This document shows, piece after piece, positions 1 to 64,000 of a stretch of 64,000 nucleotides of DNA. This stretch comes from Streptomyces sp. I6 (GTDB lineage: Bacteria > Actinomycetota > Actinomycetes > Streptomycetales > Streptomycetaceae), in NCBI GenBank assembly GCA_003725745.1, contig RHDP01000001.1, positions 4,596,501-4,660,500 of the forward strand, given 5' to 3'. The position numbers and the translations under genes were made by a program. Below the pieces are notes generated by a model. The model was not told the DNA's origin. It was given only the letters and a program-made list of their open reading frames with translations, and did not search any database. Each line of letters opens with the position of its first letter. The first letter of the stretch is position 1.

Positions 1-1
1 C

Positions 2-274
2 ACGTCGCAGGCCGAGACGGGCGGGGTGACGCTGATCGCGCTGGGCCTCATCCCGCTGCTCGCCGCACGCGGGCTGCTGCTGGGGCGCGGCTGGAGCCGC
101 GGCCCCGCGATCATCACCCAGATCATGGCGCTGCCGGTGGCCTGGACCCTGCTCCGCGCGTCGGGCGCGCTGATCCCCGCGGGCATTCTGCTGGCCGTCG
201 TGGCCGTCACCGCGCTGGTGCTGCTGCTCGACCCGCGGACCGCGCAGGCGCTGGGCATCCGCGGCCGCGCGTAG
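2..274 (+). CDS. Membrane protein, 3' part only
   Basis: The frame is open from the left edge of the window, so only the C-terminal 90 or so residues are present. They contain two or three hydrophobic stretches of the kind LIALGLIPLLAA and GILLAVVAVTALVLLL, with a short basic tail ending GIRGRA. This is the end of a small integral membrane protein. A GTG at 26 could be read as a start, but the frame is open upstream of it and no ribosome binding site is evident. The family cannot be named from this fragment. It is convergent with sigF. Confidence 0.6.
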   Translation, partial: TSQAETGGVTLIALGLIPLLAARGLLLGRGWSRGPAIITQIMALPVAWTLLRASGALIPAGILLAVVAVTALVLLLDPRTAQALGIRGRA

Positions 275-275
275 T

Positions 276-324
276 CTCCGGCGGCCGGGGAAGGCGTGGG
301 AACAGCCGTCCGGAACCGCCGGAG
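276..324. terminator. Possible bidirectional terminator
   Basis: A 9-bp inverted repeat (CTCCGGCGG at 276-284, CCGCCGGAG at 316-324) with a 31-nt loop fills the gap between the convergent membrane protein gene and sigF. The loop is long and there is no T run, so this is a weak call. Confidence 0.3.
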
Positions 325-326
325 GG

Positions 327-1127
327 TCACTCCTCGACCAGGAGCTTCTCGCGGAGTTGTGCCAGCGTGCGTGCCAGGAGGCGGGAGACGTGCATCTGGG
401 AGATCCCGACCTCCTGGGCGATCTGCGACTGCGTCATGTTGCCGAAGAAGCGGAGAAGGAGAATCCGCTTCTCCCGGGGCGGCAGATCCTCCAGCAGCGG
501 CTTCAGCGACTCGCGGTACTCGACACCCTCCAGCGCCTCGTCCTCGGCGCCCAGGGTGTCCGCGACCGCCGGGGACTCGTCGTCGGTGTCGGGCACGTCC
601 AGCGAGAGCGTCGAGTACGCGTTGGCGGACTCCAGGCCCTCCAGGACCTCCTCCTCGGAGATGCCGAGACGCTCGGCCAGTTCGTGGACCGTGGGGGAGC
701 GGCCGTGCTGCTGGGACAGCTCCGCGGTCGCCGTGGTCAGCGCGAGCCGCAGCTCCTGCAGCCGCCGGGGGACCCGCACCGCCCAGCCCTTGTCGCGGAA
801 GTGCCGCTTGATCTCCCCGACGACCGTCGGCGTCGCGTAGGTCGAGAACTCGACGCCCCGGTCGGGGTCGAACCGGTCCACGGACTTGATCAGCCCGATC
901 GTCGCGACCTGGGTGAGGTCGTCGAGCGGCTCGCCGCGGTTGCGGAATCGGCGGGCCAGGTGCTCCACCAGGGGCAGATGCATCCGCACCAGCTGGTTCC
1001 GGAGTTCGGCACGCTCGGGGGAGCCCTCCGGAAGTCCGCGCAGCGCGATGAACATCGCACGCGCCTCGCTCCGGTCGTTCGGAGCGTGGTGCCCGTGTTC
1101 CCTGAGGTGGTGCTCGTGGTCGCTCAT
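327..1127 (-). CDS. sigF: RNA polymerase sigma factor, SigF/SigB family
   Basis: Alternative sigma factor of the SigB/F/G group, controlling stress or sporulation genes and normally held inactive by an RsbW-like kinase. Region 2 (LVEHLARRFRNRGEPLDDL, then VEFSTYATPTVVGEIKRHFRD), region 3 and a region 4 helix-turn-helix (MTQSQIAQEVGISQMHVSRLL) are all present; the C-terminus is KLLVEE. I chose the ATG at 1127 because GAGGGCGG lies just upstream and it gives 266 aa, close to the family length. An upstream GTG at 1346 in the same frame overlaps the rsbW stop codon as GTGA and would add 73 Pro/Ala/Gly-rich residues; translational coupling from there is possible. The partner anti-sigma gene lies directly upstream on the same strand. 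Confidence 0.9.
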   Translation of the reverse strand: MSDHEHHLREHGHHAPNDRSEARAMFIALRGLPEGSPERAELRNQLVRMHLPLVEHLARRFRNRGEPLDDLTQVATIGLIKSVDRFDPDRGVEFSTYATPTVVGEIKRHFRDKGWAVRVPRRLQELRLALTTATAELSQQHGRSPTVHELAERLGISEEEVLEGLESANAYSTLSLDVPDTDDESPAVADTLGAEDEALEGVEYRESLKPLLEDLPPREKRILLLRFFGNMTQSQIAQEVGISQMHVSRLLARTLAQLREKLLVEE

Positions 1128-1342
1128 GGCCGCCCTCTGCCAGTGCCTCGCCCGGGAGGTACCCCCAGCCTGCTTCTGCTCCGCCGCGGCCGGGAGGCCG
1201 TCACGCTCGTCCACCGGGTGCGGCCTGGCCTGCTGCTCCGGGATGCCCGCCGGCCCGCCGGCCGGCTCCGCCGGGGCCGTGGGCCCGCCGTTCCGCGTTC
1301 CGGAAATCCGCTCCTCGTCGCGCACCGGACCGTCCCCGTCTC

Positions 1343-1756
1343 TCACGCCGGCCCGGGTCCCGCGCCGCGCTGCTTGTACAGGCTGATGGAGACCGTACGG
1401 TCCTCCGCCACGGAGGAGTCGACCTTGCCCGCCAGTGCCGAGAGCACCGTCCAGGCGAAGGTGTCGCGCTCCGGGGCGCGGCCGTCGGTCGTCGGGGCCG
1501 AGACCGTGACCTCCAGGGAGTCGTCGACGAGCCGGAAGACGCAGCTGAGGACGGATCCGGGGACGGCCTGCTGCAGCAAGATCGCACATGCCTCGTCGAC
1601 CGCGATGCGCAGGTCCTCGATCTCGTCGAGGGTGAAGTCCAAGCGCGCCGCGAGGCCGGCCGTGGCCGTACGCAGCACGGACAGGTAGGCACCCGCAGCG
1701 GGCAGCCGGACTTCCACGAAGTCCTGGGTCCCGGGCTCGCCTGCGATGTCGGACAC
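1343..1756 (-). CDS. rsbW: RsbW-type anti-sigma factor (serine protein kinase fold)
   Basis: About 137 aa. It has the histidine kinase-like ATPase signatures of anti-sigma factors: the helix with the N-box equivalent (DEIEDLRIAVDEACAILL) and an N-terminal DFVEVRLPAAGAYLSVLR strand-helix. In this family the protein binds its sigma factor until released by an anti-anti-sigma factor. The GTG start at 1756 has a GGAGGTGAG site a few bases upstream. The stop codon overlaps a potential GTG start of sigF, so the two genes are probably one operon. No anti-anti-sigma gene is visible next to them, so the activator must be elsewhere. Confidence 0.85.
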   Translation of the reverse strand: MSDIAGEPGTQDFVEVRLPAAGAYLSVLRTATAGLAARLDFTLDEIEDLRIAVDEACAILLQQAVPGSVLSCVFRLVDDSLEVTVSAPTTDGRAPERDTFAWTVLSALAGKVDSSVAEDRTVSISLYKQRGAGPGPA

Positions 1757-1997
1757 CCTCACCTCCAAGGTGGCACAAGGTCGATCGAGGCCCCGGGAGG
1801 GCGTCCCGGAGCCGAGTGCTGCGCGTCGGTGCGCAGCCAGTACCTGGACTGGCGACGCTATCGCGATCCATGGTGCCGTGTCGCCGGGACCCCTACCCGG
1901 CGCTGTCACTCATGGTAAGCCCATGGGTACGCACAGTGGCTAGTGCTCTGCGGCCCTCAAATGCGAGAAGTCGGCGGAGCTTTGACGTACCCGGACG

Positions 1998-2258
1998 TCA
2001 GACGATCGAACCGTCCGCGAAGCACCATCGCCAGGTCTCTCCGTGCTCCAGGGTGCGTATCACCGGATGTCCCTCCTGCTCAGCGTGGTGGGAAGCGTGC
2101 CGGCCCGGTGACGAGTCGCAGCACCCCACGTGCCCGCACGTCAGGCAGATCCGCAGCTGCACCGGGTGCGTCCCCTCGGCCCGGCACACGAGGCAGGTGT
2201 CGCTCAGGCGCTCGGGTTCGGGGCGCGGCAGGTCGAGAACATGCGGGCACTCGCTCAT
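1998..2258 (-). CDS. UBP-type zinc finger protein
   Basis: An 86-residue protein that is nearly all one ZnF-UBP domain. It shows CPH at the N-terminus, then a CLVC pair, a CLTCGHVGCCD block, and a HASHHAEQEGHPV histidine cluster, ending in ETWRWCFAD. In eukaryotes this fold binds the ubiquitin C-terminus; in actinomycetes the role is unknown. The start MSECPH at 2258 fits better than an upstream in-frame ATG at 2303 because the extra residues are not domain-like. It is divergent from the antiporter gene with about 43 bp between the starts. Confidence 0.85.
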   Translation of the reverse strand: MSECPHVLDLPRPEPERLSDTCLVCRAEGTHPVQLRICLTCGHVGCCDSSPGRHASHHAEQEGHPVIRTLEHGETWRWCFADGSIV

Positions 2259-2301
2259 GATGGCCAGGTTACGACGCGGGTGAGCGGCTGAGGGGCGGAT
2301 C

Positions 2302-3900
2302 ATGGATGCGTTGTCGGTGGTGGCGCTGGTCGCGGCGAGTGCCGCGGTCGCCGGGATCGCCCGCAGGACGGTGGTGCCCGCGCCCCTGCTCCTCGTCGCG
2401 GTCGGTCTGGTCGCCTCCTACGTACCCGGAGTCCCCGAGTACACCCTGGACCCGCACATCGTGCTGCCGCTGATCCTGCCGCCGCTGCTGCACATCGCAG
2501 CGCTGGACAGCTCGTACCTCGATCTGCGGGCCAACGTCCGCCCCATCGCCCTGCTCTCCGTCGGCTACACCCTCTTCGCGACCCTCGTCGTGGGGTGGGT
2601 GGCGCACCTGGTGATCCCCGGCCTCCCGCTGACCGCCGCACTCGTACTCGGCGCGGTGGTCGCCCCGCCCGACGCGGTGGCGGCGACCGCGGTCGCCCGC
2701 AGACTCCGCCTGCCCGGCCGGATCACCACGATCCTCCAGGGCGAGTCCCTGGTGAACGACGCCACCGCCATCACCGCCTACCGGGTGGCCCTGGCGGCCG
2801 CGGTCGGCGAGGGCATCACCTGGGGCGAGGGCATCGGGATGTTCCTCGTCGCCGCCGCCGGCGGCATCGGCGTCGGCCTGGTGCTGATGGTGCCCATCCA
2901 GTGGCTGCGGACCCGTCTCGGGGAACCCCTGCTGCAGAACACCCTGTCCCTGCTGATCCCCTTCGTCGCCTACGCCGCAGCCGAGCACGTACACGCCTCC
3001 GGTGTGCTCGCGGTCGTGGTCGTCGCCCTCTTCCTCGGGCACCGGTCCTGGCAGGTCGACTTCGCCACCCGGCTCCAGGAGGAGGCGGTCTGGCGGATGG
3101 CCGCCTTCGTCCTCGAGTCGGCCGTCTTCGCGCTGATCGGGCTGCAACTGGCACCCGTCGTGGGGAAGATCGGCTCGTTCTCGGCCCAGGAGGTCGCGGG
3201 GTACGCCGTCGTCGTCTTCGGCGTCGTGGTGGCGTCCCGCTTCGTGTGGGTCTTCCCCGCGACCTTCGTCCCGCGGATGCTGTCGCGGCGCATCCGGGAA
3301 CGCGAGCCCGGCGTGGACTGGCGGACCCCGGTGATCGTCGGCTGGGCCGGGATGCGGGGCGTGGTGTCCCTGGCGATCGCGTTCTCCATCCCGGTCCTCG
3401 CGGCCGGCGGCGAGCCCTTCCCGGCGCGCAACCTGATCCTGTTCCTCACCTTCACCACGGTGATCGGCACCCTGGTGGTGCAGGGGCTCACCCTGCCCGC
3501 ACTGATCCGTGCCCTGAAGCTCCCGGAGCGCGACCCGCTGAGCGTCACCCTGGCCGAGGCGCAGGCCCAGAGCGAGGCGTCCCGCGCGGCGGAGCGGCGG
3601 TTGGAGGAACTCGTCGCCGACCCGGTCAACGCCCTGCCGGGTCCCCTCCTCGACCGGCTGCGCACGGTCCTCGAGCACCGCAGGAACTCGCCCTGGGAGA
3701 GGCTCGGGGCGGTCAACCCCGTCACGGGCGAGTCCGCCGACGGCACCTACCGCCGTCTCACCCGCGAAGTGATCCAGGCCGAGCGCGAGGTGTTCGTGCG
3801 GCTCCGCGACGAACGCCGGATCGACGACGAGATGATGCGGACGCTGCTGCGGCGGCTGGACCTCGAGGAGGCGGCCGCCTACCGCGAGGCCGCGGGCTGA
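2302..3900 (+). CDS. Na+/H+ antiporter, CPA1 (NhaP-like) family
   Basis: 532 aa. The first 410 residues hold about twelve hydrophobic segments typical of monovalent cation:proton antiporters, including the conserved core GAVVAPPDAVAATAV and the GESLVNDATAI motif that contains the ion-binding Asn-Asp pair. A WAGMRGVVSLAIAFSIP segment matches the late conserved helix. The last 115 residues are hydrophilic and helical, as expected for a cytoplasmic regulatory tail. ATG at 2302 follows GAGGGGCGG. It acts in the plasma membrane in pH and Na+ homeostasis. Its 3' end overlaps the convergent deaminase gene by 22 bp. Confidence 0.9.
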   Translation: MDALSVVALVAASAAVAGIARRTVVPAPLLLVAVGLVASYVPGVPEYTLDPHIVLPLILPPLLHIAALDSSYLDLRANVRPIALLSVGYTLFATLVVGWVAHLVIPGLPLTAALVLGAVVAPPDAVAATAVARRLRLPGRITTILQGESLVNDATAITAYRVALAAAVGEGITWGEGIGMFLVAAAGGIGVGLVLMVPIQWLRTRLGEPLLQNTLSLLIPFVAYAAAEHVHASGVLAVVVVALFLGHRSWQVDFATRLQEEAVWRMAAFVLESAVFALIGLQLAPVVGKIGSFSAQEVAGYAVVVFGVVVASRFVWVFPATFVPRMLSRRIREREPGVDWRTPVIVGWAGMRGVVSLAIAFSIPVLAAGGEPFPARNLILFLTFTTVIGTLVVQGLTLPALIRALKLPERDPLSVTLAEAQAQSEASRAAERRLEELVADPVNALPGPLLDRLRTVLEHRRNSPWERLGAVNPVTGESADGTYRRLTREVIQAEREVFVRLRDERRIDDEMMRTLLRRLDLEEAAAYREAAG

Positions 3901-4798
3901 GGCCCTCCGGTGATCACCGCCGCCACGGCCGTTCCCGGCGGGAAGGCGCCCTCGCCGGCGAGGGCGACGAGTCCGTAGAGCATTTTGGCGACATAGAGAC
4001 GCTCCACGGGCAGCCCGTGGCGTGCCTCGAAGTCCCGCGCGAACGCCTCGAGAGCCGGTGGGACGCGGGCGTACCCGCCGAAGTGGAACCGCTCGTCCAG
4101 CCACCAGTCGCCGGCCGGCCCCCGAAGGCCTCTCTCTGGAGGGCGGCCGTCCGCTCACCCAGGAAGCCTCCCTTGAGCACGGGCACACCGAGCGCCCGCG
4201 CCCCGTCACCGAGTCCGGCGGCAAGCCCGGCGAGTGTCCCTCCGGTCCCGCACGCCACGGCGGCCACATCGGCCGCGCCGCGCAGCTCGCGGCCCAGTTC
4301 CGTACAGCCCCGCACCGCGAGGTCGTTGCTGCCGCCCTCCGGGACGACCCGGCACCCCGCCGGTGCCCCGCAGCGCTCCAGCAGCCCCGCGAGCACCACG
4401 GGGTCGGACGCACGGCGGTACGTGGCGCGGTCCACGAAGTGCAGCCGCATCCCGTCGGCGGCGCAGGCGGCGAGCGACGGGTTGAGGGGGCGCGCGGCGA
4501 GCTCGTCGCCCCGGACGACACCGATCGCGGGGAAGCCGAGCAGCCGCCCTGCGGCGGCCGTGGCGCGCAGATGGTGGGAGTACGCGCCGCCGAAGGTGAG
4601 CACGGTCCGGCCGGCCGCCGCACGCAGGTTCGGTGCCAGCTTGCGCCACTTGTTGCCGGGCAGGTCGGGGTGGATGAGGTCGTCCCGCTTGAGCAGCAGC
4701 CGCAGCCCGTGCCGCGCGAAGCGCTCGTCCCGCACCTCCTGCAAGGGGGAGGGCAGCCGGGGCCGAAGTGCACGGTCGAGGTCTACGGGCTGGCTCAC
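3879..4798 (-). CDS. PLP-dependent ACC deaminase/D-cysteine desulfhydrase family (one frameshift)
   Basis: The N-terminal reading frame gives LLLKRDDLIHPDLPGNKWRKL, whose lysine in NKWRK is the PLP Schiff-base site, followed by TFGGAYSHH, EGGSNDLAVRG and ACGTGGTLAGL, the usual phosphate-binding loop. At about 4117 the frame breaks after QREAFGG. The continuation, GDWWLDERFHFGGYARVP and then LPVERLYVAKMLYG to VITGGPQP, lies in another frame, and adding one base to the CC/GG run rejoins them. With that, the length (about 306 aa) is normal. GTG start at 4798. Substrate is uncertain between 1-aminocyclopropane-1-carboxylate and D-cysteine. Confidence 0.8.
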
Positions 4799-5326
4799 CC
4801 ACCCATTGTCGCTTCGCCTTCTCGCCGTCCCGTCACGGCGTCCGCGGCGCGCGGCCCGTACCGCGCGAAGCGCTCGTCCGCCGCAGGCTCCGGAGGGGAG
4901 GGGAGGGGAGGGGGGAAGGGGGGAAGGGAGGCAGCCGGGGCCGGATGCGCTCACCCCGCCGTTCACCCGGCCGTTCTCGCCGCCCCGGCCCGGAAGGGGC
5001 CCGGCCGGGTGCCGTCGACGGCCCGCGCGGGGTGAGGCCCGCGTCGACGGGAAGCCTGCTCTGGTGGCTCCCCGCCGCGCTCGCCGCGACGCGGTGCTCC
5101 TGTCCGAGCGGCGGGGCCCGCTCGCGCCGGCGGCCCGTTGTCTCAGCGGTGGTGCTGACGTGCACCGATGGCAGGGCCCGCTCGCACGGGCAGCCAGCCG
5201 CCCCGCGTGGCAGCAGCCCGGCCAGGCCGGACTCCCGCCCGCTCGGCGGGGGTGCCGGCCCGGTGGGTGTGCCGGCCGCGACCGGCGGCACGCCGGCCCG
5301 GCCGGGCCCCGCTCGCGAGGGTGCTC
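4799..5326. other. Intergenic region with purine tract and partial duplication
   Basis: No convincing gene. Around 4893-4928 there is a run of GGGGA repeats. Bases 4861-4941 carry the sequence CGCGAAGCGCTCGTCC followed, after the purine tract, by GCAGCCGGGGCCG. The same two blocks in the same order occur inside the 5' end of the neighbouring deaminase gene at about 4717-4764. This looks like a decayed local duplication. Confidence 0.5.
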
Positions 5327-5917
5327 TCAGGCGAGCCGTCCGGCGATCCGGGTGCGCATGGAGCTCATGGTGAAGCCCCGGGGGTCGATCTTCCCCGGCT
5401 GCCACTCCAGGTGCCCGATGACCGACGGGGCGCCCCACCCGTGGCGCCGGCAGACGGCGGCGGCCGCTCGCTCGATCGCCTCCAGCTGGACCTGCGGCCA
5501 CGGGTCCTTTCCGTCGCCGAGGTTCTCGCACTCGAATCCGTAGAAGTGCGGGTTCCCGTCCGTGTTCGCCTCGTCGTCGGGAGGCAGCGCCGTCTCGGCG
5601 ATGACGGCGCGCAGGACGTCGTCGTCGCCGAGCCCGGCGTGGTTGGCCCTGCCGTACCCGACGAGGTGGACCGTGCCGTCCTTGGCGATGACACCGTGGC
5701 ACAGCGGGCCCGGCAGGCCCTGGTAGCCATCGCGGCAGAGGCGTACGGTGTCCGCGGTGCCCGAGGTGGCGGTGTGATGGATCATCACGCCGTGCACGGG
5801 GCCCCAGGGGCCCTTGTGGTTGCGGTTGTGGGTGCGCCAGGCGCCGACCTGGACGATCGTCAGCCCCTCGCCGAGCAGGGCGTCGAGAAAGCTGTCCGCG
5901 GACATGGGTGGGGCCAT
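5327..5917 (-). CDS. N-acetylmuramoyl-L-alanine amidase, PGRP/Amidase_2 domain
   Basis: 196 aa. The zinc amidase fold is visible as VHGVMIHHTATSG (first zinc histidine), a central YGRANHAG block, and VIGHLEWQPGKIDPRG, which carries the second zinc ligand and the catalytic Lys/Asp region. Family members cut the bond between N-acetylmuramate and L-alanine of peptidoglycan. No signal peptide is seen, and no separate cell-wall binding domain, so it resembles a phage-type endolysin core. The ATG at 5917 has GAAGGAG at the right distance; an upstream in-frame start at 6022 lacks one. Confidence 0.85.
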   Translation of the reverse strand: MAPPMSADSFLDALLGEGLTIVQVGAWRTHNRNHKGPWGPVHGVMIHHTATSGTADTVRLCRDGYQGLPGPLCHGVIAKDGTVHLVGYGRANHAGLGDDDVLRAVIAETALPPDDEANTDGNPHFYGFECENLGDGKDPWPQVQLEAIERAAAAVCRRHGWGAPSVIGHLEWQPGKIDPRGFTMSSMRTRIAGRLA

Positions 5918-6146
5918 GACCGGCTCCTTCACGGCTGGATGTGTGGGTATGGAGCTTTTACCCGCAACTCCCTGACGAGGCGGCCCGTTCGCACGGTGTG
6001 CGAGCCGATCCGGCCAGTGCACTGGAACAGGCGCCTCATGCCTCGCACATCATCGTTCAGTCCCACTCATTTGTGTAATAGCGCGCGCACGCACCGCGCT
6101 GAAAGGCTCTTCGTCGCAGGTCAACCCATGATTGCGAAGGAGCCCC

Positions 6147-7580
6147 ATGTCGGTTGGTACGGACGGTCCGGTTGGTGACGAGGTGCGCGAGGGCGGCCGG
6201 GACGCGGCACCGCCGCAGCAGAGTCTGGGTACGGCCGCTGCGCGGAACCTGGCGACCACCACCAAGTCGGCCCCCCAGATGCAGGAGATCACCTCCCGGT
6301 GGCTGCTGCGGATGCTGCCCTGGGTCCAGGTGCAGGGCGGTACCTACCGGTTGAACCGCCGGCTCAGCTACGCGGTCGGCGACGGGCGCGTCACCTTCGT
6401 CCAGACGGGCAGCCAGGTCGAGGTCATCCCGGGAGAGCTCGGCGAACTGCCGCCCCTGCGGGGATACGAGGACGAGGCCGTGCTGCGCGAACTGGCCCAG
6501 CGCTGCCGGCAGGTGCGGTTCGCGCCGGGTGACGTGCTGGCCGCGAAGGGCGAGGCGACGGACCGGGTGTTCCTCCTCGCGCACGGCCGGGTGGAGCAGA
6601 TCGGCACCGGGCCCTACGGCGACGAGGCCGTGCTCGGCGTCCTCGCCGACGGCTCCTACTTCGGCGAGAGGTCGCTGGTCGACGGCGACGCCGTATGGGA
6701 GTTCACCGCCCGGGCCCACACGGCCTGCATCGCGCTTGAGCTCACCCGGCAGGACGTGCTGACCCTCGCGGACCGCGTCGAGTCCCTCTCCGGACACCTC
6801 CGGTCCGTGGTGTCGGTCCCCCACCAGCGGACCAACAAGTACGGGGAGGCCGCCATCGACCTCTCGGCCGGCCACGTCGGAGAGACGGTCGTCCCGCACA
6901 CGTTCGTCGACTACGAGGCCTCACCGCGCGAGTACGAGCTGAGCGTCGCGCAGACCGTGCTGAAGGTGCACAGCCGGGTTGCCGACCTCTACAACCAGCC
7001 GATGAACCAGACCGAGCAGCAGTTGCGGCTGACGGTCGAGGCGCTGCGGGAGCGCCAGGAGGACGAACTCGTCAACAACAAGGACTTCGGCCTCCTTGCC
7101 AACTGCGACTACGGACAGCGGCTGCAGCCGCACGACGGCGTGCCCGGCCCGGACGACATGGACGAGCTGCTGTCCCGGCGGCGCGGCTCCAGGATGTTCC
7201 TGGCCCACCCGCGGGCCATCGCGGCCTTCGGCAGGGAGTGCAGCAGGCGGGGCGTCTACCCGGACACCGTGGACATCGGGGGGAGCCGCATCCCCTCCTG
7301 GCGCGGGGTGCCGATCTTCCCGTGCAACAAGATCCCGATCTCGAAGGACCGCACCACCTCGATCATCTGCATGCGTACGGGCGAGGACGACCAGGGCGTG
7401 GTCGGTCTGCACCAGGCCGGCATCCCCGACGAGATCGAGCCCAGCCTCTCCGTCCGCTTCATGGGCATCGACGAGCAGGCCATCATCTCCTACCTGGTCA
7501 CGGCCTACTACTCGGCGGCGGTCCTGGTGCCCGACGCCCTGGGTGTGCTGGAGAACGTCGAGGTGAGCCGCTGGCGCTGA
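6147..7580 (+). CDS. Family 2B encapsulin nanocompartment shell protein
   Basis: 477 aa. The HK97-fold shell protein is split by a cyclic-nucleotide-binding-like insert (about residues 125-225, with [12 protein letters not shown] and the cassette-like [13 protein letters not shown]), the hallmark of family 2B encapsulins. Flanking shell parts include [23 protein letters not shown] at the front and [32 protein letters not shown] and [13 protein letters not shown] later. ATG at 6147 follows GAAGGAG. The next gene is a polyprenyl synthase, one of the known cargo types for this family, so the two should make an isoprenoid-synthesising compartment. A ligand-binding role for the insert is inferred. 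Confidence 0.9.
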
Positions 7581-7646
7581 CGCCCGGCGCCGCCACGGGC
7601 GGGAGCGGCGCGCCGCTCCCGCCCCACCCCCCGTCAGCATCCCCGT

Positions 7647-7690
7647 CAGCACTCCGTCAGCACTCCGTCAGCACTCCGTTAGCACTCCGT
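7647..7690. repeat. Four tandem copies of an 11-bp unit
   Basis: CAGCACTCCGT is repeated three times exactly (7647-7679) and once with a single change (TAGCACTCCGT, 7680-7690). A poorer copy lies just upstream at about 7635-7646. The array sits between the encapsulin stop codon and the cargo gene's ribosome binding site. Confidence 0.9.
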
Positions 7691-7707
7691 CAGCAGAGGA
7701 CGAGACC

Positions 7708-8757
7708 GTGACCATGACCAGCGCGGACACCGCGGCCACCGACGCACACGAGGCGGCCCGGCTCCTGGAACGCACCCGCAGCGCCGTCGACCCCCTGCTG
7801 CGGGACACCGTCGGGTCCCTTCCCGCCTCCATACGCCGTGTCGCGATGTACCACTTCGGCTGGGAGCACGCCGACGGCACTCCCGCCGCCGGGCCGGCCG
7901 GCAAGGCGATCAGGCCGGCCCTGGTGCTCGCAGCGGCCCGGGCGCTCGGCGGGGACCCGCACCAGGCGCTGCGCCCGGCCGCGGCCGTGGAACTCGTACA
8001 CAACTTCACCCTGCTCCACGACGACGTCATCGACGAGGACGCCACCCGCCGGCACCGGCCCACCGCCTGGACGGTGTTCGGCATCCCGGACGCCATCGTC
8101 GCGGGTGACGCGATGCAGGCCCTGGCGCTGCGGCTGCTCGCCGACGACCGGCATCCGGCCGCCGCGGCGGCCTCCGCGCGGCTGGCGGCCTGCGTGATCG
8201 AACTCTGCGCGGGCCAGCAGGCGGACTGCGCCTTCGAGCAGCGCGGGCCCGGGGAGGTGTCCCTCGACGAGTGCATCGCCATGGCCACGGCCAAGACCGG
8301 GGCGCTGCTGGGCTGCGCCTGCGCCCTCGGCGCGCTGTACGCGGGGGCGGGCGAGGAGGAGACCGCCGCGATGGACGCGTTCGGCAGGGAGGCGGGACTC
8401 GCCTTCCAGCTGATCGACGACCTCATCGGCATCTGGGGCGACCCGGACCGCACGGGCAAGCCGGCGGGCGCCGACCTGGCCGCGCACAAGAAGTCGCTGC
8501 CGGTGGTGGCGGCCCTGGGCTCGGGCACCGAGGCGGGGGAGGAACTCGCCGAGCTGTACGCCGGGCCGATGGGCCCGGGGGCGGTCGCCCGGGCCGCGGA
8601 CGCGGTGGAGCGCGCCGGGGGCCGGGACTGGGCCCAGCTCCAGGCGGCGGACCGGATGGGCCGGGCCGTGCAGCAGCTCTCCCGCGCCGTGCCGGACCTC
8701 GGGGCGGCGGGGGACCTGCTCGCGCTGGCCGAGTTCGTCACACGCCGGAGCCGCTGA
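7708..8757 (+). CDS. Polyprenyl (isoprenyl) diphosphate synthase, likely encapsulin cargo
   Basis: 349 aa, all-helical trans-prenyltransferase. The first aspartate-rich motif is LLHDDVIDED followed by the RRHRPT basic patch; the second is FQLIDDLIGIWGDPDRTGK. GKAIRP matches the IPP-binding region. The family condenses isopentenyl diphosphate onto allylic diphosphates; product chain length cannot be told. It follows the family 2B shell gene, and polyprenyl transferases are a recognised cargo class of family 2 compartments. The N-terminal extension before the first helix is short (about 15 residues, Thr/Ala-rich). GTG at 7708 has GAGGA upstream; an ATG two codons later is an alternative. Confidence 0.88.
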   Translation: MTMTSADTAATDAHEAARLLERTRSAVDPLLRDTVGSLPASIRRVAMYHFGWEHADGTPAAGPAGKAIRPALVLAAARALGGDPHQALRPAAAVELVHNFTLLHDDVIDEDATRRHRPTAWTVFGIPDAIVAGDAMQALALRLLADDRHPAAAAASARLAACVIELCAGQQADCAFEQRGPGEVSLDECIAMATAKTGALLGCACALGALYAGAGEEETAAMDAFGREAGLAFQLIDDLIGIWGDPDRTGKPAGADLAAHKKSLPVVAALGSGTEAGEELAELYAGPMGPGAVARAADAVERAGGRDWAQLQAADRMGRAVQQLSRAVPDLGAAGDLLALAEFVTRRSR

Positions 8758-8855
8758 GCCGGGACTGAGCCCGGGCGGGCCGGTGCGTGCGCCGTCCGGG
8801 CCGCAAACCTAGGATCGCAGCGGCCAGTTGACGATCTCGGAGAGGCGGCCCGGAC

Positions 8856-9485
8856 ATGGGCGTACGGATTCGGCAGGCGGGAGAGCGGGACCGAGAGGCG
8901 GTGGTGCGGCTGCTCGACGAGGCGTTCCTGCACGACCCGGTCAGCAGCTGGGTCTTCCCCGACGTGGCCCACCGCCGCCGGGTGCACGGCGTCTTCCTCG
9001 GGGTCTTCCTCGACACCGCGCTCGCCGAGGGGCGAGTCGACCTGATCGAGGACGGGACCGCGGCCGCGCTCTGGCTCCATGTGCCCGCGCAGGCGCCCGA
9101 AGAGGAGGACGACACCCCCGCCCGGATGCGGCAGACCGCCGACCCGGACAACGAACGGGCCGAACTCATCGGCAGGCTGACCGGTGCGGTCCATCCGCAG
9201 GGCAGGGCGCACGAGTACCTGCTGCTGATCGCCGTCTCCCCGGGCCGCCAGGGCCAGGGGCTCGGGACCGCTCTGCTGGGGCCCGCCCTGGAGCGGTGCG
9301 ACCGGGAGGGGCTGCCCGCCTACCTGGAGGCGAGCAGTGCCCGCAGCTGCCACCTCTACCAGCGGATGGGCTTCGCGTTCACGGACAGTGCCATCCGGCT
9401 CCCCGACGGCCCGCAGATGTGGCCCATGTGGCGGGAGCCCGGTGCGCGGGGGAGCGGGGGCCCGGGGCGGACTCCCGCTCCGTAG
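8856..9485 (+). CDS. GNAT family N-acetyltransferase
   Basis: 209 aa. The acetyl-CoA binding motif A is clear: LLLIAVSPGRQGQGLGTALL, followed by the YLEASSARSCHLYQRMGF segment of motif B. Family members move an acetyl group from acetyl-CoA to an amine; the substrate is unknown. Start ATG at 8856 has GGAGAGGCGG upstream. It lies 98 bp after the prenyl transferase on the same strand, so co-transcription with the encapsulin genes is possible but not shown. A functional link is not established. Confidence 0.85.
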   Translation: MGVRIRQAGERDREAVVRLLDEAFLHDPVSSWVFPDVAHRRRVHGVFLGVFLDTALAEGRVDLIEDGTAAALWLHVPAQAPEEEDDTPARMRQTADPDNERAELIGRLTGAVHPQGRAHEYLLLIAVSPGRQGQGLGTALLGPALERCDREGLPAYLEASSARSCHLYQRMGFAFTDSAIRLPDGPQMWPMWREPGARGSGGPGRTPAP

Positions 9486-9647
9486 GGGGAACCCCGGCGG
9501 AGGAACGTCTCGGTGGACCCGGGGTCGCGCGGGGCCGGCCGAACGAGGCGCCGGCCGGGGCCCGTTTGCCTGAACGGAGCTGCGGAGGACCGTTCGAGAG
9601 CCGACCGGCTGTGCAACACGGCCCCTCGTACCGCTACAGTCCGCGCC

Positions 9648-10094
9648 ATGTCAACGGAGTCGACGGACGTGTGGACCGGCTGGTACCGGGACCGCCGCGG
9701 AGCGGAGGCGATCGCCCTGGCGACCGCCTCGGGTGGGCACAGAGTGAACACCCGTATCAGGGGGATCGAGTACGCGGGGCCGCATTTCGCCGCCCTGGCC
9801 GCGGTGGAGTCGGGCGAACGCCTCTCCGGCTGCGTACTGGAATGGGACATGCCACTGCCCGTCACTCTGGGCGGAGCGGCGGAGCAGGCCACGCTCGCCT
9901 GTCTGCTGACCCTGGGCGAAGCCGGGCCCGAGGGCACGCCAGGCCGGGTGGACCTGAACCTCACCCTGCTCTTCGGCGGGGCGGCGTACGAGTCCGGGGT
10001 GGCCGACGGCGACTTCGACACGGCACTCGGGCGGATCCGGCGGCAGTTGCCGGAGGGCGCCGAACTGGGCGGGAGGCTGCTGGAAAGCGCCTGA
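9648..10094 (+). CDS. Small Streptomyces protein, possibly DUF6304 family
   Basis: 148 aa, soluble, no signal or membrane segment. Distinct features are the N-terminal WTGWYRDRRGAEAI, an EWDMPLPVTLGG block and a LNLTLLFGGAAYESG block. The general pattern reminds me of DUF6304 proteins of Streptomyces, but I am not certain, and the C-terminus (GRLLESA) may be shortened. Function unknown. ATG at 9648 gives a compact protein; an in-frame extension to 9513 looks like intergenic sequence. Confidence 0.6.
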   Translation: MSTESTDVWTGWYRDRRGAEAIALATASGGHRVNTRIRGIEYAGPHFAALAAVESGERLSGCVLEWDMPLPVTLGGAAEQATLACLLTLGEAGPEGTPGRVDLNLTLLFGGAAYESGVADGDFDTALGRIRRQLPEGAELGGRLLESA

Positions 10095-10283
10095 ACGGCC
10101 CACCGGGTGGCCGGACTCGGGCGGCCCCGCTTCCCTCACCGCCTCGCGGGACATCTCAGGGGATCGACACGTCACGTCGTCCGCCTGATCCGGGAGAGGG
10201 AGCGGGGCACGCCTCAACGGTCGGCGTACGTCAGCATGGTCTGCCAGTCGGGAAACGCGGCGCCCTGTGGAGGCGATCGATCG

Positions 10284-10745
10284 ATGAGGGCGGGGTCCGT
10301 GGACCTGAGTGAGGACCGGATCCTGGCCGATGGGCTCGCTGCTCTTGGCGCGGTGGGCGGGGGAAGTGGTCGCCTGGTCCGGATGGCGGCCAAGCTGATG
10401 AGGAAAGACGTCCATGAGGTCGGTCTGCGCGTTCCCTTGCCGTTCGACGAGGTGGTGCAGCGCGTCAGCGGCGTGCTCGGGAGGGCGGGCCGTGCAGTCG
10501 GGACCGTGCCGGTCGGTTCTGCCGAGGACGTGACGATCCGTGTCGTCGCCGGCGGCGGTGCCGCCGGTCTGAATCCCGTAGTGGTGACCGCGCGAGTGCT
10601 GAAGGCCGATGAGGACAGCTCGGAGATCTTGCTTCGTGCAGTTGCCAAAGAGGGTCTGATCAGGCAGCGAGCCGGAGAGAAGACCGCCGTCCGTCTCGCC
10701 GCCCGGCTGAGCGAGGCAACCGGAACGGACGGGGCGGGCGGGTGA
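10284..10745 (+). CDS. Hypothetical protein
   Basis: 153 aa starting MRAGSVDLSEDRILADG, with GTGGAGG upstream of the ATG at 10284. The protein is Ala/Gly/Val-rich, soluble, with alternating strand-helix character (VGLRVPLPFDEVVQRVSGVLGRAG, then VTIRVVAGGGAAGLNPVVVTARVL). The C-terminal part reads as an amphipathic helix (RLAARLSEATGT). I do not recognise the family. It follows the previous gene by about 190 bp on the same strand. Confidence 0.55.
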   Translation: MRAGSVDLSEDRILADGLAALGAVGGGSGRLVRMAAKLMRKDVHEVGLRVPLPFDEVVQRVSGVLGRAGRAVGTVPVGSAEDVTIRVVAGGGAAGLNPVVVTARVLKADEDSSEILLRAVAKEGLIRQRAGEKTAVRLAARLSEATGTDGAGG

Positions 10746-10845
10746 GCGCCGGGGGAGAGCCCGGACGGCGTCTGAGCGCCTGATGCCTCCGGGGACAGAG
10801 CCGGCGGTGTGCGGACTTGCCGTTCGTCGAACGGCTGCCGGGTTT

Positions 10846-11010
10846 TCAGCTGGTGGAGCGTGACGGGGCGGCGGGGTGCGTGTGCACATCGACGAGGCCC
10901 GGCAGGAGAAGGACGCCGTCCACGGAGGGTTCCGCCCCGGCACCCGGCGCGGGATCGCTGCGCAGCGGGTCCTGCCGACCCGGAGCGCCCTCTCCTCCGG
11001 GGCAGGTTCG
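10846..11010 (-). pseudogene. Remnant of an amidohydrolase gene
   Basis: The reverse strand reads SVDGVLLLPGLVDVHTHPAA, a nearly exact N-terminal signature of metal-dependent amidohydrolases (PGLVDVHTH supplies the first two metal histidines). The frame stops only a few residues later and nothing of the remaining 300 or more residues follows, so this is a short leftover of a gene. No start or ribosome site is visible. Confidence 0.45.
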
Positions 11011-11044
11011 CCTGCGTAGCCGGGCGGAGTTCAGCGTGCGGGGC

Positions 11045-11453
11045 CTATGGGTGCGGCAGCCACCGGGGGTTGGCTTCAGCGCGGGCCACCTCGGCGTCGT
11101 ACTGACCCGCATCGAAGTGGAGCTCCGGTGGGAGGTACGGCATGGTGGTCTGCGCTGCCCACGGAACTTCCCAGTCCGACCACTGCACGATCGGTCCGAA
11201 CCGTTGCACGACCACGGTCAGAGAGCCGCAGCAGCCGCCGGCGCACTCGGGTTCCCCAGCTCCAAGCGGCGTGCCGCTCCGGTCGCCCGCAGAGGGCTGG
11301 GCCGCCCCGCCGGCAGCACATCCGCCGCGTACGGTCCGCGGCCGCCCTCGTCGACCGCCTCTTCCACGAGGTCCTCGTCGTTCACCCAGAACCGCACCTG
11401 GGCAGCGAACCGGGGCCCGGCGGCAACACCCTGATCTCCAAGTGATCGAACAT
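11045..11453 (-). CDS. Unknown small protein (two frameshifts)
   Basis: Three frames joined give one coherent protein of about 136 aa: it starts MFDHLEIRVLPPGP at 11453, continues AAQVRFWVNDEDLVEEA and ends EVARAEANPRWLPHP at 11045. The breaks are at about 11412 (GGGG run) and 11253 (CCCC run), each repaired by one base. A Cys-rich ECAGGCCG motif and a Trp-rich IVQWSDWEVPW follow the second break. I do not recognise the family. The coherence across both breaks argues that the gene is real and the breaks are sequencing errors. Confidence 0.55.
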
Positions 11454-11558
11454 CAGACCACCCTACGGGGGTGCTGACGCCGCCGCCTGGCCCCATCCGG
11501 CGACCACCTCCCTCGGCCCGCGCGAGAAGCCGGAAGGCGCCGCCCGCTCTCGTCCTCA

Positions 11559-12949
11559 TCACGCCCGTTCGCTGTGGCCACTTCTCCGACGGGGTCGCGG
11601 GCGGGGTCGCGCGGCCGGTGGACGTGTGCGCCGGAGGCGGCCGTCGATGGGCGAGGCGGTGCGGCGGGGCCACCGAAAGCGATCAGCTTCGGGGCGGCGG
11701 TGCCGGCCGGCGGTGAGGTCACCCAGCGCGGCGCTGAGGCGTGTGAGGGCGTGCGAGATCCAGGGCAGGGCCTGTGGCTCTCGCGCGGTCAGCGCCGTGC
11801 GGCGTTGCTGCGGGGTGGTGCCGTACAGGAGGCTGGTGGCGAGCCGGAGGGTCAGGGCGGTGTCGGCTTCGCCGAACGCGCTGCCGGGCAGGGTGGCGAT
11901 GCCGTGCCGGTCGAGCAGAGCGGTGGCCAGGCCGGTGCCGGTGGTGATCCCCTGGGCGCGCAGCGCCTCACGGGCGGGGGCGAAGTCGGGGTAGAGGTAG
12001 AAGCCGGCCCGGGGCGGGCGGCAGAGTGCTCCGGCCGAGCGAAGCCGGGTGTGCACCTCGGTGGCGATGCGGGCGTGCAGGCGGCGGGCGGCGGCGATGT
12101 GCGCGGTGACCTCCGGTGGGTCGTCCAGGGCGTGGGCGGCCACGGCCTGCATGGGTGCGGCCAGGCTGGACCAGATCTCGCTGGCGACCCCGGTCAGCTC
12201 CTGGTGCAGTCGCCGCCCCAGACGCCCGCCGGGGTGCGGGCGAAGCCGATCCGCCAGCCGCCCAGGGCCAGGGACTTGCTCAGCCCGGTGGTGACGACGG
12301 TGCGTTCGGCCAGGTACCGCACCGGGCTGGAGGCCGTACCGCGGTGGCTCAGCTCGGCGTAGATCTCGTCGCTGATGACCGCGAGGCCGTGGCGATCGGC
12401 GACCGCGCAGACCGCCTCGACCTGCTCGGCCGGGGCGATGGTGCCGGTGGGGTTGTCCGGGACGGTGAGGACCAGTACGCCCGGCCGGGCCCCGCCCGCA
12501 TCGGCCTGCCGCAGGGCCTGCTCCAGCAGCCCGGGGTCGGGAATGCCGCCGGCCTCGGCAGGGACGGGCACGGAGACGACGCGGCGGCCGAGCAGGGCGG
12601 CCTGGGCCGCGTAGGAGACCCACGACGGCCGGGGCAGCACCACGTCACCGCCGATCGCGGCCAGCAGGGCGAACAGCAGGGGCTTGCTGCCGGGAGCGAA
12701 AAGGATCTGGCCCGGCTCGGTGGACAGGCCGCGCCTGGTGAACCAGCCCGCCGCGGCGGCCCGGGCCTGTGGTGAGCCGGCAACCGGGCCGTACCCGCTG
12801 CGCAGGTGGGCGTCGGTGAGCGCCTCCGCCAGGCCCGGGGCGACCGGCACTCCGGCCTCCCCGAATCCCAGGTGGAGCACATCGTGCCCGGCCTCTCGGC
12901 GGGCCTGAACGGCCTCGTCGATGGCGAGCGTGGCGGAAGGGGACGTCAT
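11559..12949 (-). CDS. Class I/II pyridoxal-phosphate aminotransferase (one frameshift)
   Basis: The N-terminal frame carries LHLGFGEAGVP, GYGPVAGSPQAR, VLTVPDNPTGTI (conserved Asn-Pro), AVISDEIYAEL (PLP-stacking Asp/Tyr) and the lysine motif TGLSKSLALGGWRIGF. It breaks at about 12214 and continues in another frame as LHQELTGVASEIW to GFYLYPDFAPAREAL and LPGSAFGE. One added base joins the two. The true C-terminus is uncertain because the sequence after about 11710 is no longer family-like. Amino donor unknown. It is divergent from a LysR gene, which is the usual place for its regulator. Confidence 0.8.
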
Positions 12950-13081
12950 GGGCGATCCGTTCTGTGCGGGCACCGAGCAGCGGTGCCGGGAGCCGCGGCG
13001 TACCGCCGCGCCCATCCAGCGTGCCGGGGACGTAGCATCGGCAACAGCGCGAAAACGCGGTGGTCTGGTTAAGGAGAGCTG

Positions 13082-13992
13082 ATGCTGGATCTGCGGCGGC
13101 TGGAGATCCTGAACCGCTTCGCCGCCCGGGGCACCATCACTGCCACGGCCGCCGACCTGGGGTACTCGCCGTCGGCGGTCTCCCAGCAACTGGCCGCCCT
13201 GGAGCGGGAGGCCGGCGTCGCGCTCATCGAGCGCACCGCCCGGCGGGCGAGTCTGACCGACGCGGGACGCGAGCTCGCCGAGCACGCCGCGCGCATCCTC
13301 GACGCCGTGGAGTCCGCCGAGAGCCGCATGCGCGCCCGGGTGGGCACCGTCGGCGGCCGGGTGACCGTCAGCTGCATCCCCGCCCTGGCCCCGCTCTCGC
13401 TCCCCACCTGGCCGAGTTGCAGAGCATGCACCCCGAACTGACCGTCGTGGCACACGAGACCGGCTCGACCACCGCCGCCGCGGCCGTCCTGGACCGCCGC
13501 TACGACCTGGCCGTCATCGACGACTGGTCCGCGCACCCACCCGCCGAGGGCTCCGGTCTGTCCGTCCACCGTCTGCGCCGTGAGGACATCGTCCTGGCGA
13601 TCTCCTCCGACCACCCGCTCGCCGGGCTTCCCGGCCCGGCCACCGCCGCGCGGCTACGGCAGATCGTCGGCGACCGGACATGGCTGTGCGCCCCTGCCGG
13701 TCAACTCTCCCGTGCCGCCGGCGACCAGCGTCTGACCTCCGTCAACGCCGTACCTCCGCGGCGCTGGGAGTTCGAGGGGCTGCACGTTCTGGCCGCACTC
13801 GTCGCCGCCGGTGCCGGCGTGGCCTTCCTGCCCGCCGGTATCGCCCGGGAGCAAGCGGGCGTCACCGGACTGCGAACTGCTCCCCGCATGCAGCGCACCA
13901 TCCTGGCGCTCACCCGGACCACCACCCGGGAGGACCCGGCCGTCACCGCCTGCCTCCACGCCGTCCGGCAGGCCCTCGGCAGCGGGCGCTGA
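13082..13992 (+). CDS. LysR-type transcriptional regulator (one frameshift)
   Basis: The N-terminal helix-turn-helix is standard: RRLEILNRFAARGTITATA, LGYSPSAVSQQLAALE, VALIERTARRASLTDAG. After GRVTVSCIPALAP the frame breaks at about 13392 in a CCCC run and continues as LAPHLAELQSMHPELTVVAHE with a normal substrate-binding domain to QALGSGR. Repaired length is about 303 aa, normal for the family. ATG at 13082 has AAGGAGA. It is transcribed away from the aminotransferase gene across a 132-bp gap that should hold its operator. Confidence 0.85.
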
Positions 13993-14094
13993 GCCCGACC
14001 GGGTCCGTGCAGGGCGGTGCGCCCGTTCAGGCGTCCCACGGTGGGGAGGCCGGCCGGCATGTCGCCGGCACGGGCCGATCAGCCGATCCCCGGA

Positions 14095-14376
14095 TCACCT
14101 GCCTCTTCGCGCCTCCTGCTCGCGGACCTTCCGGCGCAGCCGTACCAGTTCCCCGCGCTCGGCTGTGGTCAGCGCTCCGGCGGGCCCCTCACCTCGATCG
14201 GTCTTCGCCTGCTTGACCCAGTTCCGCAGGCCCTCCGGGCTCACGTCCAGGTCCCGGGCGATCCCGGTGACGGTCTTGTCTGACGACAGGGCCAGCGCGA
14301 CCGCGTCCCGCTCGAGTGCGTTGTGGCAAAGGGAGTCCCTGTTCACCGAACAGGGACTCCCTTTGCCACAACGCAC
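14095..14376 (-). pseudogene. IS3-type transposase OrfA fragment
   Basis: The reverse strand reads ALALSSDKTVTGIARDLDVSPEGLRNWVKQ, the helix-turn-helix of IS3-family OrfA proteins, then ALTTAERGELVRLRRKVREQE before a premature stop. The usual N-terminus is replaced by sequence inside a long inverted repeat (14311-14380), and no OrfB with a DDE domain follows. This is a truncated insertion sequence. Confidence 0.6.
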
Positions 14377-14380
14377 TGAG
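14311..14380. repeat. Near-perfect 33-bp-arm inverted repeat with 3-nt loop
   Basis: Bases 14315-14344 and 14348-14377 are perfect reverse complements (30 bp), separated only by ACC. Three more pairs (14311-14313 with 14378-14380) follow across a single bulged G at 14314. The arm contains GTTGTGGCAAAGGGAGTCCC. It overlaps the 5' end of the IS fragment, so it may be two fused transposon ends or a strong hairpin terminator. Confidence 0.9.
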
Positions 14381-14557
14381 ACTGCGCCTGACTCGTGCAG
14401 GCGTCGATGGCCGCCCTGCCCCGCTGTCGGCTGCTCGTCGCTCAGGTCGACGGGGAACCGGCGGATTCGCCCTCAGGGGCGGTTCGACCACCTTGCCCGA
14501 TACGTACTGCGTGGCGCGCTCGTTTCCACGACGGCATCGAATGGAAGCGGAGGATGC

Positions 14558-15133
14558 GTGTTTCACCATAGGAAGCGACGAGTGGCGGCTTATGCCGCCG
14601 CAGCGGCTATCGGCGTAACGGCCGTCGTCACAGGCGTGGGCCTGGCTGAGGCCCGGACCACAGCGAAGCCACTGGTGACGGGAGTCAAGGTCGTCGAGGG
14701 CCCGGAGGCCGGCGGGGGGAAGCCCTCCGTGGCAGCGTGCCCCGAAGGGATGCGGGTGCTCAACGGCGGCTTCCGCTCCGCGTGGCATGAGACAGACGAT
14801 GTGATCGCCAACGCCCCCATGGCAGACGGCAAGGGATGGGCCGCCATGCAGCTGTACGGAAGGGTTCGCGCCCGCGCCGTGTGCGTCCCTGCGGACCAGG
14901 CACCCCAGGTGGCGATGGCTCCGCGCAGTGAAAAGCCAGGCGGCGACTCCGAGGCTCACTGCCCGGCGGGCACCAAAGCCATCGCCGGCGGCTGGGTCAC
15001 CCACGGCTGGACTAGGACCAACGGCGGGCTGGCCGCGGACGCCATCGACATCAACGCCCCCACCAAGAACGGCAACGGCTGGTGGGTAAGCCAGGAGTAC
15101 GGCTACGTCGAGGCCAGGGCCTTGTGCAGCTGA
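14558..15133 (+). CDS. Secreted two-repeat protein of unknown function
   Basis: 191 aa with an N-terminal signal peptide: basic FHHRKRR, then a hydrophobic AAYAAAAAIGVTAVVTGVGL segment and a plausible signal peptidase site near AEA-RT. The mature part holds two related units. Each begins with a cysteine followed by P-x-G (ACPEGMRVLNGGF and HCPAGTKAIAGGW) and ends with a Tyr...ARA-x-C block (YGRVRARAVC and YGYVEARALC). This suggests an internal duplication with one disulfide per unit. GTG at 14558 has GGAGG upstream. The family is not recognised. Confidence 0.7.
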   Translation: MFHHRKRRVAAYAAAAAIGVTAVVTGVGLAEARTTAKPLVTGVKVVEGPEAGGGKPSVAACPEGMRVLNGGFRSAWHETDDVIANAPMADGKGWAAMQLYGRVRARAVCVPADQAPQVAMAPRSEKPGGDSEAHCPAGTKAIAGGWVTHGWTRTNGGLAADAIDINAPTKNGNGWWVSQEYGYVEARALCS

Positions 15134-15237
15134 CCCCTGCCACAGCCGGGTGCACCGGAGACGACGGCTGGTGAGGGCCGCGACACCCGCACCGGCCTCC
15201 ACCAGGACACATGGCCTCACACTCTGACGCTACGACT

Positions 15238-15363
15238 CTGCCTGTCGTCAAACGTTCGTTTGACGACAGGCAGGCGACGCGTCCAACCCGTGCAATCCGG
15301 GGGTTCGCGGCGGCGTGAATCCAATCAGATCCGATGGTGAATGCTGACAGGGTTTGACGACAG
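15238..15363. repeat. Recombination-site-like motif GTTTGACGACAG in three copies
   Basis: A perfect 17-bp inverted repeat (15238-15254 and 15257-15273, two-base centre) has GTTTGACGACAG as the core of each arm. A third copy in direct orientation occurs at 15352-15363, about 36 bp before the recombinase start. Inverted and direct copies beside a serine recombinase gene are the layout of res or inversion crossover sites. Confidence 0.6.
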
Positions 15364-15398
15364 ATAGGGTCCGATCCTTCGTACGGAAGGGGCCCACG

Positions 15399-16301
15399 GT
15401 GGCGAACTTGGTCTACAAGCGGGTCTCGACCGACCAGCAGTGCACCGCCCGGCAGGACCTCGTCCTGGCCGAGGCCGGGATCGAGGACCCGGTCGTCTTC
15501 GAGGAGCACCCCGGCACCTCCAGCCGCCTCCACCCGCTCCAGCGCCCGAAGTTCGGCGAGCTGCTGACGTACGCGCGGTCGGGCGACACCGTCCACATCT
15601 CCGAGATGTTCCGCCTCGTGCGCGGCAACCAGCACATCCCGACGTGCTCGACGTCCTGCACACGGGCCGCCTTGCCTGCGCATCCACGACGGCGCGTGCA
15701 CCGCCATGGACCTCACCGCCCGCCACCCGCGCACGGGCGAGCTGCTGTCCACCGTGGAGTTCACGGTGCAGACCCTCGCCGCCGCCGGCGAACTCCAGCG
15801 TGAGCTGACGTACGACGGGCTGCGCGCCGCCGAGGCCGAGGGGGCGAAGGGCGGGCGCCGCCCCGCCGTCGCGGCCGCGACGGCCGCCGACGTACGCACC
15901 GCGTACCTCGAAGGCCGCTCCATCGCCGCTCTCGCCCGCGACCACCGGGTCAGCGGCGGCGCGATCCGGACCGCCGTCGCCAACCTCCTGCCCGACCACG
16001 CCGCCATCGAGGAGGACGCGCCCTCCCCGGAGCTGCCGGTCGCGCTCGACATGCCGGGCAAGCTCGCCGACTACCTCCGCACCACTGAGCTGGAGCCCGC
16101 CGAGCGGGCCGCGCTCGGCCAAGGGACGACCGTACGACGCGGGCAGGCTACACCCTGCGCGTCAGCGCCGCCCCCGCCGTACACCGCCAGCTCCTCGCCC
16201 GCTGCCAGCCGCTCGACGGCGGCCAGGGCGTCCCTGCGATACCGGCTCAGCGCAAGGCCCGCCGCGAGTACGAGAACCGGGTCAGCGCCCTCGCACCCTG
16301 A
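15399..16301 (+). CDS. Serine recombinase (resolvase/invertase family; three frameshifts)
   Basis: The N-terminus VANLVYKRVSTDQQ carries the catalytic serine in RVST, followed by RPKFGELLTYARSGDTVHISEMFRLVR, the resolvase core. Frames break at about 15638 (CCC), 15675 (CC) and 16146 (GG). After repair the protein continues LDVLHTGRL, MDLTARHPRTGELL, an arginine-rich hinge and a C-terminal helix-turn-helix (GRSIAALARDHRVSGGAIRTAV). A further tail ends KARREYENRVSALAP, giving about 301 aa. It would cut and rejoin DNA at short inverted sites; candidates lie immediately upstream. GTG start at 15399. Confidence 0.75.
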
Positions 16302-16462
16302 CCATGATCAATCTCAGCGCCAACCGCTGTACCGATGTTCCCCGAGGCCGAAAGACGACCGCACCCGGTCCGCCGTGGACGCCGTGCTCGGCGGCCTGCG
16401 GGCCGGGTGCGGACAGCCAGGTGCCGATCGCGAGCGTGCGGATCGGGCAGCCCGGGTGGAGG

Positions 16463-16858
16463 TCAGGCCTTCTTGGTCTCCCAGAAGATCCGGTCGATCT
16501 CGGCGATGAGCTCCAGGGCCTTCTCGCCCGTCTTCGGGTCGGTCGAGGCCTTGGCCGCGGAGAGCGCCTTCAGGGTCTCGTTGACCAGCTGGTGCAGCTC
16601 CGGGTACTTCTCGAAGTGCGGGGGCTTGAAGTAGTCGCTCCAGAGCACCGACACGTGGTGCTTGGCGAGCTCCGCGCGCTGCTCCTTGATCACCGTGGCA
16701 CGGGCCTGGTAGTGCGGGTCGTCGTTGGCGGCCATCTTCTCCTGCACGGCCTTGACCGACTCGGCCTCGATACGGGCCTGGGCCGGGTCGTAGACGCCGC
16801 AGGGCAGGTCGCAGTGGGCGCTGACCTTCACCTTGGGGGCAAACAGGCGGGAGAGCAT
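16463..16858 (-). CDS. sodN: Nickel superoxide dismutase
   Basis: 131 aa, matching NiSOD length. After a 14-residue propeptide (MLSRLFAPKVKVSA) the mature N-terminus is HCDLPCGVYDP, the nickel hook in which His1, Cys2 and Cys6 bind Ni. The rest is a four-helix bundle ending in IDRIFWETKKA. It converts superoxide to oxygen and hydrogen peroxide in the cytoplasm. The ATG at 16858 has AAGGA upstream. It is divergent from the processing protease gene, with 149 bp between the starts. In Streptomyces this gene is controlled by nickel; I see no clear Nur box by eye. Confidence 0.97.
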   Translation of the reverse strand: MLSRLFAPKVKVSAHCDLPCGVYDPAQARIEAESVKAVQEKMAANDDPHYQARATVIKEQRAELAKHHVSVLWSDYFKPPHFEKYPELHQLVNETLKALSAAKASTDPKTGEKALELIAEIDRIFWETKKA

Positions 16859-17007
16859 TGAGCTGTCCTTCCTCGTGATCGTCTTCTCAGGTGGGACATT
16901 ACTCCGTGGGAGGCGCGTTTTCGCGGGTGCCCCCTGGGGCTTAGGTCAAAAGTCCAGGGTGGCCGCGGGACGTGCGGCGGAACATACCGAGGGATCGGAG
17001 GTGGCCC

Positions 17008-17426
17008 ATGACGGGGCAAGGGCGGGAGCCGGGTGCGCCCTTCGGCGTCGCGGAGGTGACCGGGCCCTCCATGCACCCCACGCTGGTGCACGGGGACCGG
17101 CTTCTGGTGCACTACGGCGCCGCCGTGCGGACCGGCGACGTGGCCGTGCTGCGGCATCCGCTGCAGCAGGACCTGCTGATCGTGAAGCGGGTGGCCGAGC
17201 GGCGCGGGGACGGCTGGTGGGTGCTGGGCGACAACCCGTACGCGGAAGGGGACAGCCGGGTGTTCGGCGCGGTGCCCGGGACCTGCTGCTGGGCCGGGTG
17301 CGGGCGCGCTACCGCCCGCGCCCGCAGGGTCAGAGGTCGGTGCCCGGTCTGCTGGCCTGGGCGTTCTCCGCCGTGCGGCCCGTGCTCTCGGACCGCTCGG
17401 TCTCCAGGCGCTTGCGGGCCCGGTAG
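17008..17426 (+). CDS. sodX: NiSOD maturation protease, S26 signal-peptidase family (one frameshift)
   Basis: Short S26 peptidase. The catalytic serine is in VTGPSMHPTLVHGDRLLV and the general-base lysine in LLIVKRVAER, followed by WWVLGDNPYAEGDSR. No membrane anchor precedes the domain, as expected for the cytoplasmic enzyme that removes the sodN propeptide. The frame breaks at about 17277 in CCCGGG after VFGAVP and continues LLLGRVRARYRPRPQ to RRLRAR in another frame; one added base repairs it, giving about 140 aa. ATG at 17008 follows GGAGGTGG. The 3' end overlaps the convergent CGNR gene by 97 bp. Confidence 0.85.
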
Positions 17427-17959
17427 GCGGCGACGTTGGCGCGGGTGGCGCAGCGGTCGGAGCAGTAGCGGCGCGAGCGGTTGGTGGACGTGTCCAGGTA
17501 GGCGTTGCGGCAGGGCGACGCCTGGCAGAGGCCGAGCCGGTCGACGCCGTACTCGGTGAGATGGAAGGCGAGCCCCATCGCGGCGATCGCGGCGTAGCCG
17601 GAGGTCGCGTTGGAGGGGTGGTCGGCGAGGTGCAGGTGCCAGCGCGGCCGGCCCGCTTCGTCGAGGAAGTCGTGGCCGGAGATCTGCGGGCTCACCGGGA
17701 AGTCCAGGAGCAGCGAGTTGAGCAGGTCGACGGCCTGCGTCTGGTCGCCCGAGTCCGCGGCGGTGAAGACCGCGCGGAGCCTGGCCCGTACCGATCGGAA
17801 GCGGGTGACGTCCGCGTCGGTGGCCCGGCGTGCCATCTGGGAGGAGGGGCCGAAGAGTTCGCGGACGGCCTCCACCGACGTGAGCGTGTCCTTGCTGCGG
17901 GCCGGTTCCTCGGTGTTGACCAGACGCACGGCGTAGTCCGAGTAAGAGGCCAGTTCCAC
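17330..17959 (-). CDS. CGNR zinc finger regulator
   Basis: 209 aa. The C-terminal zinc finger is LGLCQASPCRNAYLDTSTNRSRRYCSDRCATRANVAAYRAR (read in pieces), with two cysteine pairs and a basic tail, typical of CGNR-domain DNA-binding proteins. The N-terminal stress-domain part (SDYAVRLVNTEEPARSKDTL) is also family-like. GTG start at 17959. It faces away from the methyltransferase gene across about 90 bp. Role in the cell unknown; it sits beside the NiSOD pair but a regulatory link is only a guess. Confidence 0.88.
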   Translation of the reverse strand: MELASYSDYAVRLVNTEEPARSKDTLTSVEAVRELFGPSSQMARRATDADVTRFRSVRARLRAVFTAADSGDQTQAVDLLNSLLLDFPVSPQISGHDFLDEAGRPRWHLHLADHPSNATSGYAAIAAMGLAFHLTEYGVDRLGLCQASPCRNAYLDTSTNRSRRYCSDRCATRANVAAYRARKRLETERSESTGRTAENAQASRPGTDL

Positions 17960-18050
17960 TTGTAGTCCTTACGAATGAGGTCTAGTGTCGGCGGCGGATG
18001 AGGTAAGTGATGCTCTCAGTTCGAGGGTATTACGGATCGGAGGAGTGCGG

Positions 18051-18816
18051 ATGACCGAGAGCGCGGTCGTGACCGGAACCGACTGGCGGGCCTGGCAGGA
18101 GAGCTGGGACCGCCAGCAGGAGTGGTACATGCCCGACCGCGAGGAACGGTTCCGGGTGATGCTGGACATGGTCGAGGCCTTCGCGGGACCCGAGCCGAGG
18201 GTCCTGGACCTCGCCTGCGGTACGGGAAGTATCACGGACAGACTGCTCAGGCGGTGCCCGAAAGCGGAGAGTGTCGGCGTGGACCTCGACCCGGCCCTGC
18301 TGGCCATCGCCGAGGGTACTTCGCCGGGGACCGGCGCGTCACCCTCGTCACCGCCGACCTCATGGACCCGGACTGGACCGCGGCGCTCCCGCACACCTCG
18401 TACGACGCGGTGCTGACCGCCACCGCGCTGCACTGGCTGCGCGCCGAACCCCTCGCCGCCCTCTACGGGCAGCTCGCCGACCTGGTCGCGGACGGCGGCG
18501 TCCTCATGAACGCCGACCACATGAGGGACGACACCACCCCGCGCATCAACGCCGCGGAGCGCGCCCACCGCCAGGCCGCCAGGGACCGGGCCAGGGCCGC
18601 GGGGCGCTGGACTGGGCCGACTGGTGGGCCCTGGCGGCCGAGGACCCGGTACTGGCCGCGCCCACCGCCCGCCGCTTCGAGATCTACGGCGAGCACGCGG
18701 AGGGCGACACCCCGTCCGCCCGGTGGCACGCCGACGCCCTGCGCGCCGCGGGCTTCGCCGAGGTGCGGCCGGTGTGGGCGTCCCCCTCCGACGCGCTGGT
18801 GCTCGCGCTGAAGTGA
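18051..18816 (+). CDS. Class I SAM-dependent methyltransferase (two frameshifts)
   Basis: The SAM-binding motif I is VLDLACGTGSITDRLL, followed by VGVDLDPALLAIA. The frame then breaks at about 18316 in a GGG run and resumes as AGDRRVTLVTADLMDPDW with YDAVLTATALHWL. A second break at about 18601 (GGGG) leads to LDWADWWALAAEDPVLAAP and the end SPSDALVLALK. Repaired length is about 255 aa. The methyl acceptor is unknown. ATG at 18051 has GGAGGAG upstream. The gene is convergent with the ABC importer and shares a palindromic terminator with it. Confidence 0.8.
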
Positions 18817-18831
18817 CCCGGCCCGGACGGG

Positions 18832-18877
18832 CGGACGCCGGAGGCGGCAGGGCATGCCCTGCCGCCTCCGGCGTCCG
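18832..18877. terminator. Perfect 46-bp palindrome, bidirectional terminator
   Basis: The sequence from 18832 to 18877 is its own reverse complement with no spacer (23-bp arms, centre GGCATGCC). It lies between the convergent methyltransferase and ABC ATPase genes, 16 and 21 bp from their stop codons. It would form a hairpin in both transcripts. Confidence 0.85.
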
Positions 18878-18898
18878 GTACGGCGTTCCACCGAAGCG

Positions 18899-19660
18899 CT
18901 ACAGCACCTTGGAGAGGAAGGCCTTGGTGCGGTCGTGCTGGGGGTTGGTCAGCACGTCACGGGGGTTGCCGGACTCGACGACGACACCGCCGTCCATGAA
19001 GACCAGGCTGTCGCCGACCTCGCGGGCGAAGCCCATCTCGTGGGTGACGACCACCATGGTCATGCCGTCCTCGGCGAGGCCGCGCATGACGTCGAGGACG
19101 TCGCCGACGAGTTCGGGGTCGAGGGCGCTGGTGGGCTCGTCGAAGAGCATCAGCTTGGGCTCCATCGCCAGCGCGCGGGCGATGGCGACACGCTGCTGCT
19201 GGCCGCCGGAGAGCTGGGAGGGGTAGTTCCCGGCCCGGTCGGACAGTCCGACGCGGTCCAGCAGCTTGAGGGCCCGCTCGCGTGCGACGGCCTTGCTCTC
19301 GCCCTTCACCTGCACGGGTGCTTCCATGACGTTCTCGACGGCGGTCATGTGGGGGAAGAGGTTGAACCGCTGGAACACCATGCCGATGTCGCGGCGCTTG
19401 AGGGCGACCTCGCTGTCCTTGAGCTCGTAGAGCTTGTCGCCCTTCTGTCGGTAGCCGACGAGCTCGCCGTCCACCCAGAGCCGGCCCGCGTTGATCTTCT
19501 CCAGGTGGTTGATGCAGCGCAGGAAGGTGGACTTGCCCGAGCCCGAGGGCCCGATCAGGCAGAACACCTCACGAGGGGCGACCTCGAGATCGATGCCCTT
19601 GAGGACTTCGATGTGGCCGAACGACTTGTGGACGCCTTCGGCCTTGACCATGGCGGTCAT
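18899..19660 (-). CDS. Polar amino acid ABC importer, ATP-binding protein
   Basis: 253 aa ATPase of the glutamate/glutamine-type importers. Walker A is GPSGSGKST, the Q-loop region [10 protein letters not shown], the signature LSGGQQQR, Walker [12 protein letters not shown] and the switch histidine VTHEMGFA. Its start overlaps the permease stop as ATGA, so it is the last gene of a three-gene operon (binding protein, permease, ATPase). It supplies ATP hydrolysis on the inner face of the membrane. Substrate is not determined by the ATPase; the family suggests glutamate, glutamine or a related polar amino acid. Confidence 0.92.
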
Positions 19661-20601
19661 GCCGCAACTCCCTTCGGGCGGCGCACCGAGAAGACGGTGG
19701 CCCTGATCTTCTGCAGGGGGGTGGGCGGCAGGCTGCGGCTGGAGCCGCGGGCGTAGTAGCGCTCGAGGTAGTACTGGCCGACGCTGAGCACCGACGTCAT
19801 GATCAGGTACCAGGAGGCCGCGAGGAAGAGCATCTCCACCGGGGCGCCGGAGGTCTGGCCGATGTCCTGCGCCTGGCGGAGCAACTCGGAGTACTGGACC
19901 ACCGAGACGAGCGAGGTGGTCTTCAGCATGTTGATGACCTCGTTGCCCGTCGGGGGCACGATGACGCGCATGGCCTGGGGGATCACCACGCGCCGCAGGG
20001 TCTTGGTGTGGCTCATGCCCAGCGCGTGCGAGGCCTCGGTCTGCCCCTCGTCGACCGCGAGCAGGCCGGCGCGGCAGATCTCGGCCATGTAGGCGGCCTC
20101 GTTCAGCCCCAGTCCGAGCAGCGCGGTCAGGAACGGGGTCATGAAGTCGGACCACTCGTCCTTGTAGAACGGTCCGAGGTTGATGAACTCGAAGACCAGG
20201 CCGAGGTTGAACCAGACGATGAGCTGGACCAGGACCGGGGTGCCGCGGAAGAACCAGATGTAGAACCAGGCGATCGACGAGGTCACCGGGTTCTTCGACA
20301 GCCGCATCACCGCCAGCAGGATGCCGCCGACGATGCCGATGGCCATCGACAGGGCGGTCAGCAGCAGGGTGTTACCGACGCCTTCGAGGATGCGGGGGTC
20401 GAAGAAGTTCTGGGGGATGGCCCCCCAGTTGATCTTGCCCTGGGAGAAGGCGACGACGATCGCCCCCAGCAGCGCGATCGCCACGACGGCGGCGACGTAC
20501 CGGCCGAAGTGCCGCACCGGGATGGCCTTGATGGCCTCCGGTCCGGCCTTCGGCGTCGGAGGGGTGTCCTCCGGGCCCGTCTTGTCGATGTCGACAGTCA
20601 C
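19657..20601 (-). CDS. Polar amino acid ABC importer, permease
   Basis: 314 aa. A hydrophilic N-terminus of about 45 residues precedes five membrane segments. The HisM-type permease core is clear: [41 protein letters not shown] (the EAA loop that touches the ATPase) and [24 protein letters not shown] start at 20601, 48 bp after the binding-protein gene. It forms the membrane channel, probably as a homodimer because only one permease gene is present. Confidence 0.92.
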
Positions 20602-20649
20602 GTGGAGCCTTTCCGTACTTCAGTGCCGAGCTCTGGGTCCCGATCCGGG

Positions 20650-21621
20650 TCAGGAACCGCCGTTGATCTTTGCCTCGGTCACCGCGCCGGCCTGGACGCC
20701 CCACTTGGCGATGATCTTCTCGTACTCGCCGTTCTTGATGATGGCGTCCAGCGCGGCCTGGAGCGCGTCACGCAGCTCGGTGTTGTTCTTCGCCACCGCG
20801 ATGCCGTACGGGGCCGCCTCGACCTGCTCGCCCACGAGCTGGAAGTCGTTGCCGCCGCCGGAGGTCTTCACGGCGTAGGCGGCGACCGGGAAGTCGGAGG
20901 AACCCGCGTCCGCGCCGCCGGCCCGCAGGCGGGTCTGGGCCTGCTGGTCGTTGTCGAAGGCCTCGATCGCGATCTTGCCCTTCTTGGCCTTCACGCACTT
21001 GGCGTTCTCGGCCTTGGCGAGGTCCTCGGAGACCGTGCCGCGCTGCACGACGATCTTCTTGCCGCACAGGTCGGACCAGGTCTTGATGCCCTGGTCGTCG
21101 CCCTTCTTGGTGTAGATCGAGACGCCTGCGGTGAAGTAGTCGACGAAGTCGACGCCCTCGCCGACCTTCTTGCCGGTCTCGGAGTCCACGCCGTCCTGGC
21201 GGGCCTTGGTGTCGGTCATGGCCGACATGGCGATGTCGTACCGCTTGGAGCGCAGGCCGGTGATCAGGGTGTCGAAGGTGCCGTTCTCGAACTCGAACTT
21301 CACGCCGAGCTGCTTGCCCATGGCGTCCGCGATGTCCGGGTCGATGCCGACGACCTTGCCGGAGGCGTCCCTGAACTCAACAGGCGGGTAGGCGATGTCC
21401 GAGCCGACCTTGATGACGCCCTTGTCCCGGATCGACTGCGGCAGCTTGTCCGCCAGCGGGGCGGCGGAGGCGGCCGCGGAGTCCTTCTCCTTGGTGCCCG
21501 ATCCGGACGTCGTCTGGTCACCGCAGGCGGTGAGCAGCAGGGCACCGGCGACCGCGATCGAGCTGACCGCGGCGATCCGGGACCTGGCGGCGGTCGAGCG
21601 GCGGGTGGTGCGTGCGGTCAT
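20650..21621 (-). CDS. ABC importer substrate-binding lipoprotein
   Basis: 323 aa. A twin-arginine-like basic N-terminus and hydrophobic core lead to a lipobox LLLTACGD, so it is a lipoprotein on the outer face of the membrane. The mature part is a SBP_bac_3 domain: GVIKVGSDIAYPPVEF, GKVVGIDPDIADAMGKQLG, FDTLITGLRSKRYDIAMSAM, and DYFTAGVSIYTKKG. This family captures polar amino acids. ATG at 21621 follows GGAGGACC. First gene of the operon. Confidence 0.92.
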   Translation of the reverse strand: MTARTTRRSTAARSRIAAVSSIAVAGALLLTACGDQTTSGSGTKEKDSAAASAAPLADKLPQSIRDKGVIKVGSDIAYPPVEFRDASGKVVGIDPDIADAMGKQLGVKFEFENGTFDTLITGLRSKRYDIAMSAMTDTKARQDGVDSETGKKVGEGVDFVDYFTAGVSIYTKKGDDQGIKTWSDLCGKKIVVQRGTVSEDLAKAENAKCVKAKKGKIAIEAFDNDQQAQTRLRAGGADAGSSDFPVAAYAVKTSGGGNDFQLVGEQVEAAPYGIAVAKNNTELRDALQAALDAIIKNGEYEKIIAKWGVQAGAVTEAKINGGS

Positions 21622-21717
21622 GATCGTGGTCCTCCGGGCTGGTGAGGGGTCGCCAGGCGTCGCGCACTCGTCTTCGAGTGTCGACCTTGTGTGTTTCCGG
21701 CATCTTGCCATTCGGAC

Positions 21718-21746
21718 TAGCCCATTCAGTGGGCTACGCATGTCAA
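21718..21746 (-). promoter_or_regulatory. Putative promoter/operator of the ABC importer operon
   Basis: On the reverse strand TTGACA (21746-21741) looks like a -35 box. Just downstream is a 7-bp inverted repeat, TAGCCCA-5 nt-TGGGCTA (21718-21736), placed where a repressor would block RNA polymerase. Roughly 100 bp upstream of the binding-protein start. No regulator is known from the sequence. Confidence 0.35.
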
Positions 21747-21749
21747 AAT

Positions 21750-22184
21750 CGGATAACGGGTGATCCCCGAACCGCCACAGGCCGGCACATCTCGGCCGGA
21801 CCAGCCGCATCATCTGCGGTTTTTCCTTCTTTCGACCGGAAGATCTCCTGGTCGCCTCCCGGTGCAGAAGGCATTCATGGTGGTTTCCTCCAAGTGCCGC
21901 CGTCTTGTCACCGTATGTCGCCGTACGTCGCCATGAATCAGGTCACCGGGCGGCGGTGGGGGCCCTATGGACTCGTCTCCGGCGCCGTCCGTCCGGTAAG
22001 AAGGATCCTTACACCCCTCATCCGGGGCTCAGGGCGCGTTGTGCGGCGCGCCCGCGCGTACGCACCTCCCCCTGCCACGGCGGGCCGACCGCCCGGGACA
22101 GGGAGCGGACGCGGTGCCCGCCCACCCCTCCTCAACCAGGAGTGGACACCCTCAACTGATGAAGACTTAAGGGGTCAAACGAAT
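21750..22184. other. Divergent intergenic region without a gene
   Basis: About 435 bp between the importer operon and malic enzyme. I see no coding sequence with Streptomyces codon pattern. A short CGTATGTCGCCGTACGTCGCCATG stretch at about 21911 is a small imperfect repeat. The promoter of the malic enzyme gene should lie here. Confidence 0.4.
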
Positions 22185-23405
22185 ATGGCAGCGGAGATCG
22201 TCAATCCCGGCAGCGTCGGCGGGACGGAGAGCGCACCCGGGGAATCCGGGGAACCCTTCGATCCGGCCTTCGCGCTGCACCGCGGCGGCAAGATGGCCGT
22301 CCAGGCCACCGTGCCGGTCCGGAACAAGGACGACCTGTCCCTCGCATACACACCCGGTGTCGCCAAGGTGTGCACCGCCATCGCCGAGAAGCCGGAACTC
22401 GTCCACGACTACACCTGGAAGTCGCAGGTGGTCGCGGTCGTGACCGACGGCACGGCGGTCCTCGGGCTCGGTGACATCGGACCGGAGGCCTCGCTCCCCG
22501 TGATGGAGGGCAAGGCGATCCTTTTCAAGCAGTTCGGCGGCGTCGACGCCGTCCCCATCGCCCTCGCGACCACGGACACCGACGAGATCGTGGACACGGT
22601 CGTCCGGCTCGCGCCCTCCTTCGGCGGGGTGAACCTGGAGGACATCTCGGCGCCGCGGTGCTTCGAGATCGAGCGCAAGCTCCAGGAGCGGCTGGACATC
22701 CCGGTCTTCCACGACGACCAGCACGGCACCGCCGTGGTCACCCTCGCGGCCCTGCGCAACGCGGCCAAGCTGACCGGCCGCGCCCTGGGCGATCTGCGCG
22801 CCGTGATCTCGGGCGCGGGCGCGGCCGGTGTGGCCATCGCCAAGTTCCTCCTCGCGGCGGGACTCGGCGACGTGACGGTGGCCGACCGCAAGGGCGTCGT
22901 CAGCCGTGACCGCGACGACCTGAACCCGGTCAAGCGGGAACTCGCCGAGAGCACCAACCGGGCCGGCCTCAGCGGCTCGCTCGAGACGGCCCTGGCCGGA
23001 GCGGACGTCTTCATCGGTGTCTCCGGCGGCACGGTGCCGGAGACCGCGGTCGCCGCGATGGCGCCGGGGGCCTTCGTCTTCGCGATGGCCAACCCGAACC
23101 CCGAGGTCCACCCGGACGTGGCGCACAAGTACGCCTCGGTCGTGGCCACCGGCCGCAGCGACTACCCGAACCAGATCAACAACGTCCTGGCCTTCCCCGG
23201 GATCTTCGCGGGCGCGCTGCAGGTGCGGGCCTCCAGGATCACCGAGGGCATGAAGATCGCCGCGGCGAACGCGCTGGCCGACGTGGTCGGCGACGCGCTC
23301 GCCCCCGACTGCGTCATCCCGTCGCCGTTCGACGAGCGCGTCGCCCCGGCGGTCACCGCGGCCGTGGCGGCGGCGGCGCGGGCGGAGGGCGTGGCCCGGC
23401 GCTGA
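22185..23405 (+). CDS. NAD(P)-dependent malic enzyme
   Basis: 406 aa, the short bacterial form without a phosphotransacetylase domain. Key motifs: [12 protein letters not shown] at the N-terminal tyrosine site, [25 protein letters not shown] (metal-binding Asp pair), a Rossmann loop [15 protein letters not shown], and [13 protein letters not shown]. It decarboxylates malate to pyruvate with reduction of NAD or NADP in the cytoplasm; coenzyme choice is not decided here. ATG at 22185 has only a weak purine-rich site (AAGGGG). A strong hairpin follows. Confidence 0.93.
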
Positions 23406-23482
23406 CGCCCCTAGCCGCCCGGGGGCCGACGCCGCCCTCGGAACCCCTTCTCGCGGCCCCGGGCGCGCTCGACGCGTCCGGG

Positions 23483-23525
23483 GCCGCGGCGTGCCTGCGC
23501 CGATGCGGCGCAGGCACGCCGCGGC
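23483..23525 (+). terminator. Terminator hairpin after malic enzyme
   Basis: A perfect 19-bp stem (23483-23501 with 23507-23525) and a 5-nt loop GATGC, 78 bp past the stop codon of malic enzyme. No T run, as is common in Streptomyces. Confidence 0.85.
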
Positions 23526-24039
23526 GCTCCGGGCGGGTTGCGCTGCCCCCTGCCACCGCGGGTGCGGGCGGGGCCCGCCACGAACAGGCGGCGGGACGCG
23601 GGGCGGCTGTGCGCTGGGGCGGCTGTGCGGCGGGGCGCGCCCCGGTTCACCCGGCGAGCGAGGCCGCTGGAGCACCTGGCACGGCACGGCGCCACGGCCA
23701 CGCAGAGCGCGTGGTGCGACGTCCACGGGGTCACGCCGCGACGGTTCGGCGCCCGTGCGCGGGTCCCGGCCGACCGCCGGACCCGGTCCCGCCGCTCAGC
23801 GCCCTGGCACACCCTGACGGCGTTCCCTGCGGACCGCGGGGGACGGGCTCTGACGCGTACCCGGCAAGGGAGAACTCGCCCACCCGGTGGCGCTGGCACC
23901 GGCAGGTCGGGACCGGGAGCCGTCCCGGGCCGGGGGACGCCCAGGGGACGTGTCTCCCGGGCCGGGGGGAGGTCCAGGGACGCGTGTCACACCGGTGCGC
24001 GGTTCCGCCCGTGCACCGGCCCGCCCTACGCTCACGGTC
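23526..24039. other. GC-rich intergenic region, no gene seen
   Basis: Long open frames occur on both strands but are Arg/Pro/Ala/Gly-rich without domain motifs, as expected from GC-rich noncoding DNA. Near its end, at about 23900-24000, GGGACGC/GGGACGTGTC-like words recur several times. The promoter of the following oxidoreductase gene should be here. Confidence 0.4.
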
Positions 24040-25005
24040 ATGTTCGCCGCATACGCCGCCCGCATCGACCGCGACCAGCCGCTCAACGGACTGGAGCTGG
24101 GTGACCGCCCGGCCCCCGGGGACCGTCCCGGCTGGACCACCATCAACGTCAGGGCCGCCTCCCTCAACCACCACGACCTGTGGTCACTGAGGGGAGTCGG
24201 GCTCTCCGAAGACAGGCTGCCGATGATCCTCGGCTGCGACGCCGCCGGCGTCGACGCGGACGGGAACGAGGTGGTGCTCCACTCGGTGATCGGCCAGAGC
24301 GGCCACGGGGTCGGCCCGGACGAGCCGCGGTCCATCCTGACCGAGAGGTACCAGGGCACCTTCGCCGAGCAGGTCGCCGTCCCGGCCTGGAACGTCTTGC
24401 GCAAGCCGAAGGAGCTGTCCTTCGAGGAGGCCGCGTGCCTGCCGACCGCCTGGCTCACCGCCTACCGCATGATCTTCACCAACGCCGGGGTGCGGCCGGG
24501 TGACTCGCTGCTCGTCCAGGGAGCCGGCGGTGGAGTCGCCACCGCCGCGATCGTCCTCGGCAAGGCGGCCGGGCTGCGCGTCTTCGCCACCAGCCGTGAC
24601 GAGGCCAAGCGCAAGCGCGCCGTGGACCTGGGCGCGGTCGACGCGTTCGAGCCGGGTGCCCGGCTGCCGCAGCGTGTCGACGCGGTCATCGAGACGGTGG
24701 GCGCCGCCACCTGGTCGCACTCGGTCAAGTCGCTGCGACCCGGGGGCACCGTGGTCATCTCCGGTGCGACGAGCGGCGACCGGCCCTCGCACGCCGAACT
24801 GACCAGGATCTTCTTCCTGGAGCTCAAGGTCGTCGGCTCCACCATGGGCACCAAGGACGAACTGGAGGACCTGCTCTCCTTCTGCGCCGCGACCGGCGTG
24901 CGGCCGGTGATCGACGAGGTGCTGCCGCTGGACCGGGCGCGCGAGGGCTTCGAGAAGATGGCCTCCGGCGAGCTCTTCGGCAAGATCGTGCTGACCGGAT
25001 CCTGA
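24040..25005 (+). CDS. Zinc-binding (medium-chain) alcohol dehydrogenase family oxidoreductase
   Basis: 321 aa MDR-family protein. The catalytic-domain start VRAASLNHHDLWSLRG, the GCDAAGVDADG block, then AACLPTAWLTAYRMI and the Rossmann segment LLVQGAGGGVATAAIVLGKAAG are visible. The structural-zinc cysteines are absent, so it may be a quinone-reductase-like member instead of a true zinc alcohol dehydrogenase. It probably reduces a carbonyl or quinone with NADPH; substrate unknown. ATG at 24040 is chosen because the in-frame extension upstream is Pro/Gly-rich junk. A terminator hairpin follows. Confidence 0.85.
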   Translation: MFAAYAARIDRDQPLNGLELGDRPAPGDRPGWTTINVRAASLNHHDLWSLRGVGLSEDRLPMILGCDAAGVDADGNEVVLHSVIGQSGHGVGPDEPRSILTERYQGTFAEQVAVPAWNVLRKPKELSFEEAACLPTAWLTAYRMIFTNAGVRPGDSLLVQGAGGGVATAAIVLGKAAGLRVFATSRDEAKRKRAVDLGAVDAFEPGARLPQRVDAVIETVGAATWSHSVKSLRPGGTVVISGATSGDRPSHAELTRIFFLELKVVGSTMGTKDELEDLLSFCAATGVRPVIDEVLPLDRAREGFEKMASGELFGKIVLTGS

Positions 25006-25024
25006 CGATCCGTCGAATCCGCTG

Positions 25025-25070
25025 ACGGGACCTCCGGCACGGCCGCCGCGCACCGTGCCGGAGGTCCCGT
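25025..25070 (+). terminator. Terminator hairpin after the oxidoreductase gene
   Basis: Perfect 18-bp stem, 25025-25042 paired with 25053-25070, 10-nt loop, starting 20 bp after the stop codon. Confidence 0.85.
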
Positions 25071-25253
25071 ACGCGCCAGCCACCCGCCGCACCCGTCCAC
25101 CCGCTCCGCCTTCCGGGCACGGGTGGACGGGTACGCCCGGCGGGCCCGTACGGCTCACCACGCCGCCGCGCACGGGAGCGCGACGCACCCGGGAGGAACG
25201 CCGGGTCGGTGCAACCGCCCACGGGGACCCGGGAACGCCGAACCCTTGAGCCC

Positions 25254-25311
25254 GCGAACCGCGAGCCCGCGAACCGCGAACCGCGAACCGTGAACCGTGA
25301 ACCGTGAACCC
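25254..25311. repeat. Tandem 7-bp repeat (GCGAACC / GTGAACC)
   Basis: Eight consecutive copies of a 7-bp unit, mostly GCGAACC in the first half and GTGAACC in the second, with one variant GCGAGCC and one extra base. Located between the oxidoreductase terminator and the end of the PadR gene. Confidence 0.85.
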
Positions 25312-25329
25312 GGGAGCGCGGCGCGGTGC

Positions 25330-26259
25330 TCAGCCGCCCACGCGCAGCAGCGCCGAGATGTGCGCAGCCGCCGTCGACAGATGGCGGCGCGCCTCGGCGA
25401 GTTGGGCCGAGGTCACCCCGTGGTCGCGGGCCGCGTCGCGGATGTCGTCGCGGAACCGGTCCAGGAGCCGTTCGAGGTCGCGCGCCGGGTCGCCGGACTC
25501 CGCCGTGTCCTTCGCCCACCGGGGCGCCTCGCCGGCCGGGTCGGGCTTGGCGTGCGGCTGCCCCGCCGCGCCCCGTGAGGCCAGTCCCCCCAGCTGCGCG
25601 GTCAGTTCGGAAAGCCCTTCCCGTACGCCCGTCGGCCAGTCGCCGCGGGCGAAGTGACCCTGGACCTGGTCCTGGACCTGGCGGGCGATCCGCTGGACCT
25701 CGTCCCGCGCCCGGTCCTGAGCCTCCCTGGCCTGGCGGCGTGCGGTCTGCGCCTCCTCACGGGCCCGGCGGGACTCGTCCTTGGCCCGGCGCGCCTGCTC
25801 CTTCCACTCCTGCTTAGCGCGGCGCATCTCCTCCTTCGTCGCCTGCCAGGCGTCGTCGGCGGGGCCCGGGCCGGCGGTGCTCCGGTTCTCCGTCGCCGCG
25901 GCGCGCATCTCGCTGCGCAGCTTGCCGGCGGCGCCGCGCACATCGTCGCGGATCTCCGCGGCCAGTTCGGAGACGGACTCGCGGATCTCGAGTTCGAGGT
26001 CGGCCAGCTCCCCGCCGCGGCCGGCGAGTTCCTCACGGCCGGCGTCGGTGATCGAGTACACCTTGCGGCCGCCCTCGGTGGCGTGGGTGACCAGTCCCTC
26101 GGCCTCCAGCTTGGCCAGGCGGGGGTAGACGGTGCCGGCGGAGGGTGCGTAGAGCCCCTGGAAGCGCTCCTCCAGCAGGCGGATGACCTCGTACCCGTGG
26201 CGCGGGGCCTCGTCGAGGAGCTTCAGCAGATACAGGCGCAGCCGGCCATGGGCGAACAC
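25330..26259 (-). CDS. PadR family transcriptional regulator with long coiled-coil tail
   Basis: 309 aa. The N-terminal winged helix is typical PadR: LRLYLLKLLDEAPRHGYEVIRLLEERF, APSAGTVYPRLAKLEAEGLV, GGRKVYSITDAG. About residues 130-200 form a charged coiled coil rich in Arg, Glu and Ala (EEMRRAKQEWKEQARRAKDE). The GTG at 26259 is the start available here, but relatives usually begin MPPVFAHG: an ATG at 26266 would be in frame if the five-C run after it were six, another likely one-base loss. It is 9 bp downstream of the DUF4097 gene and probably represses that operon. Confidence 0.88.
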   Translation of the reverse strand: MFAHGRLRLYLLKLLDEAPRHGYEVIRLLEERFQGLYAPSAGTVYPRLAKLEAEGLVTHATEGGRKVYSITDAGREELAGRGGELADLELEIRESVSELAAEIRDDVRGAAGKLRSEMRAAATENRSTAGPGPADDAWQATKEEMRRAKQEWKEQARRAKDESRRAREEAQTARRQAREAQDRARDEVQRIARQVQDQVQGHFARGDWPTGVREGLSELTAQLGGLASRGAAGQPHAKPDPAGEAPRWAKDTAESGDPARDLERLLDRFRDDIRDAARDHGVTSAQLAEARRHLSTAAAHISALLRVGG

Positions 26260-26268
26260 GGGGGCATG

Positions 26269-27117
26269 TCAGAGCACCTTTCCTGTCTCGTCCTCGTACG
26301 GTTCGCCCGCGCGGGGCGGGCGGCGCAGGAGGGCGATCGACCCGGACACGGTGGTGGCGCGCAGGGAACCGCTGCCCGCGCCGAGCGTACCGGTGATCTT
26401 CTTGGCGCCCCACTGCCCGCTGACGCGGAGGCCCTCGAAGGCGTTCGAGACCGCGCCGCTCGTGGTGTTGGCCTCGACGCGTGCGTCCGCGGGGTGCGGC
26501 AGCCGGATGGCGACCTCACCGGAGACGCTGGTGAGGCGGATGTCCGAGGGGGTTCCGTCGAGGTCGATCGCCATGTCGCCGCTCACGGAGTCGGCCTGTA
26601 CGGACGAGCCGGCGCCCTCGATCACGGTCAGATCGCCGGAGACGGAGTGGAAGCGCAGGTCGCCGGTGACGGCCTGGGCCTCCAGGCTGCCGGAGACGGT
26701 CTCGGCCCGGACGGTGCCGGAGAGTCCCACGAGCGTGGTGTCGCCGGTGACGCCCCGTACGTTCGTCCGGCCGCGGATGCCGGAGACGACCGCACCCGCG
26801 CCGACGACGCCGACCTCGACGGACGCCTCGGCGGGCACCGCGAGGGACACCACCGCGTGCCGTTGCCGGTCCCTGCGGTCGAGCAGCTTGAGCAGGCCCT
26901 TCCAGGGCAGGTCTTCGTAGGCGACGCAGACCGTGGCACCGGTCCTCGTGACGACCAGCGGTGGGCCGTCGATCTCGGTCACCTCCAGCCGGGCGGAACT
27001 CTCGTCGGTGCCCACGACGTTCACCGTCCCGTTGACGATGCGCACGCTGAGGGACGTGACGGGCTCGTCGAAGGTGAGCTTCGTCGGCTCGGCGACTTCC
27101 CATGTCGAGTCGGGCAT
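26269..27117 (-). CDS. DUF4097 family beta-strand repeat protein
   Basis: 282 aa. The C-terminal two thirds is a series of short repeats around V-(T/S)-G-(D/S)-L, for example VTGDLRFHSVSGDLTVIEG and VSGDMAIDLDGTPSDIRLTSVSGEVAIRLP, typical of the DUF4097 right-handed beta-helix-like fold. No signal peptide or membrane segment. These proteins are often paired with PadR regulators, as here; their biochemical role is unknown. ATG at 27117 has GGGAGGTC upstream. Confidence 0.9.
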   Translation of the reverse strand: MPDSTWEVAEPTKLTFDEPVTSLSVRIVNGTVNVVGTDESSARLEVTEIDGPPLVVTRTGATVCVAYEDLPWKGLLKLLDRRDRQRHAVVSLAVPAEASVEVGVVGAGAVVSGIRGRTNVRGVTGDTTLVGLSGTVRAETVSGSLEAQAVTGDLRFHSVSGDLTVIEGAGSSVQADSVSGDMAIDLDGTPSDIRLTSVSGEVAIRLPHPADARVEANTTSGAVSNAFEGLRVSGQWGAKKITGTLGAGSGSLRATTVSGSIALLRRPPRAGEPYEDETGKVL

Positions 27118-27150
27118 GGTGCTGACCTCCCGGGGCCTGCCTGGGACGCA

Positions 27151-27186
27151 ACATATCGCGTCTTGTCGTTAACACGATATATCGCG
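27151..27186. promoter_or_regulatory. Putative PadR operator
   Basis: ATATCGCG occurs at 27153-27160 and again at 27179-27186. CGATATATCG (27175-27184) is a perfect palindrome overlapping the second copy. These are unusually AT-rich words for this genome, 35-70 bp upstream of the DUF4097-padR operon, so autoregulation by the PadR protein is likely. Confidence 0.55.
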
Positions 27187-27255
27187 GCTACCGGAAGTCA
27201 AGGGGTGCCGCCGGGGCGGCGGTACATACGGGCAAAGTGGCCTAGCGTGAGGCGC

Positions 27256-28094
27256 ATGGACGCGACTCGTGCCGGAGCGCTGCTCTGCCGGGCCGAGTGC
27301 GACGTCATCAGGCCCTCGGTCCCCCTGCTGCGTGAGCCGTTCCTCCTCGCTCCGGCGGGCCGGGGCTGGAGCGTGCTCGTACCGGAGGGGGAACCCCGGC
27401 TGAACGACGCCGAACCCGTCGACCGGGTGCTCTCCGGCTGGGCCGCGGCCCTCGCCGTCGCCACGAGCCACCCCGCGCTCGCCCTCTGGTGGGACGCGGA
27501 CCGCGCGGGCTTCACGCTCGCCACGGGGTTCCGCCGCCCGGTCGGCTACGTCTGGCCGGCGGACGGCACACCGGCCGGGGAGGAAGAGGCGATGCACACC
27601 TTCGCGGCCAGGCTCGCACTCGACCCGTCCTCGATCTGCAGGCCCTGGAGGCGCTGATCCGTCCCGATCCGGACACCGGCGCCCGCGCCCGGCTGGTCGG
27701 ACTGGTCGCGGTGCTGACCCGGACCGGACTCGCCCTGCCCGAGGGCGTCGCACCGGGCGCGGACACGGACGGCATCCGCGCCGCGGCCAGGGCCGCGGCC
27801 GCTGCCGCGGGGGAGCAGGGCGTGGTCGCGAGGGAGGAGGGCGTGGCCGCGGGGGAGGAGGGCGTGGTCGCGAGGGAGGAGGGCGTGGCGCAGAAGGGGC
27901 GCGGGCGCACCGCGCACGCCGTCGGCCACCGGCCACCGCGGTCCGGCGTCCCGGCCCGCGCGCAGATCGCCGCGGGCTTCCCGCTGACGGTCCGGGGCCT
28001 CGCCCGCCGCAGCGCGGGGTGGACGGCCGCCGGTGCCGTACTGCTCGCCCACGGCCTACCGGCGCTGGCCCGCGACCGGGCGCCGGCGCGGTGA
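27256..28094 (+). CDS. Unknown protein with internal heptapeptide repeats (one frameshift)
   Basis: The first frame gives MDATRAGALLCRAECDV, then VSGWAAALAVATSHPALALWWDADRAGFTLATGFRRP-like sequence up to about 27625, where a CCC run breaks the frame. The second frame continues DLQALEALIRPDPDTGARARLVGLVAVLTRTGLALPEG. One added base gives about 279 aa. Three copies of GVVAREE/GVAAGEE follow (see repeat), then a C-terminal part with AGWTAAGAVLLAHGLPALA, possibly a membrane segment. I do not recognise the family. Confidence 0.6.
27819..27890 (+). repeat. 21-bp minisatellite inside a coding sequence
   Basis: Three tandem 21-bp units (27819-27839, 27840-27860, 27861-27881) and a partial fourth. 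They encode GVVAREE, GVAAGEE, GVVAREE, GVA. Units 1 and 3 are identical. Confidence 0.9.
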
Positions 28095-28124
28095 CGGTGC
28101 GGCCCGACGGCCGCAACCGCCCCG

Positions 28125-28307
28125 CTACTCCTCGTCGTCCTCGTCGTCGAGCCGTGCCAGCCAGGTGGCCAGCCGCTCGACCGGCACCTCGAAGTCCGGG
28201 TTGAGATCGACGAACGTGCGCAGCTGCTCGGCGAGCCACTCGAAGGTGATCTCCTCCTCGCCGCGCCGCTTCTCCAGCTCCTCGATGCCACGGTCGGTGA
28301 AGTACAT
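28125..28307 (-). CDS. DUF6104 family small protein
   Basis: 60 aa, MYFTDRGIEELEKRRGEEE then LRTFVDLNPDFEVPVERLA and an acidic end LDDEDDEE. The sequence matches the short DUF6104 proteins found throughout Streptomyces; function unknown. Acidic, helical, no signal peptide. ATG at 28307. It ends 30 bp from the convergent gene upstream. Confidence 0.8.
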   Translation of the reverse strand: MYFTDRGIEELEKRRGEEEITFEWLAEQLRTFVDLNPDFEVPVERLATWLARLDDEDDEE

Positions 28308-28825
28308 GGCCACCAGCCTAATCCGGTCCCGGCGGTGGTCCGGCGGTGGTCCGGTGGTGGTCCGGCGGCGGTCGGTCAGGCGTCTGTGCGGTCGTCGCCA
28401 CGAGCGTCTCCACGAGTGTCTCCGGCGGGCGCGGACCGGCGTGTCCGGAGGGACCGGCGTATCCGGGCGGTCCGCGCCGACCGGCGGCGGGCCGGTCATG
28501 ACCGACAGGGGCACGGGAACACCTGACGCCCGGGGCCGGACGCCGAGGTGCTCAGCGACCTCGCGGCGGTGCTTCGAGCCCGGCACGTCCACACGGTGTC
28601 CGCCGGTCCACGGAACCGGCCGCCGCCCCCGGGACCTGGAACCCCGGACCTGGTCCGCGGTGCCTGAAACGACCCCGCGCACCGGCGACGGCGGGCCCGG
28701 GCCCGTGGTAGCCGTGGACCCGGGCCCGTTCTCCGGGCCTTGAGCATCCTCCGCCGGGCGCGGGTGTGCATGGCGGCGCCGTCACCGGTCGGCGGACCCG
28801 GCCGGTGACGGCTTCCTGCCGGATG
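28308..28825. other. Intergenic region with GGTGGTCCG repeats
   Basis: No gene recognised. At 28331-28373 a 9-12 bp unit (GGCGGTGGTCC) is repeated about four times. Near 28692-28732 CCCGGGCCCG occurs twice, giving inverted-repeat potential that could end transcription of the FG-GAP gene. Confidence 0.4.
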
Positions 28826-31800
28826 TCAGGAGATCGCCTTGATCGCCTGCCAGCCCGTGGTGCCGACGGCCGTGGGGGTACCGACCGGACCGGTCCTGCG
28901 CCCCGGCACGAACTCCAGCCCGGCCGAGGTGTTGGAGGTGGTGGTCCACAGGTCGGGCACGTCGTCGCCGTCGGAGTCACCGCTCGCTGTCACCAGCGGC
29001 CTCGACGCCGGGGTCCAGCCACTCGCGTACTGGGTGCGGCTGGAGCCGTGACCCAGTGACCCCGGATCGGTGCCGCCGTCCGGCACACCGTCGCCGTCCG
29101 CGTCGCCCCTGCTCTTGCCGTGGTAGAGCCACAGGGCTCCGGAGGTGCGGTCCCGGGCGACGAGATCGACGAAGCCGTCGCCGTCCACGTCACCGGGGGA
29201 GGCGAGCGTCATCTTCTCCCAGCCGGAGGAGCCGATCAGATAGCCCGACTCGACCGTGCCGCCCGACCAGCCGGGAAGGAACCACAGCTGGTCGCCGATG
29301 ACCGCGACGAAGTCGGGGTTGTAGCTCTCCGTGTTCGGGGTGATGTCCCCGACGGAGACGATCTGCCTGATCGCCGAGGTGTCGGTGGGGACGCCCGTCT
29401 CGTCGTCCGGGAAGACGTACACCTCCTGCCTGGTGTCCTCGGTGAACTCGCCCTGGCCGTTGTTCGGGTAGAGCCACAGCTTGCCGTCGGCCTTGCGGGC
29501 GACCAGGTCCTCGTAGAAGTCCTCGGTCCAGTCCCCGCGGTGGGTCATCAGCGCGCCCGCCCAGCCGCCGCCCGAGGAGAGGGTGAGGGACGTCGCCACG
29601 GCGCCGTCGCCGGTGCCGCCGTACAGCCTCAGGTTGTCGTTGCCGTCCACAGCGAACATGTCGGGAAGGCCGTCGCCGTTGACGTCACCGGGCTTGTCCA
29701 CCACACCGGGGCTCTTGACGTAGAACCGGTACGGGTAGACCGGGCCTGCGTTCTTCCCGGCGTCGAACGCCTGCACGTACAGGGTGTGCGGACCGGGGGT
29801 GAGCGGTGTCACCGTGACCTCGACGCTGCCGCCGGCCGTCGCGGGCTTGGCGGAGTTGTTCGGCGGTGTGCGGTCCAGGCCCCACTTGTACTCGGTGATG
29901 TCGCCCACGCCGTTGGCACCGAGGACGAACGCGCCCGGCGTGCGTGCCAGCGCGCCTTCGGCGTTCTCCGGGTAGACGTTCCCCTTGGACTGCACGGTCG
30001 GCATCACCGACGGTGCGGTCGGGTCGAAACCGAAGCGGCAGCCCGGGGCCCCCTGCGTCGGCGTCCAGTCGGAGGCGAAGCCGGCGTCTGCGACATCCTC
30101 GACCTGGGCCTTCCAGGAGAACTGGCCACCCGACGCGCCTTTGTGCTGGTCCAGCAGCGCCTTGGGCACGGTCACCTTGGCCGGCGCTCCGGAGGAACTG
30201 CTCGCCGAGACGGTGACCTTGACCTTCTTGTCGAAGAACACCCCCGGGGACACGTCGTGCTTACCGGTGGCCCACAGGTGGAACTGGACGTTGACGTCAC
30301 CGCCGTCCGGGTCCCAGACCTGCGCCGTGAGCGTCACGTCCGTGTTGCCGAGCGTCACGTACGAGGAGCCGTTGCCGCACTCCGTCGCGCCGACCTTGGT
30401 GCTCGGGATCGTGTCGAGCGCCCACGGGGCCTTCGGCGGGCGGTTGAAGTCGACGATCAGCTTGGCGTCGGGCTTGAACTTCTTCCAGCTGTACGAGTCC
30501 TTGTTGTCCTCGGCGCTCTGGGGGCGCGCAGACCGAAGGTGATGTTGGTCCACTTGCCGGCGGCGGCCTTGACCGCCGCGTCCTTGGCGGTGAAGTCGAC
30601 CGCCTTGTCCGGGCAGCCGAAGGACTCGTTGCCGTGGGCGTAGTTCCTGCTGTCCTGGCGCGTGGACCAGGACGGCTGCTTGTTCCAGGTCGTGGACGAG
30701 CTGATGGAGCCGGTCAGGTAGAGCTCGACGGGCTTGGGCGTGCAGGACCACGAGTGCGTCTCGGTGATCTGGAACTGCGCGTCGACGACCTTCACACCGG
30801 CGAGGAACTTGGAGTCGACCCGGAAGAAGGACCGGGCCGTGCCGCCGGTGGAGCTCTCGTAGCCGACGCGTGCCTCGCTGGTGGTGCCACCGCCCCAGCC
30901 GGTGCCGTTCCAGTAGCTGCTGGTGGGATGGGGCTTGTAGGCGATGGTCCAGGCCTGGCGGGTGCCCGTCATGCGCGGGTCGATGTAGACCGGGTACGTC
31001 GTCTCGGGGGAGTCCAGCAGTTCCCGACTAGGGGTCAGTGTCAGCTGGTCGCCCGACACCTGGACCTCGACGTCGGCGCTGTTGGTGCCCGGGGCCAGGT
31101 CGGTCGGGACGGACTCGGCCGGGGTGGACTCGGCCGGAGTTGACTCGGCCGGAGTGGACTCGGCCGGAGTGGACTCCGGCGCGGCGGACAGGGTGCGTGC
31201 CGAGCTGGTCTTCCCCGCTGTCGTGGGGGCTGCCGCACTGGCGGGAGGCTGCACCGGCTCGGCACCGGACGAGTCCCACATCCGCGGTGTCGATGTCGCG
31301 AACACGGTCTGCCCCGCAGGGTTCAGGGCGGTCAGCGTGCCGCTCGCGGAGTCCTTCCGGAGCGTGAGCCCGTCGGTCTGGAGGTCGAAGTCGATGGTGG
31401 CGAGCTCGGGATTGCCCGCGGCAGCCGGCGTCTTGACGATCAGCGCCTGGCTGAAACCGTCCACACCGGCGGCCACTGCCAGGTCGACTCCCGGGAGCAC
31501 CTCCCGGTAAGTGGCGGTGGAGCCGTCCAGTACCGGCTTCGGCAGCGGCTTCGGCCAGCTGATCGAGATCTTGCGGCCCTGGTCGGCGAGGACGACGAGC
31601 GGGTCGTCACCGCCGGCCGAGAAGGTCACGTTACCTGCCGCGGCCTTCGGCGTGATCCGTCCTACCGCCTCGACCAGCGTGGTGTCGATCGGTGTCCAGA
31701 CGCCCTCGCGCTTCACACGCTGCGGAACGGTGTGCTGGACGCGGCGCAGGTTGCCGTCGGGCAGGGCGTACGTCTCGCTGGTCTCGCTTCGCTCCGAGGC

Positions 31801-32007
31801 CACCTCTACCTGCTCGCCGGTCGCTCTGGCCTGTTGGAGCGCGTGCGCCTCCGAACCGGGCCGCGCCGTGGATCCCTGCTCCCCGGCCACGGCCGGGGAG
31901 GCGGGGCCGAGCGGGATGAGCCCCAAGGAGCCTCCGACGAGAACCGTCGCCAGCGCGGTGCGCGCGCTACGTCTCGCCCTTGGTCTCCTTGTGGGTATCT
32001 CTGACAT
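28826..32007 (-). CDS. Secreted FG-GAP/VCBS repeat protein (one frameshift)
   Basis: About 1060 aa after repair. N-terminal signal peptide (RRSARTALATVLVGGSLGLIPLG, then PAVAGE). The middle has a DNRLRE-like adhesin module (ARVGYESSTGGTARSFFRVD, TTWNKQPSW). The frame breaks at about 30520 in a GGGGG run at FGLRA and continues EDNKDSYSWKKFKPDAKL. The C-terminal third has calcium-binding FG-GAP repeats: DVNGDGLPDMF, DVDGDGFVDLVARD, DSDGDDVPDLW. Such proteins are extracellular, often adhesive. ATG at 32007 follows AGGGGGG. It is divergent from the RHS toxin gene, and the same pair occurs in other streptomycetes, which hints at joint secretion. Confidence 0.8.
31111..31170 (-). repeat. 15-bp tandem repeat encoding AESTP
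   Basis: Four 15-bp units in a row (31111-31125, 31126-31140, 31141-31155, 31156-31170), differing at one or two positions, and a partial fifth. On the coding strand they give repeated AESTP, a flexible linker in the FG-GAP protein. Confidence 0.9.
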
Positions 32008-32216
32008 CAGTTGAACCCCCCTGATCCCTTCTGTCTGTCGTCAAGTTGATCTCGAGCGACTTCGGCCGAACAGTACACGGCACCCGAAGGCCGATCTTGG
32101 CCCGATCGTGATTCTCCAAGGGGTTGCTTCGTTGTCGGAAGTCGCCTTGCAGCGCATGATCGGCGCGCTCTAATGTCACGTCGATCAAGCATTCGGTTGC
32201 GTAGGGTGGGGAATAC

Positions 32217-35200
32217 ATGCAACAACTCCTACGCCAGTTGCGCTATTTGGGGCACTGGCATAGATCCGTCTCATTCGTCGCCTTCATGGCGATGATGATC
32301 ACGCTGATACCCGACGATCCCGCTGCCGCCGCCGGCCGCGGCGCGGATCTCGAAGACCTCAAGCGCGACCGCTCCGTCGCGGGCCGTGCGTTGACCAAGG
32401 AGCGCCGCGAGGCCAGGAACGCCGCGGCCAAGGCGTGGCAGGGGTCCGCCGCCAGGATTCCCTCCGGCGACTACCTCGTCCAGGTCACCGGCCGGCCGGG
32501 CACGAACACTCCGGAGAAGGCCGCCAAGCAGCGCCTCGGAGCCGCGAACGGCAGTGCGCTCGGCAAGGCCCCGGAGGCCCTCGCCAAGCTCCCCGTGACG
32601 CTTCGCCCGGCGCAGGACGCTCCCCGCTCCAGGGGTGCCCGCGCCAACGCCCCCAAGGCCGCGTCCGGTTCCGCCGCCCGTGTCCGCATCGAGGACGCCG
32701 CCACCGCCCGCAAGGCCGGTGTCGAGGGCGTGCTGTTCACCACGGCCCCGGCCGCAGCCCGGGACGGCACCGCCGGTGCCGCGTCCGGAGCCGTCCAGGT
32801 CGAGCTCGACTACTCGGCCTTCAAGGACACGTTCGGTGGCGACTGGGGATCCCGGCTCCGCCTCGTCCAGCTGCCCGCCTGTGCGCTGACGACCCCGCAG
32901 AAGGCCGAGTGCCGCACCCGCACCGAGCTGCGCGGCTCCAACGACCCGGCCGGTCACACCGTCGAGGCCACCGTCGACCTGGGCAAGGCACCCACACAGG
33001 GCTTCGCCGCCCGCAGCGCCGCGGCCGCCCCGATGGTCCTCGCCGCCACCGCGGCCGCGTCCGGACCCGGCGGCAGCCACGAGGCGACCTCGCTGTCCCC
33101 GTCCGGCTCCTGGATGGCCGGCAGTTCCTCCGGCGGCTTCTCGTGGACGTATCCGATCGAGGCGCCCGAGGTCCCGGGCGGTCCGCAGCCGGAGATCGAG
33201 CTCTCGTACTCCTCGCAGTCCGTCGACGGCCGTACCGCCTCCACCAACGCCCAGTCGTCGTGGATCGCCGAGGGCTGGGACTACGAGCCGGGATACATCG
33301 AGCGCAAGTACCGCTCCTGCTCCGACGACAAGGGCAAGGTCGACGGCAAGACCCCCAACAACACCGCCGACAACGGTGACCTGTGCTGGGGTTCCGACCA
33401 CGTCGTGATGTCGCTCGGAGGCAACACCACCGAGCTCGTGAAGGACGACGCCAACGGCAAGTGGCGGCCCGCCGACGACGACGGGACCAAGGTCGAGCAG
33501 AAGACCGGAGCCGTCAACGGCACCAAGGACGGCGAGTACTGGGTCGTCACCGGCACCGACGGGGTCAAGTACCACTTCGGCCTGAACAAGTTGCCGAACG
33601 CCACCACCCAGAGCACCAACTCCGCGCTGACCGTGCCGGTGTTCGGCAACCACCCGGGTGAGCCCTGCCATGCCACGGCGTTCATGGACTCCGACTGCAC
33701 CCAGGCCTACCGCTGGAACCTTGACTACGTCGTCGACCCGCTCGGCGACGCCATGACCCTGTGGTGGAACAAGCACACCAACTTCTACGGCCAGAACATG
33801 AAGGCCGACCAGCAGATCTCCTACGTGCGCTCCGCAGATCTGGCCCGCATCGACTACGGCCAGCGCTCGGACACCCTCTTCACCGCGCAGCCCGCCGGCC
33901 GGGTCTCCTTCACGGTCTCCGAGCGCTGCGTTACGAACGCGACGTTCGACTGCGCGGAGTCCAAGCGGACCACGGCCAACGCCAAGCACTGGCCGGACAC
34001 CCCACTCGACCAGGAGTGCAAGTCCGGTGCCCAGTGCACCGACAAGTTCTCCCCGACGTTCTGGTCCACCAAGCGCCTGACGAAGATCACCACTCAGGTG
34101 CTGGCCGGGACCACGCTGAAGAACGTCGACTCGTGGGCGCTGGAGAGCCGTTTCCCCGACACCGGTGACGGCACGTCCCCGGCCCTGTGGCTGGACTCCG
34201 TCACCCGCACCGGCCACGGCGCGGGCTCGACCGCGGCCATGCCGAAGGTCAGCTTCTCGGGTGTCCAGCTCGACAACCGCGTCGACGGCGTCGAGGGCCT
34301 GCCGCCCTTCTCCCGCCTGCGGATCAACGCGATCGACACCGAGACCGGTGGCCGCATCGGCGTGTCCTACTCGCCGCGCGACTGCCAGGTCCTGGCCCCG
34401 CGCCGCATGCCGGCCTCGCCCGAGACCAACACCATGCGCTGCTTCCCGCAGTACTGGACCCCCAAGGGGGCGCTGAGCCCGGTACAGGACTGGTTCCACA
34501 AGTACCTCGTCACCGAGGTGCGCGAGGAGGACCTGGTCACCGACAGCCCGGCCAAGGTCACCTCGTACGAGTTCATCGGCGGTGCCGCCTGGGCGTACGA
34601 CGAGAGCGAGTTCACCGAGAACAAGTACCGCACATGGTCCCAGTACCGGGGCTACGAGCGGGTGCGGACCCGCCTCGGCGCCGGTGACGACGTCAAGCAG
34701 CTCTCCGAGCACCGCTACTTCCGCGGAATGCACGGCGACAAGCTGCCCAGCGGCACCCGCACCTCCGTCATCGAGGACTCCCAGGGCGGCAGCGTCGACG
34801 ACCTGCCGCAGTACCAGGGCCAGCTGCGCGAGCAGATCACCTACGAGTCGGACGGCGGCGCCGTCGACTCCTCGACGCTCACCACCGCATGGTCGGTGAA
34901 GACGGCCACCCGCGCCCGTACCGGCACCACGCCGCTGGAGGCGTGGATGACCCGCCCGGAGACCGTCCAGACCCGTGAGCGGGTCAAGGGCGAGACCTGG
35001 CGCACGTCGACCGAGACCACCAAGTACGACAGCTACGGCCTGCCGTACCAGGTGGACGAGACGACGCCCGGCGGCAAGCGCATGTGTTCCACGACCACCT
35101 ACGCCCGCAACACCGCGGCGTACCTGCTGGAGTCGGAGTCCCGCGAGCTCACCACCCTCGGTGCCTGCGGCACCACGGGCGGCGAGGTCATCGAGGACAC

Positions 35201-38200
35201 GCGCACCCTCTACGACGGCCAGGCCTTCGGCGCGGCGCCGACGAAGGGCCTGGCGACCGAGGTCCAGGAGCTGAACGCCGAGGGCGACGGCTACATCACG
35301 ATCGACAAGACCGCGTACGACATCCACGGCCGCGAGACCGCGACCTGGGACGCCGAGAACCGCAAGACCTCGGTGAGCTACACGCCGGCGACCCTCGCCC
35401 GACCGACGAAGCAGGTCTCCACGGACCCGCTGGGCCACACCGAGACGACCGACTTCGACGATGTGCGCGGAATGCCGCTCGTGGAGACGGACGCCAACGG
35501 CAAGAAGGCCACGATGCAGTACGACCCGCTGGGCCGGCTGCTGAAGGTCTGGGAGATCGACCGCGACCCGGCCACCCAGACGCCGACCGCGGAGTACGAC
35601 TACACCGTGCGCCGTGACGGCCCGACGGTCGTCACCACGAAGACCCTCAAGGACAACGGCCAGTACGCCGTCGCCTACGAGATCCTCGACGGCCTGCTGC
35701 GCGAACGGCAGACCCAGGACGAGGCGGTCGGCGCGGGCCGCATCGTCAACGACACCTTCTACGACACCGCGGGCCGCAAGTGGAAGGAGAACGACGGGTA
35801 CTACAACGACCGCGAACCGGAAGCGAAACTCCTCCAGGTCGGCGACAACGAGGTCCCCTCACAGAACCGCACCACCTTCAACGGCCTGGGCGAGCCGGTC
35901 GCCGAGGTGACGTACCACCGGGGCGTGGAGAAGCTCCGGACGACGACGGAGCGGGACGGGGACGTCTCGACGACGATCCCGCCGAAGGGCGACACGGTCA
36001 CGGCGACGTTCGAGGACGCCGAGGGGCGCGCTTCCCGGCTCCGGGAGTTCACCAACGACGCGCGCACCACGTGGCGCGACACGGTGTACGAGTACGACCA
36101 CCTAGACAACGTCGTAAAGATCACTGCCCCCGGTGGTGCCGTCACTTCGTTCGAGTACGACGGGCGCGGGCGGCAGAAGTCCGTCACGGATCCCGACGGC
36201 GGCAAGACCACGTTCACGTACGACAATGGGGACAACGTCGTCTCGACGACCGATCCGCGGGGGCACACACTCGTCACGACCTATGACGCAGCGGGCCGGC
36301 CAACGACCCTGCGTGAGAACAGCGCCACTGGCCCTAAGCGTATGGAGTGGACCTACGACACCCTCGCCAAAGGCCGTCCGACGGCGTCCATACGCTACGA
36401 AGGAGGCAAGGAGTACCGCGACGAGGTCACGGCCTATGACGGGGCGTACCGTCCCACGGCCACCCAGACCGTCATTCCCCAGAGCGAGGAGGGCCTGAAG
36501 GGTACGTATACCTACAACTATGCCTATACGCCGACCGGAAACGTTGCCTGGGCCCAGTTGCCCGGCCTCGGTGGCCTCACCACCGAGCGAGTGGTATTCC
36601 GGTACAATTCCGACGACCTGCCGATCTCTATCGGCGGCGCGTCTACTTACCTCGGCGATGTTCAGTACTCGGCGTTCGGCGAGATCCTGCGCACCGAGGC
36701 CGGGCCGGCGGGCAAGAAGGTCTACGGGTCGTACATATACGACGAGTTCACCCGTCGCCTCGGTGTGTCTACCTTCGACCGCTCAGTTTCTCCGGGGCGC
36801 ATCAGCGAGACCCGGTACTCGTACGACGAGGCAGGCAACGTCACCAAGGTGTCAGATGCCCCTGGTGACGCAGCTGTTGATGCGGGGAAGACCGACACCC
36901 AGTGCTTCGTCTACGACAAGCTGCGGCAGATGACCTCGGCATGGACGGCGAAGAGTGAGGACTGCGCAGCAGGTCCCTCCAAGGAGACCGTCGGTGGACC
37001 GGACGCCTATTGGCAGTCGTTCAAGTTCGACGCCGCAGGCAATCGCACCGAACTCGTGGAGCACGACACGACGGGTGACACCGCCAAGGACGTCACGCGC
37101 ACATACTCCTACGGCAAGGCGGGTGTCGGGGGCCCCAACGCTCTTGCGGAGGTGAAGTCGGCCGGTCCGCTCGGCGAGCGCGTGAGCACTTTCGCCTACG
37201 ACAAGGCAGGCAACACGGTCAGGCGTCAGCGTGACGGAGTCGAACAGACTCTGGAATGGGATGTCGAAGGCAAGCTCAAGTCCGTGTCCGAGCCGGTCGG
37301 TGGCGGAGGCACACGGGTCACCAGGTATCTGTACGATGCGGCGGGCCAGCCACTCATCCGAACGGGTGCCGACGGTAGTAGGACGCTGTACCTGGGGGAC
37401 GCGGAACTGACCGTCAGCTCCGACCTGCAGCAGGTGAGCGCGGAGCGCTTCTACGTCCACCCTGACGGTTCCACAACGGTGCGTGCCACCGGTGGTGTAC
37501 GTCAGCTGATGCTGACAGACCACCACGGGACGTCGAACACTGTTGTGGACATGGTCGCTGTCGGCATGCCGGTCACGCGTCGCAAGTCGTTGCCCTTTGG
37601 TGAAGAACGTGGGGCCGCACCGGGAGAGTGGCCAGGGGACCGAGGGTTCGTCGGCGGCACCAAAGACAAGGACACCGGTCTGACGCGGCTCGGTGCCCGG
37701 GAGTACGACCCGTCGACAGGGCGATTCCTGTCGGTAGACCCGATGGTCGACTACTCGCAGCCGGCCACGATGAACCCATACGCCTACAGCAACAACGCAC
37801 CGGCGACGTTCTCCGACCCGGAGGGGCTGTTCTTCCCCATCCTGATCGGTATTGCGGCCCGCATTGCCATCCAGGCGGCCATTCGTGCGGCGGCTCGTCG
37901 AGCGGCGATGATCGCGGCGCGCAAGGCGGCTCAGGCGGCAGCTCGCCGGGCTGCGGCACTCGCGCGCAAGCGTGCCCTCGAGGCGGCCAAGCGCGCTGCA
38001 GCCAAACGTGCTCGGGCGGAAGCGAGAAAGAGGGCGGCCGCTCAGCGCGCCGCAGCACGGCGGGCTGCCCAGCGAGCCGCTGCCAAACGCGCTGCACAGC
38101 GCAGAGCTGCGGCTCAGGCTCGTCAGCGTGCCGCCCGCGCCGCTGCGAAGCGTGCCCAGGCAAGGCGGGCAGCGGCACGTAAGGCTGCTGCCCGGCCGAA

Positions 38201-38699
38201 ACCCAGAGCCAAGCCGCGGAGCCAGCCGAAGCCGCGGTCGAAGCCTTCCCAAGCCAAGAAGCCGGCACAGAAGGCCGCGCGGAAGGCGGCCGAGGAGGCA
38301 AAGGCTGAAGGCAAGGAACAGGCTCAGGAAGCCGTTCAGCAGAGGGTCGCGGAGTGGAGCGAGGGGCAGGAGGAGTCTGCGTCTGCCGCCCGCTACGCCC
38401 GTGATCTTGAGGGCCGGGATAGCAAGGGCAAGCATTCTGCCTATACTGGTGGTTTCGACCCGGACAATCCCGACCGTGTGTTCGTCGGTTGCTCGTCCAA
38501 TCCTGATGGATGCGCTGAGCGGGATGTCGAACGCCAAACAGGTAGGGGTCCGCACGACGTAGTCTTCACGAAGGCATTCGGGTGGAGGGCCAAGAAGTGG
38601 GTCGAAATTCCCATCTGCGTGAAATGTCAAGCCCGCTATAAGCGGAAGCAGTTCCCGCCGGACGCCATATACGACGAAGGAGGGGACTGGTCAAAGTGA
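32217..38699 (+). CDS. RHS repeat polymorphic toxin with deaminase-like C-terminal domain
   Basis: 2160 aa, unbroken. Residues 18-40 hold a signal/anchor segment (SVSFVAFMAMMITLIPDD). An N-terminal TcdB/SpvB-like region is followed by many YD repeats (YDPLGRLLK, YEYDHLDNVVKITAPGG, FTYDNGDNVVSTTDPRG) that build the RHS shell. The core ends with LGAREYDPSTGRFLSVDP and DPEGL at about 1867-1871. Next comes a very basic Ala/Arg/Lys-rich stretch of about 150 residues. The tip (about 2058-2160) has GCAERDVE (Cys2099, Glu2101) and PICVKC (Cys2134, Cys2137), the [HC]xE plus CxxC zinc pattern of nucleic-acid deaminases, closest in feel to YwqJ-like ones. ATG at 32217 follows GGGTGGGG. GC content falls from about 36.1 kb on. 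Confidence 0.85.
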   Translation: MQQLLRQLRYLGHWHRSVSFVAFMAMMITLIPDDPAAAAGRGADLEDLKRDRSVAGRALTKERREARNAAAKAWQGSAARIPSGDYLVQVTGRPGTNTPEKAAKQRLGAANGSALGKAPEALAKLPVTLRPAQDAPRSRGARANAPKAASGSAARVRIEDAATARKAGVEGVLFTTAPAAARDGTAGAASGAVQVELDYSAFKDTFGGDWGSRLRLVQLPACALTTPQKAECRTRTELRGSNDPAGHTVEATVDLGKAPTQGFAARSAAAAPMVLAATAAASGPGGSHEATSLSPSGSWMAGSSSGGFSWTYPIEAPEVPGGPQPEIELSYSSQSVDGRTASTNAQSSWIAEGWDYEPGYIERKYRSCSDDKGKVDGKTPNNTADNGDLCWGSDHVVMSLGGNTTELVKDDANGKWRPADDDGTKVEQKTGAVNGTKDGEYWVVTGTDGVKYHFGLNKLPNATTQSTNSALTVPVFGNHPGEPCHATAFMDSDCTQAYRWNLDYVVDPLGDAMTLWWNKHTNFYGQNMKADQQISYVRSADLARIDYGQRSDTLFTAQPAGRVSFTVSERCVTNATFDCAESKRTTANAKHWPDTPLDQECKSGAQCTDKFSPTFWSTKRLTKITTQVLAGTTLKNVDSWALESRFPDTGDGTSPALWLDSVTRTGHGAGSTAAMPKVSFSGVQLDNRVDGVEGLPPFSRLRINAIDTETGGRIGVSYSPRDCQVLAPRRMPASPETNTMRCFPQYWTPKGALSPVQDWFHKYLVTEVREEDLVTDSPAKVTSYEFIGGAAWAYDESEFTENKYRTWSQYRGYERVRTRLGAGDDVKQLSEHRYFRGMHGDKLPSGTRTSVIEDSQGGSVDDLPQYQGQLREQITYESDGGAVDSSTLTTAWSVKTATRARTGTTPLEAWMTRPETVQTRERVKGETWRTSTETTKYDSYGLPYQVDETTPGGKRMCSTTTYARNTAAYLLESESRELTTLGACGTTGGEVIEDTRTLYDGQAFGAAPTKGLATEVQELNAEGDGYITIDKTAYDIHGRETATWDAENRKTSVSYTPATLARPTKQVSTDPLGHTETTDFDDVRGMPLVETDANGKKATMQYDPLGRLLKVWEIDRDPATQTPTAEYDYTVRRDGPTVVTTKTLKDNGQYAVAYEILDGLLRERQTQDEAVGAGRIVNDTFYDTAGRKWKENDGYYNDREPEAKLLQVGDNEVPSQNRTTFNGLGEPVAEVTYHRGVEKLRTTTERDGDVSTTIPPKGDTVTATFEDAEGRASRLREFTNDARTTWRDTVYEYDHLDNVVKITAPGGAVTSFEYDGRGRQKSVTDPDGGKTTFTYDNGDNVVSTTDPRGHTLVTTYDAAGRPTTLRENSATGPKRMEWTYDTLAKGRPTASIRYEGGKEYRDEVTAYDGAYRPTATQTVIPQSEEGLKGTYTYNYAYTPTGNVAWAQLPGLGGLTTERVVFRYNSDDLPISIGGASTYLGDVQYSAFGEILRTEAGPAGKKVYGSYIYDEFTRRLGVSTFDRSVSPGRISETRYSYDEAGNVTKVSDAPGDAAVDAGKTDTQCFVYDKLRQMTSAWTAKSEDCAAGPSKETVGGPDAYWQSFKFDAAGNRTELVEHDTTGDTAKDVTRTYSYGKAGVGGPNALAEVKSAGPLGERVSTFAYDKAGNTVRRQRDGVEQTLEWDVEGKLKSVSEPVGGGGTRVTRYLYDAAGQPLIRTGADGSRTLYLGDAELTVSSDLQQVSAERFYVHPDGSTTVRATGGVRQLMLTDHHGTSNTVVDMVAVGMPVTRRKSLPFGEERGAAPGEWPGDRGFVGGTKDKDTGLTRLGAREYDPSTGRFLSVDPMVDYSQPATMNPYAYSNNAPATFSDPEGLFFPILIGIAARIAIQAAIRAAARRAAMIAARKAAQAAARRAAALARKRALEAAKRAAAKRARAEARKRAAAQRAAARRAAQRAAAKRAAQRRAAAQARQRAARAAAKRAQARRAAARKAAARPKPRAKPRSQPKPRSKPSQAKKPAQKAARKAAEEAKAEGKEQAQEAVQQRVAEWSEGQEESASAARYARDLEGRDSKGKHSAYTGGFDPDNPDRVFVGCSSNPDGCAERDVERQTGRGPHDVVFTKAFGWRAKKWVEIPICVKCQARYKRKQFPPDAIYDEGGDWSK

Positions 38700-38724
38700 T
38701 CAGTCAGCGAAGGGACAGAATCCG

Positions 38725-39216
38725 GTGAGCAAGAGCCTGGCCGAAATCGAAATCGGGCGCTTGGATTGGACTGCGTTCCGCACTCTGGGTGATCGGACCG
38801 AGAAGGTCCCCGGAGCCCTGCTGCGGCTGTTTGCCGCCGGCACGGAGGACGAGGCGATGGCTGCCTACTGGGAGCTGGAGAACGTCGTCGTCGTGCAGGG
38901 GCAGCTCTACAGTGCAGCATTGCCGACTGTGCATGTTCTGCTTGCGGCGTTGCTCGACGAGCTCTCGGCCGACGCCCGTGACCTTGTGCTCGAACTGCTC
39001 TTCCAGATCGTGTCAGGTGAGGCGGACGAGGAGGAGAGGGGCATGGGAAACTCAGCTCTGGGCGATCTGTGTCGAGATGCGGCTCGTGAGGGCCTCTGGC
39101 TCGTCTACCGGGAGCTTGGAACCCGGCGCCGGGAGACAGCCGAGTCGATTCTGGAGCGCATCGAAGGCGACGAAGCCAGGCTCACGGCCTTCCTCGCGAG
39201 CCTGCGAGGAAAGTAG
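38725..39216 (+). CDS. Putative immunity protein of the RHS toxin
   Basis: 163 aa, all helical, acidic, HEAT-like: FRTLGDRTEKVPGALLRLF, LYSAALPTVHVLLAALLDEL, ARDLVLELLFQIVSGEADEE. It starts at GTG 38725, 25 bp after the toxin stop codon, which is the standard position for the cognate immunity gene of a polymorphic toxin. Codon use is less GC-rich than in the core genes, like the end of the toxin gene. The immunity role is inferred from position and size, not from a recognised domain. Confidence 0.7.
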   Translation: MSKSLAEIEIGRLDWTAFRTLGDRTEKVPGALLRLFAAGTEDEAMAAYWELENVVVVQGQLYSAALPTVHVLLAALLDELSADARDLVLELLFQIVSGEADEEERGMGNSALGDLCRDAAREGLWLVYRELGTRRRETAESILERIEGDEARLTAFLASLRGK

Positions 39217-39231
39217 GCTCTGTCTGTTGCT

Positions 39232-39275
39232 GAAGGGCCCTGCGCAACCATCTCGGTGGTGGCGTGGGGCCCTTC
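39232..39275 (+). terminator. Terminator hairpin after the toxin-immunity pair
   Basis: GAAGGGCCC (39232-39240) pairs with GGGCCCTTC (39267-39275), with an inner ACCA/TGGT pairing in the loop. It begins 15 bp after the immunity gene. Confidence 0.7.
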
Positions 39276-39424
39276 GAGCGATCCGGGGCGTTTGAGTTCA
39301 GTCCGGACGTCGGCACTGCTCTCTTTGTGTTCGGCATGGTGTGAGCACCGAAACTATTCGATGCGAGGCCGAAGGCGCCGACTGATATGTCCCGAGTGAA
39401 CATGCAGGGCAGCGAGAGTATCGC

Positions 39425-39672
39425 TCAAGTTGTCGCTGCGGCGCCGATGAGGAAGAGGACGCGCTCACCTACGCGTACTGGCAGGAGTGGCGGGACGCGA
39501 ATCCCGGGTGGAACCCGTCGAGTTCGACCACGTGGTGGGATACAAGGTGCCGCTGAGCCTCGGTGGGGCGGACGATGTGGCGAACCTGGAGCTCACCGGG
39601 CGCCGGGGGTACGTCGAGCTGTGGGCACGGCATGCCCTCGTCTCCGCCACACCGCGCCCGTTCGTACCATGA
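39425..39672 (+). pseudogene. Orphan HNH-like toxin-tip fragment (one frameshift)
   Basis: Two frames joined at about 39514 (CCC run) read CRCGADEEDALTYAYWQEWRDANPGWNP and then VEFDHVVGYKVPLSLGGADDVANLEL, ending RPFVP. The DHVV...PLSLGG..DVANL pattern is that of HNH-type nucleases (compare D-H-x-x-P-L-x-x-G-G-x-x-x-x-x-N-L). There is no start codon with a ribosome site. Its place directly after an RHS toxin/immunity pair suggests a displaced, silent C-terminal tip. Confidence 0.45.
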
Positions 39673-39703
39673 AGTGCAGATCCCGGCAGACAGGAGCACA
39701 CCC

Positions 39704-40018
39704 ATGTTCGGCGGCGCGTTGAACGAGCTGTTCGCTCCTGGCCGACGTCATACCGAGGAGGAGCGGCGGCGTCAGGAGCTCACGCTCGAGGAGGCCGGTG
39801 ACGCCGATCCCGGGCGGGGGCCGATAGACCTGGGCAGCGGGGTCGTGCTCATCCGGGTGCCCGCGGCACGGGACGAGGCGCGTTCCGCCGAGGGGGAGCC
39901 GGAGGCCGGCGACAAGAACGCCGAGGGCGCTGAGGACACCAAGGCTGCCGAGGATGGCAAGAACGCCCAGGACGGCAAGAACGCCGAAGCGGCCCGGGCC
40001 GCCGATGGCGCTGAGTAG
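39704..40018 (+). CDS. DUF6191 family protein
   Basis: 104 aa. The N-terminal half [23 protein letters not shown] and [19 protein letters not shown] matches the small DUF6191 proteins of Streptomyces. The C-terminal half is low complexity and highly charged, with repeated [17 protein letters not shown]. Function unknown. ATG at 39704 has CAGGAG upstream. Confidence 0.75.
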
Positions 40019-40073
40019 ACAGAACTGCTCGCGGCGGGCGCACTCGCCCCCAGCGGCCCGTCGCCCACACGCC

Positions 40074-40108
40074 GGAGGGCCCGGCACCCCTCGGGTGCCG
40101 GGCCCTCC
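40074..40108. terminator. Bidirectional terminator
   Basis: Perfect 16-bp stem (40074-40089 with 40093-40108) and a three-base loop CTC, between the convergent DUF6191 and kgd genes. Confidence 0.9.
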
Positions 40109-40134
40109 GTCTCGTGCGTACCGCCTCGGCGGCC

Positions 40135-43100
40135 TCAGGCCTCGAAGACCTCGTTGACCAGCTGCTGCTGCTCCGCCTGGTGCCGCTTCGCCGAGCCCAC
40201 CGCCGGGGACGAGGAGTGGGGGCGGGAGATGCGGCGCAGGCGCTCGCCGTGCGGGATGTCCGCACCGACCGCCAGGTCCAGGTGGTCGATCAGGTTGAGC
40301 GCGATGAACGGCCAGGCACCCTGGTTCGCCGGCTCCTCCTGCGCCCAGAGGTACTTCTCGGCGTTCGGGAACTTCGCGATCTCGGCCTGCAGCTCGGCAC
40401 CCGGCAGCGGGTACAGGCGCTCCAGGCGGATGATCGCCGTGTCGGTGGCACCGCGCTTCTGCCGCTCCGCCTCGAGGTCGTAGTAGACCTTGCCGGAGCA
40501 GAAGACGACCTTGCGGACGTCGGCGGCGTTCACCGCTCCCGAATCCACCCCGGTGTCCCCGATGACCGGGCGGAAGCCGCCGGTGGTGAACTCCTCCACC
40601 TTGGACGCCGCGGCCTTCAGACGCAGCATCGACTTCGGGGTGAAGACGATGAGCGGCTTGTGGTGCGGGTTGTGGACCTGCCAGCGCAGCAGGTGGAAGT
40701 AGTTCGACGGCAGAGTCGGCATGGCGACCGTCATGTTGTTCTGCGCGCACAGCTGGAGGAAGCGCTCCGGGCGGGCGGAGCTGTGGTCCGGGCCCTGGCC
40801 CTCGTAGCCGTGCGGCAGCAGCAGCGTGACGCCGGAGGTCTGGCCCCACTTCTGCTCGGCCGAGGAGATGAACTCGTCGACGACGGTCTGGGCGCCGTTG
40901 ACGAAGTCGCCGAACTGGGCCTCCCACATGACCAGCGACTCGGGGCGGGCCAGCGAGTAGCCGTACTCGAAGCCCATCGCCGCGTACTCGCTGAGCAGCG
41001 AGTCGTAGACGTTGTAGCGGGCCTGGTCCTCGGACAGGTAGAGCAGCGGGGTGTGGTCCTCGTTGGTCTCCTGGTGCACCAGCACCGCATGGCGCTGGCC
41101 GAAGGTGCCCCGGCGGGTGTCCTGGCCGGCGAGCCGGACCGGGGTGCCCTCCATCAGCAGCGAGCCGATGGCGAGGGTCTCGCCCATGCCCCAGTCGATC
41201 GTGCCGTCCTCGACCGAGGCCGCGCGGCGCTGCAGCTGCGGCAGCAGCCGCGGGTGGACGGTGATGCTGTCGGGGACGTTGACCTGGGACTCGGCGATCC
41301 GCTTGACGACCTCCTGGGAGATCCCGTGGCGACGGACACGGGGAACTCGGCCTGGGCGTCCGGGACCGAGGCGGGGCCGGGTGGCTGGTGGCCTCGCGGA
41401 CCTCCGCGAAGACCTTCTCCAGCTGGCCCTGGAAGTCCTGGAGCGCCTGTTCGGCCTCTTCCAGCGTGATGTCGCCGCGGCCGATGAGCGACTCGGTGTA
41501 GAGCTTGCGCACCGAGCGCTTCTTGTCGATCAGGTTCACCATCTGCGGGTTGGTGAACTGCGGGTTGTCGCCCTCGTTGTGACCTCGGCGGCGGTAGCAG
41601 ATGAGGTCGATCACGACGTCCTTGTTGAACGTCTGGCGGAACTCGAAGGCGAGCCGCGCCACCCGGACGCACGCCTCCGGGTCGTCGCCGTTCACATGGA
41701 AGATCGGCGCCTCGATCATGCGGGCCACGTCGGTCGCGTACATCGACGAACGCGACGACTCCGGGGCGGCGGTGAAGCCGACCTGGTTGTTGATGACGAT
41801 GTGGACCGTGCCGCCGGTGCGGTAGCCGCGCAGCTGCGACATGTTCAGCGTCTCGGCGACGACCCCCTGGCCGGCGAAGGCCGCGTCGCCGTGCAGGGCG
41901 ACGGGCAGGACGGTGAAGTCCGTGCCGCCCTTGTTGATGATGTCCTGCTTGGCGCGGACGACGCCCTCGAGGACCGGGTCGACGGCCTCCAGGTGCGACG
42001 GGTTGGCGACCAGCGACACCGTGATCTGCTCGCCGTCCAGACCGGTGAAGGTGCCCTCGGCGCCGAGGTGGTACTTCACGTCGCCGGAGCCGTGCATCGA
42101 CTTCGGGTCGAGGTTGCCCTCGAACTCGCGGAAGATCTGCGCGTACGACTTGCCGACGATGTTCGCCAGGACGTTCAGCCGGCCGCGGTGGGCCATGCCG
42201 ATGACGACCTCGTCGAGGCGGGACTCCGCGGCCGAGTCGATGACCGCGTCGAGCAGCGGGATGACGGACTCGCCGCCCTCCAGCGAGAAGCGCTTCTGGC
42301 CGACGTACTTGGTCTGCAGGAAGGTCTCGAAGGCCTCCGCGGCGTTCAGCCGGCGCAGGATGCGCAGCTGCTCCTCGCGCTCCGGCTTGGCGTGCGGGCG
42401 CTCCACCCGGTCCTGGATCCACTTGCGCTGCTTCGGGTCCTGGATGTGCATGAACTCGATGCCGGTGGTGCGGCAGTACGAGTCGCGCAGCACGCCGAGG
42501 ATGTCGCGCAGCTTCATCATCGACTTGCCGCCGAAGCCGCCGACGGCGAACTCGCGCTCCAGGTCCCACAGGGTGAGCCCGTGCTCGGTGATGTCCAGGT
42601 CGGGGTGCTTGCGCTGGCGGTACTCCAGCGGGTCGGTGTCGGCCATCACATGGCCGCGGACCCGGTAGGAGTGGATCAGCTCGAAGACCCGGGCCGCCTT
42701 GGTGACGTCGTCGTCGTGCGAGGCGTCGATGTCCTTGAGCCAGCGGACCGGCTCGTAGGGGATGCGCAGCGCCTCGAAGATGTCGTCGTAGAAGCCGTCC
42801 TCGCCGAGGAGGAGGTTGGCGACGATCCGCAGGAACTCGCCGGACGCGGCGCCCTGGATCACCCGGTGGTCGTAGGTCGAGGTCAGGGTCATGACCTTGG
42901 AGACGCCCAGCTTGTTCAGGGTGTCCTGGGAGGTGCCCTGGAACTCGGCCGGGTAGTCCATCGAGCCGACGCCCATGATCACCGACTGCCCGGGCATCAG
43001 ACGCGGCACGGAGTGGACGGTGCCGAGGCCGCCGGGGTTGGTGAGCGAGACGGTGACGCCGCTGAAGTCGTCCATCGTCAGCTTGTTGCTGCGGGCGCGG

Positions 43101-43983
43101 CGGACGATGTCCTCGTAGGCCTGCCAGAACTCGAAGAAGTTCATGGTCTCGGCCTTCTTGATGGCCGCGACGACGAGCTGCCGGTCGCCGTTGGGCTTCA
43201 CCAGGTCGATGGCGAGGCCGAGGTTCACGTGCGGGGCTTGACCAGGACCGGCTTGCCGTCCTTGTCGCCGTACGACCAGTTCATCGACGGCATGGCCTTG
43301 ATCGCCTGCACCATCGCGTACCCGATGATGTGCGTGAAGGAGATCTTCCCGCCCGGGCGCGCTTCAGGTGGTTGTTGATCACGATCCGGTTGTCGAAGAG
43401 CAGCTTCACCGGGACGGCGCGGACGGACGTGGCCGTCGGCAGCTCCAGCGAGGCGTTCATGTTCTTCGCCACGGCGGCGGAGGGGCCGCGCAGCGGCAGC
43501 ATCTCCGGACCGTCGGTCGTCTTAGTGGCGTCGGCGGCCTTGGCCGCCGGCTTGGCCGGGGCGGCTGCGGGCTTCGCGGACGCGGCGGGCTTCGCCGGTG
43601 CCGGAGCCGGTGCCGCGGGCTGCGTCGGGGCGGGCTTCGCCGGTGCCGGTGCGGCGGGGGCCTGCGGGGCGGGAGCCTGGGCCGCGGGGCCTGCTGGGCG
43701 GGGGCCGCGGGCGCCGGAGCCTGTGCGGTGCCCGGCGTCTGTGCGGCCGTCGTGCCCGCCGAGGCCGGCGGCGTCGGCGCGGCCTCGCTGGTGGCCCCGC
43801 CGCCCGGCTTGTAGTCGGCGAAGAAGTCCCACCAGGCGCGGTCGACGGAGTTCGGGTCCTGGAGGTACTGCTGGTAGATCTCGTCGACGAGCCACTCATT
43901 GGCCCCGAACGCGGCAGCGGGATTCTTCCCCTGCCCGTCGGGGTCGGTCGACGTACTCGAGTTACTGGGGACTGAGACGACAC
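40135..43983 (-). CDS. kgd: Multifunctional 2-oxoglutarate dehydrogenase E1/E2 (six frameshifts)
   Basis: About 1283 aa after repair, as expected for the actinobacterial fused enzyme. Order: N-terminal E1 leader ([19 protein letters not shown]), an Ala/Pro linker, an E2 succinyltransferase domain with the active-site YDHRVIQGA, then the thiamine-diphosphate E1 domain ([31 protein letters not shown]) to [11 protein letters not shown]. It oxidatively decarboxylates 2-oxoglutarate in the TCA cycle. Frame breaks lie at about 43967, 43687, 43353, 43234, 41374 and 41324, all in or beside C/G runs. GTG start at 43983 (VSSQSPSNSS) after GAGGGCGG. An essential gene with six breaks is strong evidence for sequencing errors. 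Confidence 0.92.
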
Positions 43984-44275
43984 GGCGGCAACCGCCCTCT
44001 TCCGCTTCACAAGGTGATGGACAGCGGAAATAAAGGCTACGCCTACGCGGCGGGGAGGTGCAGGCCGGGCGTGGTCTTCGTCGCCTAAGTCACACCTGTC
44101 AACCGGTTTCGGCGTAGGAATTGGCGGGAAACAAACGCGGTTCCCCTGCGGACCGGGTACGGCGGAGCGCGGCCGCGGCCCGCCGGGCCGCACCCGTGCC
44201 CTGCTCCCCGGACACCTGGACGCAGGACGCGTCCGTCCGGTTCGCCACGGGCTTCGCTCCTCTTCGAACCCTACG

Positions 44276-45366
44276 TCAATCGTGTGACGAGGGGATTCCC
44301 GGGAGGGTGACCCTGATGCGGCAGCCGCGCGTCGATTCGGCCACCCCGATGCGGCCGCCGTGCAGCTCCACCGCCCAGCGCGCGATGGCCAGGCCCAGGC
44401 CGGTGCCCCGTCGCTGCCCGGGCCGTGCTGCGACGGGGCACTGCCCCGGTTGAACCGCTCGAAGACCCGGTGCCGCTCCGACTCCGGGATCCCCGGGCCC
44501 TCGTCCTGGACCTCCAGGTCCAGGGACTCGGCCCGTGCGCCCCGGCGGGCGAGGACGGTGACCCTGCCGTGCGGCGGGGAGTGCTTGACCGCGTTGTCGA
44601 TCAGGTTCGCCACGACCTGGTGCAGCCGCTCCGCGTCCGCGTGGGCGGTCAGCTCGGGAGGCGAGACGTCCAGGTGCAGATGGACGTCCTTGCGGGTGTG
44701 GTTGCCGGAACCCGAGGGCAGCCCGCGCTGCCCGGCGGCCAGGTTGGCCTCCTTCAGCACTCCCGACAGATAGGGCCAGACCTCGAAGCGCCGGGCCTTG
44801 AGCGTGACGACGCCGTTGTCCAGCCGGGAGAGGTCCAGCAGCGTCTCGACCAGCCGGGACAGCCGCTCCGTCTGCTTCAGGGCGGTGCGCATCGTCTCGG
44901 GGTCGGCCGCCGAGACCCCGTCCACGACGTTCTCCAGCACCGCGCGCAGGGCCGCGATGGGGGTGCGCAGCTCGTGGGAGACGTTGGCGACCAGCTCCTT
45001 GCGGTGCCGGTCCACGGCCTCCAGGTCGTCCGCCATGCGGTTGATCGTGGAGGCGAGGTCGCCGAGCTCGTCGCGGCGGCCGTCGCCGCGCACCCGGCGG
45101 CTGAAGTCGCCGTGGGAGATCGACTTCGCGACGGTGTTCATCTCGTCCAGCGGGGCGGTCAGCCCGTGCGCCACGAACTGGGTGATCAGCAGCGTGGTGA
45201 TCATGGCGAAGACCGTTATGTAGCGCAGCTCCGCCCCGGTGCGGAAGGCGACCAGCGCCAGCCCGGTCGTGATCAGCACCGCCACGACGACCAGAGCGCC
45301 GAGCTTGGTCTTGATCGAGATCTCCACCGCACCCAGCCGGGACCGGAGCCGGCTAAGCCGGGTCAT
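44276..45366 (-). CDS. Two-component sensor histidine kinase (one frameshift)
   Basis: About 364 aa. Two membrane segments (LGALVVVAVLITTGLALVAF and VFAMITTLLITQFVAHGL) enclose almost no outside loop; a HAMP linker follows. The phosphoacceptor box is VANVSHELRTPIAALRAVL, the N-box LIDNAVKHSPP, and the G1 box DEGPGIPESE. The frame breaks at about 44406 in a CCCC run, and the repaired end is TGLGLAIARWAVELHGGRI. ATG at 45366 overlaps the response regulator stop as ATGA, so regulator and kinase form one operon. Confidence 0.88.
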
Positions 45367-46106
45367 GGCGCCGGGGTCTCCAGGGCGTACCCGACACCGT
45401 GGACCGTCCGGATCCGCTCGGCGCCGATCTTGCGCCGCAGCGCCTTGATGTGGCTGTCGACGGTGCGGGTGCCGGAGGCGTCCGCCCAGTCCCACACCTC
45501 CGCGAGCAGCTGCTCCGGGAGAGGACCGCGCGCGGTGTGCTGGCCAGGCAGACCAGCAGGTCGAACTCGGTCGGTGTGAGGTGCACGTCCTCGTTCCGGA
45601 CGCGTACGCGGCGCTGGGCGTGGTCGATCTCCAGTTCGCCGAGGCGCAGGATCCCGCTGCGCGGCGTCACGGCGGCCAGCGCGGCGCGCTCCACCCGGCG
45701 CAGCAGCACGTGCACCCGCGCGGCCAGCTCGCGCATCGAGAACGGCTTCGTCATGTAGTCGTCGGCGCCCACACCGAGCCCGACCAGCATGTCGGTCTCG
45801 TCGTCACGCGCGGTGAGCATCAGCACCGGGACGGGGCGCTGCGCCTGGACCCGGCGGCACACCTCGAGGCCGTCGAAGCCGGGCAGCATCACGTCGAGGA
45901 CCATCAGGTCCGGCTGCCAGGCCTCCGCGGCGTCCACGGCCGAAGGGCCGTCGGCCGCGGTCTGGACCAGGAATCCCTCGGCGTGCAGACGGGCCGAGAT
46001 GGCGTCGACGATGGTGGTGTCGTCCTCGACGACCAGCACCCGGCGCTGGGCACTGCCGGTCGGGTGTACCGCCGTGCCGTTGCTGCTGGTGTGTGTCTGC
46101 TCCATC
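45363..46106 (-). CDS. OmpR-family response regulator (one frameshift)
   Basis: About 248 aa. Receiver domain: VLVVEDDTTIVDAI, phosphorylated aspartate in DLMVLDVMLPGFDG, LTARDD and a KPFSMRELAARV lysine. The winged-helix output domain begins LRLGELEIDHAQRRV and breaks at about 45515 after STPRAVLSR. The repaired continuation is EQLLAEVWDWADASGTRTVDS and GVGYALETPAP. ATG at 46106. It is transcribed with the downstream kinase and should bind direct repeats at its target promoters; targets unknown. Confidence 0.88.
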
Positions 46107-46188
46107 GCCCCGCCCCTGTCGCGCACTGCGAGCTGCGTGTAGATCGGTGTGTCAGGTAGGCAGCGTAAAGGCACCGACCAGGTCCCGG

Positions 46189-46884
46189 CTACGCAGGGCG
46201 AATTGCCAGGTGGACCACGTCGGGAACGCCTCGGGCAACCGCGACCTCTTCGGTTCTTACCCCGCTGAATCCGGCATTCCGCAACGTCTGCTCGAAATTC
46301 CGGGAGGGCTGTGCCGACCAGACGGCGAGAACCCCTCCGGGGCTCAGGCGCCGTGCGCAGGCCGCCAGCCCGTCCGGTGCGTAGAGGCCGCCGTTGTCCT
46401 CGGTGACGGTCCAGTCGGGGCCGTTGTCGATGTCGAGGCAGAGCGCGTCGTATGTGTCCGACGTGTCGCGGAGGTACGCCACCAGGTCCGTGTGCAGGAC
46501 GGTGGTGCGCGGATCGGCTAGTGCCGCGGCGGAGATGCGCCTCAGCGGGCCCGCCGTGTGCCAGTCGATGACCGCCCGCTCCCGTTCGGCGACGGTGATC
46601 CGGGACCAGCCCGGCTCGGCGGCCGCGTGGGCCAGGGAGAAGCCGACTCCCAGCCCGCCGATCAGCACGGACGGGTCCGGACGGCCGGCGAGGGCCGTGC
46701 GGGCGGCATCCATGAGCAGCCGCTCGGAGCGGCCGTCCGATGTGTCCATCAGGAAACAGCCGTTGGCGATGATCTCGTGGATCTCCCCGTCGGGGCCCCG
46801 GCGTTCGCGCAGGACGACTTCGCCGTACGGCCCCTCCCGCCGGTCGAGCGTGCGGGGGCCGGTGGTAGGGCTGAGAGGCTCCAT
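46189..46884 (-). CDS. Spermidine synthase-like methyltransferase-fold protein
   Basis: 231 aa. It has the Rossmann-type motif VLIGGLGVGFSLAHAAA, an acidic VAERERAVIDWH loop and DALCLDIDNGPDW, which resemble spermidine synthase-like proteins; the N-terminal GEVVLRERRGPDGEIHEIIANG is a beta-rich lead-in. True aminopropyltransferase activity is uncertain because streptomycete relatives are uncharacterised. ATG at 46884. It lies upstream of the two-component operon on the same strand, separated by 82 bp. Confidence 0.75.
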   Translation of the reverse strand: MEPLSPTTGPRTLDRREGPYGEVVLRERRGPDGEIHEIIANGCFLMDTSDGRSERLLMDAARTALAGRPDPSVLIGGLGVGFSLAHAAAEPGWSRITVAERERAVIDWHTAGPLRRISAAALADPRTTVLHTDLVAYLRDTSDTYDALCLDIDNGPDWTVTEDNGGLYAPDGLAACARRLSPGGVLAVWSAQPSRNFEQTLRNAGFSGVRTEEVAVARGVPDVVHLAIRPA

Positions 46885-47127
46885 GGACGCCCAGGCTATC
46901 CGCGGCGGGGCGGCCGGGTCGCGGGAGTTGCGGACGGCGGGGCGGTGATCGCGTGGCACGGGCAGGGGCGAGGGCGACTGAGGAGGCCGGCGCAGGCGGG
47001 AGTCGCGGGAGAAGGTGTGACGGGAGCGACGGGCGAGCCGAGCGGAACGAGTAGCGGCGCCCGGGGGAGGGGCGCAACGGGAGGGCCCGGCACCGGAGGG
47101 CCCGCCGCAGCCCGGCCCCGGTCCTGG

Positions 47128-47816
47128 TCAGGCGTCCGGCGCCGGGCCGCTCCCAGGCGAGGGCGGCGGTGCCGGGTCGTAGTACACGCTGACCAGAGGG
47201 GCGATCGCGCGCCAGCCCAGCGACTCGTACAGTGCCCGTCCGCCGGGCGTGCCCCCGAGGACGCCGGAGGTGGCGCCCCGTTCGGCCGCGGAGTGCTGCA
47301 GCGTGCGCATCACCAGGGAGCCGAGGCCCTTGCGCCGGTGCTCGGCGGCGGTCTCGATCTGGTCGATGACGGCCGTGGTGCCGGCCGTGGCGATCTGCCC
47401 CGGGCTGCGAAGGTGCCGTCCGCGGTCGTGATCAGGACGCGCGTGACGCCGTCCCTCGTCCAGACGCGCAGCCGGTGGCCCTTTGGTGCGGCGGGTGGGG
47501 GCACGGCCTGCCGTTCCAGTGGTGTCGTCATCAGGAAACCGGGCTCGTCGGGGGTCCAGTCCGGGCCCAGCCACCCCAGGACCCGCTCCTCCTCCTCGAA
47601 CACTTTGAGCCACCGCCCGGGAATCCCGGCCGAAGCGGCGACCTTGCGGACGGCGGCCTCGCTGTTGTCGGTGAGCACATGGCGGGTCGTGTGCCGGGGG
47701 TGGCCCACGTCCACCGTGAGGCCCCAGGGCTCTGCCAGCGGCTCCGCCGCCCCGCGTGAGACGGCCCAGCCGTCGACCCAGGCTCGAATGGCCTGTGTAA
47801 TAGATGCATACGTCAT
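47128..47816 (-). CDS. GNAT family acetyltransferase (one frameshift)
   Basis: The first frame begins MTYASITQAIRAWVDGWAVSRG and runs through VLGWLGPDWTPDEPGFLMTTPL to ADGTFAARG. It breaks at about 47398 in CCCC. The second frame carries the acetyl-CoA motif IETAAEHRRKGLGSLVMRTL and ALYESLGWRAIAPLVSVYYD. Repaired length about 230 aa, one GNAT domain at the C-terminus and an unfamiliar N-terminal part. Substrate unknown. It is divergent from lon, so the HAIR operator between them could affect it too. Confidence 0.75.
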
Positions 47817-47906
47817 GGGGCCATTACATCTGGCTGATCACCCAGGTGGCTCGTGGTATCGCTCACAGCGAACATCTGCCCGGGAACATCGGGGGCGCCC
47901 TTTGCA

Positions 47907-47925
47907 TTGAGTCGATGTAACTCAA
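47907..47925. promoter_or_regulatory. HAIR-type operator (HspR-binding) upstream of lon
   Basis: TTGAGT-7 nt-ACTCAA (47907-47912 and 47920-47925) matches the core of the HspR-associated inverted repeat, CTTGAGT-N7-ACTCAAG, with one mismatch at each outer end. It is 22 bp upstream of the lon start codon. In Streptomyces, HspR represses lon together with dnaK and clpB, so this site predicts heat-shock control. Confidence 0.75.
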
Positions 47926-47947
47926 CTTGACTGCCTAAGGGGAGATC

Positions 47948-50348
47948 ATGGCTTCGACGCCCGCACCGCTCACCCTGCCTGTGCTTCCGCTCGACGACGA
48001 GGTCGTACTGCCCGGGATGGTGGTGCCGCTCGACCTGTCCGACAACGAGGTACGGGCCGCGGTGGAAGCCGCCCAGGCAGCAGCGCGAGCGGAGCCGGGA
48101 AAGCCGCGGGTGCTGCTCGTCCCCGGATCGACGGCACCTACGCCGCGACCGGTGTGCTCGGCACCGTCGAGCAGGTCGGACGGCTCTCCGACGGAGACCC
48201 CGGTGCCTTGATCCGCGGCCACAGCCGGGTGCGCGTCGGTGCCGGTACGACCGGTCCCGGTGGCGCCCTGTGGATCCACGGCACCCTCATCGACGAGACC
48301 CTGCCCGACCCGCTGCCCGGTTCGGTCACGGACCTCGTGAAGGAGTACAAGGCCCTCGCCACCAGCTGGCTGCGCAAGCGCGGGGCGTGGCAGGTCGTGG
48401 ACCGCGTCCAGCAGATCGACGACGTCCCGGCGCTCGCCGACAACGCCGGCTACTCGCCCTTCCTGTCCACCGCCCAGAAGGTCGAGCTGCTGGAGACCAG
48501 CGACCCGGTCGCCCGGCTCAGGCTCGCCACCGAGCAGCTCCGCGAGCACCTCGCCGAGCAGGACGTGGCCGAGTCGATCGCCAAGGACGTCCAGGAGGGC
48601 GTCGACAAGCAGCAGCGCGAGTTCCTGCTGCGCCGCCAGCTCGACGCGGTCCGCAAGGAACTGCGCGAACTGGGCGGCGAGTCCGACGGCGAGGAGTCCG
48701 ACGACTACCGCGCCCGGGTCGAGGCGGCCGACCTCCCGGAGAAGGTCCGCGAGGCCGCTCTCAAGGAGGTCGACAAGCTCGAGCGCGCCAGCGACCAGAG
48801 CCCGAGGGCTCCTGGATCCGCACCTGGCTCGACACCGTCCTCGAACTGCCCTGGAACGAACGCACCGAGGACGCCTACGACATCCGGGGAGCCCGGGCCG
48901 TCCTGGACGCCGAGCACGCCGGCCTGGACGACGTGAAGGAACGGATCACCGAGTACCTCGCGGTCCGCAAGCGGCGCTCCGACCGCGGACTCGGCGTGGT
49001 CGGCGGCCGGCGCGGCGGCGCGGTCCTCGCCCTCGTCGGTCCGCCCGGCGTGGGCAAGACCTCGCTCGGTGAGTCCGTGGCGCACGCGATGGGGCGCACG
49101 TTCGTCCGCGTCGCGCTCGGCGGCGTCCGGGACGAGGCGGAGATACGCGGCCACCGGCGCACCTACGTCGGCGCGCTGCCCGGCCGGATCGTCCGCGCCG
49201 TCAAGGAGGCCGGCTCCATGAACCCGGTGGTCCTCCTCGACGAGATCGACAAGGTGGGCTCCGACTTCCGGGGCGATCCCGCGGCGGCGCTGCTCGAAGT
49301 CCTCGACCCGGCACAGAACCACACGTTCCGCGACCACTACCTGGAGGTCGAACTCGACCTGTCGGACGTGGTCTTCCTGGCCACCGCCAACGTCCTGGAG
49401 GCCATTCCGGAGGCGCTGCTCGACCGTATGGAGCTGGTCAGGCTCGACGGCTACACCGAGGACGAGAAGGTCGTCATCGCCCGGGACCACCTGCTCCCGC
49501 GCCAGCTGGAGCGAGCCGGTCTGGAGCCGGGCGAGGTGGTGCTCGACGAGTCCGCGCTGCGCAGGATGGCGGGCGAGTACACCCGTGAGGCGGGCGTGCG
49601 GAACCTGGAGCGCGGGATCGCCAGGCTGCTCCGCAAGGTCGCGGCCCAGCACGAACTGGGCCGGCGGGAGCTGCCGTTCACCGTCCGCGACGGCGACCTG
49701 CGCGCCCTGATCGGCCGGCCGCACCATCTGCCCGAGTCCGCCCAGGACCCGGCGGAACGCCGCACCGCGGTGCCGGGCGTGGCCACGGGGCTCGCGGTCA
49801 CCGGTGCCGGGGGCGACGTCCTCTACGTCGAGGCGTCGCTGGCCGATCCGGAGACCGGTGCCTCCGGACTGACCCTCACCGGTCAGCTCGGCGACGTCAT
49901 GAAGGAGTCCGCGCAGATCGCGCTGAGCTTCCTCCGCTCGCACGGTGCGGAACTGGAGCTGCCCGTCGGCGATCTGAGGGACCGCGGCGTGCACATCCAC
50001 TTCCCGGCGGGAGCGGTCCCGAAGGACGGGCCGAGCGCGGGCATCACGATGACGACCGCGCTGGCGTCACTGCTCTCCGGCCGGCCGGCCCGCACGGACG
50101 TGGCGATGACCGGTGAGGTGTCGCTGACCGGGCGGGTGCTGCCCATCGGCGGGGTGAAGCAGAAGCTGCTGGCCGCGCACCGCGCCGGGATCACCACGGT
50201 CGTGATCCCCAAGCGCAACGAGGCCGATCTCGACGACGTCCCCGCCGAGGTCCTGGAGAAGCTGGAGGTGCACCCCGTGACGGACGTCCGCCAGGTCCTC
50301 CGGATCGCGCTGTCTCCGGCCGAGGTGCAGGTGCCGGCCGCGGCGTGA
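47948..50348 (+). CDS. lon: Lon ATP-dependent protease (two frameshifts)
   Basis: About 800 aa. N-terminal substrate domain ([21 protein letters not shown]), a coiled-coil linker, AAA+ domain with Walker [11 protein letters not shown] and Walker [11 protein letters not shown], and a C-terminal protease domain with the catalytic serine in [11 protein letters not shown] and lysine in [10 protein letters not shown]. It degrades misfolded and regulatory proteins. Frames break at about 48121 (CCCC) and 48801 (CCC), both repaired by one base. ATG at 47948 follows AAGGGGAG. Heat-shock control is indicated by the upstream HAIR site. Confidence 0.93.
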
Positions 50349-50385
50349 GCCGCGGGGCACCGCCGCGCCGTAGGCCGCCGCCCCG

Positions 50386-50427
50386 CCGCCGTACGCCGCC
50401 CCGCTCCCGGGCGGCGGCGTACGGCGG
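50386..50427 (+). terminator. Terminator hairpin after lon
   Basis: CCGCCGTACGCCGCC (50386-50400) pairs perfectly with 50413-50427; 15-bp stem, 12-nt loop, about 40 bp past the lon stop codon. Confidence 0.8.
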
Positions 50428-50478
50428 TGGCCGTTCGGGTTCCCCGGGCCCGGTGGCGGTGGCCGTTCGGGTTCCCCG
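50424..50478. repeat. 23-bp direct repeat
   Basis: The 23 bases from 50424 to 50446 recur exactly at 50456-50478, separated by 9 bp. Both copies contain GTGGCCGTTCGGGTTCCCC. Between lon and the convergent regulator gene. Confidence 0.85.
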
Positions 50479-50537
50479 CGCCGCGGCGGGCCCTCGCGGA
50501 GGCCGCCCCTCGACCACCACCCCCCGGGGCGCCCCTC

Positions 50538-51566
50538 TCAAGAGCCGTCGAGCCATCCCCGCAGAGTCGCGCGGGCCCCGGCCTGGAAGCGGGTCTCCGC
50601 ACCGAGCGCCTCCAGCAGTCTGCTGATCCGCCGCCGCGCGGTGTGCACATGGACGCCCAGCCGGCGTGCGATCGCCTCGTCCTTGAGGCCGGCGGCGAGC
50701 AGGACCAGCAGTTCCTTCTGCTCCGGGGGCAGCGATCCGCCCGCCGGGGGCGGCTCCGCCCGCGGTCCGGTCACCGGGGCCGCCCGGTCCCACACGGTCT
50801 CGAAGAGCGGCACGAGCGCGTGGCGCAGCAGCGCGTCACCGACCAGCAGTGCGGATGCCTTCGGGTCAGCCGCGTCTCCCGGTGGCAGCAGTGCGCTCCG
50901 CCGGTCGACGGCGATCAGCCGGGTCGGGACGGCCGGGGCGACCCGGGCCCGCAGCCCCCGCTCCACCAGCGCGTGCAGAGTCCGGATCCGCTCCGGGGCG
51001 GCGAGACCGTCCCGGTCCAGGACGGTCCGCACGGTCACCCCGCGGTCCAGCAGTCCCTCGACGCCCGCCCCCGGCAGGCGGAAGGTCCCGTATCCCCGTC
51101 TGTCCCTGACGTAAGGGGGGCGGTCCAGGATGACCACCTCGCGTTCGGCGGACGCGAGCAGGTCGTCGGCGCGCTCCTCGATCGCACGCTGCCCCGTGAC
51201 GACCTCGATGCCGCCGCCGGGAGCGGCCGGCGCTCCGGCGGTCAGCCGCCCGGCGAGCTGATCGGCGGTCATCCGTAATCGCTCGAGTTCGGCTGACTTC
51301 ATGTGCAGCTCGGCTTGGCGGCGATGGATGAGGCCGCGGATCGCGGCTGCCGGTGCGGTCGGGCGCGGCAGCGCCCCGCTCCCGCGCGGAGGCAGCGCGA
51401 GGCCGTGCTCGACGAGCCGGTCGAGCGCCGAGTCCACGTCGTCCCTCCGCAGCCGGAGGTGCCTCGCCAGCTCCTCCGCACCCTGGACCCGTTGCTCCAG
51501 CAGGGCTTCGTACACGCGCTCCTCGGTGGCCCCCAGGCCGAGGTAGTGCAACTCCGCCTCGATCAT
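50538..51566 (-). CDS. LuxR-type regulator with TrmB-like N-terminus
   Basis: 342 aa. N-terminal winged helix of TrmB type (YLGLGATEERVYEALLEQRV, RRDDVDSALDRLVEHGLA), a middle domain resembling phospholipase-D/TrmB effector regions (EREVVILDRPPY), and a C-terminal LuxR helix-turn-helix (LLVLLAAGLKDEAIARRLGVHVHTARRRISRLL, in parts). ATG at 51566 gives the compact form; the in-frame extension to 51617 runs over the operator. It is divergent from the M4 metalloprotease, and two inverted repeats lie between them, so it probably controls that protease. Confidence 0.85.
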   Translation of the reverse strand: MIEAELHYLGLGATEERVYEALLEQRVQGAEELARHLRLRRDDVDSALDRLVEHGLALPPRGSGALPRPTAPAAAIRGLIHRRQAELHMKSAELERLRMTADQLAGRLTAGAPAAPGGGIEVVTGQRAIEERADDLLASAEREVVILDRPPYVRDRRGYGTFRLPGAGVEGLLDRGVTVRTVLDRDGLAAPERIRTLHALVERGLRARVAPAVPTRLIAVDRRSALLPPGDAADPKASALLVGDALLRHALVPLFETVWDRAAPVTGPRAEPPPAGGSLPPEQKELLVLLAAGLKDEAIARRLGVHVHTARRRISRLLEALGAETRFQAGARATLRGWLDGS

Positions 51567-51584
51567 GCCGGGGATTCTCACTCC

Positions 51585-51619
51585 GTGTTCACAGAACACA
51601 CAAGTGGGCATGTCCACTT
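51585..51619. promoter_or_regulatory. Two inverted repeats in the regulator/protease promoter region
   Basis: GTGTTC-ACA-GAACAC (51585-51599) and AAGTGG-GCATGT-CCACTT (51602-51619) are both perfect. They lie side by side in the 150-bp gap between divergent starts and are candidate operators for the LuxR-type protein. Confidence 0.6.
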
Positions 51620-51716
51620 CTCAACGCACCTGCCGCATTGCTCCGTTGACGCCCCACGGGTTGCATGGCCATGACCACCTGAACCGGCTGACCAGCACGT
51701 GGGAGGGGTACGTACT

Positions 51717-54571
51717 GTGCGCAAGCCCAGGCACCACCAGGGAAGACCGGCACACGGCATCACCAGGGGGGCAGGGGCCGCGGCGCTCCTGGCCGCTGCC
51801 GGCCTCCTGATCACCGCAGTTCCGGCCCAGGCGGCGACCCCGCCGCCGGCACCGCCCGTCGAGGTCGTCCCCGGGGAGGACACCGCGACACCCGCTCTCG
51901 TCGAAGGGCTGCACGAGCCCGTGGACGCCGAGGCCGCTCCCGCCGACGCGGCCCGCGGGCACCTCGAGGCCAGGGAGAGCCGCTACCGCATCGCCGAGCC
52001 GAAGCGGGACCTGACACCCGTCCGGACGCTGAAGCGGGGCGTGGACGAGACCGTACGGCTCCAGCAGCGGCACCGGGGGTACCGGTGCTCGGCGGCCAGT
52101 ACGTGGTGCGGATGGAGAAGTCCGGCGGCGAACGCGTCGTCACCGGCACCTCCGGCAAGTACTTCACGGGGCTGACCACGGGCACCGAGGCGACGGTCAC
52201 CGAGGACGTGGCGGTGCGCCGCGCGGTGGGCGCCACGGCGGCCCGGCTCGGCGGCTCCCGGCTCACCGATGCCGACGCCGTCCGCGAGGAGGGCGGGACG
52301 TCGCAGAAGGCGCGGTCGCTCACCGGCACCGCGCGCGGCCTCGTCGTCATCCCCCGGGGCGAGGGCGTCCTGGCCCGCCATGTGACGGTGCGCGGTACGA
52401 ACCCGGTGACGGGCGAACCGGTGCTGGAGGAGGTGTACGTCGACGCGCGGTCGGGCTTCCCGGTGCTCCGCTACAGCGGCATCAAGTCCGTCAACGGACC
52501 GGCGGCCGCCGCCGGGCCGGAGCGGGCGCGCAGCGCGCCGGCGGGCGCCGCGGCCGGCGAGCCCGCCGGCCCGGCCGCCAGGGGCAGCGGTCTGCGCCTC
52601 GACGGCGGCAGGGTCGACCTGGAACTCACCCTGGACGCGGCGACCGGCCGGTACGGCATGACCGACCGCGCCCGCATGGCCGACACCACCAAGAACACCC
52701 TCAGCACCTGGGACGCCTCCACCCGTGACGCGGGCGACGTCGCGGGCCGGTGGCCGAGCGGCATCACGGTGTTCGAGTCCCCGACCGCGGAGTTCGGCAA
52801 GGCGGCCACCGCAGTGGGTGCCGTCGACGCCCACTGGGCGGCCGGTCAGGTCTACGACTACTACAAGAAGCAGCACGGCCGGAACGGTCTCGACGGCCGC
52901 GGCTCCGGCGTGAACTCACTGGTCGGCGTGACCCTCTTCGGCGGCCCCTACGTCAACGCCTTCTGGGACGGCCAGAAGATGGTGTACGGCTCGGGCGACG
53001 AGGAGTTCAAGCCGCTCTCCGCCGATCTCGACGTCGTGGGTCACGAGATGACCCACGGCATCATCGAGAACACCGCCAACCTCGTCTACGCCGGCCAGTC
53101 CGGCGCGCTGAACGAGGCGGTCGCCGACTACTTCGGCAACGCCATCGACGTCACCGCCTCGGGCCGGTCCATGGACGACCCGGACGCGGGCCTCATCGGC
53201 GAGGACCTGTGCCGCACCAGGGCCCCGAGGGACTGCGCCCTGCGCGACCTCGACGACGGCGCGACCACCTCGAAGAACTTCCTGGGGGTGACCTTCGGTA
53301 CCGACAACGGCGGCGTCCACCTCAACTCCACAGTCTTCTCGGGCGCACTGTGGGACATGCGCCAGGACCTCGGCGGGGAACTGGCCGACCGGATCGTCTA
53401 CAAGGCGCTGTCCGAGTACATGACGCCGCTCGACGGCTTCACGGAGGGCCGCAACGCCGTGCTGGCCGCGGCCGGGGACCTCGGCGTCACCGCGAAGCAG
53501 CGCAACGTGGTGAAACGATCCTTCAGCGCCCACGGCATCGTGCCCGGCTGGGAGGACGCGCTCGGCGTCGACAGCGACCGGCTCTTCGGCAAACTGAACA
53601 CCACCGGCACCGGAGTGCAGGCCGGCGGCGGCTGGTGGACCGCGTCGCAGTCCAACGACGACGGCTCCGAGCCGTACTCGGTCTACGCGGGCCGGGTGGA
53701 CGGCTCCGGTCACCCCAAGCTGATCAGCCCGAACGACGGACGCTTCCACGTCTCCCCGGCGACTGACGGCAAGACCGTCGTCTGGGCGGCGTACGGCGCG
53801 ACGAGCCTGGACGTCCTCTCCCGTCCCCTCGCCGGCGGCCCCGTCAAGAAGCTGTACAGCACGACCGGCGACATCCCGACCGTCGACGTCTCCGGGCTGA
53901 GGGTCGAGAACGGGGTCGTCGTCTTCGAGAGCCTCGGCATCTTCGGCGACCGCCGCGTCGCCTATCTGCGGCCCGGCGACACCGAGCCCACCTACGCCGA
54001 CCACGGCAGCTTCCTCGTGTCCACGGCACTCCCGTCGATCTCGCAGGGCAGGATCGCCTACGCCAAGCTCTACCCGGGCAAGGGCGGCTTCCAGCTCGGC
54101 GTCGAGGTCCTGGACCTCAGGACCGGCACCAAGACCCTGACGGGCCAACTCGGCGAGCCGCAGAGCCTCGGCCAGACCGGCATCAACGGCGAGCACGTCT
54201 TCTGGCTGACCGACGAGAACCTCAACGACACCGGTCAGACCGGTGTGCGCCGTGCCGACCTCGACGGACGCAACGTCTTCGACATCGCCCCCGAGGCGAA
54301 GCCGCGCGCACTGCACGGCACCGACCTCACCGTGTCCGAGGACGCCGTCACCGTCAGCAGCCAGATGCCCGACACCGAGTGGCGCAACGAGACGCTGCCG
54401 AAGCTGTGGCAGCTGACCACGGACGGCAGTCGGCTGGACCGCGTCTCCTGCAACCGAGGTGAGCAGCTGTCGCCCGCCGCGGCGTCCGGCCGGCAGGTCG
54501 TGTGGCTGGACGGTACGACCGGTTTCACGGACCTGGTCACCCGTACCCGCCCCGCGGGCCGCTGCGGCTGA
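51717..54571 (+). CDS. Secreted M4 (thermolysin-family) metalloprotease with C-terminal repeat domain (one frameshift)
   Basis: About 951 aa. Signal peptide GITRGAGAAALLAAAGLLI ending near AQA; FTP/PepSY-type propeptide with ESRYRIAEPKRDLTP. The frame breaks at about 52075 in a GGGGG run after QQRHRG and resumes VLGGQYVVRMEKSGGERVV. The zinc site is VVGHEMTHGIIENTAN with the third ligand in GALNEAVADYFGN, and the late histidine in DNGGVHLNSTVFSGALW. After about residue 635 comes an extra 310-residue domain of WD/TolB-like strands (SVYAGRVDGSGHPKLISPN, GEHVFWLTDENL), unusual for M4 enzymes. GTG at 51717 follows GGGAGGGG. Confidence 0.9.
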
Positions 54572-54587
54572 TCTCTCTCCGTTGACC

Positions 54588-54624
54588 GGAGCCCCCGGTG
54601 CGGCACCGCCGCGCCGGGGGCTCC
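54588..54624 (+). terminator. Terminator hairpin after the metalloprotease gene
   Basis: GGAGCCCCCGG (54588-54598) pairs with CCGGGGGCTCC (54614-54624), 15-nt loop, 16 bp after the stop codon. Confidence 0.85.
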
Positions 54625-54666
54625 CCGCGCCGGCTCCGCTTCCGGTACCGGGCAGGCGTGCCGACC

Positions 54667-54840
54667 GTGGAGGTGGAGGTGGAGGTGGAGGTGGAGTGGG
54701 GAGGGGAGGCGGGGTGAAAGGGGAGGGGAGAGGGATGTGGAGGTGGGAAAGGGGGCCCGGGCCGGACGCGGGGCAGGAGGCGGGGCAGGGGAGAGGCGCG
54801 AGGCGGGGCAGGAGGCGGGGGAAGAGGTGGAGCCGGTGCC
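54667..54840 (+). repeat. GTGGAG hexamer array and long purine-rich tract
   Basis: Five exact GTGGAG units (54667-54696) lead into about 140 bp that is almost all G and A on this strand, with GGAGGCGGGGCAG words repeated. Runs of four or more G at short spacing could form G-quadruplexes. No gene in this stretch. Confidence 0.85.
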
Positions 54841-54939
54841 CGCCGTTGGCCGGCGCCTGCGAAATACTGGGTGAGCTGCGGTGACGGCGGCCGCCGAAGA
54901 GGACTCTCATCGCCGGGAGAGCGCGCGAAGGGTGCTGAC

Positions 54940-55434
54940 GTGCACGGAAGCGGTACGGGCAACGACGCCAGGCCGAGGGGAGGCAACGGCGCGGACCAGG
55001 AGTTCCGGGAGTTTTTGGCCCTGGAGCGGGAGTTGGCCGTCTTTCTGCGCCGGGCCCGGGCGAGCTCCGGCGAGATGGCCCGCGAGGTCCACCCCGGACT
55101 GGAGCCCTCCGCCTACGGACTGCTCGTACGGCTGGAGGAGTCCGGCGCACAGCGTGCCACCGATCTCGCCGGGTACTTCGGCGTCGGCAAGGCGACGATG
55201 AGCCGGCAGCTGCGCGCGCTGGACGAGCTGGGCCTGGTCACCCGGGAGCCCGACCCGGCCGACGGCCGTGCCTCGCTCGTCCGGCTGACCGACGAGGGAC
55301 GCACCCGCTTCCGGGCCGTACGGAAGGCCCGGCGCGACCGGTACGTGCGGAAGCTGGCCGGCTGGGACCGCGGTGAGGTCGCCGAACTGGCCCGTCTGCT
55401 GCACCAGCTCAACGCCCGGTCCGAGGAGGGCTGA
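54940..55434 (+). CDS. MarR family transcriptional regulator
   Basis: 164 aa. The winged helix is typical MarR: PSAYGLLVRLEESGAQRATDLAGYFGVGKATMSRQLRALDELGLV (in parts), the wing DPADGRASLVRLTDEG and a dimerisation helix at the end. GTG at 54940 is preceded by GAAGGG. It is likely a repressor that responds to a small ligand; no obvious target gene lies divergent to it, so the target may be elsewhere. Confidence 0.85.
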   Translation: MHGSGTGNDARPRGGNGADQEFREFLALERELAVFLRRARASSGEMAREVHPGLEPSAYGLLVRLEESGAQRATDLAGYFGVGKATMSRQLRALDELGLVTREPDPADGRASLVRLTDEGRTRFRAVRKARRDRYVRKLAGWDRGEVAELARLLHQLNARSEEG

Positions 55435-55702
55435 GGAGTCCCGGCTCGGCGGCCCGGGTCTTCTCCCCACGGGCCCGCGCGTGTTCTTCGGTCCCGGCCT
55501 CGGCCGCTCTCCCGGTTTGCTCCCGGCGGTTCCCTCCCGGTTCCCGGTTCCCTCCCGGGCCCGCGGCGCCCTTCGGCGGAGCCCCCACGACCCGGTGCCC
55601 CCCTTCCCTCCGCTCCCGGGTACGCCCCGGGCCGACATCGTCCCGCGGGCGCCGCACGCGCGTCGCGGAGACCCCGCACGCCCGGCCCGCGCCGTCCGGT
55701 AC

Positions 55703-56512
55703 TCAGGTCCCCGGGAGTGCGACCGGGTCCCGGAGTTCCGCGTACACCGCGGTCGCGTCGTCGTGGATCTTCCAGCGCGTCCCCCCGCCCCGGAGGGCGT
55801 CCGCCGTCTCCAGCGCCCGCACCCGACCGACCAGCCCGTGCGGCCCCTCCCTGCTCAGCAGCCCCATGAGATCCGCCCAGCTCCCCTCCGCGAAGAGGTC
55901 GGTCCAGCGGGACGCCCCGTCGGTCAGGGCGGCCACCGCCCGCACGTCCGCACGCGGAGTCGTCCCCGTGACCGCGCGCGCCGCCACCCCCGGGTCCGCG
56001 GCCGCCGTGAAGAAGCCGCCGTCCTGGTTGCGCAGGGCGTCCGTCGCGCTGACCGAGCGGAGGACCTCCCTCGGGACGCGGTCCAGCCGGTCGTCCAGCA
56101 CGGCGTGCACGACCCCGTTCGGCGACTCCAGCAGAAGCGTCGAGTCCGAGAGGACCAGATGCTCGACCGATTCCCCGTCCCAGCGAACCGCGACCACCGT
56201 TGCCTGGGGCGTGCGGACGTGAGAAAGGTCACAGCTCTCGCGGTGAGTGTCGGCGGTGCGTCGGATGGACAGGGCCAGTACCTCGGCCAGGGGCATATCC
56301 CTGTGCGAACCGGACAGTTCGAGAAGAGCGCCGCCCAGGTGCGAGGTGAACCAGGGGACGCCGTGCACACAGCCGTCGCCGCCTCGGGGTGGCGTCACCC
56401 CGTCGAGGACCACGAGTGATCCGCCCTGGCCCGAGGCCGGGAGTGCGAGTGACGCCCAGTCCTCGTTCGGGCGTTCGGCGGTGCCGGGCACGGAGGCGAG
56501 CTCGAAGCGCAT
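55703..56512 (-). CDS. PP2C-like protein phosphatase domain protein
   Basis: 269 aa. It begins VPGTAERPNEDWASL (PP2C motif with the metal aspartate) and has SLVVLDGVTPPRGGDGC, VEHLVLSDSTLLL and ADVRAVAALTDGASRWTD, the usual order of PP2C metal-binding motifs in divergent form. Some acidic ligands of classic PP2C enzymes are changed, so activity is uncertain. ATG at 56512. No kinase gene is adjacent. Confidence 0.75.
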   Translation of the reverse strand: MRFELASVPGTAERPNEDWASLALPASGQGGSLVVLDGVTPPRGGDGCVHGVPWFTSHLGGALLELSGSHRDMPLAEVLALSIRRTADTHRESCDLSHVRTPQATVVAVRWDGESVEHLVLSDSTLLLESPNGVVHAVLDDRLDRVPREVLRSVSATDALRNQDGGFFTAAADPGVAARAVTGTTPRADVRAVAALTDGASRWTDLFAEGSWADLMGLLSREGPHGLVGRVRALETADALRGGGTRWKIHDDATAVYAELRDPVALPGT

Positions 56513-56872
56513 GGTCCCCAGTCTGCATGAGCCGACACGTTTTCTTCACGAAGCCTGCAAGGGCGTGGAATTGGTCTCCACCAGCGGCTCGACCTGGGTC
56601 TTCTCTGCGGAACCGAAGGCCCCGCAGAGCTGCGGGCGGGCATCCTGCCAAAGCGCGGGCCGAAGGTCCAACCGATCCTCTGTGCGCAGGGAAAGTGCAA
56701 TTGCGAACGGGTTGTTTGCCAACTCCGGAGTGAGGTTCACTCGTTCGTGTGGCGGAGCGGCCGATGCGCGCCCCCTCCTGAAGCCGCTGGGATGGTCGTG
56801 GATCGTGCCAGAGGTGGAGGACTCGCGTGATGACCGGCCGTCACCTCTGCTTCATGGGCGGACGAGTCAGGA
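56513..56872. other. Intergenic region upstream of the conservon
   Basis: 360 bp, lower in GC than its surroundings. A short reverse-strand frame (56546-56740, starting MNLTPELANNPFAIALSL) is possible but has no domain match I know. Promoters for the divergent PP2C-like and cvnA genes should lie here. Confidence 0.35.
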
Positions 56873-59800
56873 ATGCGAGCACCGGTGCAGAAGAAGCGGC
56901 CTCGGGGCAAGGGCAGCACGGACGGTACGGCCTCTTCGGGGCCCGCGGCACCGCAGGTGCCCTCGTCGCCCGCGATCCCCTCGGTGACGTCGGACGGTCG
57001 TGCGGCTGCCGTACCCCCGGCGTACCCGGAACCCTCGGCCGAGGCCCGGGCGGCCTCCGACCCCACACTCCTCCCCGGCGGGCGCCCCGTGCGGGTACGT
57101 CGCCGGCTGGTCGCGGGCGTCGCCGCCATCACCCTCACGGTCGCGGCCGCCGGTGCTCCGGCGATCCTCCTCGCCTCCGACGACCTGACCGAGTCCCAGC
57201 GGCTCGTCACCCTCGCCGAGCTCAACCGCCAGGCCGTCACCCTGGCCCACTCCCTCGCCGACGAGCGCGACGAGGTCACCGCGTACATCGCGGCAGGCCG
57301 CGAGGACCAGCAGGGCGGCAAGAAGGACCGCCGCGAGATCTCCGGCAACCGCAGCGCCCGTGTCGACCGGCAGATAGACGAGATCCGGGGCAACGTCCCG
57401 GCCGACCACGCCGACCTGCGCCGTGGTCTCGGCACCGTGAACTCCGTCCGGCGTACCGCGCTCACCGGCAAGGGCACCGCCCTCGAGGCGTACAAGGCGT
57501 ACACCGACATCATCGAAGGGCTGCACGCGCTCGCCGACGAACTCGCGGAGACGACCCCGGCCCGCGCCGCCGAGGCCACGCGCGCGCCGGCGGCCCTCGG
57601 CCTCGCCGTCGAGCAGGCTTCCGCGACCCGGGGCCTGCTGCTCGCCGCACTGTCCGTGCCCGGCCAGACGAACGACACTCCCTCCTTCGACCCGATCACG
57701 GGGCTGCCCGTCGAGGACGAGGGCGACGCCGGGACCGAGGCCGCCCGCAACGCCCTCAGCGCCGCCGCGCAGCAGGCGCGCGTCCGCGAGCTCGCCGCGC
57801 TCGCCGACTTCGACCAGGTGGCGGGCACCGCGGCCCGCGCCCGGCTCACCGGTACCGTCACCGGCCCCGACGTCAAGACGGCCGAGGCCTACCTGACCCG
57901 CCTCACCGACCAGCCGGAACTCTCCGAGAAGGACCGCGAGTCCAACCGCGAGAAGCTCGAGGCCGCACTGTCCGCCAGGATCGAGCAGATGCGCGGTGTC
58001 GAGTCCGCGCTCGCCTCCGCCCAGGTCGAGCGTCTGGAGCAGCTCCGCGACGACGACGTCACCGCTCTGGAACTGCGCATCGCCCTGCTCGGCGGCTGCC
58101 TGCTCGTCGCCGTCGGCATCTCCGCGGCCGTCGCCCGCACCCTCACGCGCCCGCTGGCCGTGCTCCGTATCGGCGCAGCCCGCCTCGCGGGGGCGCCCGA
58201 GGGCGAGGAGCCGATCCGCTTCAGAGGCCGCAACGACGAGTTCGCCCAGGTCGTACGGTCGCTCAACACGCTGCACGGCAAGCTGGTGGACCTCGCCGCG
58301 CGCAGCCGGCACCTGGATGCCGAACGCGGTGAACTGACGGCCACCCGCGCGGAGTTCACCGCGCAGCGGGCCGAGCTCCAGGAGCGCACGGCCGAGGTCA
58401 CGGAGCAACTGGCCAAGCTGCGCCGCACGGTGGGCCACACCTTCGTGAACCTGGCCCTGCGCACCCTCGGTCTCGTCGAGCGCCAGCTGGGGTCATCGAG
58501 GGACTGGAGGAGCGCGAGCAGGACCCGGACCGCCTCGCCACCCTCTTCAAGCTCGACCACATGGCCACGGTGATGCGCCGCCACAGCGAGAACCTGCTGG
58601 TCCTCGCCGGAGCCGAGCACGGCCACAGCCACCCCGGCCCGGTGCCGCTGGTCGACGTCATGCGCGCCGCGGTCAGCGAGATCGAGCGGTACGAGCGCGT
58701 CACCATCCAGTCCCTGCCGCCGCACGCCCACATCGCCGGGTTCGCAGCCGACGACCTGAGCCACCTCGTGGCGGAACTGCTGGAGAACGCCACGTCCTTC
58801 TCGCCCCCGGACGCCCAGGTCCAGCTCTCCGGATGGCTGCTGGAGAGCGGTGAGATCATGCTCTCCGTCCAGGACGAGGGCATCGGGATGGCCCCCGACC
58901 GGCTTGAGGAGCTCAACACCCGCCTGGCGTCCGCCGAGCGGGCGGACGACCTCGACCCGCCGAGAGCGGCGAGGGACTGGGCCTGAAGGTGGCGGGCCTG
59001 CTGGCCCGTCGCCACGGTGTGCGGGTCCAGCTGCGCGAGCAGAAGGGCGGCGGCATCGCCGCCGTCGTGGTCCTCCCGCAGGGCCTGCTGCCCGAAGGCG
59101 CGGCGACCGCCTCGCGGCAGAACGCTCCCGTGCCCGGTGCCGGTCCGGCGGTGAACCTCCCCGGCTCGGTGGCGGAGGTCAACTCCAACGCCCTGCCCGG
59201 CCGCCGCGTCCCCGCCGGCGACCCGCTGGTCGCCGCAGCGGAGAAGGCCGTCCAGGACGCCGGAGTGGACGGGCCGGGGACCGGGTCCGTCGTGCCGGGG
59301 CCCCGGCCTTCTCCGGAGACGAAGACCGGCGGGTCGAGCGGGACGGCGACCGGGACGTCGACAGGCGCGGCGACCGGGACGGGGACGGGCACGGGCACGG
59401 AACACGGGGCCACGACGTCCGGAGCCGGGTCCTTCGCACCGGAGTCCGCCGTGGAGCAGGCGGGTGGCGACGCCGGGGCGGCTCGCGGGCCTTCGCCCTT
59501 CGCGCCGGAGAGTGCTCCCCGTCACCAGGGCTTCGCCCCCGGCTCCGACGCGGATGCCGCCGGACCCGACGCCGGTCCCGGGGCCGTCGAGGCGCGCTCG
59601 CCCTTCGCCCCCGGACCCGCGAACGCTCCGGCCGCCTTCGGGTCCGAGGTCGAGCAGGCGCACGGCCCGGACGGCGGGCCCGTCCGCGGCGGCGCGTACG
59701 GGCGCGGCGCGTACAGGCACGACGCCGAGCACGGGCACGACGCTGAGCATGGCCGCGACGGTGAGCACGGCCGCGACGGCGAGTACGGGCGCGACGGTGA

Positions 59801-60341
59801 GCACGGCCGCGACGGCGAGTACGGGCGCGACGGCGAGGGAACCGGAGAGCCCGCCGCCTCCGGGCCGGAGACCACCCTCCAGGTCCGTCTGCCCCACCCC
59901 GCACCGGAGCCCGACGCCCATGAGCGCGGCGAGATGGCGGCGGTACCCGGCAGAAGGCACGGCGCGAGCGACGCCGACCCGGGCGGCGCGGACGCGGTCG
60001 GTCACCGCACCCCGGGGCCCGAGGCCGCCGCGGAGTCCGGCGACCCCGAGGAGATCGTCACCGACAAGGGCCTGCCCAAGCGGACGCCCAAGGTCGTCGC
60101 ACCGCTCGGCGCGCCCAAGGAGCGCCGCAGGTCCGTCGACGCCGAGGAACTCCGCCGGCGTCTCGGCGGCTTCCACCAGGGTGCCAAGGAGGGCCGCCGC
60201 GACGTGGAGGCGGAGTTCGCCGACCCTGCCCGGGCACACGGCACGGAACAGACGTCACAGAGCGAGGAATCGGGGACACCGTCGAGGAGGCACGCAGTTG
60301 ACCGCGACAGGAACCTTCGGGCTGAGCAGCGAAGCCCGTAA
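56873..60341 (+). CDS. cvnA: Conservon sensor protein CvnA, nitrate-sensor-like histidine kinase (two frameshifts)
   Basis: About 1157 aa. A membrane segment VAGVAAITLTVAAAGAPAILL is followed by a nitrate/nitrite-sensor-like helical extracellular domain, then a second membrane helix IALLGGCLLVAVGISAAVA, HAMP, coiled coil and a histidine-kinase-type ATPase domain (AELLENATSFSPPD, QDEGIGMAPDRLEEL). Breaks are at about 58489 (GGGG) and 58960 (CC). The phosphoacceptor region reads NLALRTLGLVERQLG without a clear HELRTP box, as is normal for CvnA. The long C-terminal tail is low complexity with 6-residue repeats. It should work with CvnB, C and D as a membrane heterocomplex. Confidence 0.88.
59718..59837 (+). 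repeat. 18-bp tandem repeat in the cvnA tail
   Basis: Six consecutive 18-bp units from 59718 to 59825 and a partial seventh. They encode HDAEHG, HDAEHG, RDGEHG, RDGEYG, RDGEHG, RDGEYG, RDGEG, a His/Asp/Glu/Arg-rich segment. Confidence 0.9.
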
Positions 60342-60780
60342 CCTTCACTGGTTGTTGGGCAACCTCGTCGAGGAGGTACCGGGAGTACACTCCGTCGCCG
60401 TCGTCTCGTCCGACGGACTGCTTCTGCTCTCCTCCGACCCGGCGCACAACACCGCATCCAGCGCGGCACCCCGCCAGGACGGCCCGCGCGGTTCCAGCGC
60501 AGACCTCGCCACCATCGTCTCCGGCATCGGCAGTCTGACCATCGGTGCGGCCAAGCTGATGGACGGCGGCGGCGTGAAGCAGACCATGGTCGCGATGGAG
60601 GAGGGCAGCCTCTTCGTGATGTCGATCAGCGACGGCTCGCTGCTCGGCGTGCACGCCACCGCGGACTGCGACATGAGCGTCGTCGCGTACCACATGGCGC
60701 TCTTCGTGGGCCGCGCCGGACACGTACTCACCCCCGAAGTCCGCAGTGAGCTGCGCAAATCGTTGGAGAGCGCCAAGTGA
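60298..60780 (+). CDS. cvnB: Roadblock/LC7 domain protein CvnB
   Basis: 160 aa. The roadblock fold is visible as NLHWLLGNLVEEVPGVHSVAVVSSDGLLLL (in parts), GIGSLTIGAAKLMDGGGVKQTMVAMEEGSLFVM, and SLLGVHATADCDMSVVAYHMALF. TTG at 60298 is the start, with GGAGG seven bases upstream, and it overlaps the end of cvnA by 44 nt. In conservons CvnB binds and probably regulates the GTPase CvnD. Overlap with cvnC is GTGA at the stop. Confidence 0.9.
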   Translation: MTATGTFGLSSEARNLHWLLGNLVEEVPGVHSVAVVSSDGLLLLSSDPAHNTASSAAPRQDGPRGSSADLATIVSGIGSLTIGAAKLMDGGGVKQTMVAMEEGSLFVMSISDGSLLGVHATADCDMSVVAYHMALFVGRAGHVLTPEVRSELRKSLESAK

Positions 60781-61217
60781 CGTCCGCCGCCCAGCCCGCC
60801 CCCCGGCTCCCGGTACGGGGGGACGGAAAACGCCCCGCCCGCGTCCGCCCCTACTCGCTCACGGGAGGCCGCACCCGCTTCGGCCACGTCCTCCTCGTCG
60901 AGACGTTCGTCGCGGCCATGGAGGCGGGCGACGAATGGGGCCTCCCCGCCGGAGGCAGGGGAAGCAAGGAGCTGACGAACGGCAACCTCACGTCCCGTGT
61001 GATGCCGGAGATGCGGGCCATCGTCGAACTCTGCCGCCGGATGCGGACGGTGGCCGAGGTCTCCGCGCTGCTGAAGATGCCCCTGGGCGTGGTCCGGGTG
61101 CTGATCAGCGACCTCGCGGACCAAGGAATGATACGTGTGTACGGCACCGGGCACGGCGACGGCCGCCCCGACCGCGCGCTGCTCGAAAGGGTGCTGAGTG
61201 GACTCCGTCGTCTCTGA
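60777..61217 (+). CDS. cvnC: DUF742 family protein CvnC
   Basis: 146 aa, DUF742. Motifs: RVRPYSLTGGRTR at the N-terminus and a winged-helix-like C-terminal half (CRRMRTVAEVSALLKMPLGVVRVLISDLADQGMI, in parts) that looks DNA-binding. GTG start at 60777 overlaps the cvnB stop codon by four bases, and its own end overlaps cvnD by 20, so the four genes are translated together. Confidence 0.9.
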   Translation: MTSAAQPAPRLPVRGDGKRPARVRPYSLTGGRTRFGHVLLVETFVAAMEAGDEWGLPAGGRGSKELTNGNLTSRVMPEMRAIVELCRRMRTVAEVSALLKMPLGVVRVLISDLADQGMIRVYGTGHGDGRPDRALLERVLSGLRRL

Positions 61218-61821
61218 CCTCGCCACCACCGCGGAGGACGAGAACGTACAGCCCTGGCAGAACGACCGCACCCGCGCACCGATCGCCACCAAGATCGTCG
61301 TCGCGGGCGGTTTCGGCGTGGGCAAGACGACCTTCGTCGGGTCGGTCTCCGAGATCACGCCGTTGCAGACCGAGGCGCTGATGACGCAGGCGAGCGAGGA
61401 GACCGACGATCTCACCGCCACGCCGGAGAAGCAGACCACGACCGTCGCGATGGACTTCGGCCGGATCACCCTCGACGACGATCTCGTGCTGTACCTCTTC
61501 GGCACCCCGGGCCAGCAGCGCTTCTGGTTCATGTGGGACGACCTGGTACGGGGCGCGATCGGCGCGATCGTGATGGCCGACACCCGGCGGCTGAAGGACT
61601 GCTTCCCGGCGCTTGACTACTTCGAGAGCTGCGGCATCCCCTACGTCGTCGCCGTCAACCACTTCGAGGGGACCCTGTCCTACGAGGCCGATGACGTCCG
61701 GGAGGCCCTGACCGTACCCCCGCACGTCCCGGTGGTGATCATGGACGCGCGCCGGCGGATCACCGTGGTCGAGTCGCTGCTCACACTCGTGGGCCACGCG
61801 CTCGACGTCACTCCCGAATAG
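61198..61821 (+). CDS. cvnD: Conservon small GTPase CvnD
   Basis: 207 aa Ras-like GTPase. P-loop KIVVAGGFGVGKTTFVGSV, switch with DFGRITLDDDLVLYLFGTPGQQRFWFMW (in parts; the Gly of the switch II region), and the VAVNHFEG position in place of the NKxD specificity motif, so nucleotide specificity may be relaxed. GTG start at 61198. It is the output of the conservon and cycles between GTP and GDP under control of CvnB. A flavin monooxygenase gene follows 62 bp later. Confidence 0.92.
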   Translation: MDSVVSDLATTAEDENVQPWQNDRTRAPIATKIVVAGGFGVGKTTFVGSVSEITPLQTEALMTQASEETDDLTATPEKQTTTVAMDFGRITLDDDLVLYLFGTPGQQRFWFMWDDLVRGAIGAIVMADTRRLKDCFPALDYFESCGIPYVVAVNHFEGTLSYEADDVREALTVPPHVPVVIMDARRRITVVESLLTLVGHALDVTPE

Positions 61822-61883
61822 CCTCCCGTCGCCCCCCACGTCCCGTACGTCTCCATCCCCGTACGTCCAGAAAGAGACGCGCC

Positions 61884-63125
61884 ATGCGGAAGATCCTCAT
61901 AGTCGGCGCCGGTCAGTCCGGACTCCAGCTCGCCCTCGGCCTCCAGGCGCAGGGTTACGACGTCACCCTGATGTCCAACCGCACGGCGGACGAGATCCGG
62001 TCCGGCCGTGTCATGTCCACGCAGTGCATGTTCCACACCGCGCTCCAGCACGAGCGAGATCTGCAGATCAACTTCTGGGAGTCGCAGGCCCCGAAGATCC
62101 AGGGCCTCGGCGTCTCCGTGGCCGGTCCCGAGTCCCAGAGAGTCGTCGACTGGGTCGGAAAGCTCGACGGCTACGCCCAGTCCGTCGACCAGCGGCTGAA
62201 GATGGCCGGCTGGATGGAGACCTTCGCCCAGCGCGGCGGCCAGCTCGTCATCCACGGCGCGGCCGTCTCCGACCTCGACTACTTCGCCCGCACCTACGAC
62301 CTGGTGCTGGTCTCGGCCGGCAAGGGCGAACTGGTGTCGATGTTCGGCCGCGACGCCTCCCGCTCCCCGTACAGCGAGCCCCAGCGCGCCCTCGCGGTCG
62401 CCTACGTCCACGGCCTCGGCCCGCGCCCCGAGCACCCCGACTACGACGCCGTCCGCTGCAACCTGGTCCCCGGTGTCGGCGAGCTGTTCATCATGCCCAC
62501 GCTGACCCTCTCGGGGCGTGCGGACATCCTGTTCTGGGAGGGCGTGCCGGGCGGCCCGCTCGACGTCTTCCAGGGCGTGAAGGACCCCGCCGAGCACCTC
62601 TCCCTCACGCTGGAGCTGATGGAGAAGTTCACGCCGTGGGAGTACGCCCGTGCGACGAAGGTCGAACTGACGGACGCCAACGGCACCCTGGCCGGCCGCT
62701 ACGCCCCGACCGTGCGCAACCCGGTCGGCCGGCTGCCCGGCGGCGGACTGGTGCTCGGCGTCGCGGACGTCGTCGTCGCGAACGACCCGATCACCGGGCA
62801 GGGCTCCAACTCCGCCTCGAAGTGCGCCGCCGCCTACCTGGAGTCCATCGTGGAGCACGGCGACAGGCCCTTCGACGAGGAGTGGATGCGGACGGCGTTC
62901 GACCGCTACTGGGAGACGGCACAGCACGTCACCAAGTGGACCAACGCGATGCTGGGTGTCCCGCCCGAGCACGTGCTCAACCTGATCGGCGCGGCGGGCC
63001 AGCTCCAGCCGGTCGCCGACCGCTTCGCGAACGGCTTCAACGACCCGTCGGACTTCGAGAACTTCTTCTTCGACCCGGAGAAGACCTCGGCCTACCTGGC
63101 CTCGGTCGGCGGCACGGCGGCCTGA
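61884..63125 (+). CDS. Styrene/indole monooxygenase-like flavoprotein (StyA type)
   Basis: 413 aa. FAD-binding Rossmann motif KILIVGAGQSGLQLALGLQAQGYDVTLMS (in parts) at the N-terminus; the middle has FHTALQHERDLQINFWE and the C-terminal half GGLVLGVADVVVANDPITGQGSNSASK, the second FAD contact. This matches the two-component styrene/indole monooxygenases, which use FADH2 from a separate reductase to epoxidise aromatic alkenes. No reductase gene follows. ATG at 61884 has AAAGAGA upstream. It is 62 bp after cvnD on the same strand and probably co-transcribed; terminator follows. Confidence 0.85.
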   Translation: MRKILIVGAGQSGLQLALGLQAQGYDVTLMSNRTADEIRSGRVMSTQCMFHTALQHERDLQINFWESQAPKIQGLGVSVAGPESQRVVDWVGKLDGYAQSVDQRLKMAGWMETFAQRGGQLVIHGAAVSDLDYFARTYDLVLVSAGKGELVSMFGRDASRSPYSEPQRALAVAYVHGLGPRPEHPDYDAVRCNLVPGVGELFIMPTLTLSGRADILFWEGVPGGPLDVFQGVKDPAEHLSLTLELMEKFTPWEYARATKVELTDANGTLAGRYAPTVRNPVGRLPGGGLVLGVADVVVANDPITGQGSNSASKCAAAYLESIVEHGDRPFDEEWMRTAFDRYWETAQHVTKWTNAMLGVPPEHVLNLIGAAGQLQPVADRFANGFNDPSDFENFFFDPEKTSAYLASVGGTAA

Positions 63126-63131
63126 CGGCTG

Positions 63132-63187
63132 AAGGCTCCGCCCCGCCCCGGCCCGCCCTGCGACGTGCGGGGCCGGGGCGGAGCCTT
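63132..63187 (+). terminator. Terminator hairpin with T run
   Basis: AAGGCTCCGCCCC (63132-63144) pairs with GGGGCGGAGCCTT (63175-63187), followed by TTC. It closes the conservon/monooxygenase operon, 7 bp after the stop codon. Confidence 0.88.
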
Positions 63188-63247
63188 TTCCCCGGCCCGT
63201 TCAGCGCCCGCCGCGGGCCCGCCGGGGGAGGGCGCGTGCCCACGGGG

Positions 63248-63421
63248 GCCGGTTGTGCGGTGGTGCGGGCCGCCTGCCGCGGCGGTACGCCGGTTGTGCG
63301 GTGGTGCGACGCTCTTCGCTGAGAGAGGACCGGCAGGACCGGCAGGACCGGCCGGGAGCGGCAGGATCGGCAGGACCGGCCGGGAGCGGCAGGATCGGCA
63401 GGACCGGCAGGACCGGCCGGG
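63248..63421. repeat. Direct and tandem repeats after the monooxygenase
   Basis: A 20-bp unit GCCGGTTGTGCGGTGGTGCG occurs at 63248-63267 and 63289-63308. Then, at 63329-63421, CAGGACCGG-type 9-bp units are strung into a 28-bp higher-order repeat (CAGGACCGGCCGGGAGCGGC...) present about three times. No coding sequence is evident here. Confidence 0.85.
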
Positions 63422-63473
63422 TGCGGCCCGGGGTTCGGCGAGGACCGCCAGCCCGCGACCGGGAGGCACCCGG

Positions 63474-64000
63474 TCATGGGTGCGGCGGTGGGGGAGTGGA
63501 CGCAGCGGGCGCCAGGGCCGGTTGGCCCGGTGCGCCCAGGGTGGCGAGTTCCTCCGGTGACGGCGAGGCCGGCGCCTGCTCCACGTCGTTCAGGCGGCCG
63601 CGGAGGGTGTCCCGCTGCCCACGCTGTCGCTCGGCGAGGGCACGCTGTTCCTCGAAGGCCCGTCGGGAGGCGCCGACGGCCGGCGGACTCCGGTCCCGCG
63701 CCCGTGGAACTCCATCGCCGGGTGCGGTCGGCCGTGGAGAAGGCCCTCCCCCGCGTGGACTCCGGCACCAGCGGGTACGCCCGCCGGTCGTCGACGGCAT
63801 CCGCGGCTCTCCGCACTCGCCGCCGACCGCCGGAGACCGCGTCTCGCCGCACCGGGTTCCGCACCGGGCTCCGAACCGGGCCGGGCGCCGGGCCGGGCGC
63901 CGTGCGGGACGGCGCGCCGAACCGGACACCGCGTGGAGCGCGTACAGCCGGTGACGTCCGCCGTGGACACCAAGCGGTGCCTCCGTGGACGCTGCCGGTG
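63474..64000 (-). other. Possible reverse-strand gene end, unrecognised
   Basis: A reverse-strand frame ends at 63474 with a plausible helical stretch RAFEEQRALAERQRGQRDTLRGRL and a Pro/Ala tail. Upstream the sequence is Arg/Pro/Gly-rich in every frame and shows no start or domain; a further frameshift could be hiding a gene. I cannot name it. Confidence 0.2.

What the first reader, a model, noticed from the sequence alone, without database searches (positions are those of the whole stretch)
32217..38699. RHS toxin with deaminase-like tip carrying CAE and CxxC zinc motifs
The last 100 residues hold Cys2099-Ala-Glu2101 and Cys2134-x-x-Cys2137, the [HC]xE/CxxC arrangement of zinc deaminases used as DNA- or RNA-editing toxins. 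The remaining tip sequence is not one I can match confidently, so its substrate (DNA, RNA or nucleotide) is open. A new editing deaminase would be of wide interest.
Basis: partly seen in the sequence, partly recalled or inferred. Interest (0 to 1): 0.75.

Follow-up and report, generated by a model that had tools for sequence, protein, structure and literature searches.

The report
RHS toxin with uncatalogued deaminase tip
A Streptomyces bacterium encodes a large toxin whose tip is predicted to be a small zinc deaminase that the protein-family libraries searched do not recognise, paired with its own antidote gene; it probably poisons rivals by altering the bases of their nucleic acids or nucleotides.

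The parts
32217..38699 (+). Whole RHS polymorphic toxin, 2160 aa; by eye a hydrophobic, signal-peptide-like stretch at residues about 17-40
   Evidence: PF05593 RHS_repeat E 7.1e-26, 7 stretches; signal-like stretch read by eye only
37593..37829 (+). Rhs-associated core, residues 1793-1871, ending in a SDPEGL-type sequence of the kind where Rhs proteins cut off their tip
   Evidence: TIGR03696 E 3.1e-16; cleavage role recalled from Rhs biology, not tested
37842..38321 (+). Ala/Arg/Lys-rich linker, residues 1876-2035, net charge +45
   Evidence: the same kind of linker sits before a different tip in L109, so it belongs to the carrier
38334..38696 (+). Deaminase-like toxin tip, residues 2040-2160
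   Evidence: alignment A4, model mb98d80635072, fold matches
38511..38519 (+). Cys2099-Ala-Glu2101: inferred zinc ligand and catalytic glutamate
   Evidence: invariant in 21 of 21 rows of A4; start of helix 61-69 of the model
38616..38627 (+). Cys2134-x-x-Cys2137: inferred two further zinc ligands
   Evidence: invariant in 21 of 21 rows of A4; start of helix 96-101 of the model
38725..39216 (+). Cognate immunity gene (inferred), 163 aa, GTG start, acidic (pI 4.6)
   Evidence: homologous ORF after the tip in 21 of 21 loci with both motifs, BLASTP E 3e-83 to 6e-4 among these ORFs only; pI

Best explanation
The tip is a zinc-dependent deaminase domain of a new sequence clade of polymorphic (Rhs) toxins. 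Shown by computation: a conserved CAE/CxxC module at the C-terminal end of RHS proteins, a predicted deaminase core, exchange of carriers, and a co-inherited downstream gene family. Inferred: the toxin is exported and sheltered in the Rhs shell; the tip is released near the SDPEGL sequence and enters a rival; Cys2099, Cys2134 and Cys2137 hold zinc and Glu2101 shuttles protons while zinc-bound water removes an amino group, most likely from cytosine in DNA or RNA (about 0.65 for a nucleic acid, about 0.25 for a free nucleoside or nucleotide, the rest for something else). The 163-aa neighbour protects the producer by covering the tip.
Confidence: 0.8

Rival explanations
1. The tip deaminates free cytidine, a nucleotide or another small molecule rather than nucleic acid, killing by draining or corrupting a nucleotide pool.
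For: The closest solved folds are small-molecule deaminases (blasticidin S deaminase, cytidine deaminase) rather than DddA or APOBEC; the CxE first motif is, as recalled, that of cytidine deaminases; most tips are not basic.
Against: Three deaminase toxins characterised in PMC7901873 (DddA, SsdA, a BaDTF3 member) change DNA (passages). Fold resemblance does not tell substrate, and solved toxin deaminases are few (DddA is the only one I saw in the lists).
Confidence: 0.25
2. The tip is a divergent member of an already named deaminase-toxin family (for example YwqJ-like, which has CxE and CxxC too) that present profiles miss.
For: The four YwqJ rows printed, from relatives of the window's genome, read CPE ... 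PPCxxC, similar in plan by eye; profile-profile comparison failed even between known families, so it cannot exclude this.
Against: PF14431, PF14428, PF14440, PF14427, PF14424 and PF00383 are not among the six families reported for 21 members at E up to 10, HMMER filters on; the neighbour gene matches no immunity profile.
Confidence: 0.25
3. The tip is a zinc-binding structural domain or a nuclease with a deaminase-like zinc site, not a deaminase.
For: Foldseek E-values are above 0.04; the terminal strands are reduced; one of 21 rows matched a zinc-ribbon profile at E 0.025.
Against: The invariant Glu beside the first Cys, and both motifs at helix starts, are what a deaminase needs; fold lists are dominated by deaminases for two models.
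Confidence: 0.12
4. The tip is a decayed or inactive module.
For: Degraded relatives exist: L004 and L007 carry stop codons in the matched stretch.
Against: The window copy is an open frame of 2160 aa with all motif residues and an open downstream gene.
Confidence: 0.05

Closest known systems
DddA / SCP1.201-like deaminase toxins (BaDTF1; PF14428)
   Same: C-terminal deaminase tip of a polymorphic toxin with its own immunity gene; CxxC-type second motif (recalled); deaminase fold (6u08 and 8e5d appear)
   Different: First motif CAE, against HxE in the four DddA-like rows printed; no PF14428 match; reduced end after CxxC
YwqJ-like deaminases (PF14431)
   Same: CxE and CxxC, present in the window's genus
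   Different: No PF14431 match; YwqJ rows, taken with up to 20 flanking residues a side, are basic (median pI 10.3 of 20), the tips are not (5.6 of 21); the 2012 survey lists Imm6 and SUKH for YwqJ (passages of PMC3482391), while the neighbour here matches no immunity profile
Blasticidin S deaminase and cytidine deaminase
   Different: About 14% identity in the structural alignment; no PF00383 match; sits on a toxin carrier with an immunity gene; reduced end after CxxC
WD0512-like deaminase toxins of Wolbachia
   Same: CxE and CxxC in an RHS-bearing toxin (passages of PMC3482391)
   Different: Described there as Helix-4 clade, without immunity gene, followed by a latrotoxin-type domain; not compared by sequence here

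Membership tests
Zinc deaminase superfamily (cytidine deaminase-like fold) | [HC]xE and CxxC zinc motifs, conserved | tested here: met
   21 of 21 rows of A4; 21 of 25 distinct non-self loci (L017 has CxxxC; L004 and L007 degraded; L006 no motif found)
Zinc deaminase superfamily (cytidine deaminase-like fold) | helix-strand-strand-helix-strand-helix core with the motifs at the starts of helices 2 and 3 | tested here: met
   secondary structure of two predicted models and their deaminase matches
Zinc deaminase superfamily (cytidine deaminase-like fold) | five-strand sheet including the strands after helix 3 | tested here: inconclusive
Zinc deaminase superfamily (cytidine deaminase-like fold) | hydrolytic deamination of a base, nucleoside or related substrate | not testable with these tools
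   needs an assay
Named deaminase families in Pfam (DddA-like, YwqJ, XOO_2897, Pput2613, Toxin-deaminase, PF00383) | match to the family profile | tested here: not met
   none of these among the six families reported for 21 members at E up to 10, HMMER filters on
Named deaminase families in Pfam (DddA-like, YwqJ, XOO_2897, PF00383) | profile-profile similarity | tested here: inconclusive
   no significant score, but known families failed against each other as well
Polymorphic (Rhs) toxin system | RHS carrier with variable C-terminal tip | tested here: met
   RHS repeats and core; tip on RHS and RHS-HINT carriers (6 and 3 of 8 scanned); carrier end with another tip in L109
Polymorphic (Rhs) toxin system | cognate immunity gene directly downstream | tested here: met
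   homologous downstream ORF in 21 of 21 loci with both motifs; protection itself not tested

The most novel reading that the evidence does not exclude
A new clade of minimal editing deaminases: about 90 to 120 residues carry CAE and CxxC, lack most of the usual strands after helix 3, and deaminate DNA or RNA in rival cells, held in check by an immunity family without a convincing library match. If so it would be among the smaller nucleic-acid deaminases and a new starting point for base-editing tools.
Probability: 0.35. Interest if true: 0.75.

Novelty: new variant of a known kind. Interest (0 to 1): 0.52.

Why it matters
Deaminase toxins have become tools: DddA is used for CRISPR-free mitochondrial base editing, and SsdA is being turned into compact editors (starts of abstracts seen). 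A clade that Pfam and NCBIfam do not recognise would be missed by profile-driven mining for such enzymes; in the one annotated record seen, the plasmid copy, it is called an RHS protein followed by a hypothetical protein. It also adds a toxin-antidote pair to the known stock and raises the question of how few strands a deaminase needs.

Tried and rejected
Direct look-ups of the tip (Pfam, NCBIfam, PADLOC, PDB sequences) gave no deaminase. Viral sources: no relative in viral contigs or phages. Plasmids: one record, Streptomyces sp. NBC_00080; none for the Variovorax tip. Profile-profile comparison was uninformative: known families did not detect each other, and a shuffled control beat the real tip against PF00383; the lines for shuffle 2 repeat an older output file and are void. 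It used 20 of 20 fetched YwqJ loci, 7 of 7 DddA-like, 14 of 20 XOO_2897 and 14 of 30 PF00383. PF14427 and PF14424 searches in 149 genomes each gave one match below cut-off and none; the latter rang nowhere, so it shows no absence; no alignments of those families were made. MafB19, DYW, Bd3614 and other clades were not fetched. Foldseek against viral models gave nothing strong (best E 0.096). Charge of the tip was considered as a guide to substrate and rejected, since DddA-like rows overlap (median pI 5.6 both). A role of the basic linker in the toxin itself was rejected, since other carriers lack it (L022, L029) and another tip has it.

Full report
Observation. The window holds one open frame at 32217-38699 of 2160 aa, with RHS repeats (PF05593, E 7.1e-26) and the Rhs-associated core at residues 1793-1871 (TIGR03696, E 3.1e-16). 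The genome is most likely a Streptomyces: a 'same genus' genome, G062, has the tip on a contig of the same length (128,871) as the record of Streptomyces sp. yr375.

Chance and conservation. A [HC]xE-x20-60-CxxC pattern appears in 120 of 20,000 shuffles of the tip. Relatives were sought in four sets of genomes, own genome counted each time: 7 of 199 relatives, 2 of 396 of the phylum, 10 of 392 of the genus and, with a profile, 5 of 296 of the class; and in genome contigs, where 12 of 119 candidate stretches encode a relative: Streptomyces (5), Microtetraspora, Planomonospora, Thermocatellispora, Nonomuraea, Actinocatenispora, Luteimicrobium and Variovorax. Both motifs are intact in 21. The other four: L004 and L007 are partial with stop codons, L006 is a weak match without the motif, and L017 has CAE but CxxxC. 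L008 (plasmid) has both motifs and is in A1 but not in A4, because the structure tool does not accept it. In A4 (window plus 20) the only invariant columns are C60, A61, E62, A81, C95 and C98. The tip ends 21 to 28 residues after CxxC in all 21 rows, so the short end belongs to the family and is not damage in this copy. Some rows lie in short open frames (L009 113 aa, L005 147 aa, L028 426 aa, L023 504 aa), so not every carrier gene is whole as read.

Profile comparison. Against alignments made here of YwqJ, DddA-like, XOO_2897 and PF00383 domains, hhalign found nothing significant; the best alignment to PF00383 rows does put CAE on HAE and CxxC on CxxC, but at E 0.39, and a column-shuffled control reached 0.052. 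The known families did not find each other, so the test has no power.

Partner gene. The 163-aa ORF at 38725-39216 has homologues after the tip in all 21 loci with intact motifs, down to about 25% identity (BLASTP among these ORFs only, E 3e-83 to 6e-4). They are acidic, pI 4.3 to 5.1 over 22 with the window. The window protein matches nothing in Pfam at E 10 or in PADLOC; among 13 members the best Pfam hits are DUF5954 at E 0.015 and HEAT repeats at 0.017 (2 members), and NCBIfam and PDB sequences give nothing convincing. Such faithful pairing over such divergence is the signature of toxin and immunity. The plasmid copy is annotated as an RHS protein followed by a hypothetical protein.

Carriers. 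In 8 relatives scanned with Pfam, 6 have RHS repeats and 3 a pretoxin HINT domain whose end abuts the tip; one (L028) has no match in the frame given. Conversely, the window's own carrier end and its Ala/Arg/Lys-rich linker (net +45) recur in L109, the only other match in 61 genomes (89% identity over 71 aa), in front of a HINT-like stretch and a different tip, by eye. Tip and carrier are thus exchanged independently.

Mechanism. Inferred from the kind of system: the RHS shell keeps the tip harmless, the tip is freed near SDPEGL (or by HINT in other carriers), enters a neighbouring cell, and its zinc-water, held by three Cys and activated by Glu2101, removes an amino group. Deaminase toxins characterised so far include mutagenic DNA deaminases (DddA, SsdA and a Pput_2613-like toxin; passages of PMC7901873). 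The nearest folds, however, are small-molecule deaminases. Charge does not decide it: the tips have median pI 5.6, DddA-like rows 5.6, YwqJ rows 10.3, the latter two with flanking residues. I hold a nucleic acid substrate at about 0.65.

What is known. The 2012 survey of polymorphic toxins lists nine earlier deaminase families plus sce3516-like (mostly HxE, SUKH immunity) and WD0512-like (CxE, no immunity gene), and immunity families Imm1-6, Imm10, Imm18, SUKH and ankyrin for deaminases; HEAT-type immunity is listed there for other toxins (passages of PMC3482391). The 2011 deaminase-fold survey by Iyer and colleagues, the main reference, was not held, so a clade drawn there without a Pfam model cannot be excluded. 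Six searches of the held library (listings and starts of abstracts seen) showed no paper that I could recognise as describing this clade; that is no proof that none exists. Passages of PMC9990079 and PMC11754093 were read; the latter mines with two APOBEC profiles, which by inference would not reach this clade.

Verdict. It is a new clade within a known kind, perhaps with a reduced core. Activity and substrate are the open points.

Noticed in passing
window 37842-38321: A 160-residue Ala/Arg/Lys-rich linker (69 Ala, 33 Arg, 18 Lys, net +45) lies between Rhs core and tip; it recurs with another tip in L109, so it belongs to this carrier type. Its role is unknown.
   Followed up: partly
window 39487-39672 (+): A 61-aa open stretch downstream of the immunity gene matches the C-terminal Tdi1-type immunity profile PF08906 below cut-off (E 3.6e-5, 24.0 of 27.4 bits): perhaps the remnant of an older immunity gene.
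   Followed up: partly
own genome G000 C1:2592669-2592971 (-) and C1:2595857-2596237 (+): An XOO_2897-type and a YwqJ-type deaminase domain lie about 3 kb apart on opposite strands; by eye the same pairing recurs in other genomes (for example G031, G044, G047). The families occur in 54 of 81 and 61 of 100 genomes searched, steadier than exchanged toxin tips usually are.
   Followed up: no
L109 1501-3213: A closely similar RHS carrier end (89% over 71 aa) and linker bearing a HINT-like stretch and a different C-terminal tip, a direct view of tip exchange.
   Followed up: partly
L017 1438-1851: A 138-aa open frame matching the tip profile (E 1.2e-11) with CAE but CxxxC instead of CxxC, close to a contig end: possibly a decayed or altered relative.
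   Followed up: no
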